NCBI GenBank assembly: GCA_900696515.1 | Contig: CAADGK010000028.1 | Location: 1 to 39,421, forward strand | Source of the DNA: an uncultured Nitrosospira sp. | GTDB taxonomy: Bacteria; Nitrospirota; Nitrospiria; Nitrospirales; Nitrospiraceae | Direction: 5' to 3' | Length of the DNA: 39,421 nucleotides | Shown: one piece after another, positions 1 through 39,421 of the stretch | Layout of the letters: every line of letters begins with the position of its first letter | Numbering within the stretch: position 1 is the first letter of the stretch | Made by a program: the position numbers and the translations under genes | The notes under the pieces: generated by a model | Databases searched by the model: none | What the model was told of the DNA's origin: nothing | What the model saw: only the letters and a program-made list of their open reading frames with translations

Positions 1-2
1 AA

Positions 3-329
3 CATCTGAATTATAACCAGCGGTGGATCGGCGAGAAGACGCTCATGCCGGTCGGAAGTTATGAAGCGGGAAAGAGTCCCTATGGCGTGTACGATGTGGT
101 CGGCAATGTGTGGGAATGGGTGAACGATTGGTATGATGCGCGGTACTACGAAAAGAGCCCTTCCAAGAATCCGACAGGTCCTCAGGAAGGTGTCAAGAAA
201 GTGATTCGCGGGGCTGGTTGGCAGAACGAAACACCGACGGTCCGCATCTTTACCCGTGTCGATAGTGATCCAACAATGCGCAATGAGTCGACCGGTTTTC
301 GCTGTGCGGCCGATGAAGGGATGAACTGA
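3..329 (+). CDS. FGE-fold (SUMF1/NirV-like) protein, C-terminal part only
   Basis: The reading frame is open from the left edge, so the start lies outside the window. The 108 visible residues are the C-terminal part of a formylglycine-generating-enzyme fold domain. They show the family signatures SPYGVYDVVGNVWEWVNDWY, VIRGAGW and a terminal STGFRCA. True aerobic FGE enzymes carry a catalytic cysteine pair shortly after the RGGS-type motif; here that stretch (GAGWQNETPTVRIFTR) has none. Sulfatase-activating activity is therefore unlikely, and a structural or accessory role as in NirV-type proteins is more plausible. It is the first of four FGE-fold genes in the window. It converges on the minus-strand gene that ends at 362. 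Confidence 0.85.
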   Translation, partial: HLNYNQRWIGEKTLMPVGSYEAGKSPYGVYDVVGNVWEWVNDWYDARYYEKSPSKNPTGPQEGVKKVIRGAGWQNETPTVRIFTRVDSDPTMRNESTGFRCAADEGMN

Positions 330-344
330 TCGCGGAGCGATCAG
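326..344. terminator. Perfect 8-bp inverted repeat between convergent genes, possible terminator
   Basis: CTGATCGC and GCGATCAG pair perfectly around a GGA loop. The left arm overlaps the TGA stop of the FGE-fold gene. It sits between two convergent genes, where a bidirectional terminator is expected, but no clear T-tract follows, so this is only a candidate. Confidence 0.35.
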
Positions 345-361
345 CCCTGGTCAGGCCCCCC

Positions 362-970
362 TTACATGCCGGGTGCTGGTGGCTCAGGTGCTACCGGCTT
401 ATTGAATTCTTCCAATGGTTGAAAGTTGAGAGGAAGATTGAAGAGCGAATCGGGGACCGAGCGCATCTTGACGTGTTGGTATTCCATGATCCAACTCCCG
501 TCTTTTCTTGCCAGCTTCATCGGGAAGTGAATATCCGTCGCGAGCCATTGATAATAGACATCAACCTGCTCGCCCTGCTTCGTTGTGACTTCGTAGAGTA
601 TCGTCGGGTGTCCTTCACGGACTTCCTGCCCAATCTCCTCGCGAGATATCTCACCAGGTAGGGTTTCACCCACTCTGAGATCCTGTTCAGCACTGTAGGG
701 AATGGTCTTGAAATGCTTCATCCTGGATAGTAACAGCCAGACGACCTGCTTATCTTTTCGCACGATACTGACATTGACCGGTCCCATCGTATGGTGCTCA
801 ATGCGCCACATACTGTCGCGGTAATAGACGTTTGACTTTTGTGATCTTCCATCGATTTTGGTGATCTGATCAGCAGTAAACTCCAAGGCCTTGGCCGGAA
901 GGGTGGGGAGTAGCAGACTGCCAGAAACCAGAAGAATGAGCCATCTCAGAGATACAACAACTCTTCTCAT
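362..970 (-). CDS. Secreted LolA/DUF4412-like protein (copy 1)
   Basis: About 202 residues with an N-terminal signal peptide (MRRVVVSLRW, then a hydrophobic run ending PAKA). The mature part starts LEFTADQITKIDG and looks like the LolA-type half-barrel seen in lipoprotein carriers and DUF4412 proteins. I chose the ATG at 970 because AAAAGGG lies 9 bases upstream and the signal peptide then has a normal N-region. An in-frame ATG at 1021 would add 17 residues and cannot be excluded. It has a recognisable paralog at 12154-12765; both share a phosphate-free core with GEISRE, a VGE/EVG segment, YYQW/YYRW, and FPMK. It lies 79 bases behind the FGE-fold gene at 1050-1949 and is probably cotranscribed with it. 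The ligand is unknown. Confidence 0.75.
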   Translation of the reverse strand: MRRVVVSLRWLILLVSGSLLLPTLPAKALEFTADQITKIDGRSQKSNVYYRDSMWRIEHHTMGPVNVSIVRKDKQVVWLLLSRMKHFKTIPYSAEQDLRVGETLPGEISREEIGQEVREGHPTILYEVTTKQGEQVDVYYQWLATDIHFPMKLARKDGSWIMEYQHVKMRSVPDSLFNLPLNFQPLEEFNKPVAPEPPAPGM

Positions 971-1049
971 TGGGATTGATCCCTTTTCATTTAACATCTC
1001 TTTCGATCGTGAACTGATCATTCATCACCTTGTCGATGTAAATTAGTAT

Positions 1050-1949
1050 CTAGTGAACACTCAGGATCGAGGGGCGTGCGCAGCGGAATCCGATCGTCGC
1101 CGAGCGTTGATCGGGAGATGCGCCTCCTCTGGTTGCGGTTCTGAGCATGATCCGGGCACTCTTCCATGAGCCCCCACGGACCCCTTTGTATCGCCCGGTG
1201 GTGGGGCCTGGTGGGTTTCGTTCCGGCATATAGGCATAGTAGTCAGGTCCGAACCAGTCGTGCACCCACTCTGCTACGTTTCCCGCCATATGATGCAGCC
1301 CATAAGGACTCATGCCCTGATCGAGGGAATCGACGGCGGCAAGGATGGGGATTTCATGTACATGATGCTGTCCAAACATCGCGAGGGAGGAGCTTGGGGT
1401 GGTCTCCCCCCAGGGGAAGAGAGAGCCTTCTGACCCTCGCGCGGCCTTTTCCCACTCGGCTTCCGTCGGAAGCCTCGCACTTCTTGCTGCACAGAAATCT
1501 TTTGCCTCCGTCCACGTGACATAGAGCGCCGGCCACCGTGCCAGGGTTTCGTCGGGAATGGAGTGGATGGTGATGACATGCCAGAGGAGTTTCTGCAATT
1601 CATCCGCAGGGTGGTAGTTTCGTTGGTGTAAGAAGACCAGGTATTCGCCGAGACTCACTTCATCGCGATCGATCTCATAGAGGTCCAACCAGACGTGGTG
1701 TTGGGGAAGCTCCGTATCGTCAAAGGGGGTCCAGTTACCATAAGGCGCGGTTGAAACATGCTTGCTTCCATAGAGAAAGGTGCCGGCTGGGACTGTGACC
1801 ATCGGAGATGGTCGAGCGATCTCCGAAATGCGGATTAAATGGAGGGCCAACTCCGGCGAGGGTTTTGATGCTGCCGCTGTGAGTGTGGAGTTTCCAACGA
1901 CGACAAGAAAGAACAACACGGTCACGAACCATATACGACGATCCAGCAT
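1050..1949 (-). CDS. Secreted FGE-fold (SUMF1/NirV-like) protein, paralog 1
   Basis: 299 residues: signal peptide (MLDRRIWFVTVLFFLVVVGN), then one FGE-fold domain with PMVTVPAGTF, the DRDEVSLGEYL segment, LPTEAEWEKAARG, PYGLHHMAGNVAEWVHDWF, VRGGSWKSA and IGFRCA. The catalytic cysteines expected after RGGSW are absent (KSARIMLRTATRGG), so it is probably not a formylglycine generator. It is clearly paralogous to the gene at 14786-15664. The two share uncommon stretches such as HHVHEIPI/YHVHEIPI and RWPALYVTW. The start is the ATG at 1949, which opens the signal peptide; upstream there is only a TTG at 1985. Together with the LolA-like gene behind it, it forms a two-gene minus-strand unit that mirrors the 15664-14131 pair. 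Confidence 0.85.
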   Translation of the reverse strand: MLDRRIWFVTVLFFLVVVGNSTLTAAASKPSPELALHLIRISEIARPSPMVTVPAGTFLYGSKHVSTAPYGNWTPFDDTELPQHHVWLDLYEIDRDEVSLGEYLVFLHQRNYHPADELQKLLWHVITIHSIPDETLARWPALYVTWTEAKDFCAARSARLPTEAEWEKAARGSEGSLFPWGETTPSSSLAMFGQHHVHEIPILAAVDSLDQGMSPYGLHHMAGNVAEWVHDWFGPDYYAYMPERNPPGPTTGRYKGVRGGSWKSARIMLRTATRGGASPDQRSATIGFRCARPSILSVH

Positions 1950-2263
1950 ACAATCGCATCCAAGCGTCTCATCGTTGGGCCGCAAGGCGTTGCACGATGA
2001 GCTCGGCGTCGATGGCTGGTCCTCGTTCAGCCCTAGCCGAGGAGTGTCAGTTTACCACAGAGGTCACCAGGCCTGCATCTGATTGCATCTGGACGGTTCA
2101 GCTGTTGTCGTGAAGGGTGACCGGGGGTGGGTGCACTCTATGCCTACCTCAGCAGTGTGTTGAGATGCATCGAAACACTTGGGTAGGATCTACGCGTGGT
2201 AAGAAACAAGGCCGGTTGAACCTCTCTACCTGGGACAACAGTTATTGATGGAAGGAGTCTCAC
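1950..2263. other. Divergent intergenic region (FGE-fold gene / htrA-like gene)
   Basis: About 310 bases between two divergently transcribed genes, so promoters for both must lie here. The serine protease gene has a good ribosome site near its start (GGAAGGAG, 7 bases before the ATG). I see no convincing promoter hexamers, riboswitch or small gene. Confidence 0.5.
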
Positions 2264-3298
2264 ATGATCCGCTATTGGTGGTTGAAGTCATTTTACCCGT
2301 ACGTCTCTGTATTGTGTGCCGGGCTTGTCTCACTGATGTGCGCGTGCCCCCTCATGGCTGAGACGATGCCACTCAGCCAAGACGTGTTTCAGCGCGCGAA
2401 ACAAGTGACCGTAGGAATTCTGGCAGACACCCAGGATGAACGAACGCCGGCGAAGCCAGGGAAGGTCGCTGTGCGAGGTACAGGATTTCATCTGCGAGAC
2501 GGGTACGTGGTCACTGCCAGGCATGCTGCAGAAAAGCATGACCCGACGACTGGCACCATCATCCAGAAGCGAATCCGCATCCTGACGAATGATCTGCATG
2601 AACTTCCAGCCGATCTCGTCGGTGACAGCGCATTTATGGATGTCGTGCTCTATCGTGTGGCCGAACCGCATCGCTCAAAACTGCAGACAGGAACCTCATT
2701 TGTCACCGGAGACGTTGTGCCTGGGATGGAGGTCTTCACGGTCGGCTATCCGCTGGGCTGGGGGCCGACCATGGCCTTTGGCAGGCTTGGGAATACCAAC
2801 ACCTTTCTTCAAACGGTTGATACCCGCCTGATTCAAGCGGATCTTTCGGCATGCAGCGGTAATTCAGGAGGAGGACTCTTTAACGGGCAGGGAGATATTG
2901 TGGGAATCGTGCACGCGGTGATTCAGACTGATAAGGAAGACACGCAGAGCTACTGTAGCCGTATGGCATTCGCAATTCCAGGCATTCTCGCTGAGCGGAT
3001 CGTCAACGCGGCAGTCTCCGGAAAACCGCTCGCCTTCTCCAAGCTTGGCCTTCACCTGACTTCGGTCAAGGATGGCACGAGGCTGCGCGTGGCGGTGAAG
3101 GATGTCGCCGAGCCAGCCAAAGCGGCAGGTCTGCAGAAACATGATATCTTGCTAGCCATTGAAGATACAGAGATCCTGGATGCCGCCCAGTTAAAGAATT
3201 TCCTGATTGAGCGCACGACCCCGGGTCAGGAGGTCTCTATTAAAGTTCGCCGGGTTGATGCAGACCTTACGTTTCATGTCGTGCTGGGCGGCGGGTGA
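2264..3298 (+). CDS. Secreted trypsin-like serine protease with C-terminal PDZ domain (HtrA/DegP-like)
   Basis: 344 residues, exported by a signal peptide that ends around residues 30-33 (CPLMAETM). A trypsin-like protease domain follows. The catalytic triad is visible: His87 in TARHAAE, Asp126 in FMDVVLY and Ser201 in SGNSGGGLF. A PDZ domain occupies about residues 262-344 (AGLQKHDILLAIEDTEI). This is the HtrA/DegP plan with a single PDZ, about 100 residues shorter than E. coli DegP. Periplasmic quality control or regulated proteolysis is the expected role. GGAAGGAG 7 bases before the ATG supports the start. It lies upstream of the kinase/regulator pair in the same direction, separated by 146 bases. 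Confidence 0.88.
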   Translation: MIRYWWLKSFYPYVSVLCAGLVSLMCACPLMAETMPLSQDVFQRAKQVTVGILADTQDERTPAKPGKVAVRGTGFHLRDGYVVTARHAAEKHDPTTGTIIQKRIRILTNDLHELPADLVGDSAFMDVVLYRVAEPHRSKLQTGTSFVTGDVVPGMEVFTVGYPLGWGPTMAFGRLGNTNTFLQTVDTRLIQADLSACSGNSGGGLFNGQGDIVGIVHAVIQTDKEDTQSYCSRMAFAIPGILAERIVNAAVSGKPLAFSKLGLHLTSVKDGTRLRVAVKDVAEPAKAAGLQKHDILLAIEDTEILDAAQLKNFLIERTTPGQEVSIKVRRVDADLTFHVVLGGG

Positions 3299-3332
3299 AC
3301 GTGGTCATGCATTGTGTTTCCATCTGATCGTC

Positions 3333-3351
3333 TTTACGATCCCATCGTAAA
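3333..3351. terminator. Inverted repeat after the protease gene
   Basis: TTTACGAT and ATCGTAAA pair perfectly around CCC, 35 bases after the protease stop and about 95 bases before the kinase start. It could be a weak terminator or an operator of the downstream two-component genes. There is no long T-run. Confidence 0.3.
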
Positions 3352-3444
3352 AGGTAGCCAGCTCTGGCTGATTGTTGTGATGTAGGCCTAGAGTTTTCGC
3401 ATTCCTGGTGCTTACAATACTTTCCAAACGAGGCAGTAGAATCG

Positions 3445-5481
3445 ATGAAAATTGGGACGATTCGTGCTCGAATCATGCTGGCGATCGTGCTGGTGGGATG
3501 TATTCCGTTGTTGATTGGGCTTGTTCTTGCCTATGTTTCTGGCATGCGGTCTCTTCGAGATGTGATCGGCGGCAATCTGCAAGCGGTTGCAGTTCAAGCA
3601 GCTGAGCGAGTGACAATGATGGTCCAGGCAGAGGTTCAAGGTGTTCGGTTGTTAGGGAACACGCCATTGCGTGTGCGCCAGCCGGTTGAGGTGGTCAACA
3701 GATCCTATCCAACGGATCATGAGAGCGTGCTACACCTCATTTCAGAACGCACGCGGCTTTGGGACAAAGGGGTAGAGAGTGCAGGGCGATTGATGGACAG
3801 CGATCTCTCCCGTTTTCTTCGGGAAACAAAGGTTCGTGACGGGGATAAGGTCGTTGGGCTGCTCATCGTGGATCGATATGGGGCCCTGGTTGCCGCGAGT
3901 TCCGATCCAGACCACTTCTTTTTCGGGGATGAATCGTGGTGGAAAGCCGTCCAAACGGGTACTGGAGACCAAGTGTATATCAGCGGAATGATTCCGGCCC
4001 ACGAGGGATCGTTTCGGACTCCCGAAGAGACGATCGATATCGCCGTGCCCATTCTTGACGACCGACAGCGTATTGTCATTGGGGCCGTCAAAGCCTCGTA
4101 CCGCTTCGATACACTCTTCGCCATGGTGAAACAGATTCACATCGGGCAAACCGGCCACGCGATGCTGTTCGATGATGCAGGAAATCCTCTCGTCTGTCCG
4201 ATTCTTCCGAGGCAGGCGCACCGAATTCCCAGTCAGTTGATGGCAATGATCGTATCGTCCGAACCTGGGTGGGGGATCGCCGAGGATGATGGACATGGCG
4301 CGACGGATACCGTTGTTGGGTATGCCCCTATCGCCCAGCTCAGGATACCGGACAATCCGTGGCATGTCTTTGTACGTCAGCAGCCGGCGGAGAGTTACGC
4401 GCCAATTCGGGATCAATTGCGGAATCTAGCTCTGATCGGCATCATCATGTTGGGCCTTCTGTGGGCCATCGGACAATTTGTGGCGGCGCGCATTGCTCGA
4501 CCGATTCAAATTCTGCACAGTGGTGTCGAGGCGATCAGTCAAGGCACGTACGAGCAGCCGCTTAATATCCACACGGGCGACGAGTTTGAAGAGTTAGCGG
4601 TCGCCGTGCATCGCATGGCCGACCGGCTCAAGATCTCCCGGTCTGAACTCGAGGGGCTCAACAAGGATCTGACTCGCCGGGTTGAGGAAAAGACACAGGA
4701 AATCACCAAGCACATGCGTAGCCTTGAGTTAGCCGAGCGTCTGGCCACCCTTGGCAAGGTTGCGAGCGGGATTGCTCACGAGATTAACAATCCACTGGGG
4801 ATTATTCTCAATCGTATTGAATGTATGGAAGCGGATGCGGCACGGTCCCCGATCTCTGAAGAGGTGCGGCGGGATCTTCTTGCGGTCAAGGCACAGGCCG
4901 AGCGTATTTCCAGGGTGACCAAAAGCATTCTCACGTTCTCGCGCGGGACGGTCACGACGTTAAAGCCTGTCGATGTCAATTGCATTGTGCGCTCATGTGT
5001 CGATATGGCAGGCGAGAGAATGTCGGCTCTGTCCGTTAGACTTGAATGTGTCCTTGCTCAGTCGCTTCCGCCGGTCATGGGTGATCGCGATCGACTTGAG
5101 ACTGTCATTCTTAACTTGATCAACAACGGGATTGATGCGGTGAGTCAGGAAGGCATCAATGGTGTCGTGACAGTTCGGACGAGTACAGCACAGATGGATG
5201 GCAGGCCGGGTATTGAGGTGTCGGTCTCCGACAACGGTCCTGGGATTCCGGACGAAATCATAGGCAGAGTGTTTGATCCGTTTTTCAGCACGAAACCGGC
5301 AGGCCAGGGAACTGGGTTGGGATTGTTTCTCGCGTATGGGATTGTCGCGGACCACCGCGGACGGATTGAGGTGAAGAATGGGGCGACAGGAGCACGGTTC
5401 GTAGTCGTATTGCCCGCTCTTGGCCTTTCACCGACGGCAGATGAAGAGGCGGTATGGGACTCGCAGGTAAAATTCTCATAA
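3445..5481 (+). CDS. Membrane-bound sensor histidine kinase (dCache-like sensor, HAMP, HisKA, HATPase)
   Basis: 678 residues. A transmembrane helix at about 9-31 is followed by a periplasmic region of about 290 residues with the look of a double Cache sensor (DRYGALVAASSD, then a second part with GHAMLFDDAGNPL). A second transmembrane helix lies at about 328-348, then a HAMP linker (RIARPIQILHSGVEAIS), a coiled stretch and the HisKA domain. The phospho-acceptor is His445 in SGIAHEINNPLG. The C-terminal ATPase shows the N box (LINNGIDAV), DNGPGIP and GTGLGLFLA. This is the NtrB/ZraS-like class that partners sigma-54 activators. Its 3' end overlaps the next gene by 28 bases, so the two are translated together. 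The sensed signal is not readable from sequence; metal or redox stress is an inference from the neighbours. Confidence 0.92.
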   Translation: MKIGTIRARIMLAIVLVGCIPLLIGLVLAYVSGMRSLRDVIGGNLQAVAVQAAERVTMMVQAEVQGVRLLGNTPLRVRQPVEVVNRSYPTDHESVLHLISERTRLWDKGVESAGRLMDSDLSRFLRETKVRDGDKVVGLLIVDRYGALVAASSDPDHFFFGDESWWKAVQTGTGDQVYISGMIPAHEGSFRTPEETIDIAVPILDDRQRIVIGAVKASYRFDTLFAMVKQIHIGQTGHAMLFDDAGNPLVCPILPRQAHRIPSQLMAMIVSSEPGWGIAEDDGHGATDTVVGYAPIAQLRIPDNPWHVFVRQQPAESYAPIRDQLRNLALIGIIMLGLLWAIGQFVAARIARPIQILHSGVEAISQGTYEQPLNIHTGDEFEELAVAVHRMADRLKISRSELEGLNKDLTRRVEEKTQEITKHMRSLELAERLATLGKVASGIAHEINNPLGIILNRIECMEADAARSPISEEVRRDLLAVKAQAERISRVTKSILTFSRGTVTTLKPVDVNCIVRSCVDMAGERMSALSVRLECVLAQSLPPVMGDRDRLETVILNLINNGIDAVSQEGINGVVTVRTSTAQMDGRPGIEVSVSDNGPGIPDEIIGRVFDPFFSTKPAGQGTGLGLFLAYGIVADHRGRIEVKNGATGARFVVVLPALGLSPTADEEAVWDSQVKFS

Positions 5482-6863
5482 TTGATGACGAGCCAGAGGC
5501 GTTGGAGAATTGTCGTCGGATTTTGAGCCGAGTGCCGTATGAGTGCCTGCTGGCCTCCGATCCCAATGATGCTCTGGATATGCTTGAACGGGAACGACCC
5601 GGTCTCGTGCTGACGGATCTACGAATGCCAAAGCTCGATGGAATGGAGGTCTTGGCTGCCGCCAAACGAAAGGATCCGACAGTCCTCGTCGTGCTAATGA
5701 CCGGTCATGCCACCATTGGAACAGCAGTAACGGCTATGCGGCACGGTGCCTTTGACTATCTCGCCAAGCCGTTTACGAGCGATGAACTTGTGCAAGTTGC
5801 GCGGCGCGCATTTGACTCCCTTTCGACCATTGCTGGTCTCGGTTCGCGCCGTGGTGTGCTGATGGAGCGATCATCACTGCGTTCGTCGGATGATGGGGTT
5901 CAGCTCGTCGGGAACAGTGTCTCGATGAATGAGGTATTGGCGTTAGTTAATAAAGTAGCGCCCACTGATTCCAATGTTCTGGTGTACGGAGAAAGCGGGA
6001 CGGGTAAGGAAATGATCGCGCGTTTGATTCATGAAGCAAGTTATCGAGTTGACCACCCATTTATCCCCGTGGATTGTGTGTCTCTTCAGGACTCCCTTTT
6101 GGAGACCGAACTGTTTGGTCATGAGAAAGGCGCCTTCACCGGTGCTCATGCCGCAAAGGCCGGGCTTTTTGAGGCGGCGGACGGTGGAACCATTTTCCTC
6201 GACGAAGTCAGTGGGATGACCGCAAATCTGCAAGCGAGGCTGCTCCGTGTGTTACAGGAGAGGCATGTGCGACGAGTCGGCGGGACACAGTTCACATCTC
6301 TGAATGTTCGTATTATTGCGGCTTCCAACCAAGATCTTGAAGTCCTGTGTAAGAGGGGGACGTTCCGTGAGGACCTCTACTATCGGCTGAACGTGATTCC
6401 CTTGCGGCTTCCCCCTCTCAGGGCCCGCGGGGAGGATATTCTCCTACTGGCCAACGAATTTCTAACCCGATTTGCGCAGCGGGTTCGAGCTGAGGCTAAC
6501 ACAGTTCCGACGATCGACCCATCAGCTGCGGATCTTCTCATGCGGTATGCCTGGCCTGGCAACGTGAGGGAGCTACAAAATGTCATGGAACGAGCTGCTG
6601 TGTTGGTTGATGGGGCCATTGTGACAAGCGCACATTTACCGGAACGGTTCCTTGCGTTGACTGATCGAGACGCATCGCCATCCGAATCAAGTTCTTACAA
6701 GCAAGCGAAGCAGCAAGCGGTAGAGTCCTTCGAGCGAAACTTCTTGGTCGATCTTCTCAAGCGTTACGACGGGCATATGGGGCGGGCAGCTCGTGAAGCT
6801 GGCGTAGATCGAAAAACGATCGAGCGCATGGTGAAGAAACACGGCCTCCGTGGGTCATTCTAA
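5454..6863 (+). CDS. Sigma-54-dependent NtrC-family response regulator
   Basis: 469 residues with three domains. The receiver (about 5-120) has acidic residues Asp11/Asp12, the phospho-acceptor Asp55 in LVLTDLRMP, and the KPF switch lysine. The AAA+ domain (about 150-380) has Walker A GESGTGKE, the sigma-54 contact motif GAFTGA, Walker B GGTIFLDE and an R-finger segment. A Fis-type helix-turn-helix ends the protein (GRAAREAGVDRKTIERMV). It overlaps the kinase gene by 28 bases and is its evident partner. The GAFTGA motif is intact, so it should activate sigma-54 promoters. Targets are unknown; the first large oxidase gene starts 431 bases downstream in the same direction and is a natural candidate. 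Confidence 0.94.
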   Translation: MGLAGKILIIDDEPEALENCRRILSRVPYECLLASDPNDALDMLERERPGLVLTDLRMPKLDGMEVLAAAKRKDPTVLVVLMTGHATIGTAVTAMRHGAFDYLAKPFTSDELVQVARRAFDSLSTIAGLGSRRGVLMERSSLRSSDDGVQLVGNSVSMNEVLALVNKVAPTDSNVLVYGESGTGKEMIARLIHEASYRVDHPFIPVDCVSLQDSLLETELFGHEKGAFTGAHAAKAGLFEAADGGTIFLDEVSGMTANLQARLLRVLQERHVRRVGGTQFTSLNVRIIAASNQDLEVLCKRGTFREDLYYRLNVIPLRLPPLRARGEDILLLANEFLTRFAQRVRAEANTVPTIDPSAADLLMRYAWPGNVRELQNVMERAAVLVDGAIVTSAHLPERFLALTDRDASPSESSSYKQAKQQAVESFERNFLVDLLKRYDGHMGRAAREAGVDRKTIERMVKKHGLRGSF

Positions 6864-7294
6864 ACACAGTCAGGTAATCTTGTTCGTATTCGAATGGGGC
6901 GGCGCTGTCCCATTCGGTTACTTCTTGCACACCATTACTCTCTCCTTCTGATTACAGTGTTTTGTGACCACCGATAATTTTAAGGGGCGTTCCTGTCCCA
7001 TGGAATCATCTGTCGATGGAATGTTACCCAGCGTAATCTCATTCAAATATCTAGGTTCGGCGTGCCTCGAAAACAGGAACGGGACTTGCTGTTGTTGGAA
7101 GGAGGGAAACAGGCCGGTGTCTCCCAGTATGTTGATCTGTCCGATGGGGGAGGGAACGGCAGGATTGGCCTCCTCTCGCTTCCTCCGTGATGAGCGGGCC
7201 CCCATCGGACTCATAAATGGTTATGACAACAAGGCTGGTCTTTCTTGTATGCAACATGGGTGTTTCACCGATCTGGGAGAGGAGGCTAAAACGT
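6864..7294. other. Leader region of the first large multicopper oxidase gene
   Basis: 431 bases with no convincing gene. Reading frames that cross it in both directions lack ribosome sites and family signatures. The only clear element is the strong ribosome site GGAGAGGAGG, 9 bases before the ATG at 7295. A long 5' leader or upstream promoter/enhancer sites could lie here. I searched by eye for a GG-N10-GC sigma-54 promoter and found no good match. Confidence 0.5.
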
Positions 7295-10200
7295 ATGGGT
7301 ATTTCAAGAAGGTATGTATGGCCGAGGATACTGGGGGGAGCAGCCAGCCTCATAGTGCCTTTGGTAGTATCGATGGCGTGGGCTGCTCAGCAGCATGATC
7401 ACCAGGGCAGCGCAGGAGAAGCGTCTGCGAAAAAGGTGATCTATCGTGAAGGTGGGTCAGTCCTTCACGACCGCATGATGGATGAAATCAAGCGGCAGCA
7501 GGAATTCATCGGCAAGAAGGGCGGCTACAACACGGGTGCCAACAGTCACATGATGCAACAAGGTGTGCTGTTGGTCGCTGATGATCCGGACAAGGTCTCG
7601 GTCACCAACGGGCAGCGATGTCCGGCGAACGCGCCAGTCAAGGACTACCATGTCTCAGCGATCAATATTGAAATCACGCTGAGTCGGTTTCTCGATTACT
7701 TTCCCGGGTACATGTACGTTCTGAATGAAAACCTGGATAAGGCACGGGCCGAGGAGACGGCCAACAAGGAGGCACGGGAGAAGGAGAATGACTACGGCGC
7801 CGTGTCGAACGGTCTGCAGGGCGATGTGATCCAACCGCTGGTCATCAGAGCGAATCAGGGTGACTGCCTCAAGATGACGCTCCACAACCGGATCGCTGAT
7901 GAACCGACCAATCTCGTGATCAACGGTTCATCGATGGTGGTGTCATCCACCGGCAAGCCGGCGACTCCGTCGAATCCGGATACGACCGTGGGAGCGGGGA
8001 AAGAGCAGAGTTTTGAGTGGTACATCAAGCCGGACACGCAAGAGGGCGCGCGGTTTCTCCGCTCACATGCCTCGCGTGAGCAGTTCAACCTCGGTTTGAT
8101 CGGCATGTTGGTCGTCGAGCCGCGCGGCTCACGGTATCTCAGTCCGTTCGATGGGAAGCCGATGGCCAGCGGCTGGGAAGCCATGATCGAAGATCCGAAC
8201 GGCGCGGACTTCCGCGAATTCGCGATTTTCTATCACGAGGCCGGAGATGAAGCGTTTCGCATTTTGAACAAGAAGGGCGAGATGTTGCCGCAGCGCGATC
8301 CGCACACCGACTCGTATCGGCCGGGAGCGCGTCTGTTGAACTATCGCAGTGAACCGCATGGTACCCGTATCGAACTCCAGGCGCACATGGGGTTCTATGG
8401 CGATGAGTCCATGGCGTACGGGTCCTATACATTCGGCGACCCGGCCACAACCATTCCCCGCTCTTACATGGGCGATCCGGCCAAATTCCGGATGGCGGGT
8501 GGGTCGGAAATCGTGCACTCGCACCACCTCCATGGCGGGTCCATCCGTTGGGCACGGCAGCCGGGGAACAGCAACCTGGACTTTGCCGCTTCCAGCAACG
8601 GGCCGGTGAAGTTTCCGCTCATCAGCGACACCTCTGATCGTCTCGACGTGCAATCCATTGGGCCGACGGAGATTTATGACCAGGTGATCGAGGGCGGTTC
8701 AGGAGGATTGCAGGCGTTGGCGGGTGAGTTCGTCTTCCACTGCCACATCCCGCAGCATTATGTCACGGGCATGTGGGGATTCTGGCGGGTATACAACACT
8801 CTGCAAGCGCCCGGGTTTCAGACTGACGTGATGAAGCCCTTGGTCGAATTACCTGACCGTGTGGGCCGCATGAGGACCGGTGTGGCGAGCGATAAGCTCG
8901 TGGGGACGCTGGTCGATTGGTACGGTGGAAAGAAATTTGAGATCACGAAGGACAAGACGGATTGGAAGGGCAATCCGGCGAAGGTCTCCATCAAGGATTG
9001 GGTTGAGATGATGGTGCCGCCGCAGGGTAAGCCAGGGCACAAGAACACGGAGAAGGAGCAAACCCTGGCCTATGACTCGACCGTCAACGATTGGGCCTGG
9101 GACGGGATGAAGGCTCTGTCGGAACCTGAAACGACATATGAATGGGTCAACTATAAGTCGGCAACTCCGGGCAAGCGGCAGGACATCCTCTTTGATCCGC
9201 GAAGTGGAAAACTGGCTTGGCCGTGGCTGCGACCGCATCTCGGCAGACGGGTGCCCTTCGCGCCGAGCCACAGCGGCGCGCCATGGTTGGAACCGATTCA
9301 TCGACGGGATGACGGCAGCAACTCAACCGAACCGCCGAAGCCGGGCGAGCAGGGACCCTGGAGCCTCTGTCCGGAAGGCGCACCGGTCAAGAAGTTCAAT
9401 ATCCACGCAATCACCTTGCCGATTACCTTGAAGGCGGCGACGGCCAAGACGCCGGCGATCGTCGATCCGGGTGGCTTGCTCTATGTCTTGCATGAAGAGG
9501 AAGCCGAGGTCCGAAAGAATCGAGCGAAGCAGTTTCCGCTGGTCATTCGTGGAAACGTGCAGGATTGTATCGACGTCGTCTATAAAAGCGAGCTGAAAGA
9601 TGATACGCGGCAAGGGTTCTCCAGCAAGACGAACCTGCATCCGCACATGTTCCAGTTCGACACGCAAGCGTCCGATGGACCCATCATCGGCTTCTCCTAT
9701 GAGATGTCGCTCCGTCCGTTCACGATCTTGAAGGACGAGCACCCGGGGAAGGGTATGCCGGTTCCGATGAACACGACGATCGAGGCCGATGCCGCCAAGG
9801 GGGCGACCAGCATCAAGGTCAAGGATGCCTCCAAGTTCCACGTCAAGACGGAGTTGGGCGTGGGGATGGATGAAGTGAACGGATTCGAGTCGGCCCGTAT
9901 CAGCAAGATCGATGGCAATACGATCACTTTTGAGCGGCCGTTGCTGCATGCTCATAAGAAGGGTGAGATCGCCTCGGTCGAGTGGATCCGTGAGCGCTGG
10001 TATGTGGACGCCGATTTCGGCACCACGTTCTGGCATGACCATGTGTACGGACTTGATTCGTGGGGGCACGGGCAGTATGCCTCCTTCATCACGGAGCCGC
10101 CGCGATCGACCTATCATGATCCAGTGACGGGTAAGGAAATCAGGAGCGGACCGGTCGCGGACATTCACACGACCGAACCGGTGTCCGCCCATATCAAGGG

Positions 10201-12034
10201 ATCGTTCCGTGAGATCGTGACCCATGTCATGGATTCCAACCCCCGGACGGCGGAATTGATTACAGCCGACAATCCGCAGGCGAGGGTCAACGCCATTTCG
10301 GTCGACGGGACACCGTCGGCGGTCTATCCCGCGAAGTTGAACCTGTCGCCGATGAAGTTCTTGAACGGCGGCGAAGCCACGACCGGTGGTGGGTACAACA
10401 TGCGGATAGAGCCCTTGTCTGTCCGCTTGGCCAACAATCCGGATCCGTCGCAGTTGTTCAGCAGTCGGATTCACGGAGATCCGGATACGCTGATGTTGCG
10501 GGCCTACCTGGGTGATCCAGTGGTGGTCAGGCTCCTTGAAACGTCGGCCAACGAAGTGCATTCCTGGCACATCAGCGGTCACTGGTTCCCGATGGAGCGG
10601 TATAGCAAGAACTCCATCCCGCGCAGCTCGCTGCACGTCGTAATCGGGGAACGGTACGATGCGGCTATTCCGGCCGCCGGCGGACCGCAACAGATGGCGG
10701 GCGACTACCTGTACTACAGTGGTCGTGCGTCGCACTTCGTCGAAGGCAGCTGGGGAATTGTCCGAGTCCTGGACAAGGCGGATGCGACACTCAAGCCGCT
10801 CCCAGGGCGCAGCGAGATTCCACAGTCGGCCAAGTCGGTTTGTCCGGCTGATGCACCAGTGAAGAGCTTCAACGTCTCGGCTATCGACAAGGCGATCCGC
10901 TACAACAAAGGAACGCCTGGAACGATGGAAGTCGACCTGGAGCGCAAGATGGTGCTTGGGAACGAAAGCGGGAAGATGTACGTGCTCGAAGGCGAAAAGA
11001 CCAAAGTCGCCTCGGGCAATCTTGAGCCAAGCCCATTGACGCTGCATGTCAACGTCGGGGATTGCATCAAGGTCAATCTGAAGAATGAAATGGCCAAGGA
11101 CCGCGCAGGGTTCCACGTGGACAACCTCGCGTATGATCCGAAGGAGTCCATGGGCATCAATGCGGGCAACAATCCCGGCGATCAGACGGTCGCACCGGGC
11201 CAGAGTAAGACCTATACGTTCTATGCCCATCCCGAGTTCGGGGAGAACTCGGCTCTGATCCAGGACTGGGGGAACGTGATCGAGAATCCGCGGAACGGAC
11301 TCTTTGGCGCCGTCATCATCGGGCCGAAGGGATCGCAGTATCGCGATCCGGTGACCGGCGAGGATTTGGGCCAGAAGAGCTCGTGGAGGGCGGATGTGAT
11401 CGTCGATCGGACGGTGTCAGGAAACGAAAAGCGGCAGAACTACCGCTCGTTCGCACTCCTGTTCCAGGACGAGGACAATATCATCGGAACAAGCTTCATG
11501 CCGTACATCCAAAAGGTGGCCGGCGTGACGGCGGTGAACTATCGGTCGGAGCCGACTGATTACCGTACCGAGAAGGGCTGCGCCTATAGCGAAGTGCTCG
11601 CCTGTGTGAAGACGGGTGACCAACCGGTGACGCCGACGATCGCGGCGCATGTTGGAGATCCGGTCGTCATTCATGTGCTGGGCGCTTTCAGTGAACAGGT
11701 CCAGCTCTTCAGCGTCTCCGGCCATGAGTGGAAACATGAGCCGTATATCAACGGGGCAGACCTCGTGAGCACCATGGAGTTCGGTGGGTCCGAAGTCTTC
11801 AATGCCTGGTTGCACGGCGGAGCCGGCGGACCGAACGGGGTACCTGGTGACTATCTCTGGCTCAACCAACGCCCAGGCTACCTTGATGCCGGACATTGGG
11901 GGATGCTGAAGGTCCTGGACCGAGATAGTCGTGCGATCCTTCCGCTGAGCGGCAAAGCTCCGGCTACACAACATGCCGACGGTAAGTCCTCAGCCAAATC
12001 CACTCCAGTGTCTCTGAAGGCCAAGGCCAAGTAG
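7295..12034 (+). CDS. Giant secreted multicopper oxidase, three cupredoxin pairs (copy 1)
   Basis: 1579 residues. The ATG at 7295 has GGAGAGGAGG 9 bases upstream and opens directly into a signal peptide (MGISRRYVWPRILGGAAS, cleavage near AWAAQ). Upstream in-frame ATGs lack this and would spoil the signal peptide. Three two-domain cupredoxin units lie at roughly 60-520, 690-1170 and 1190-1550. Unit 1 ends with HSHHLHG (His408-His413) and HCHIPQHYVTGM (His482, Cys483, His484, His488, Met493), a complete type-1 plus type-2/3 set. Unit 2 begins with HPH (782-784) and HDH (914-916), but its last domain lacks the HCH motif. Unit 3 shows no copper set. In the first domain the HxH motif reads LRSH, where copy 2 has FHSH. 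Length and plan are like MofA/McoA/MnxG-type metallo-oxidases; the substrate is unknown. Confidence 0.9.
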   Translation: MGISRRYVWPRILGGAASLIVPLVVSMAWAAQQHDHQGSAGEASAKKVIYREGGSVLHDRMMDEIKRQQEFIGKKGGYNTGANSHMMQQGVLLVADDPDKVSVTNGQRCPANAPVKDYHVSAINIEITLSRFLDYFPGYMYVLNENLDKARAEETANKEAREKENDYGAVSNGLQGDVIQPLVIRANQGDCLKMTLHNRIADEPTNLVINGSSMVVSSTGKPATPSNPDTTVGAGKEQSFEWYIKPDTQEGARFLRSHASREQFNLGLIGMLVVEPRGSRYLSPFDGKPMASGWEAMIEDPNGADFREFAIFYHEAGDEAFRILNKKGEMLPQRDPHTDSYRPGARLLNYRSEPHGTRIELQAHMGFYGDESMAYGSYTFGDPATTIPRSYMGDPAKFRMAGGSEIVHSHHLHGGSIRWARQPGNSNLDFAASSNGPVKFPLISDTSDRLDVQSIGPTEIYDQVIEGGSGGLQALAGEFVFHCHIPQHYVTGMWGFWRVYNTLQAPGFQTDVMKPLVELPDRVGRMRTGVASDKLVGTLVDWYGGKKFEITKDKTDWKGNPAKVSIKDWVEMMVPPQGKPGHKNTEKEQTLAYDSTVNDWAWDGMKALSEPETTYEWVNYKSATPGKRQDILFDPRSGKLAWPWLRPHLGRRVPFAPSHSGAPWLEPIHRRDDGSNSTEPPKPGEQGPWSLCPEGAPVKKFNIHAITLPITLKAATAKTPAIVDPGGLLYVLHEEEAEVRKNRAKQFPLVIRGNVQDCIDVVYKSELKDDTRQGFSSKTNLHPHMFQFDTQASDGPIIGFSYEMSLRPFTILKDEHPGKGMPVPMNTTIEADAAKGATSIKVKDASKFHVKTELGVGMDEVNGFESARISKIDGNTITFERPLLHAHKKGEIASVEWIRERWYVDADFGTTFWHDHVYGLDSWGHGQYASFITEPPRSTYHDPVTGKEIRSGPVADIHTTEPVSAHIKGSFREIVTHVMDSNPRTAELITADNPQARVNAISVDGTPSAVYPAKLNLSPMKFLNGGEATTGGGYNMRIEPLSVRLANNPDPSQLFSSRIHGDPDTLMLRAYLGDPVVVRLLETSANEVHSWHISGHWFPMERYSKNSIPRSSLHVVIGERYDAAIPAAGGPQQMAGDYLYYSGRASHFVEGSWGIVRVLDKADATLKPLPGRSEIPQSAKSVCPADAPVKSFNVSAIDKAIRYNKGTPGTMEVDLERKMVLGNESGKMYVLEGEKTKVASGNLEPSPLTLHVNVGDCIKVNLKNEMAKDRAGFHVDNLAYDPKESMGINAGNNPGDQTVAPGQSKTYTFYAHPEFGENSALIQDWGNVIENPRNGLFGAVIIGPKGSQYRDPVTGEDLGQKSSWRADVIVDRTVSGNEKRQNYRSFALLFQDEDNIIGTSFMPYIQKVAGVTAVNYRSEPTDYRTEKGCAYSEVLACVKTGDQPVTPTIAAHVGDPVVIHVLGAFSEQVQLFSVSGHEWKHEPYINGADLVSTMEFGGSEVFNAWLHGGAGGPNGVPGDYLWLNQRPGYLDAGHWGMLKVLDRDSRAILPLSGKAPATQHADGKSSAKSTPVSLKAKAK

Positions 12035-12058
12035 ACACATCGGGGAGTTCGAAGAAGC

Positions 12059-12092
12059 GGGGGAATCTGGCTCGAAAGAGCCGGGTTCCCCC
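12059..12092 (+). terminator. Strong GC-rich hairpin behind the first oxidase gene
   Basis: Two 15-base arms (GGGGGAATCTGGCTC and GAGCCGGGTTCCCCC) pair with two G-T-type mismatches around a GAAA tetraloop, 24 bases after the stop. The following T-run is poor (GTTCGTTTG). It may terminate, attenuate or protect the 3' end of the oxidase message, with partial read-through into the three genes behind it. Confidence 0.6.
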
Positions 12093-12153
12093 GTTCGTTT
12101 GCGGTCAGTAACTGATATCTTGAACCCAGTTCAGCCATACGGTAAAAGAACTG

Positions 12154-12765
12154 ATGGACGTGCGAGTACGGTCTGTTTCGATCGGTTTGTTCTTGGTGTG
12201 GTTGCTGTCGATGTCCGTCGGCAGTCTGCCGGAGTCGGCCACAGCGCTTGATTTTTCCGGTGATCGCATCGTCAAGCGGGGGAAGTCCGTGGTGACGGCG
12301 CATGTCAACGCCAAGGACGACCGCTGGCGATTTGAGTTTCTTATCCCTCAGCGAGGGGCCAGCGTGATCATCGTCCGAGTGGATCGTGGCACGGCCTGGC
12401 TGATCTTCTCGAAGCGTCGGCTCTATCTGGAAGAGCCGATCACCAATGACTACCGGTTGGAGGTCAACGAGAAGATGATGGGCGAAATCTCGCGGGAGTT
12501 TGTCGGAGATGAGATGCTCAACGGGTATCCGACAGAGCTGTTCGAGGTCACAGTTGCAGAAGAAGGGGAAACTCGGCAATACTATAGATGGGTGACGAAG
12601 GTCCAGCGGTTTCCGATGAAGACTGTGAGCAAGCAGGGGGAATGGTCGGAGGAGTTTCGGCGGTTGGTTTTTACTGAGCAGTCCCGATTCTTATTCGAGT
12701 TGCCACAGAGATTGGATCCAGCCAATCCACCCGCAACCATGCAACCGACATCGACTATTCAATGA
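12154..12765 (+). CDS. Secreted LolA/DUF4412-like protein (copy 2)
   Basis: 203 residues with a signal peptide (MDVRVRSVSIGLFLVWLLSM, cleavage near ATA). The mature protein starts LDFSGDRIVKRG. It aligns along its length with the protein at 362-970: the shared order is a DRWRFE/DSMWRIE segment, VxIVR, GEISRE, a YPTELFEVT/HPTILYEVT strand, YYRW/YYQW and FPMK. The fold is probably the LolA-like half-barrel; the ligand is unknown. The ribosome site is weak (AAAAGAA). It lies 16 bases before the plastocyanin-like gene, so the two probably share a transcript. Confidence 0.75.
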   Translation: MDVRVRSVSIGLFLVWLLSMSVGSLPESATALDFSGDRIVKRGKSVVTAHVNAKDDRWRFEFLIPQRGASVIIVRVDRGTAWLIFSKRRLYLEEPITNDYRLEVNEKMMGEISREFVGDEMLNGYPTELFEVTVAEEGETRQYYRWVTKVQRFPMKTVSKQGEWSEEFRRLVFTEQSRFLFELPQRLDPANPPATMQPTSTIQ

Positions 12766-12781
12766 TGCAGGAGGAATTGGG

Positions 12782-13567
12782 ATGAAACGAACCATAATGA
12801 CGGGGCTTGGCCTCGCAATCTGTGCGTACATGACCATCGCGGCGGGGAGTCCGTTGGATGCCTTGGCGTATGAGTCGGGGACCGTGGTAAATGGAGCGAC
12901 CGTACAAGGCAAGATTACCTTCACGGGAACCGTGCCGGAGCCGAAGACGTTCGAGTTGCGTCGCTATTACGACCGGGAGTATTGCGCAGCTCTTTCAGAC
13001 GGAAAAGGACATCGCCTTCTCCGGGAAGTCAATGTCGGACAGGACGGCGGTCTCAAGGACGTGGTGGTGGTCATCGAGGGTATTGAGAAAGGCAAGCCGT
13101 TCACCTTCACCGACGCGGAAGTGGAGGCCAGTCTGTGCCAGTTTCTGCCGTTTGTCACCGTCGTCAGCGACAAGCGTCGGGTGACGGTGTTTAATCGAGA
13201 TCCGGTGTCTCATGATATTCAAGGTTACGCCTACGATCAGTCAGGGGTGGATATCGTGCTTCATCGGCCGGCGCTGCATGTGAGCGGGACGACCGATATG
13301 GTCCAGCTGGTCAAGGGGAGGAAAGTGTTCACCATGCAGTGCGGGATGCACCCCTACATGCAAAATTGGGGATATGCGATCGATAATCCCTATTATGCCG
13401 TGACCGGCCCCAATGGGGCGTTCACGATCGGCGATCTTCCGGTTGGGACCTATCGCATCAAGGCTTGGCACCCGATTCTCGGAGCCCAGGAACGGGAGAT
13501 CACGGTAAAGCCCAATGAAGCTTTTACCGTCGACTTTCTATTCGAAGCGAACCAGTCGGTAAAGTGA
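12782..13567 (+). CDS. Periplasmic plastocyanin-like copper protein with C-terminal carboxypeptidase-regulatory-like domain
   Basis: 261 residues, signal peptide ending near residues 28-30. A cupredoxin domain follows. The candidate copper ligands are His144 in VSHDIQGY and Cys187, His190 and Met193 in the loop CGMHPYMQNW, the usual C-x2-H-x2-M arrangement of small blue copper proteins. The C-terminal 55 residues (GAFTIGDLPVGTYRIKAWHP) resemble the carboxypeptidase-regulatory-like beta-sandwich often fused to such domains. GCAGGAGG precedes the ATG. The stop overlaps the start of the SmbP-like gene. It could pass electrons or copper to or from the large oxidase; that is inferred from context. 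Confidence 0.82.
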   Translation: MKRTIMTGLGLAICAYMTIAAGSPLDALAYESGTVVNGATVQGKITFTGTVPEPKTFELRRYYDREYCAALSDGKGHRLLREVNVGQDGGLKDVVVVIEGIEKGKPFTFTDAEVEASLCQFLPFVTVVSDKRRVTVFNRDPVSHDIQGYAYDQSGVDIVLHRPALHVSGTTDMVQLVKGRKVFTMQCGMHPYMQNWGYAIDNPYYAVTGPNGAFTIGDLPVGTYRIKAWHPILGAQEREITVKPNEAFTVDFLFEANQSVK

Positions 13568-13992
13568 TGTCGAATCATTCATCACGATCGGCGCAAATCT
13601 TTCTTGGATCTCTTCTCTGCTGGCTCACGATTGGGGATCATGCTGTCTCGGCGGCGTCCCTAACGGACATCCGGGAGCAAGGCAGGACCATGGTCAAGGA
13701 TGCAGAAGAGATGGTGATGCACGGCGGCATGGGCGACGGGCATGCGATTGTTCATCACTGTGCCGAAGTCTCGAAACAGGCTCAGTCAATCCTCAAGGCT
13801 TTGCCCGCGGCTGATGCTCATGGCAAGGAAGCCGTGCCGCATTTGCAGGATGCGATTAAGCATTGTGCACGAGTGGCGGAACTGGGAGATAAGGTTGATC
13901 CAGGCGTCAGCTTGAATCCGGCTGTGAAAGCCAGGGCTGCGGCCAAGGAGGCGATGAAACATCTGTTGGCCATGAAGGACGGCGGTGCGTAG
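13567..13992 (+). CDS. SmbP-like periplasmic metal-binding protein
   Basis: 141 residues. A signal peptide (cleavage near AVSAAS) leaves a small helical protein with regularly spaced histidines: MHGGMGDGHAIVHHC, AHGKEAVPHLQ, IKHC and MKHL. This matches the pattern of SmbP, the small four-helix copper-binding periplasmic protein described in Nitrosomonas. Eight His, two Cys and several Met remain after cleavage. The ATG at 13567 overlaps the TGA of the preceding gene (TGATG), which implies translational coupling; a GTG three bases earlier is an alternative start. It probably buffers copper or another metal beside the multicopper oxidase. Confidence 0.75.
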   Translation: MSNHSSRSAQIFLGSLLCWLTIGDHAVSAASLTDIREQGRTMVKDAEEMVMHGGMGDGHAIVHHCAEVSKQAQSILKALPAADAHGKEAVPHLQDAIKHCARVAELGDKVDPGVSLNPAVKARAAAKEAMKHLLAMKDGGA

Positions 13993-14116
13993 CAGACGTT
14001 GAAAAAGACCGCCGGCTGCGTTCTCGCGTCGCTCAGCCCCTCAACGTACCCCAGAGGGTACGCCTCGGCCCTTCGCTCGCTGCGGCCTTGCCGGACAGTC
14101 TTTTTGAACGTCTGCT
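13991..14116. repeat. Palindromic intergenic element with terminal inverted repeats (copy A)
   Basis: The element has 19-base ends: AGCAGACGTTGAAAAAGAC at the left, and at the right its reverse complement with one mismatch. The core carries GTACCC/GGGTAC and CCTTCGCTCGCTGCGGCCTTG. The same core and end design recur at 21733-21888, so this is a dispersed family. The left end starts inside the stop codon of the SmbP-like gene, and the right end lies 15 bases from the stop of the convergent gene. It probably folds in RNA and may act as a terminator for both. Confidence 0.8.
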
Positions 14117-14130
14117 TTCAAATTAATCCA

Positions 14131-14766
14131 TCATCGGGAAGGCTCTGACTTCGGCACCAAGGGGCTGACTGCATTTTGATCCCGCCCGGGCTGGTAGGTC
14201 TCCAGCATTTTCCTGATTGTCGACATGACCTGCTCTTCAGCTGAACGAGGAACTTTGACTCGTATTCCTCGTCCTTCGTTCCGGCCGAGCGAGAAGATGT
14301 GATGTTCGATGATCTCACCCTGTGTATTGTCCCTATAGGTGAAGCTGAGTGCCTTCCCGGGAAATCCTGCGAGAGACCTCTCCTGATCCGGTTGCCAGCG
14401 GAGCGTGACCTGTTTCTTGCCATAGAGATCGGTGATGATGCGATGGTGAGCTGAGGCGAACTCGTCGAGTGTCTGCCTGCCGTCTTGGCTGTTCCCGCTG
14501 ACCACATTCATATGGCCGGACACTGCCACGAGACTTTGTTCAACAGGAGGGTACAGTACCACACCGACTCCGTCCGGCATGGGATTGCCGAGGCGCCAAT
14601 CATCCGGGTAACGAATGGAAAACCCGAATCGGGCGTTGGTGTAGAGTTTCCAGCCGGTATGCTCGATGTTCTCAGGCGCACCGGCATGCGTGGGGGTGTT
14701 GGGTGCGATAAGGCAGAGCGCAAGCAGCAACAATAGAACAGAGCATCGAATCGTCAGCATCGTCAT
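14131..14766 (-). CDS. Secreted PsbP/DcrB-like protein of unknown role
   Basis: 211 residues. A signal peptide (MTMLTIRCSVLLLLLALCLI) precedes a domain that opens GWKLYTNARFGFSIRYPDDW, the typical opening of PsbP/DcrB-like single-domain periplasmic proteins. The rest is beta-rich with a C-terminal helix. The start at 14766 has GAGGAAA upstream and gives a normal signal peptide; the frame stays open further upstream, but that part is only the shadow of the FGE-fold gene. It starts 19 bases behind that gene, so the two are probably cotranscribed. The pairing of an FGE-fold gene with a small secreted protein repeats the arrangement at 1949-362, although the small proteins are of different families. 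Confidence 0.78.
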   Translation of the reverse strand: MTMLTIRCSVLLLLLALCLIAPNTPTHAGAPENIEHTGWKLYTNARFGFSIRYPDDWRLGNPMPDGVGVVLYPPVEQSLVAVSGHMNVVSGNSQDGRQTLDEFASAHHRIITDLYGKKQVTLRWQPDQERSLAGFPGKALSFTYRDNTQGEIIEHHIFSLGRNEGRGIRVKVPRSAEEQVMSTIRKMLETYQPGRDQNAVSPLVPKSEPSR

Positions 14767-14785
14767 GAGCCAGCCATTTTCCTCT

Positions 14786-15664
14786 TCATCGGTGAATAGA
14801 CTTCGCACAGCGAAACCCGATAGTGGCCGCACGCTGTTCGGGTGAGGCCCCGCTTCTGGTTGCGGTTCGCAGCAACGTCGGAGCACTCTTCCAGGACCCT
14901 CCACGGACGACTTTGTAGCGGCCCTGCTTTGCGCCACGTGGGTTACGATCAGGCATGGTCGCATAATAGTCGATCCCAAACCAATCGTCGACCCACTCGG
15001 CGGCATTGCCCGCCATGTGATGCAGGCCATAGGGACTTCGGCCTTCCTCGCCGCTCTCGACCGATGCCACGATGGGAATTTCATGTACATGATACTGACC
15101 GAACATGGCCAGGCCTGGTACGGGAGGTTTTTGTCCCCAGGGAAAGAGGTCGCCTTTGACACCCCGGGCAGCTTTTTCCCATTCCGCTTCGCTTGGGAGG
15201 CGTTTACCCTGACTGCGGCAAAAATCCGACGCCTCAACCCAGGTGACATAGAGAGCAGGCCATCGGGTCAGGGTCTCCGGCTGTACCGCATGGACGGTGA
15301 TCATGTGCTCGATCAATTTGAGCAAATCGCGAGAAACGGGACGGCTCTGTCGGTGGAGCCAAGATAGGAATTCGCCAAGACTGATCTCATCGCGATCAAT
15401 TGCAAAGTGGTCGAGCCACACCTGTCGCTGCGGCTGTTCGGTGTCATCATATGGGAGATCCAGGCTGAAAAGGTCTTGGCCGGCTTTGGCCGTTCCCATG
15501 AAAAATAGACCTTCGGGGATGGTGATCATGGGAGAGCTTCTGGCAAGGGACGCGATACGTTCATACGGGGAGGACTCTTCCGTCCTTCCGGTCGTCGGAG
15601 ACAGCAATAGAGCAAGAAGTATCGGGATCGTGAGGAAATGGGACAGGGTGAGTGTTTGTTTCAT
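14786..15664 (-). CDS. Secreted FGE-fold (SUMF1/NirV-like) protein, paralog 2
   Basis: 292 residues with a signal peptide (MKQTLTLSHFLTIPILLALL). Family signatures are PMITIPEGLFFMG, DRDEISLGEFL, LPSEAEWEKAARG, PYGLHHMAGNAAEWVDDWF, VRGGSWKSA and IGFRCA. The post-RGGSW stretch has no cysteine, so formylglycine synthesis is not expected. It is a close paralog of the protein at 1050-1949, sharing VHEIPI and RWPALYVTW. It is divergent from the second large oxidase gene, with 451 bases between their starts, so a shared regulatory region is possible. An accessory role in maturing or binding the oxidase, by analogy with NirV beside NirK, is inference only. Confidence 0.86.
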   Translation of the reverse strand: MKQTLTLSHFLTIPILLALLLSPTTGRTEESSPYERIASLARSSPMITIPEGLFFMGTAKAGQDLFSLDLPYDDTEQPQRQVWLDHFAIDRDEISLGEFLSWLHRQSRPVSRDLLKLIEHMITVHAVQPETLTRWPALYVTWVEASDFCRSQGKRLPSEAEWEKAARGVKGDLFPWGQKPPVPGLAMFGQYHVHEIPIVASVESGEEGRSPYGLHHMAGNAAEWVDDWFGIDYYATMPDRNPRGAKQGRYKVVRGGSWKSAPTLLRTATRSGASPEQRAATIGFRCAKSIHR

Positions 15665-16115
15665 GGCTTCCTGTACCGAGAGTCATGGGCAAGAGTCAAT
15701 GGTTCTGGAAGAGTCGTTGTCTATGTTTGATTAGGGTATTTGGCGGGACAATTCATAGATCTCGATGGGAGAGTGAGATGATCTCTGTTGAACTCCCATG
15801 ATGCAGGTGATTCCCAGATAATTTGGCCATGTATAGTCGTGCTGGATCGTACGAGAATCAAGCAAGCAAACGATGATGTCATTGTAAGGTAAGTCCGAAA
15901 TCCGTCTTGCAATCCTTTAAAGGAATCGATATATATAAAAAGATTTTGATCAAGAAAGTTTGCCCAATCTAAGGCCGGGCACCAGTTCCGAATGCTGTCT
16001 GTGAATTAAGCCATCTAGAGATGGGTGTCGTGTTGTGCGACCACAAACTGTGTTGCGAAATGAGGTATAGGGGTTGATTTGTGTCTGACACACTGATGCA
16101 TGGGAGGGTCAATGT
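15665..16115. other. Divergent AT-rich regulatory region upstream of the second oxidase gene
   Basis: 451 bases without a supportable gene. It contains the perfect palindrome TCCTTTAAAGGA at 15913-15924, followed by an AT-rich tract (GATATATATAAAAAGATTTT), which stands out in this GC-rich sequence and could be a promoter or a bend. GGGAGGG lies 7 bases before the oxidase ATG at 16116. No sigma-54 promoter of good quality was seen. Confidence 0.5.
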
Positions 16116-19100
16116 ATGAGTGATTCAAGAAAATGGACGAGGCCGGGAATCTGGGGGTTCGCCGCCAGCCTGATCTTGGCCGGGGCGTTGCCGGCTAGTG
16201 CGATCATGTCGCACGATGCCCATATTGCCAAGGATACGAAGCAGGACCTGGCAAAGCCGGTCCATGCGCAAGCTGGTCCTGTGTTGATGGACAAGATGTC
16301 GAAAGCCGTCGACCAGATCGAGCGGCAGGTTCACAGCAAAGGACCGTTCCAGGGGGCCAGTGCCCATGCGATGCAGCAGGGGGTACTCCTTGTTGCGGAT
16401 GACATGGACAAGGTGAAGGTAACACAGGGCGGACGATGTCCGGCCCATGCGCCGGTTCGGGCCTATGACGTGACGGCGATGAACGTCGAGATCACCGTCA
16501 ATCGGTTCGGCGATTTTTATCCGGGCTTCATGTATGCCCTGACCGAAAATGTTGCGGGCGTGCGTGAGGAAGAAACGAAGAATAGGGCGGCACGGGAGAG
16601 CGAAGATCCGAGCTTTGCCGGTGGTGCAGTGTCGAACGGCCTCCAGGGTGATTTGATTCAGCCATTGGTCATTCGAGCCAACCAGGGCGACTGTCTCCGG
16701 ATCACCCTTCGCAATCAAATCGAAGGTGAGCCGACCAATATGATCATCAACGGCTCGCAATTGCTGGTGGCCAGCAACGGCAAACCGGCGACAGCCAACA
16801 ATCCGGATGCATTGGTGGCGTCAGGCAAGACGGGTGAATTTGAGTGGTATATCCAGCCAGATACACAAGAGGGTGGCCATGCCTTCCATAGCCATGCCTC
16901 ACGAGATCAGTATTCGCTCGGTCTATTGGGGTCGCTCGTGGTGGAGCCTCGCGGCTCTCATTTCTTGAGCCCCTTTACCGGCGAGGAAATGAAGAGTGGC
17001 TGGGAAGCCATCATTGACGTGGACAAGGGATCGGACTTCCGGGAGTTCGTGATTTTTTATCACGAAGCCGGTGACGAGACGTTCCGCCTCCTGAACCGCA
17101 AGGGCGATATGCTCCCGCAGCGCGATGCGCATACCGATACCTATCGGCCGGCCGCTCGGTTGCTCAACTATCGCAGCGAGCCGCATGGCACCCGGTTGGA
17201 AATGCAAGAGCATCTGGTTGGTTTTGCCGATGAATCGCAGGGCTATGGGTCCTATACGTTCGGTGACCCAGCCACGACGATTCCGCGTTCCTACCTTGGT
17301 GATCCCGCGAAGTTTCGGATGGTTGGTGGATCAGAAATTGTCCACTCTCACCATCTACACGGTGGGTCGATCCGTTGGGCCAGACAGCCTGGAACCAGCA
17401 AGCTGGATCCGACGTTGTCAAAGAACGGTCCAGTCAAGTTTCCGATGATCAACGACACATCTGATCGTCTGGACGTGCAATCAATCGGACCGTCCGAGAT
17501 CTATGATGAAGTGATCGAGGGTGGATCCGGCGGGTTGCAATCGCTGGCCGGAGAATTTGTGTTCCATTGCCATATCCCGCAGCACTACGTGACGGGTATG
17601 TGGGGCTTCTGGCGGGTCTACAATACGCTGCAACAGCCTGGCTTCCAAACCGATGTCATGAAGGCACTGGTGGAATTGCCGGATCGAAAGGGCAAGATTA
17701 AGCCTGCTGTCAGCTCCGATAAGTTGGTCGGCACCACGGTTGATTGGTACGGCGGGAAGAAGTGGGAAATCACAAAGGATAAGACGGATTGGAAAGCCAA
17801 TCCTGTTAAGGTTTCCATCAAGGATTGGGTTGAGTACATGCTTCCGCCTCAGGGATTGCCTGGGAAGACGGAAGATCAGGTGAAGCAAGCGCAGGCGAAT
17901 GATCCGACGGTGGTGAATTGGAAGTGGGAGGGTGCCTTGGCTCTCAATGAGCCGGAAACTCCTCACAAGTGGGCGGACTATGTGTCGCCGACGCCGTTAA
18001 AGCGGCCTCCGATCACGTTTGATCCCCAGACCGGCAAGTTGGCGTTCCCGTGGCTGCGTCCGCACCTTGGGAAACGTCCGCCGTTTGCTCCGAACCACGG
18101 GGGTGCCCCATGGTTAGAGCCGTTCCATGTGAGGGAGGATGGTACCAAGAGCACTGAGCCGCCGAAGCCCGGTGAACAGGGTCCATGGAGTCTGTGTCCG
18201 GAGAATGCTCCCCGGAAGTTCTTCACGACTCACTCCATCACGTTGCCGATCACGCTGAAACCAGCTACCGCTAACTCTGCGGCGTTGGTCGATCCAATCG
18301 GCATGATCTATGTATTGCATGAAGAGGAAGCAGAAGTTCGGAGCAACCCAAAGAAGCAAGTACCGTTGGTCATTCGCGGTAACGTCTACGATTGCGTGGA
18401 CGTGATCTTTAAAAATGAAATTCCGGACGATGCGCGGACCGGTTGGTCCAACAAGATCAATCTTCACCCGCACTTCTTCCAGTTCGATACGAGCGCGTCC
18501 GATGGTCCAACCATCGGCTTCTCCTATGACATGTCCCTCAGGGCCTTCACGATGCTGAAGGATCCACAACCGGATAAGGGCATGCCCTTGCCGGGGAACA
18601 CGGTCCAAACGGCGGATTCCAAGGCCGGGGCCCGTAGCATCACCGTGGCGGATTCCTCCAAGTTCCATGTGAACATCGAACTTGGAATCGGCATGGATGA
18701 CCCGAAGTATTTTGAAGTGGCTCGGATCAAGGCCATCAACGGGAAGAACATTACGTTTGATGCGCCGTTGAAGTACGCACACAAGAAGAACGACATTGCC
18801 AGCGTGGAATTCATTCGTGAGCGTTGGTACGTCGATGTGGATCTTGGAACGGTGTATTGGCATGATCACGTGTTCGGTACGGACACGTGGGGCCATGGGC
18901 TTTTCTCGGCGTTCATCACGGAGCCGCCCCGGTCGACCTATCATGATCCGGTCACCGGTAAAGAGATCCGGAGTGGTCCCGTCGCGGACATCCACACGTT
19001 GGAGCCGGTCTCGGCCCATATTCGTGGAAGTTTCCGTGAAGTCATGATGCACATCATGGACAGCAATGCCAGAACGGCGGAGCTGATCACGACCGACAAT

Positions 19101-20855
19101 CCTCAGGCGAGGATTGGAGCGGTCACGGTGGACGGGCCGCCGTCGCACCAGTTCCCTGAGAAAATCAACAAGTCTCCGATGTGGTTCTTGAACGGTGGTG
19201 AAGCCACGACCGGCAGCGGCTACAGCATGCGTGTTGAGCCGTTGAGCGTGCGTCTCGCCAACAATCCGGACCCGTCGAAGCTGTTCGTCTCGGGAATTCA
19301 CGGTGATCCAGGGACTCCGTTGCTGCGGGCGTATCTCGGTGACCCGATTCTTGTTCGGGCACTGGTCGGCTCAGCCAATGAAGTCCATACGTGGCATGTC
19401 ACCGGGCACTGGTTCCCCATGGAACGGTACGCCAAGGATGCGATGCCCCGTAGCACTGTGCACCTCGTGATCGGTGAACGGTACGATCCGGCCATTCCTG
19501 CAGCCGGCGGACCGCAGAAGCAGGCGGGCGATTACCTCTATTACAGTGGTCGCGCCTCGCACTTTGCGGAAGGCAGCTGGGGTATTTTCCGAGTATTTGA
19601 CGAGTTGCAGGCCGATCTGAAACCGTTGCCGAGTCGGGAGCAAATTCAAAAGTCCGCTCCGTCGGTCTGTCCGGCGGATGCTCCTGTGAAGACCTTCAAT
19701 GTGTCGGCGATCGATCAACAGATCCGGTACCACGATGGAGCGCCGGGTGTGATGGAAGTCGATCTCGAACGTAAAATGGTCTTCGGCAATGAGCAGGGGA
19801 AGATGTACGTCCTCGATGGTGATCGTGGTCGGGTCAAGGCCGGCGAGTTAAAGCCGAGCCCCTTGACGCTGCACGTCAACGTCGGTGATTGCGTGAAGAT
19901 CAATCTGAAGAATGAGATGGCAAAGGAACGAGCCGGATTCCACGTCGATATGATGGCGTTTGACCCGAAGGACTCGTTCGGTGCCAATGTCGGCAATAAT
20001 CCCGGCGACCAAACGGTTGCGCCGGGTCAGAGCAAGACCTACACCTATTATGCCCATCCGGAGTACGGAGAGTTGGCCGCACTCATTCAGGACTGGGGCA
20101 ATGTGGTGGAAAACCCGCGCAATGGGTTGTTCGGATCCATCATTGTGGGTCCGAAGGGTTCACGGTATCGTGATCCGGTGACCGGTGAGGATGTGACGAT
20201 GAAGAGCAGTTGGCGCGCCGACGTGCTCGTTGATCGGACCATCTCCGGCCAGGAGAACCGGAAGAACTATCGTGACTTCTCGTTGATGTTCCAAGACGAG
20301 GATAACATCGTCGGTGTGAGCTTCATGCCCTACATTCAGCAAGTGGCCGGTATTACGGCGGTGAACTACCGTTCGGAACCGACCGCGTGGCGGATGGAAA
20401 AGGGCTGCGATATCCCCGAGGTCTTTGCCTGTGTGAAGGCCGGGGAGACGCCGTCGACTCCGTTGCTCCAGGCTCATGTCGGTGATCCAGTGGCGGTTCA
20501 CGTCCTGGGTGCCTTCAGCGAGCAGGTGCAGCTGTTCACGATCGACGGTCATGAATGGCCGCACGAGCCGTACATGCAGGGTGCCGATCAGGTCAGCACC
20601 ATGGAGTTCGGCGGGTCTGAGATCATCAATGCCCACTTAACTGGTGGCGCGGGCGGTCCTAACCGGATCGTCGGTGACTATATCTGGAAGAATCAGCGTC
20701 CGGCATACGCCAACGCCGGCCAGTGGGGCCTCTTCCGGGTGCTTCCGACGGACGATCAACGGATTAAGCCGTTGACGCCGCAGGTGCCTCCAACCAAGAC
20801 CGCCAAGCAGAATGGGAAGGCAAAAGCCTCTCCCGCTTCGCTGAGCGTCAAGTAG
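16116..20855 (+). CDS. Giant secreted multicopper oxidase, three cupredoxin pairs (copy 2)
   Basis: 1579 residues, the same length as copy 1 and alignable with it over almost the whole protein. GGGAGGG 7 bases before the ATG and a clean signal peptide (cleavage near PASA) support the start. Copper motifs: HAFHSH (His255, His258, His260) in domain 1; HSHHLHG (410-416) and HCHIPQHYVTGM (His484, Cys485, His486, His490, Met495) in domain 2; HPH (784-786) and HDH (916-918) in domain 3; HTWHVTGH (1091-1098) in domain 4. Domains 5-6 have lost the ligands. An inserted beta-module (about 830-890, with AGARSITVADSSKFHV) sits between the HPH and HDH motifs. It should act in the periplasm or at the outer surface. 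The substrate is unknown; metal or phenol oxidation is possible. Confidence 0.9.
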   Translation: MSDSRKWTRPGIWGFAASLILAGALPASAIMSHDAHIAKDTKQDLAKPVHAQAGPVLMDKMSKAVDQIERQVHSKGPFQGASAHAMQQGVLLVADDMDKVKVTQGGRCPAHAPVRAYDVTAMNVEITVNRFGDFYPGFMYALTENVAGVREEETKNRAARESEDPSFAGGAVSNGLQGDLIQPLVIRANQGDCLRITLRNQIEGEPTNMIINGSQLLVASNGKPATANNPDALVASGKTGEFEWYIQPDTQEGGHAFHSHASRDQYSLGLLGSLVVEPRGSHFLSPFTGEEMKSGWEAIIDVDKGSDFREFVIFYHEAGDETFRLLNRKGDMLPQRDAHTDTYRPAARLLNYRSEPHGTRLEMQEHLVGFADESQGYGSYTFGDPATTIPRSYLGDPAKFRMVGGSEIVHSHHLHGGSIRWARQPGTSKLDPTLSKNGPVKFPMINDTSDRLDVQSIGPSEIYDEVIEGGSGGLQSLAGEFVFHCHIPQHYVTGMWGFWRVYNTLQQPGFQTDVMKALVELPDRKGKIKPAVSSDKLVGTTVDWYGGKKWEITKDKTDWKANPVKVSIKDWVEYMLPPQGLPGKTEDQVKQAQANDPTVVNWKWEGALALNEPETPHKWADYVSPTPLKRPPITFDPQTGKLAFPWLRPHLGKRPPFAPNHGGAPWLEPFHVREDGTKSTEPPKPGEQGPWSLCPENAPRKFFTTHSITLPITLKPATANSAALVDPIGMIYVLHEEEAEVRSNPKKQVPLVIRGNVYDCVDVIFKNEIPDDARTGWSNKINLHPHFFQFDTSASDGPTIGFSYDMSLRAFTMLKDPQPDKGMPLPGNTVQTADSKAGARSITVADSSKFHVNIELGIGMDDPKYFEVARIKAINGKNITFDAPLKYAHKKNDIASVEFIRERWYVDVDLGTVYWHDHVFGTDTWGHGLFSAFITEPPRSTYHDPVTGKEIRSGPVADIHTLEPVSAHIRGSFREVMMHIMDSNARTAELITTDNPQARIGAVTVDGPPSHQFPEKINKSPMWFLNGGEATTGSGYSMRVEPLSVRLANNPDPSKLFVSGIHGDPGTPLLRAYLGDPILVRALVGSANEVHTWHVTGHWFPMERYAKDAMPRSTVHLVIGERYDPAIPAAGGPQKQAGDYLYYSGRASHFAEGSWGIFRVFDELQADLKPLPSREQIQKSAPSVCPADAPVKTFNVSAIDQQIRYHDGAPGVMEVDLERKMVFGNEQGKMYVLDGDRGRVKAGELKPSPLTLHVNVGDCVKINLKNEMAKERAGFHVDMMAFDPKDSFGANVGNNPGDQTVAPGQSKTYTYYAHPEYGELAALIQDWGNVVENPRNGLFGSIIVGPKGSRYRDPVTGEDVTMKSSWRADVLVDRTISGQENRKNYRDFSLMFQDEDNIVGVSFMPYIQQVAGITAVNYRSEPTAWRMEKGCDIPEVFACVKAGETPSTPLLQAHVGDPVAVHVLGAFSEQVQLFTIDGHEWPHEPYMQGADQVSTMEFGGSEIINAHLTGGAGGPNRIVGDYIWKNQRPAYANAGQWGLFRVLPTDDQRIKPLTPQVPPTKTAKQNGKAKASPASLSVK

Positions 20856-20867
20856 GATAAGTCCGGT

Positions 20868-20895
20868 GGCGTACCCGCTTGATCGCGGGTACGCC
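20868..20895 (+). terminator. Hairpin behind the second oxidase gene
   Basis: GGCGTACCCGC and GCGGGTACGCC pair perfectly (11 bp) around TTGATC, 12 bases after the stop. There is no T-run after it, so it may be a 3'-end stabiliser or a factor-assisted terminator. Confidence 0.55.
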
Positions 20896-21020
20896 GCTCC
20901 TACCGCACGGCCTCCGGATTATTCCCTCACGAGAGTATGTTTCCCGAAATCATTCTTCCGGCGCGTTGAGTTATAATGATCTTGCTCAAGCGCGTACCGT
21001 TTCTTCCAGAGGAATAGCCT

Positions 21021-21536
21021 ATGTTCATCCCGTATATCCTCGTGTTTCTTGGTGTGATGTGTCTGGCCGGAGCAGGTGCTGTGCCGGCGGCTGTTGCTGA
21101 GAATGTGTCCGCCCCATCCGTGAGCCGGGTTGAGGTGGTGCTCGCCTATCAGTATCGGACTCGAGAAGCGGAAATAAAAAAAGATTTTCTCCAAGCAGGT
21201 TTGACGAATGTCCACTTCCAGTATGCCAGGATGGGGCAGCCGCCACAGAACATCGGACTGGGCCGAGATGTGCCGGCCGATAAGGCCAGAGAGGCGATTC
21301 GTCTGGCCATTAAATACAATCTCGGTGTCGGCATTTTGCTGCCTGAACGATTGTTTCCTCCCCGGTTCGTCACGATCGCGTCGTCCAACTATGACGACAC
21401 CGTCGAATATCACATTACGCAGGATACGCTTTCAAAACTCCAGGATCCCGCGCTGAGCACAGAGGCGTTTCACGGACTCTATCGAGACCTCACGTCGGCT
21501 GTCATCGATCCGAAAGCTCCGAAAACACGGTACTGA
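21021..21536 (+). CDS. Secreted protein of unknown function
   Basis: 171 residues. AGAGGAA lies 7 bases before the ATG. A signal peptide (MFIPYILVFLGVMCLAGAGA, cleavage near AVAEN) is followed by a mixed alpha/beta region with YQYRTREAEIKKDFLQAG and a C-terminal helical part. I do not recognise the family. There is no cysteine in the mature part and no obvious metal motif. It follows the second oxidase gene in the same direction, 165 bases behind it and past a hairpin, so cotranscription is uncertain. Confidence 0.65.
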   Translation: MFIPYILVFLGVMCLAGAGAVPAAVAENVSAPSVSRVEVVLAYQYRTREAEIKKDFLQAGLTNVHFQYARMGQPPQNIGLGRDVPADKAREAIRLAIKYNLGVGILLPERLFPPRFVTIASSNYDDTVEYHITQDTLSKLQDPALSTEAFHGLYRDLTSAVIDPKAPKTRY

Positions 21537-22079
21537 GTAGTGAATATAAATGGGAGTGCCGTGGAGGCGTCTGGCCGGCGAGGGGATCTGACCGCGATCA
21601 TGCTGTGAGAGTGCATTCCCTCACGCGAGCGAGCCGGTGAGCCGGAATGGTCGGTCTGTATGGTTACTCTGACCATGTCTCGCCGCGATCCCATTCAGGT
21701 CCACCAAACTCTGTCATTGGAATGACTCCTAGCAGAATGCTGAAAAAGTCCTCCAGCGGCGTTCCCTGCCTTCGCCGGAGCGGCTTCGCGCAGGCAGGTC
21801 GCCTCACTCAGACGCTCAACGTACCGAAGCGTACGCCTCGCCCCTTCGTTCGCTGCGGCCTTGCTGGACGGCCTTGTTGAGCATTCTGGGGTGTTGCGTG
21901 CCACGGTTCTTTCTCTCATCGTACAACGGTGTGCGAAGCCGAAACCGAGGTTTTCAGCAAACTGCTAGAGCGTGGCAGTCTGATTGGTTCAGAGGATAGC
22001 GTGGAGTGATGCAGTCGATACTGATGAGGTTCTGACCCTGTGCCGCAACGCTGGTTGAGGCCTGGATGGAGGAGAGACG
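21537..22079. other. 543-base gene-free region
   Basis: No supportable coding sequence. It holds the palindromic element at 21733-21888. GGAGGAGAG precedes the next gene's ATG at 22080. The remaining sequence shows no promoter or RNA gene that I can identify. Confidence 0.5.
21733..21888. repeat. Palindromic intergenic element with terminal inverted repeats (copy B)
   Basis: The ends CAGAATGCTGAAAAAGTCC and GGCCTTGTTGAGCATTCTG are imperfect inverted repeats. The core contains CTCAACGTACC, GTACGCCTCG, CCCTTCGTTCGCTGCGGCC and TTGCTGGAC, matching copy A at 13991-14116. Copy B has about 30 extra bases forming a second small hairpin (CCTGC ... GCAGG). The family is non-coding. It may be a small non-autonomous mobile element or a REP-like palindrome. 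Confidence 0.78.
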
Positions 22080-22706
22080 ATGAAAATCGCGGTTCTTGGT
22101 GCTTCCGCGGGGATAGGGCTTCAGTGTGTGCAGCTTGCATTGCAGAAAGGGCATCAGGTCACGACCCTTTCGCGTCGGGTTGTGCCGATTCCGGATCAGG
22201 CCAATCTGAAACGAATACAGGGGAGTGCAACAGACGTACATGCCGTTCGAACGGCAATGGAGGGAGCTGAGGCCACATTGGTGACTCTTGGTACGAAGAG
22301 TCCCCTGCCGACTACAATGTTCTCAGACTCTTCTCGTGCCTTGCTTCAAGTGCTGAAAGAAATCGGCTCCTCGCCGACGCTGATCGTCCTCACCGGTTTT
22401 GGAACAGGCGACAGTTGGCGATACAATTCATTTCCCATGAGAATCCTCTTTACGTTGGTGCTCAAGCAGGTCTATGTAGACAAGGGGCTACAGGAGCAGG
22501 TGATTGCCACCGGATATCCTCGATGGGAAATGGTGCGGCCGGGTCGGCTCACCAACGGCAGCCTGACCGGGCGCTATCGTGTTCTCGATACACTTACGGA
22601 TGGTATGAAGGTGGGCGCCATTTCCCGTGCCGATGTGGCCCATTTTCTGGTGGCTCAGGCTGAGCAACCGACTTACCTCGGCAAACACCCCGCACTGACT
22701 TACTAA
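22080..22706 (+). CDS. NAD(P)-binding Rossmann protein of the atypical SDR / NmrA type
   Basis: 208 residues. The N-terminus MKIAVLGASAGIGLQCVQLA carries the dinucleotide-binding glycine pattern (GASAGIG), followed by an SRR basic segment that would favour NADP. A later strand (LIVLTGFGTGDS) and a region WEMVRPGRLTNG fit NAD(P)H-binding, biliverdin-reductase-like or NmrA-like proteins. The canonical YxxxK of classical SDRs is not evident. GGAGGAGAG supports the ATG. The substrate is unknown and the neighbours do not help. Confidence 0.78.
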   Translation: MKIAVLGASAGIGLQCVQLALQKGHQVTTLSRRVVPIPDQANLKRIQGSATDVHAVRTAMEGAEATLVTLGTKSPLPTTMFSDSSRALLQVLKEIGSSPTLIVLTGFGTGDSWRYNSFPMRILFTLVLKQVYVDKGLQEQVIATGYPRWEMVRPGRLTNGSLTGRYRVLDTLTDGMKVGAISRADVAHFLVAQAEQPTYLGKHPALTY

Positions 22707-22721
22707 TCCGCAGCAGCGGAT

Positions 22722-22883
22722 CTCGCCCTTCGATGGGACTCAGGGCCGTGAGCTTATCCATCAACGTTGCTCAGGACCGTGAGCCTGCCGAACGGTGAAG
22801 CGTTCTCGATCAACTGTTTCGAGTTTCTGGTTTCATGTTTCAAGTTTTCTGACAACCTGAAACCTTAAACGTGAAACTCAAAA
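22722..22883 (-). repeat. Composite palindromic repeat, GTTTCA family (copy R1, reverse orientation)
   Basis: Read on the minus strand it has a roughly 68-bp imperfect palindrome of degenerate GTTTCA/TGAAAC units. This is followed by AACGCTTCACCGTTCGGCAG and a tail with GGTCCTGAGCAAC and AAGCTCACGGCCCTGAG. The tail matches copy R3 (32332-32510) almost base for base. It lies between convergent genes. Confidence 0.82.
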
Positions 22884-22957
22884 GCGAAGGGACGAACACC
22901 GTACCTCATCGACTGAGTGCAGCGCGGTGTAGGAGAAATGCTCGTGAAGAATGCGCG

Positions 22958-23407
22958 TTAGGAGAAGTGAGTCACGGAGGTCCGTTGTGGAACGATCCGT
23001 CCTTCTTCGAGATCTTGTAAGTCGGACCATGCGGTGATATCGGTGCGGGACAGGTCAATGGCATCGAGGTATTTCTTGAACTTTGCCGCACTTTCTGGAG
23101 AACTCGGTCCCCGCGCCAACAGCTGTTGATTCCAGTCTTCTAATTCTTCCGGCCGGTGGGGTTGCGCATGCCGGTGAAACCACGCCAGGATCCCCTCGTC
23201 CGTCGCATTGGCCTTCACGGCGGCTGTAAATTGGTCGCTGGTGATCCCGGCGAACTCCAACAGCCGTTCATCCATCGGGCAGGGATAGAGATACTCGCCT
23301 TCCGTCCCGGCTAGAACGGCTCGGCACTTGTCGATCATACGCCCGAGATGGGCGTACCCCCCCAGCCTCACCTTCATGCTGCGGGGGAACTCTGTTCGCA
23401 AGTCCAT
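22958..23407 (-). CDS. DUF5069 family protein
   Basis: 149 residues. The opening LRTEFPRSMKVRLGGYAHLG, then RMIDKCRA, GEYLYPCPMDERLLEF and the middle FHRHAQPHRPEELEDWN, are characteristic of the DUF5069 family, whose function is not known to me. It appears soluble and cytoplasmic. Its start lies 2 bases beyond the stop of the DUF3386 gene and has no good ribosome site, so it is probably translated by coupling. Confidence 0.82.
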   Translation of the reverse strand: MDLRTEFPRSMKVRLGGYAHLGRMIDKCRAVLAGTEGEYLYPCPMDERLLEFAGITSDQFTAAVKANATDEGILAWFHRHAQPHRPEELEDWNQQLLARGPSSPESAAKFKKYLDAIDLSRTDITAWSDLQDLEEGRIVPQRTSVTHFS

Positions 23408-23409
23408 CG

Positions 23410-24081
23410 TTAGAGCAGACTGTGGTTCGTGAAGTTCAGATATTTCACCACAACCTGCTTGCCTTCATAGGTGATGATCCGTCTGGTGGCCGGCAGGTCA
23501 CAGGCTCCGATCCGGATGTGGGTGTCGGTGAAGCTCTCCACATTGGTCAACGTGCCGTCTGTCGGTGAGTAGTAGTAGACGGTGTATTTGGTCGTGAGGT
23601 TTTTCTGGTCCTGCGTGACGGCACTTTCTTCCACATTGATGGTAAAGGCAAACGGGTTCATCCCGGGGTGGGCCATCTTGCGATTGATTTGAGTAATGCG
23701 GCTGTCCTTGAGTCGATAGTAGGAATTGGACCCATGGATCGTGAGCTTGACCCCCAAGGGATGACCATCCTCTTCCATCGTCAGGGCATATTTGCCGTCT
23801 GATTCGTCGAAGCTTCGCGGACCGCGATGGACGGCGATCATGCCAAGCTGTTCCTGTGCCCACTTTTGAATGTCGCCACCACCGAGCTGGACGGACACTT
23901 CCCGTGGGCCTTTGACTATTACCGAACCTGCGGTTTCTTTGCCGTTCACGTTCACGGTAAGGCCGGCGGTAAATCCTTGGAAAGTGTTGGGCCAGCGCGC
24001 GGTTGCCTCAAAGGCGCGACGAAGAAGGTCCCGAGCCCGCGGGTCATCCGCAACGGTCGATGGGTCAGGCCGATGTTCCAT
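23410..24081 (-). CDS. DUF3386 family protein
   Basis: 223 residues. AFEATARWPNTFQGFTAGL at the N-terminus and KYTVYYYSPTDGTLTNVESF near the C-terminus fit the DUF3386 family, best known from cyanobacteria and of unknown role. There is no signal peptide. I chose the ATG at 24081 because AGAGGAG lies 7 bases upstream; a TTG two codons earlier overlaps that site. It forms a tight two-gene unit with the DUF5069 gene. Confidence 0.8.
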   Translation of the reverse strand: MEHRPDPSTVADDPRARDLLRRAFEATARWPNTFQGFTAGLTVNVNGKETAGSVIVKGPREVSVQLGGGDIQKWAQEQLGMIAVHRGPRSFDESDGKYALTMEEDGHPLGVKLTIHGSNSYYRLKDSRITQINRKMAHPGMNPFAFTINVEESAVTQDQKNLTTKYTVYYYSPTDGTLTNVESFTDTHIRIGACDLPATRRIITYEGKQVVVKYLNFTNHSLL

Positions 24082-24298
24082 ATGCAAGCTCCTCTCAGAA
24101 TAGATGGCAGGATCGTGTCGACCAGTTATACCGGGTGACGGCCGTCTTCCTCAAGGGCATTGTTTCTCTCGCGGCGGGCGTTGTTTGAGATTCACAATAC
24201 ACCATCAATTCTGGTATACTCCCTTAATTTCCGTGAGCTTGGATGTTCAAGAATCGGGAGCCTAACCGACCATCGGGTATTGACCAGAGAGGATGGGC

Positions 24299-24646
24299 AT
24301 GGAACGACGAGCTGCTTCGCATACCGAAGAAGAAGAGATGAACCAACGCCGAAAGCTGCTCAGCGCGGCGCGGCGCGGCGACACGAAAGCCATCAGCAAA
24401 CTGTTTGAGTTGTATCAAGTGCGCGTGCTCAACGGAGACCAGTTGGCGAAAGTCAATCGTACCTCCACCTATATGGCTCCGGTGAAAGCCTCCTCGGGGA
24501 GCAAGTCCAAGGCTGCGAACAAGAGCGGCAAAGCGGATCAGGCAAAGGGAGGGAAAAAACCGTCCAAGCCGGCATCGAAGGGTTCGCCCGCAAAGTCTTC
24601 CCCAACGGCGAAAGCAGCCGCCAAGCCCAAGGCAAAGCATAAGTAG
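24299..24646 (+). CDS. Small basic protein with a histone-H1-like lysine/alanine tail
   Basis: 115 residues. The first half (RRKLLSAARRGDTKAISKLF) is an amphipathic helical segment. The second half is almost only K, A, S, P and G (for example AAKPKAKHK), like the low-complexity tails of bacterial H1-like or AlgP proteins. It may bind nucleic acid; no enzyme motif is present. AGAGAGG sits 6 bases before the ATG at 24299; ATGs at 24293 and 24338 are in frame. It converges on the ClpS-like gene with 14 bases between the stops. Confidence 0.65.
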   Translation: MERRAASHTEEEEMNQRRKLLSAARRGDTKAISKLFELYQVRVLNGDQLAKVNRTSTYMAPVKASSGSKSKAANKSGKADQAKGGKKPSKPASKGSPAKSSPTAKAAAKPKAKHK

Positions 24647-24660
24647 GGTGACCCAAAACG

Positions 24661-24957
24661 TTACTGCACCACGACCTTGAGTCCACCGCCTGCAAGCTTC
24701 GCCGCGATATCATCCGCTTGTTCAGTTGATCCGGTAAAGACGATGGCCTGTCCTTCATGGTCGATGCGATAGGCGAGTTCAAACGCCTTTGCCGAGGTCA
24801 TACCGGGAATGAAGCGACAGAACAAGTCGATGACTTGCTTGTAGGTGTGGCAGTCACAATTGTGCACCACGACACGGGATTCCAATCCGTTTCCGGTGCC
24901 GGTGTGAATGTCTTCCCCGATATCGGGAATCGTGTCTGGTGTGGCTGGTATTGGCAT
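24661..24957 (-). CDS. clpS: ClpS-like Clp protease adaptor
   Basis: 98 residues. The core VVVHNCDCHTYKQVIDLFCR aligns with the ClpS strand-turn-helix LLNDDYTPMEFV, and AKAFELAYRIDHEGQAIV aligns with the conserved histidine-containing segment. In E. coli ClpS the NDD turn binds N-degron residues; here the middle Asp is Cys (NCD), so substrate choice may differ. The N-terminal 25 residues are a flexible P/T/G-rich extension. The partner would be ClpA or ClpC. No clear Shine-Dalgarno precedes the ATG. A small unknown gene lies 74 bases upstream on the same strand. Confidence 0.78.
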   Translation of the reverse strand: MPIPATPDTIPDIGEDIHTGTGNGLESRVVVHNCDCHTYKQVIDLFCRFIPGMTSAKAFELAYRIDHEGQAIVFTGSTEQADDIAAKLAGGGLKVVVQ

Positions 24958-25031
24958 GCAGGGGGAATTGTCGCACGGACGAGGACGCGCGCGTCTTTCT
25001 CAGTCGGTTGACCGGATTCCTTTCTCGATTC

Positions 25032-25244
25032 TCACACCTTGTCCATATCGATCACTTCCGTCGCGTCCCACAGGTTCCTCAACTCGGCATCGGCCAGTTC
25101 CTTTTCACGATCCTCCTCCGTTTCAATTCCGAAAGTCGGAAGGGGGTGGCCCGAAGTTGAGCCACCAGTCGTGGAGCCGGCTGTCGGGGCACTTGGTGCG
25201 TGGGAACGGCGTCGTTTTTTCGACGGATCCATGTTGACCGGCAT
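25032..25244 (-). CDS. Small hydrophilic protein of unknown function
   Basis: 70 residues. AAGGAG lies 5 bases before the ATG at 25244, much better than upstream starts in the same frame. The N-terminal half is basic then S/T/G/P-rich (MDPSKKRRRSHAPSAP); the C-terminal half is acidic and helical (ETEEDREKELADAELRNLWD). It is likely intrinsically disordered. I do not recognise a family. It lies between hemW and clpS on the same strand. Confidence 0.5.
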   Translation of the reverse strand: MPVNMDPSKKRRRSHAPSAPTAGSTTGGSTSGHPLPTFGIETEEDREKELADAELRNLWDATEVIDMDKV

Positions 25245-25397
25245 GGGGCTCCTTACGGGTTCTCTGTAGTCTTCTCCAAAGCCGGGCGACTTGTCAATTG
25301 CTATGGGGCTCCGGGTGAGCGGTGCCTGGGGAACTCCGGTTATCTGAGAGGTTTGATGCAAACAACGGTACCTTGAGATTAGCCAGCATTATGCGGG

Positions 25398-26525
25398 TTA
25401 GAAGAGGCGTTCGGCCACTGAATCTGCATACCGTCGCCCCAGTGGAGTGAGCCGGAGACGTTCGTGATCGGTACTCAAGAACCCGCTTGTGATCAGGTGT
25501 TCGATCTCGGAATCCCGTTCAGCCCCCGCAATTGTCTGCAGCGGTACCCCATGGAGAAGGCGTAAGCCGAACACCAAGGCGTCGCGGTCCCGCTCACCGC
25601 GTGAAAGTCTCGTGGAATCGGTTATAGGCAGGCGGTTTTCATTCAGGGCGGCTACATATTGATCAAGGTTTGCCATATTGCCGAACCTGGTTCCGTTCAC
25701 ATACGATTGGGCACTGGGTCCGAGGCCGAGGTATTCGCCGCCGGTCCAATACAGTAAATTATGACGACAGCGCCATGCCGGCTTGGCGTAGTTTGAGATC
25801 TCGTACCGGACAAACCCCGTCTGGGTGAGGAGCTGTTCCGTTACTGCGTCCATGTCCAGTTGAAGCCCGTCGTCGACAGGTGGGACTCGGCATTGCGCTA
25901 TGTCCTGAGCCAGTTGTGTCCCGTCCTCAATGGTCAAGGCATAACAGGAGACATGGGATGGGTCGAGGGGGAGGAGCATCTCAAGGGTACGTTGCCAATC
26001 CTGAAGCGATTGGCCGGGGAGTCCGTACATGAGATCCAGGTTGATGTTGAGAAAACCGGCCTCGCGTGCCGCCTGAACGGCGGCTGCCGTATCCTGGACA
26101 TGCCCATGCCGACCGATGGGGATAAAATCCTGTTCCCGCATCGACTCTGCGCCGAAGCTGATCCTGGTGAAGCCGGCCTGCGCCAAGGCTCTCAGACCCT
26201 CACGAGTGACGGAAGAGGGATGGGCTTCTACCGTGATCTCCACCGTTGGGCCGGTCGCCCAGGTTGTCTGTATCACCTTCAGCAGTGAAACCAGTTGGTC
26301 CGGTGGAAGGGCGGTCGGAGTTCCTCCGCCGAAATAGATACTCTGGAGCCTACGGCCATTGAGTGGATTGTGTTGGCCGTGCAGTCGAATTTCATGGGTG
26401 AGGGCTGAGGAGAATCGTGCGATGCGATCACTGTGAGCGATTTCCAGGTAGAAAGCACAGAAATGACAGCGGTGCTGACAGAAGGGGATATGAACGTAGA
26501 GACCGATGTCCGAGGCAGACGTCAT
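25398..26525 (-). CDS. hemW: HemW-type radical SAM heme chaperone (often labelled oxygen-independent coproporphyrinogen oxidase-like)
   Basis: 375 residues, normal for HemW. The radical SAM cluster motif is Cys16, Cys20 and Cys23 in HIPFCQHRCHFCAF, followed by YFGGGTPTALP and the SFGAESMRE and NLDLMYGLPGQ segments. The C-terminal HemW domain is present (LSRGERDRDALVFGLRL). True HemN carries an extra N-terminal segment that is missing here. The cytoplasmic role in the family is heme delivery to target proteins. Its ATG overlaps the stop of the preceding small gene by four bases (ATGA), so the two are coupled. Confidence 0.9.
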   Translation of the reverse strand: MTSASDIGLYVHIPFCQHRCHFCAFYLEIAHSDRIARFSSALTHEIRLHGQHNPLNGRRLQSIYFGGGTPTALPPDQLVSLLKVIQTTWATGPTVEITVEAHPSSVTREGLRALAQAGFTRISFGAESMREQDFIPIGRHGHVQDTAAAVQAAREAGFLNINLDLMYGLPGQSLQDWQRTLEMLLPLDPSHVSCYALTIEDGTQLAQDIAQCRVPPVDDGLQLDMDAVTEQLLTQTGFVRYEISNYAKPAWRCRHNLLYWTGGEYLGLGPSAQSYVNGTRFGNMANLDQYVAALNENRLPITDSTRLSRGERDRDALVFGLRLLHGVPLQTIAGAERDSEIEHLITSGFLSTDHERLRLTPLGRRYADSVAERLF

Positions 26526-26794
26526 CGTTCAAAATCAAGGGGCGCAGGTTTCGAGAAATCTTTGCTCACGACAATCTCGATCTCATCGGTGGGCGAGAGA
26601 CCCCGGTTCCGAATATGGGACGACCACCCTCTCTGTTGCCGGAGGCAGTCGAATACCGACTTGATCAAGTGGGGTTTTATCCGTGATTCCCACTCCCGGA
26701 TCCAGTTGGACTCGTCTTCTTCCCCGTCGTAGTCGTCCGGGAACGACGCCTCCAGCGTGACGCGAAGGCGAAAGGTTTTTTCTTCGTGATACAT
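26522..26794 (-). CDS. Small conserved-looking protein of unknown function, coupled to hemW
   Basis: 90 residues, from MYHEEKTFRLRVTLEASFPD. GAGAGGGG lies 4 bases before the ATG at 26794; the frame extends further upstream but without a ribosome site and into the promoter region of the divergent gene. It is acidic in the middle (DDYDGEEDES), with a C-terminal DEIEIVVSKDF. I do not recognise the family. The four-base overlap with hemW suggests one transcript. Confidence 0.65.
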   Translation of the reverse strand: MYHEEKTFRLRVTLEASFPDDYDGEEDESNWIREWESRIKPHLIKSVFDCLRQQRGWSSHIRNRGLSPTDEIEIVVSKDFSKPAPLDFER

Positions 26795-26863
26795 CCGGCC
26801 CCTCTCGTTGCGATTCTCCGGAGGTGATCTTATAATGCCTGCACAGTCAAGGAGATATCGACC

Positions 26864-27088
26864 ATGCCTATCTTCGAATATGTCTGCCGCGAATGCAATC
26901 ACCGATTTGAGTTGTTGATTCAGGGGTCGGCGGAAGCGGTCTGTCCACAATGCAAGGCGACGAAGCTTGAGAAACAGTTCTCGGCTTTCGGCGTGGGAGC
27001 CACGGCCAATTGGGCGTCCTCCGGAACTTCAGGCTCGTGCGGCAGTTGCGGTGACCCCCGTGGTCCGGGGGCCTGCTCGATGAACTAA
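26864..27088 (+). CDS. FmdB-type zinc ribbon protein
   Basis: 74 residues. The N-terminus MPIFEYVCRECNHRFELLIQ with Cys8/Cys11 and Cys27/Cys30 (CPQC) is the FmdB family zinc ribbon. The tail is G/S/C-rich (SCGSCGDPRGPGACSMN). A regulatory or nucleic-acid-binding role is assumed for the family but not proven. AAGGAG lies 9 bases before the ATG. It is divergent from the hemW unit. Confidence 0.88.
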   Translation: MPIFEYVCRECNHRFELLIQGSAEAVCPQCKATKLEKQFSAFGVGATANWASSGTSGSCGSCGDPRGPGACSMN

Positions 27089-27171
27089 CCGGACCACAGT
27101 ATCGATGAGGGCTTCCACTGCAGCCGATGACAGGCCGCTGCGATGATATTCGTTAGGCGTTTCCTTGGCAT

Positions 27172-27270
27172 GAGTTTCACGTTTCAGGTTTCGACTTTCA
27201 TGTTTTGAGGAAAACTTGAAACATGAAATTTGAAACCCGAAACTAGAACCCGTTGGCCTCGACGCTTCAC
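27172..27270 (+). repeat. Composite palindromic repeat, GTTTCA family (copy R2, truncated)
   Basis: Imperfect palindrome running from GAGTTTCACGTTTCAGGTTT to GAAACCCGAAAC, followed by GTTGGCCTCGACGCTTCAC. The CGGCAGGCTCACGG tail found in R1, R3 and R4 is missing. It occupies the gap between the FmdB-type gene and the next gene. Confidence 0.78.
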
Positions 27271-27328
27271 AAGCATTTGTGCCCTAAGCGGTTTCGTGAG
27301 AAACCAGTATGAAGAGTGTGGGTTCGTG

Positions 27329-27655
27329 ATGGGTATGCCGGACGGACAGACTGTGACCCGAGCAATCTCGACGATTTCTCAATCCGATCCGCTGATCAAG
27401 CTGCTTCAGCAGGTACGACTGGGGCGTATGCAGGCCACGGACGCGGGCTTGCGCGCCGTTACGGAATCATGGCTGGGTATCTATGAACAGACGCTGAGCC
27501 TGGATGGCTTCACACGATTCGACCTGCGCCGGCTCAATCCGGCTCCAAGGCTCTCGGTACTCACTCAGGCCGGGGTGCTGTCCGATGAACATCCGGGACT
27601 GATCTCGTTGAGAGCCTCCTATGAACGGGCGCTCAGCCGTGCTACCGGCGAGTAA
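27329..27655 (+). CDS. Small protein of unknown function
   Basis: 108 residues from the ATG at 27329. An open frame upstream runs into repeat R2 and would add repeat-derived residues, so I reject the longer form. The ribosome site is weak (GTGGG, 6 bases). The sequence is helical with LLQQVRLGRMQATDAGLRAV and an RFDLRRLNPAPRLSVL segment; there is no signal peptide or known motif. Its 3' end overlaps the next gene by 35 bases, which suggests coupled translation. Confidence 0.55.
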   Translation: MGMPDGQTVTRAISTISQSDPLIKLLQQVRLGRMQATDAGLRAVTESWLGIYEQTLSLDGFTRFDLRRLNPAPRLSVLTQAGVLSDEHPGLISLRASYERALSRATGE

Positions 27656-28334
27656 GCTGCTGCGGTGTCTCGCCGCGCTTCTCGTCGTCTGCACCGGGTT
27701 TCTGTTGCCGGTGACCGCACGATCGGAAGATGACCCGGCACCCCTTCCGCTGCGGACCATTCCGCTTACTGAGATCAACCAGCTTCTGCCTTCCGGGACG
27801 CATCTCCTCGCTAATCAAGGTGCGATCGAATCATTTCTGGTTGCGATGGAGGGGACTCCACCCGATTGGATAACGGTGTATGGGCAGGGTCATCATGATC
27901 CCGATCACGATGAGCGCCTGTTCAAGCTGAACCGCGAGCGTGACGCGGCGCGTGAAGGGAATCCGACATTGACGTGGCGCGTCGCGTTTGTGTGGACGGG
28001 GGAAATCGCGCACTTTGACGCCGATACCCGGTCCTATTCAGTCGCGGCAGGGCCGGAGTTGACTTCAACAAGCTGGGGTGTCGTCCGATTCAAACCTGAG
28101 GAGTTCCCCAGCAATCTGCGCGTGCGGCCGGACAAGCCCCTCGCTGATCGGATTGAGAGGAGTCTTCTACGCCATGAATCCGTTCAGGTGTCCATCGTCA
28201 TGGTCGGTATGCTCATCCCGACTGAGTCGGTGATCTACGATTTCTCTCATGACGAAGAAGGCGTTGGCCTTATCATGCCGGTGGTCAAGGTTGAACAGGT
28301 CGAGGTTGTTCTTGTGAGACCGGAGGTGTCTTGA
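27621..28334 (+). CDS. Secreted protein of unknown function
   Basis: 237 residues. A signal peptide (core LLRCLAALLVVCTGFLLPVT, cleavage near TARSE) is followed by a beta-rich domain containing GQGHHDPDHDERLFKLNRER, a His/Asp cluster at about residues 90-96 that could bind a metal. I do not know the family. It starts inside the 3' end of the preceding small gene and ends convergent with the FGE-fold gene at 28406. Confidence 0.65.
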   Translation: MNGRSAVLPASKLLRCLAALLVVCTGFLLPVTARSEDDPAPLPLRTIPLTEINQLLPSGTHLLANQGAIESFLVAMEGTPPDWITVYGQGHHDPDHDERLFKLNRERDAAREGNPTLTWRVAFVWTGEIAHFDADTRSYSVAAGPELTSTSWGVVRFKPEEFPSNLRVRPDKPLADRIERSLLRHESVQVSIVMVGMLIPTESVIYDFSHDEEGVGLIMPVVKVEQVEVVLVRPEVS

Positions 28335-28405
28335 GTTCATCGGGGCTGGAATTTCTCTTCTGATGATTCACGGAAGATCAGCAGGAGACCGGCGCGGGAG
28401 GGCTG

Positions 28406-29290
28406 TTAGAAGGCGTCTCTCGCACAACGAAAGCCGATCCCGGTAGCGCGGTCCGTGGGTCTGGCGTAGTCACGGTCGGCGACGCGAAGGTTTCGTGCGG
28501 GTTTGAGCCAGGATCCACCTCGCACGACCTTGAGAAGTTTCCCGTTCGGACCTTGAGGATCGGAGAGGGGGGCGTTGAGGTACGAATAGGGTTCATACCA
28601 ATCCTGCACCCATTCCGCGGCGTTTCCGGTCATATCGAGGAGGCCATAGGGACTGGCTCCTTGGGGGAATGTTCCGATCGGGAGTGTCAACACTTCGCCC
28701 TTGAGTCCCTGTTCCTGCGACATACGCGCACCGTCGCCGGCCATCCAGAAGGATTTCCATGCTGCTCCGTCTTTGAATTCGATCGTGTGTCCGGCCCAAT
28801 AACTCGCGCTGTTACTGGAAAAGTTGTCCCAGCCCATTCCCCAGGGATAGCGCCGGCCGTCTGTGCCGCGTGCGGCCTTCTCCCATTCCGCTTCGGTCGG
28901 GAGCCGTTTCTTCTGCCACTGGCAATAGGCGGCGGCATCGTACCAGCTGACGTTAACAACCGGATGCTGTTCGCTTCCCGGGAGCGGGGCCGTCTGGTTC
29001 CACAGATTAAATTGCGGGGTGAGATGGCTTGGCGGCGGATGTCCGGTGCCGTCGACAAAATGTCGATACTGGGCGTTGGTGACTTCATGGCGATCAATCG
29101 AAAAGGGTGCGAGATAGACCAGGCGTTGCGGATGCTCGTCGTCGTAACTCAGACCGTCCTCCGGGCTGCCCATGAGGAATTCTCCGGCTGGAATCACGAT
29201 CATGTCCGGGAGAGCCCCGGCCTGGGCGGTTGATTCGTGATTCATGAACGCGAGGAACAGCGCACAGCAGGCGAGCAGTCGGACCATCAT
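28406..29290 (-). CDS. Secreted FGE-fold (SUMF1/NirV-like) protein
   Basis: 294 residues with a signal peptide (MMVRLLACCALFLAF, cleavage near AQA). The domain is more canonical than the other copies: MIVIPAGEFLMGSPEDG, DRHEVTNAQYRHFVDGTGH, HPVVNVSWYDAAAYCQW, LPTEAEWEKAARG, PYGLLDMTGNAAEWVQDWY, VRGGSWLKPARNLR and IGFRCARDAF. No cysteine follows RGGSW, so it is probably not a formylglycine generator. Its ATG overlaps the stop of the heme-oxygenase-fold gene by four bases. It is only distantly related to the paralogs at 1050 and 14786. Confidence 0.87.
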   Translation of the reverse strand: MMVRLLACCALFLAFMNHESTAQAGALPDMIVIPAGEFLMGSPEDGLSYDDEHPQRLVYLAPFSIDRHEVTNAQYRHFVDGTGHPPPSHLTPQFNLWNQTAPLPGSEQHPVVNVSWYDAAAYCQWQKKRLPTEAEWEKAARGTDGRRYPWGMGWDNFSSNSASYWAGHTIEFKDGAAWKSFWMAGDGARMSQEQGLKGEVLTLPIGTFPQGASPYGLLDMTGNAAEWVQDWYEPYSYLNAPLSDPQGPNGKLLKVVRGGSWLKPARNLRVADRDYARPTDRATGIGFRCARDAF

Positions 29291-30036
29291 GAAGGCTTTG
29301 TGATCCCGCAGGATTTGGCGACCGCATCACGATAGGTCAGCCAGAGCGCGAGACTCTTGCGCAGGGAGACCAGCACCGATTGTCTGATCGCCGGTGGGGT
29401 GTGATTGACGACCATGTGATAGGCATCGTGACGATGTCCGGCTTCAACCAGCTGGTGCGCACGGATCAGATTCATCCGGCTTGGATGGATGCCATGATAG
29501 CGGACGAGGGGATGGACGTTGATGAGGGCCTCGATGTCCTTCGGCCGTTTCCTCTTTGATGGAGTCGTGAGTTCCGCGCGGTCCTTGACGCTGCCTTCGA
29601 CGAAGATTGTAAAGGTTGCAGCCCCCAGGACCCACTCACGGTGAGGGGACATGCGATCAAGCCACGCTCGGTAACGGCGGGCCTCGGGCAGGAGACGGAG
29701 CCGTTCAAAACTGTTGCGGCTGAATCGGAGTCCCTCCATCATCGACAAGAAGAGTTCGGGGTGAGATGTTCCCAACGAAAGCCCACCGGTTTCCTCCTCG
29801 TAGATATTTTCAGCCAGCATGTGCCGTGCCGAAGGGGGTGGATTTTTCCCGAGAATTCTGGCTAAGAAGACGGGGAAATCACGAACGTAGACGGCATATT
29901 CCTGTTGAAAGTGAATCTTCAGTTGGGCATGCGTGAGTCGGCCGGACGCAAAATGGTCCCAGGCCCAATGGTGCTTGTTGTCCATGAGTTGGAGCAGCGA
30001 TTCAAGGAACGCCGATTTCGTCATGTGAACCGACAT
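29287..30036 (-). CDS. Heme-oxygenase-fold iron-containing redox enzyme (CADD/PqqC-like)
   Basis: 249 residues, all-helical. HHWAWDHFASGRLTHAQL followed by FQQEYAVYVRDFPVFLARI is the usual start of this fold. ENIYEEETGGLSLGTSHPEL supplies an E...H pair, and the helices with FVEGS, RAHQLVEAGHRHDAYHMV supply further candidate Glu, His and Asp ligands for a di-metal centre. Relatives include CADD, which makes para-aminobenzoate, and PqqC; which activity applies here is not clear. AGAGG lies 9 bases before the ATG. It is directly coupled to the FGE-fold gene, an arrangement that suggests shared function. Confidence 0.72.
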   Translation of the reverse strand: MSVHMTKSAFLESLLQLMDNKHHWAWDHFASGRLTHAQLKIHFQQEYAVYVRDFPVFLARILGKNPPPSARHMLAENIYEEETGGLSLGTSHPELFLSMMEGLRFSRNSFERLRLLPEARRYRAWLDRMSPHREWVLGAATFTIFVEGSVKDRAELTTPSKRKRPKDIEALINVHPLVRYHGIHPSRMNLIRAHQLVEAGHRHDAYHMVVNHTPPAIRQSVLVSLRKSLALWLTYRDAVAKSCGITKPS

Positions 30037-30092
30037 GATGCCTTGCCTCTTTGAGGTGGTGTCGTTACAATTCGGAATCCAGAGGAAAGAAA

Positions 30093-30377
30093 ATGAAAGC
30101 CATTACCATTCAAAATCCTGACGAAATCCTGACGCTTCTGGCCGATGTGAGCCTTCGGGGGACAGGGTTTACGACCGAGTCCTTGCTCGATTATGCCTTG
30201 GAAGAAGGATTCACTGAACCCATCTTTCTCAATGCCAGCGGCGAAGATCCTACGGCATTTTTCAAGGGCGAGCCGAACGCGTGGGCCATCTACCAAGTCC
30301 GTGAGTGGAAACGCGTCCTCACGATCTCAGGCGGCCCGGGACAGGAGCGGCGTGCACGCATCACGGAAACGCCCTAA
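30093..30377 (+). CDS. Small protein of unknown function
   Basis: 94 residues from MKAITIQNPDEILTLLADVS; AGAGGAAAG lies close upstream, which decides this ATG over one 14 codons earlier. It is a small alpha/beta protein with TESLLDYALEEGF and WAIYQVREWKRVL. There is no signal peptide and no family I recognise. It is divergent from the heme-oxygenase-fold gene. Confidence 0.6.
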   Translation: MKAITIQNPDEILTLLADVSLRGTGFTTESLLDYALEEGFTEPIFLNASGEDPTAFFKGEPNAWAIYQVREWKRVLTISGGPGQERRARITETP

Positions 30378-30729
30378 CCCACATGCGTCATGAACGCGTC
30401 TACGACAACCGCCGATACGTCGCTGCGACACGATTCGTCGTTTGTGAAATGTGAAGCGTTGGAATTCACACACGAGATACGCTTCACATGCGACGCTTCG
30501 CGAGGCGCAGTGTCTCGTCGGTTTCATCCCTCGACCCCTCGACATCACTCCGGGTCGAGCCTGAGGGGGATCGAAGGCTCGACGGTACTCAGGACCCTGA
30601 GCTTGCCGAAGGGGCACGAACCGTCAGAAAGACTGTGGGCCAACGCCTGGTCCAAGTGTAAAGCGGGGATGAGGAAAGTGCAATCGATGGGCATGTTTCG
30701 GAGGTGAAGACTCGATCAAGGGAGCCATC
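30378..30729. other. 352-base gene-free region with degenerate repeat fragments
   Basis: Contains ACGCTTCACATGCGACGCTT-type fragments near 30480 and, at about 30527-30620, GTCGAGCCTGAGGGGGATCG followed by GAAGGCTCGACGGTACTCAG and GACCCTGAGCTTGCCGAAGG. These resemble the tail of the composite repeats at 22.7, 32.4 and 38.7 kb in reverse orientation but are more diverged. No gene is supported. Confidence 0.5.
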
Positions 30730-30960
30730 ATGCGGATGATCCATCTCATGAATGCGCAGGACGTTGGAGAGCTCGCCATGATCAAGAGCTTGCTGGACGG
30801 CAATCGCATCGCGTATGTCGTCCATGGCGAACATGTCAGCAGCCTGTATCCAGGAGTGTCGCTTGTCGGGAGCCGCGTCATGGTTGATGCCGCCGATCAT
30901 GCCCGTGCCGAGGTGCTTCTCGGGCGACTCCGGCTCTCCATCCGAGAAACATCACCTTGA
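30730..30960 (+). CDS. DUF2007-type small protein
   Basis: 76 residues. The pattern LMNAQDVGELAMIKSLLDGN, then IAYVVHGEHVSSLYPG and VMVDAADHARAEVLLGRL, fits the DUF2007 ferredoxin-like fold (putative signal-transducing family; function unproven). GGGAG precedes the ATG. It is cytoplasmic and stands alone in its direction. Confidence 0.75.
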   Translation: MRMIHLMNAQDVGELAMIKSLLDGNRIAYVVHGEHVSSLYPGVSLVGSRVMVDAADHARAEVLLGRLRLSIRETSP

Positions 30961-31041
30961 CCAGGGAATGAAGGAGCAAGTCTTTCCCGGGCGCGTTTCC
31001 TCGAGGATGGTTAAACGGCTGGGTATGTCGGATGTAGTCGC

Positions 31042-31086
31042 GTACTTCGAAACGAGCGACGCTTCACAAGATACGCTTCACGCGCT
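31042..31086. repeat. Fragment of the GCTTCAC repeat tail
   Basis: GACGCTTCACAAGATACGCT follows a TTCGAAAC stretch, as in the junction of the composite repeats. Only a short fragment is present, in the gap between convergent genes. Confidence 0.45.
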
Positions 31087-31088
31087 TG

Positions 31089-31529
31089 CTAGGGCTGGAT
31101 TTTCGGGTGCGGCTTGTCCGTGGGGAAGTTCTGAGCGTGTCGTTCGCGAGATCCTTCGTACCATCCTCCCTTCAGGATGCCCTCCTCGAAATAGAGATAG
31201 CGGTGACGGACGACCGAGGTGCTTTCCCAATCTTCGAAGATCCACTCCTCCTGCCGTATCCCGTCTTTGGTGAAGCTCGTATTGATCGTCTGGGGGCCGC
31301 CCCAGGCTTGTAACACCTGTTCCTTGCTCATTCCCACCAGCACGCGATGTTGCTCGATGTGCGTGCGAAAGTCTGGATCGCCGAGTTGCACGATCAGCGG
31401 CCAAACCACCGCCATCAAGGCAAAGAGGACAAGCCCCGTATAGATGATGATCCGCACAGGGCGACGGCGAATAAACGACGGTTCATTCATGTCGGAATCG
31501 AGGGACAGCGGTTGAGAGTCAGCAGCCAT
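31089..31529 (-). CDS. Single-pass membrane protein with a BamE/SmpA-like periplasmic domain
   Basis: 146 residues. An N-terminal cytoplasmic tail (to about residue 25) precedes a transmembrane helix (about 27-48, IIIYTGLVLFALMAVVWPLI). The periplasmic part has VLVGMSKEQVLQAWGGPQ and QEEWIFEDW, the SmpA/OmlA-like helix-strand pattern (GMxxxxVxxxxGxP). No lipobox is present, so it is anchored by the helix rather than lipid. A start at 31490 (MNEPSF) is also possible; neither has a good ribosome site. Confidence 0.65.
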   Translation of the reverse strand: MAADSQPLSLDSDMNEPSFIRRRPVRIIIYTGLVLFALMAVVWPLIVQLGDPDFRTHIEQHRVLVGMSKEQVLQAWGGPQTINTSFTKDGIRQEEWIFEDWESTSVVRHRYLYFEEGILKGGWYEGSRERHAQNFPTDKPHPKIQP

Positions 31530-31702
31530 GGTGTGATGGAAAAATGGAGATGCTAACAGTGCAATCTTGCCGGAGTCAAGGAAGTGTCGCTAATACCCTG
31601 TAAAATCAGATAGATGCAAAGATGGCTATACTTCAATGAGCAAGAACATTGGCGATGTCCTGAGATATTCCGAAGTGAGTCTATAACGAGGTAGGTCGAT
31701 AC

Positions 31703-32251
31703 ATGATGGTCAAGCGATACTGCCGGGCGTTGTTCATGTGCCTCTGTGTCCTGCTGGCGCAGGGGTATTCAGGCGAAGCCTGGGCGACAACGATCTACTC
31801 CTATATCGACGAACAGGGGAGTTTGGTCTATACGGATACATTGGAAACGATTCCCCAGAAGTATCGAGCGAAAGTGAAAACACATGAACAACCCGACGCG
31901 GTGACAAAGCCGCCGTCCACACTGCAGTCGGTACAAGAGAAAGTCAAAGCACAAGCCAAGAGTTTCGGCTGGGAGATGCCATCGGGGCATCTTGATCTGG
32001 CGGGGCTGGCACCGGAGCAGTCGAAGATCGTGACGCAAGCAGGCATTGCGGCGGTGCTGCTGCTGCTCATCATGTTCTTCAGCAAGAACAGCCCGATGGT
32101 GCGCTTGTTGGCCCTGGGCCTCTTGATCGTGTTGGGGATCGGGACACCCGTGCTCATGTACACCAGCGACGGCGGCCCGATGGATCGTATGAAAGAGAAA
32201 GCGGTCGCCGCAGGACAGACCCAGCAGAATCGACTTCAAGTCTCGCCGTAA
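31703..32251 (+). CDS. DUF4124-type membrane protein
   Basis: 182 residues. A signal peptide (cleavage near AWATT) is followed by IYSYIDEQGSLVYTDTLETI, the short DUF4124 beta motif seen in many envelope proteins. A linker then leads to two adjacent hydrophobic helices (about 115-132 and 138-154), with the C-terminus hydrophilic. GAGGTAGG precedes tandem ATGs at 31703/31706. Function unknown. It is convergent with the gene at 32521; repeat R3 fills the gap. Confidence 0.7.
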   Translation: MMVKRYCRALFMCLCVLLAQGYSGEAWATTIYSYIDEQGSLVYTDTLETIPQKYRAKVKTHEQPDAVTKPPSTLQSVQEKVKAQAKSFGWEMPSGHLDLAGLAPEQSKIVTQAGIAAVLLLLIMFFSKNSPMVRLLALGLLIVLGIGTPVLMYTSDGGPMDRMKEKAVAAGQTQQNRLQVSP

Positions 32252-32331
32252 CCTTCATTTGTACACGGGCACTTCTACGACAACCTCTGATTCTCAACTG
32301 CGACATTAACCGTCACTCGTTCCTTCATCCT

Positions 32332-32510
32332 GAGTTTCAGGTTTCAGGTTCAACGTTTCAAGTTATGCGGAAATCAAAAACCTGAAACTTGAAACATGAA
32401 ACTCAAAACAGTTGGCCACGACGCTTCACCGTTCGGCCGTTCGGCAGGCTCACGGTCCTGAGCAACGTCGATGGACAAGCTCACGGCCTTGAGTCCAGTC
32501 GAAGTGCGAG
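32332..32510 (+). repeat. Composite palindromic repeat, GTTTCA family (copy R3, complete)
   Basis: A palindrome of about 75 bp (GAGTTTCAGGTTTCAGGTT ... CTTGAAACATGAAACTC) is followed by CAGTTGGCCACGACGCTTCA and the tail CGTTCGGCAGGCTCACGGTC, then CTGAGCAACGTCGATGGA and AAGCTCACGGCCTTGAGTCC. It lies between two convergent genes and is the most complete copy. Confidence 0.85.
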
Positions 32511-32520
32511 ATACGCGTAG

Positions 32521-33315
32521 CTACTCCGCATAGTGGGGAACCGGGATGGCTTTCAATGACCGTGGTGGGGGGAGCGATTGCTTCTCGAATTGAGCAGAAA
32601 AGGGAGTGAGGATCGGTTCATGCGTATGTCGTAACCGCCTGGTGATGAGCTCCACGCTTTGCGCACTGATTTCGACACGATCGACCAGCGACTCTCTCGT
32701 CAGGCGGTCGGGAAGCCCCTGCAGCGAAAAGAGTTGAAAACAGAGGGTCCAATTGAGCTGATCCTTGCCCGGCTCCTTGATGATGAAGCGGGCGTCCGGT
32801 GAAGCAGGCCCCTGACACAGCAGCAGCCAAATATTGGATCGAAAGGCGGGGCTCGCCGGCTCTGTTGAAGGGTGAAATTCAGGAATCAGCGAGGGGAGAC
32901 GGGTGATGGGGACGGGGTGGGGAAACTCAATGTCCACCAACCGCACGGTGAGCGGCCGATTCTCATCGTCATCATTCGGATCGACCGCATAGCTGAATGA
33001 ATAGCGGATCTCGATTCCCTCGCGGGTAAACGTATAGACATCCTCCCCGTTTTCCGGAGAGACCAGTTTGCTGAAATAGGTCGCCCAATCGGTGATCGGA
33101 TAATAGGTGAAGACCCTCAGCGCGGACTTGCGATCACGCACCGCCTGTGGGCGGCCAAGCCTCTCGTGCAATTCTTGTTGGGAAAGCCCGAGGAAGCCGT
33201 CTTCGAAATAGGGAGTGGCCATGGTGATCGAGGGGAGCGCGGCAAGCACGAGGATGCCCAGCGCAGCGAAGCGTGTGACGGAACGGAGGATGGTCGATCG
33301 GGACATCACAGGCAT
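32521..33315 (-). CDS. Secreted protein of unknown function
   Basis: 264 residues. GGAGG lies 10 bases before the ATG at 33315; an ATG three codons later is also possible. A signal peptide (cleavage near SITMATP) precedes GFLGLSQQELHERLGRPQ, reminiscent of the BamE/SmpA-type helix, then a YSFSYAVDPNDDDENRPLTV beta region and a C-terminal domain with a QLNWTLCFQLFSLQGLPDRL segment. The family is not recognised. It ends directly after repeat R3. Confidence 0.65.
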   Translation of the reverse strand: MPVMSRSTILRSVTRFAALGILVLAALPSITMATPYFEDGFLGLSQQELHERLGRPQAVRDRKSALRVFTYYPITDWATYFSKLVSPENGEDVYTFTREGIEIRYSFSYAVDPNDDDENRPLTVRLVDIEFPHPVPITRLPSLIPEFHPSTEPASPAFRSNIWLLLCQGPASPDARFIIKEPGKDQLNWTLCFQLFSLQGLPDRLTRESLVDRVEISAQSVELITRRLRHTHEPILTPFSAQFEKQSLPPPRSLKAIPVPHYAE

Positions 33316-33435
33316 CGTAGCGAGGCCTCCAAATTCATGTCAAGAAAGCGGCCGCCTGCTTGCCGCGCCGGAAGCCCTTCCAGTATGATCGCGACGAATC
33401 ACTCATCAACCATCGGATCCTGAGAGAAGGTGACA

Positions 33436-36400
33436 ATGCCCGGACAAGAGAAATGGCCCATCGTGGACATGCTGAACGAACGGATCCTGATCCTTGACGG
33501 CGCGATGGGGACGATGATTCAACAGCGGAAGCTGGATGAGGCGGCCTTTCGGGGCGAGCGCTTCAAGGAGTGGAAGAAGGACCTCAAGGGGCATAACGAT
33601 CTGCTGAATCTCACGCAGCCGTCCGTCATCGAGGACATTCACCGGCAGTATTTGATGGCCGGCGCGGACATCATCGAGACCAACACGTTCAACTCGCAGG
33701 CCGTCTCGCTGGCGGATTACGGCATGGACCGGCTCGGGTACGAGTTGTCCAAAGCCGGCGCCGAGTGTGCGAGACGAGCCGTCGTTGCCGTGGAACAGGC
33801 ACAGCCGGGACGCCGATGTTTCGTCGCCGGGGCCATCGGCCCGACGACCAAGACCTCCTCGATATCCACCGATGTGAATAACCCGGCCGCCCGGGGCACG
33901 ACATATGACGAGCTGGTTCTGGCGTACGGCGAGCAGGTGCGCGGGTTGCTCGACGGCGGCGCGGATCTGCTGTTGGTCGAAACCATTTTCGATACGTTGA
34001 ATGCCAAGGCCGCATTCTTCGCGATTCAGGAGGCCTTTGCGTCAGGGGCCCGGCGGGTTCCGATGATGGCCTCGGTGACCTTCATCCAGGCCGGTAGTAA
34101 CCGCGGGGTGACCGGTCAAACGGTCGAGGCATTTTGGAATTCCATCTCCCATGTGCCGCTGTTGAGCGTGGGGATGAATTGTGCGCTGGGGCCGAAAGAA
34201 ATGCGTCCGTTGATCGAGGACCTGGCCCGGATCGCTCCGATTTACATCAGCGCCCATCCGAATGCCGGTCTGCCGAATCCTCTGTTGCCGACCGGATTCC
34301 CGGAGACGCCGGAAAGCCTGGCCCCTCAGTTGCGGGACTGGGTGAACAACGGATGGCTGAACATCGTCGGCGGCTGTTGCGGCACGACGCCCGCGCATAT
34401 CCGGCGCATCGCGGAAGCGGTGCGCGGTGTGAAGCCGCATGTACCGTCGACGGTTGAGCCCTACACGCGATTGAGCGGACTCGAAGCCGTGACGATCAGG
34501 CCTGATTCCAACTTCGTCAATATCGGTGAGCGCACTAATGTGACCGGCTCGCCGGCCTTCGCCAAGCTGATTCTCACTGGGGATTATGAGGCGGCACTCT
34601 CGGTGGCGCGTCAACAGGTCGAGGGCGGGGCCCAGATCATCGACGTCAACATGGACGAGGGCATGCTCGATTCCAAGGCGGCGATGGAGAAGTTCCTGCG
34701 GCTGGTTGCCTCGGAGCCGGATATCTGCAAAGTGCCGATCATGGTCGACAGTTCCAAGTGGGAGGTGCTGGAAACCGGCTTGAAAAACATCCAGGGCAAA
34801 GCGGTTGTGAACAGCATCAGCTTGAAAGAAGGCGAACGGAAATTTATCGATCAAGCGACTTTGATTCGCCGTTACGGCGCGGCGGTCGTGGTCATGGCCT
34901 TTGACGAGACGGGCCAGGCCGATACGCTGGAGCGCAAGCGGGAGATCTGTGCGCGCTCCTACAAGATTCTTACGGAGCAGGTCGGGTTTCCTCCGCAAGA
35001 CATCATCTTCGACCCGAACATATTGACGGTGGCGACGGGCATTGAAGAACACAATAATTACGCGATCAATTTCATCGAAGCGACCGGCTGGATCAAGCGG
35101 AACCTGCCGGGGGCCAAGGTCAGCGGCGGAATCAGCAATATTTCCTTTTCCTTCCGCGGCAACAACGTCGTGCGCGAGGCCATGCACGCGGCGTTTCTCT
35201 ACCATGCTGTCAAGGCCGGATTGGACATGGGTATCGTCAACGCCGGGCAGTTGGCCGTGTACGAGGAAATTCCCAAGGACCTGCTCGAACTGGTCGAAGA
35301 CGTGTTGCTGAATCGTCGCGTTGATGCGACCGAACGTCTGGTGACGTTTGCTGAAACCGTCAAAGCGAAAGGAAAGGCGGCGGTCAAGGACGATGCGTGG
35401 CGTAAAGAAACGGTTGAGGAACGACTCTCACATGCGCTGGTCAAGGGCATTACGGACTATATCGACCAGGATACCGAGGAGGCGCGGCGGAAGTATGCCA
35501 AGCCGATCGAGGTGATCGAAGGCCCCTTGATGGCCGGCATGAACGTGGTCGGCGATCTGTTCGGGTCGGGCAAGATGTTCTTACCGCAAGTGGTGAAGAG
35601 CGCGCGTGTCATGAAGAAGGCCGTGGCCTATCTCATGCCCTTCATGGAGGAAGAGAAGCAGCGGTCGGGAAATTTTCAATCGCAGGGCAAGGTGCTGCTG
35701 GCCACGGTCAAGGGCGATGTCCACGATATCGGGAAAAACATCGTCGGTGTGGTGCTGGGCTGCAACAACTATGACGTGATCGATCTCGGCGTGATGGTGC
35801 CCTGCGAAAAGATTCTCGCCGCGGCTCGAGAGACCAAGGCCGACATCATCGGCCTGAGCGGGCTGATCACACCGTCGCTCGATGAGATGGTGCATGTGGC
35901 CAAAGAAATGACCCGTGAAGGGTTCGAGGTGCCGCTCTTGATCGGCGGTGCGACAACGAGCAAAGCTCACACAGCGGTGAAGATTGCCCCCTCCTATGCT
36001 CCCGGCGTGGTTCATGTCTTGGATGCCTCACGCGCGGTGGGCGTTGTGGGAAGCCTGGTGAGTCATACGCAGCGGGAAGGGTTCGTAAAACAGGTGCGGG
36101 ACGACTACGAACGGATGAGGCAGTCGCATCAGGATCGTGGGGCCAAGCCACTCCTCCCGATTGCCAAGGCCCGTACTCATCGGTTCATTTCCGATTGGGA
36201 TCAGATCGATATCCCTGTACCCGGGACATTGGGAGTGCAAACCATTGAGGCGCAGCCGCTGGTCGAGCTGATTCCGTACATTGATTGGTCGCCGTTTTTC
36301 CATACGTGGGAATTGAAGGGGCACTATCCCGCGATTTTCGAGAACCCAACCGTCGGGCCACGAGCCAAGGAACTGTTCGACGACGCGCGCCGGCTCCTCG

Positions 36401-37131
36401 ATGAAATCATCAAGAAGCGCCGGCTCACCGCCAAGGGAGTCTACGGCTTCTTTGCGGCGGCGTCGGTCGGGGACGACATCGAAGTATACGCGGATGCCTC
36501 GCGGAAGACCGTCCTCACGACGATCCACCATTTGCGACAGCAATCAGAGAAGCCGGACGGGCAGCCGAACCTCTCGCTCGCGGATTATGTGGCATCAAAA
36601 GATTCAGGCCGGCAGGATTACATCGGGGCGTTCGCCGTCACGGCGGGGTTGGGATTGGACGAACTCTGCGCACAGTTCGATCGGGATCATGATGATTACA
36701 ATTCCATCATGGCGAAGGCCCTTGCGGACCGGTTGGCTGAAGCGTTCGCGGAATTTCTCCATCAGCGGGCCAGAGACGAGTGGGGGTACGGCAAGAAAGA
36801 ACAACTGACGAATGAGGAGTTGATCCGTGAAAAGTACCGGGGGATCCGTCCGGCGCCGGGCTATCCGGCGTGCCCGGACCACACGGAAAAACGACTCTTG
36901 TTTGATTTGTTGTCAGTCGAGGAAAAGGCCGGCATCACTCTGACAGAAAGCTTTGCCATGTTGCCGGCGGCGTCGGTCAGCGGATTCTATTTGGCGCATC
37001 CAGGCGCGAAATATTTTGCCGTGGGGAAGATCGGGAAGGATCAGGTTGAAGACTACGCCCGCCGCAAAGGGATGGATTTTCGCACCGTCGAACGCTGGCT
37101 CTCGCCGAATTTGAATTACGAGCCGGCTTAA
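33436..37131 (+). CDS. metH: Cobalamin-dependent methionine synthase
   Basis: 1231 residues, close to E. coli MetH (1227). It transfers methyl from methyltetrahydrofolate to homocysteine through bound cobalamin. Order of domains: homocysteine/zinc domain (about 10-325; Cys249 in GMNCALG and Cys314/Cys315 in GGCCGTTP), pterin domain (about 355-615; [20 protein letters not shown]), B12 cap and binding domains (about 650-890; His763 in DVHDIGKN is the cobalt ligand), and reactivation domain (about 905-1231; [15 protein letters not shown]). AGAAGG five bases before the ATG at 33436 favours this start over the GTG at 33430. No cobalamin or SAM riboswitch is visible in the 120-base leader. The last 13 codons recur in altered form at 37906-37950. 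Confidence 0.96.
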
Positions 37132-37224
37132 CTGTCATCTGAGCATGCCCTATCGCTGGTGTCTGATTGAAGAACAACGTATACTACTCTCAGTCTATCG
37201 AATCATAATGAGAAAGGGGCCTCA

Positions 37225-37464
37225 GTGAGACATTCGTCGGCCACGCGCAGTGACGCGATCATCCGTAAGCTTCGTCGGCTTCCAGCGAAGAAACAAGCTG
37301 CAGTCCTTGAGTTTGTGGATCGACTTACTTCTGGCAGACGGCTGTCTGCCCAACCGTCTATCTATTCCCATAGCGAGCGGCTGGTGGCCCGAAAACGGAA
37401 TCGCAAGTTTTCGTTGAGACAGATTGCTGCGATTGTTCATGAAGTCAGGAATGTCAAGGATTGA
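37225..37464 (+). CDS. Antitoxin-like protein of a type II toxin-antitoxin module (DUF2281-like)
   Basis: 79 residues, starting at GTG with AAAGGGG just upstream. The N-terminal segment IIRKLRRLPAKKQAAVLEFVDRL is typical of DUF2281-type antitoxins, with a basic C-terminal tail (RKRNRKFSLRQIAAIV). It lies directly upstream of a broken PIN-domain toxin gene in the same frame. The antitoxin reading frame itself is intact. It may repress its own promoter. Confidence 0.65.
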   Translation: MRHSSATRSDAIIRKLRRLPAKKQAAVLEFVDRLTSGRRLSAQPSIYSHSERLVARKRNRKFSLRQIAAIVHEVRNVKD

Positions 37465-37863
37465 ACGGCGGTCTTTGACACCAACATCCTCATCTCTGCT
37501 TATCTCTAGTCCGGAACTCCACGACGTGCGCTTGAAGTCATTCGTGCAGGGCACGTTGAACTGATCTCTTCGACAGCTGCAATCAAAGAATTCATTCGTG
37601 TGCTCGGTTATCCCAAGTTCGGATTTTCTCCTGAAGAGATTGCACCATTTGTTGAGGATCTCCTATCCATAGCACGGTTAGTCGAACCTCCTAACCTTGA
37701 TGTGATCATTGCCGATCCATCGGATAACCTTTTTCTGGGAATCGCAGTGAAAGGGAGTTGTCAGGTGGTTGTGTCGGGCGACCACCACCTCTTGAGTCTG
37801 AAGCAGTTTCGATCAATTCAGGTCGTGACGGCGTCCGAGTTTATGTACGCAACACGTATTTGA
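37465..37863 (+). pseudogene. PIN-domain (VapC-type) toxin, inactivated
   Basis: The frame directly after the antitoxin TGA reads TAVFDTNILISAYL, a TAG stop at 37507-37509, then SGTPRRALEVIRAGHVEL and on to the TGA ending at 37863. The acidic PIN residues are all there: Asp in VFDTN, Glu in AIKEF, Asp in ADPSDN and SGDHH. No start codon exists between the antitoxin stop and the TAG, and the first start after it is a GTG at 37600, which would omit the first catalytic Asp and Glu. So the toxin is broken twice. The remainder is well preserved, which suggests recent loss. Confidence 0.82.
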
Positions 37864-37905
37864 TAGCGTGCCGTCATGGTCTGGGGCGAGTCATCTAGCC
37901 CTGCT

Positions 37906-37950
37906 ATGCGGCGCTGGCTCTCGCCGAATCTAAACTATGAGCCTGAGTAG
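37906..37950 (+). pseudogene. Remnant of a second metH 3' end
   Basis: Reads [14 protein letters not shown] then TAG, against [13 protein letters not shown]-stop at the real metH end (37090-37131). Eighteen bases (CGCTGGCTCTCGCCGAAT) are identical. After them the differences are mostly at third or synonymous positions (TTG/CTA, AAT/AAC, TAC/TAT, CCG/CCT). This implies a diverged metH allele rather than a fresh copy. The fragment lies between the two toxin-antitoxin modules. Confidence 0.8.
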
Positions 37951-38028
37951 ATGGCAGTATGACGATGTGGCGCTTGCCTTGGTCGCAACGCGCAGGTACA
38001 CTTGAACGAGGCGTTGAGGGTAAAGACA

Positions 38029-38235
38029 ATGAGGCATATTCCGGCTCACTATGATGGAGAAAAAGTGGTTCTTGATGAACCTGTGTCGTTATCTATGAAT
38101 ATGGCCCTCGAGGTCGTCATTCCTGATTCTACCCAAGATCTTAGGGCTCTTCGTTCGGACACGGTACTTGCCTCATTGCCGAGTTTGAAACGAATTTTGG
38201 ACAATCCTCGCGATGCCGAGTATGACAAGCTATGA
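38029..38235 (+). CDS. Antitoxin-like protein of a MazEF/PemIK-type module
   Basis: 68 residues from MRHIPAHYDGEKVVLDEPVS; GAGGGTAAAG lies 6 bases upstream. The opening strand pattern (YDGEKVVLDEPVSL) recalls DUF104/AF2212-like antitoxins; the C-terminal half (SLPSLKRILDNPRDAEYDKL) would be the toxin-binding tail. Its 3' end overlaps the start of a MazF-like frame by 14 bases, as in many such operons. The antitoxin frame is intact although the toxin is frameshifted. Confidence 0.65.
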   Translation: MRHIPAHYDGEKVVLDEPVSLSMNMALEVVIPDSTQDLRALRSDTVLASLPSLKRILDNPRDAEYDKL

Positions 38236-38550
38236 CCGGGGTGATATCGTCCTGGCCAACTTGCCATTCTCCATCTGTCTGGAATCAAGAGGCGTCCTGC
38301 GGTAGTCGTCAGTACACCTCATCCGTCAGTCGATGTCTTCCTCCTCCCGCTCACATCTCAACTGGACCATCTCCAACCTGGTGAGTTCACGCTATCTGAT
38401 TGGCAGGGCGCTGGACTACTGTATCCCAGTGTGGTGAAGCGCGGCCTGTTTACTCTGGAGCAGTCCTGTATCAGTCGTCGGCTTGGGTGCCTCTCTCCCA
38501 GAGACAAGGACACGTTGGACGCCACGCTACGTGCGTGGCTGGGTTTGTAG
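38222..38550 (+). pseudogene. MazF/PemK-type endoribonuclease toxin, frameshifted
   Basis: From the ATG at 38222 the frame reads MTSYDRGDIVLANLPFS, the standard MazF/PemK start, then runs into a TAG within 31 codons. From about 38278 another frame continues the family exactly: SGIKRRPAVVVSTPHPSVDV, then FLLPLTSQ, LYPSVVKRGLFTLEQ and a stop at 38548-38550. One missing base in TTCTCCATCTGTCTGGA would restore the usual F-S-D-L-S-G-I-K. The gene is therefore inactivated by a single-base deletion, unless this is a sequencing error. Confidence 0.82.
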
Positions 38551-38597
38551 AGAATTGATTCCTACGCTCGTATCCCAGTCATCGAGACTTTCAGACG

Positions 38598-38812
38598 GTT
38601 TCAAGTGTGATGTTTCGGGTTTCATGGTTTACGACACGAGTTTCACGGTTCAGGTTTTTGATTTTCGGTTTCGGCATAACGTGAAACATTGAACTTGAAA
38701 CTCGAAACCATTGGCCCCGACGCTTCACGCTTCACGAACGACGCTTCACAGTTTGACCGTTCGGCAGGCTCACGACCCTGAGCAACCCCGATGGGCCAGC
38801 TCACACCATGGG
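38598..38812 (+). repeat. Composite palindromic repeat, GTTTCA family (copy R4, expanded left arm)
   Basis: A run of GTTTCAAG, GTTTCGGG, TTTCATGG and GAGTTTCACGG units is followed by GTGAAACATTGAACTTGAAA and CTCGAAACCATTGGCCCCGA. Then come CGCTTCAC twice and the tail GTTCGGCAGGCTCACGACCC. It is oriented like R2 and R3, and about 40 bases of extra units extend the left arm. Confidence 0.8.
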
Positions 38813-38826
38813 TCATGTGCAGGCTT

Positions 38827-38859
38827 GTATCTAATTCGATACTGAATCGAATTGGATAC
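38827..38859. repeat. Near-perfect inverted repeat (14-base arms)
   Basis: GTATCTAATTCGAT and ATCGAATTGGATAC are reverse complements except for one position (a possible G-T pair), around an ACTGA loop. It is AT-rich, unlike the composite repeat next to it. It could be an operator or a stable RNA hairpin; there is no T-run for a terminator. Confidence 0.5.
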
Positions 38860-39328
38860 AGGTATAGCAGATTTAACGACCGGACAGGAAAGGTGTCGAT
38901 ATCAATTCTACTTCGACCGGCGTGGAGATTGCGTCGTTCGCTGTATTGAGTGGGTATTTCGGTTATTCATCGGTGAGATTGAGCATACCGACGACTGTGC
39001 ACAAGTCTGTTCCAGACGAGGAATGTTCTTTGCATTAAGTACGTAGAGACATTCTTAAGACGAATGGAACATGCGGTGATTAAAAGGTATTCAGGGCATC
39101 TAACCTTCTCAAGTCGGAGCCAAACTGGATTGCCTGGTCCAGTGACGTGCCTCCTTGTGAGGCTTCGACTTGACAGGCGAGTCCGGTGGTGGTTCCCCCA
39201 GGATCATCACCGGGCGTCGCCCTGAATTTGGAAGAACTTGCTGACGTAGAGGACAGAGAACGAGTATGGAGACCTGTTCGCAGAAGGGCAGAATGCAGTG
39301 GCCATCAAACGGAAGGAGTCGAGCTGTG

Positions 39329-39421
39329 ATGGTAAAACACATGGTGAAGTATGCGCTGGTGGTCTGCGGCGTGCTGGCGGCGGCCCAGGCCCAGGCGAAT
39401 TTCCCCACCGTGCCGAAGGAG
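39329..39421 (+). CDS. Secreted protein, N-terminal 31 residues only
   Basis: The ATG at 39329 has GGAAGGAG 10 bases upstream. The translation MVKHMVKYALVVCGVLAAAQ continues AQANFPTVPKE, a good signal peptide with likely cleavage after AQA. The gene runs off the right edge, so its family cannot be named. Confidence 0.7.
   Translation, partial: MVKHMVKYALVVCGVLAAAQAQANFPTVPKE

Follow-up and report, generated by a model that had tools for sequence, protein, structure and literature searches.

Two genes encoding large proteins with multicopper oxidase motifs lie on the forward strand of the window, a stretch of 39,421 nucleotides from an uncultured member of the Nitrospiraceae. The two products share 70% identity, and a stretch resembling a signal peptide could be recognized by eye at the N-terminus of each. 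In both copies Pfam detected Cu-oxidase_3 and Cu-oxidase_2 above cut-off, with the strongest stretches in the first third. The genes, their units and their copper motifs are located as follows.

7295–12034, + strand: copy 1, six-domain multicopper oxidase, 1579 aa (ATG at 7295, frame open from 7217)
7607–8854, + strand: unit 1 of copy 1 (domains 1–2), about residues 105–520, from self-alignment and MnxG alignment
8516–8533, + strand: HSHHLH of copy 1, residues 408–413, domain 2; roles assigned by multicopper oxidase homology
8738–8773, + strand: HCHIPQHYVTGM of copy 1, residues 482–493, domain 2; from conservation and MnxG alignment
9347–10834, + strand: unit 2 of copy 1 (domains 3–4), about residues 685–1180, from self-alignment and MnxG alignment
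9638–9646, + strand: HPH of copy 1, residues 782–784, domain 3; aligned with HIH of MnxG, putative trinuclear site
9713–9982, + strand: insert in domain 3 of copy 1, about residues 807–896, between both HxH motifs
10034–10042, + strand: HDH of copy 1, residues 914–916, domain 3; aligned with HDH of MnxG, putative trinuclear site
10835–12031, + strand: unit 3 of copy 1 (domains 5–6), residues 1181–1579, from self-alignment; without copper-ligand motifs
16116–20855, + strand: copy 2, paralogue of copy 1, 1579 aa
17343–17360, + strand: HSHHLH of copy 2, residues 410–415, from motif positions and conservation
17565–17600, + strand: HCHIPQHYVTGM of copy 2, residues 484–495, on the same basis
18465–18473, + strand: HPH of copy 2, residues 784–786, on the same basis
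18861–18869, + strand: HDH of copy 2, residues 916–918, on the same basis

The four motifs of copy 1 were found exactly at the residues given in an earlier note on this DNA (408–413, 482–493, 782–784 and 914–916), and those of copy 2 are offset by +2 residues. Both copies have the order which that note described, with HxxHxH and HCH preceding two HxH motifs. Its statement that unit 3 lacks ligands also holds: a motif scan of this unit found no HxH, HCH or HxxH in either copy. Following the standard roles of multicopper oxidase residues, we take H408, C483, H488 and M493 of copy 1 to be the type 1 copper ligands, and H411, H413, H482 and H484 of domain 2 together with H782, H784, H914 and H916 of domain 3 to be the trinuclear ligands. 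The sole HCH in each copy lies in domain 2, so that type 1 ligands would be confined to this domain, and sequence alignment with MnxG (PDB 9bxa) divides the trinuclear ligands between domains 2 and 3. Several further histidine clusters were seen. HAFHSH is present in domain 1 of copy 2 (residues 255–260), and the motif scan detected no HxH in domain 1 of copy 1. An extra HAH occurs at 885 of copy 1, within the domain 3 insert. HSWH/HTWH is found at 1089/1091 in domain 4, at the position expected for HxxHxH; this site is partly conserved, H1096 being present almost always and H1089 and H1092 being variable.

Self-alignment revealed that domains 1, 3 and 5 are mutually alignable, as are domains 2, 4 and 6, and every odd-numbered domain has an invariant pair of cysteines (C109/C191, C692/C758 and C1183/C1257). 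On these grounds the chain was divided into three two-domain units. The sequences thus contain six cupredoxin domains as three pairs, and the repeats are matched along MnxG as well. The putative trinuclear ligands are shared equally between the end of unit 1, which also carries the type 1 motif, and the start of unit 2; a linker of about 164 residues lies between the two units. In our alignments Bacillus MnxG has nothing corresponding to the domain 3 insert, and two histidines of the insert, H849 and H887, are nearly invariant. When modelled, the insert matched a portion of 9n71_A, a phage tail tube protein (Z 9.4, rmsd 1.9 over 73 residues). Pfam gave no family above cut-off for the insert or for the linker. 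H314 and D318 of domain 2 are invariant, and we guess that they may mark a metal-substrate site like that of ceruloplasmin.

The top PDB match was by far MnxG of Bacillus sp. PL-12 (9bxa), with E 3.5e-97 for copy 1 against 1.9e-5 for the next entry; it was also the best match of copy 2 (E 8.9e-94). With a profile of copy 1 residues 96–1185 and relatives, 9bxa was the sole PDB chain at E<=1e-5 (5.4e-127). A D2-D3/D4-D5 profile retrieved it at 8.6e-119, followed by two two-domain laccases at 5.5e-6 and 7.7e-6. Domain 2 aligned to MnxG 180–377 and domain 3 to MnxG 439–616, and HxxHxH, HCH, HxH and HxH fell in register with the four MnxG motifs, in the same order and in the same domains. Counted on the alignments, these motifs of 9bxa are HxxHxH at 281–286, HCH at 334–336, HIH at 529–531 and HDH at 575–577. 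Since the motifs align in register, the order that had been called permuted is the order of MnxG itself. The solved chain is the H340A variant; the second type 1 histidine accordingly reads Ala at 340, counted on the alignment, in agreement with the title Mnx H340A. The likeness to MnxG thus comprises the motif order, the location of the ligands (domains 2 and 3) and the repeats along the chain. The differences are a length of 1227 residues in 9bxa against 1579 in copies 1 and 2, and an identity of 25% in the structural alignment. The NCBIfam MnxG model NF041487, an equivalog of 1894 positions, was also matched, with the HCH region at profile positions 461–522, likewise in the first third. However, the scores of 121.9 (copy 1) and 143.3 (copy 2) are far under the curated cut-off of 3100, and the name MnxG itself is therefore not merited. 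As judged from the alignments, copies 1 and 2 are further members of the MnxG-like six-domain oxidases, with an arrangement that is real yet already known, because MnxG has the domain 2/3 arrangement.

Published descriptions point the same way. The cited sections of a 2013 survey of 23 prokaryotic sequences (PMC3600357), with Nitrospira absent from the cited part of its table, place the trinuclear site in domains 2 and 3 of all bacterial six-domain oxidases analysed, Leptothrix included, and the mononuclear site in domain 2 only. The two proteins described here resemble these bacterial enzymes in both respects. The same sections report a trinuclear site in domains 2 and 3 for green-algal enzymes also, and between domains 1 and 6 for ceruloplasmin. 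A second paper of 2013 (PMC3618234), in the part cited, describes the motif order of Bacillus MnxG as reversed, citing work of 1996, and presents that of MofA as laccase-like; the latter is in apparent conflict with what the cited part of PMC3600357 gives for Leptothrix. The earlier note had proposed that the trinuclear site forms where domains 2 and 3 meet, the motif order being permuted relative to laccases. The alignment with MnxG and the cited part of PMC3600357 support this placement, but the unusualness it implied did not stand, as the survey sections have domains 2 and 3 in every bacterial six-domain oxidase analysed and the reversal in MnxG is described in the cited part of PMC3618234. 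Within the MnxG-like family the permuted order is the rule rather than an oddity.

Two other arrangements were considered and rejected. A laccase-like order, with HxH before HxxHxH and HCH, is reversed in both copies. Ceruloplasmin and hephaestin share six cupredoxin domains with the present proteins, and structural matches to ceruloplasmin were obtained (Z 8.7–9.0). However, a ceruloplasmin-like site between domains 6 and 1 does not agree with a unit 3 that is motif-free in both copies and a domain 1 that has no HxH in copy 1, though copy 2 retains HAFHSH in that domain.

Structure prediction was performed on two segments. The first, copy 1 residues 96–1185, was folded with 50 rows (48 of the 70 trimmed frames that were usable, together with copies 1 and 2) and gave a poor model with mean pLDDT 58.5 and pTM 0.54, domain 2 being mostly below 50; its top VIA match was nevertheless 9bxa (Z 20.2, rmsd 6.3 over 640 residues, chain 1–810). 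For the second, residues 296–968, 84 rows were used (41 D2-D3, 39 D4-D5 and the two copies of each), and mean pLDDT rose to 69.5 and pTM to 0.75. Three of the four motifs fall in stretches with values below 50 (model positions 106–128, 186–199 and 619–630). By VIA, 9bxa was again the top match of this D2-D3 model (Z 11.2, rmsd 3.7 over 387 residues, chain 171–706) and covered both domains, with low confidence at the motifs. In contrast, Foldseek superposed the model on 9bxa poorly, with an rmsd of 11.6 over 697 columns and a TM of 0.40 when normalized by query length. The domain placement is therefore MnxG-like by VIA but not by Foldseek superposition, in a model that is weak at the motifs. 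Our conclusion rests on homology and not on the models.

MnxG-like six-domain oxidases are widespread across Nitrospira and its order. A match to the oxidase (E<=0.001) was found in 57 of 59 related genomes. No substitution was observed at any of the 12 ligand residues in 65 rows from the same and related genomes, each non-expected position being a gap. These rows comprise 63 locus rows, two of which are halves of one gene, and copies 1 and 2; frames longer than 400 aa with no ambiguous residue were accepted, and four loci (L008, L027, L065 and L068) gave no row. A scan of named genomes was confined to the best 80 of 484 relatives, representing 76 distinct loci, all from Nitrospira or other Nitrospirota, with best-segment identity of up to 97%; on this basis the window itself very probably comes from a Nitrospira. 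From 72 of these loci (L101, L108, L109 and L116 yielded none) 81 frames were obtained, and here too the only departures from the expected residue at the 12 positions were gaps. The 65 rows and the 81 frames are partly of common origin. Finally, in an alignment of 10 rows with identities as low as 32%, 14 of the 49 histidines in residues 90–1579 of copy 1 do not vary, and these 14 include all 10 ligand histidines (naive hypergeometric P 1.2e-7); nor do Cys483 and Met493 vary. A chance origin of the motifs was rejected in view of the ligand conservation in the 65 rows, the 81 frames and the 10-row alignment. The data point to a large and well-conserved set of MnxG-like oxidases, often with more than one member per Nitrospira genome, in an important group of nitrifiers. 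The viral contigs scanned contained no relative of the oxidase. Two distant paralogues, L061 (about 30% identity) and L062, have HIPHLHG and HLH instead of HSHHLHG and HDH and keep 12 of 12 ligands.

Overall, we consider it very probable, from homology, that the two genes code for secreted six-domain multicopper oxidases of the MnxG-like kind, each with a single trinuclear site formed by domains 2 and 3. Both would be exported. The three cupredoxin pairs are probably arranged as a ceruloplasmin-like ring, completed by unit 3 and by domains 1 and 4, which have no full ligand set. The single type 1 copper in domain 2 (H408, C483, H488, M493) would accept single electrons from the reduced substrate and pass them through the His-Cys-His bridge (482–484) to the trinuclear site. 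There, four histidines from domain 2 (411, 413, 482, 484) and four from domain 3 (782, 784, 914, 916) would hold the copper at which O2 is reduced to water.

The surroundings of copy 1 contain several genes of potential relevance.

2264–3298, + strand: HtrA-like/PDZ protease, upstream of copy 1
3445–5481, + strand: sensor kinase (dCache histidine kinase), upstream of copy 1
5454–6863, + strand: sigma-54 response regulator, upstream of copy 1
12782–13567, + strand: protein with blue-copper-like set H144/C187/H190/M193, downstream of copy 1; possible partner
13564–13992, + strand: possible SMBP-like small metal-binding protein (Pfam SMBP E 2.2e-4, below cut-off)

In the protein encoded at 12782–13567, H144, C187, H190 and M193 form a blue-copper-like ligand set. 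None of the four varies in any of 79 rows, made up of the query and 78 matches (matches shorter than 220 aa or with stops having been left out). A relative of this protein was found in the fetched stretch of 60 of the 76 oxidase loci, again among the best 80 of 484 relatives; some loci have more than one, and many loci are truncated by a contig end. According to the cited part of PMC3578206, a single gene cluster for nitrite oxidation in Nitrospina and Nitrospira also contains cupredoxin-like proteins together with the oxidase. The linked gene is a concrete lead to the function of the oxidase, but it seems unlikely that the two proteins form a dedicated electron-transfer pair in Nitrospira and relatives. 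If they did, electrons from the oxidised metal could go to a periplasmic carrier and not solely to O2. Upstream, close relatives of the protease, kinase and regulator precede the oxidase in loci L088, L089, L090, L101, L121 and L124. A two-component system regulates manganese oxidation in Pseudomonas putida GB-1 (PMC8218464, in the part cited), and the likeness of that regulation to the kinase and regulator here is one in kind only.

As to the presumed metal substrate, Mn(II) is our leading guess, with Fe(II) and Cu(I) as further candidates. The closest solved relative is a manganese oxidase, and relatives are also present in Ca. Manganitrophus, although neither fact proves the substrate. Among the best 80 of 484 relatives, this different genus is represented by two loci of the same chromosome (57% and 62% identity in the best segment) with three frames, all having the same 12 ligands. 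The cited part of PMC9040806 reports two novel multicopper oxidases per member of the Ca. Manganitrophaceae, and that of PMC3578206 a putative multicopper oxidase conserved between Nitrospina and Ca. N. defluvii and resembling the Bacillus SG-1 enzyme that oxidises manganese. A role in oxidative-stress defence or in detoxification of Cu(I) or Fe(II), which would change the substrate and not the architecture, has only slightly less than an even chance. The presence of the oxidase in 57 of 59 relatives' genomes is broader than a manganese lifestyle, and the small-metal-binding-like gene adjoining copy 1 points weakly in the same direction (E 2.2e-4, below the Pfam cut-off). In its cited part, PMC3578206 speculated on protection from reactive oxygen species via Mn(III) for the Nitrospira/Nitrospina enzyme.

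The architecture itself leaves less room for alternatives. Two-domain laccases form their sites at subunit interfaces, between molecules. As such laccases rank next among the matches to domain 2, and as a linker of about 164 residues parts units 1 and 2, the trinuclear site could in principle join domain 2 of one chain to domain 3 of another. We regard this as very unlikely, since in the homologue MnxG both domains are consecutive in one chain and the D2-D3 model fits MnxG domains 2 and 3 jointly by VIA, though not by Foldseek. Still less probable is that the four motifs do not make up one site, with the type 1 copper serving electron transfer and the histidines of domain 3 binding another metal: the models are weak at the motifs, but the four-plus-four trinuclear histidines and the type 1 set are conserved jointly and aligned with MnxG. 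A single site within one chain, between domains 2 and 3, thus remains the preferred reading.

Two minor observations concern the genome at large. Three genes with FGE-sulfatase domains are present in the window, at 1050–1985, 14786–15664 and 28406–29290 (−). A third paralogue of the oxidase in the same genome is split across contigs C126 and C35 (L003 and L004), the ends of which have 127 identical bases in common.
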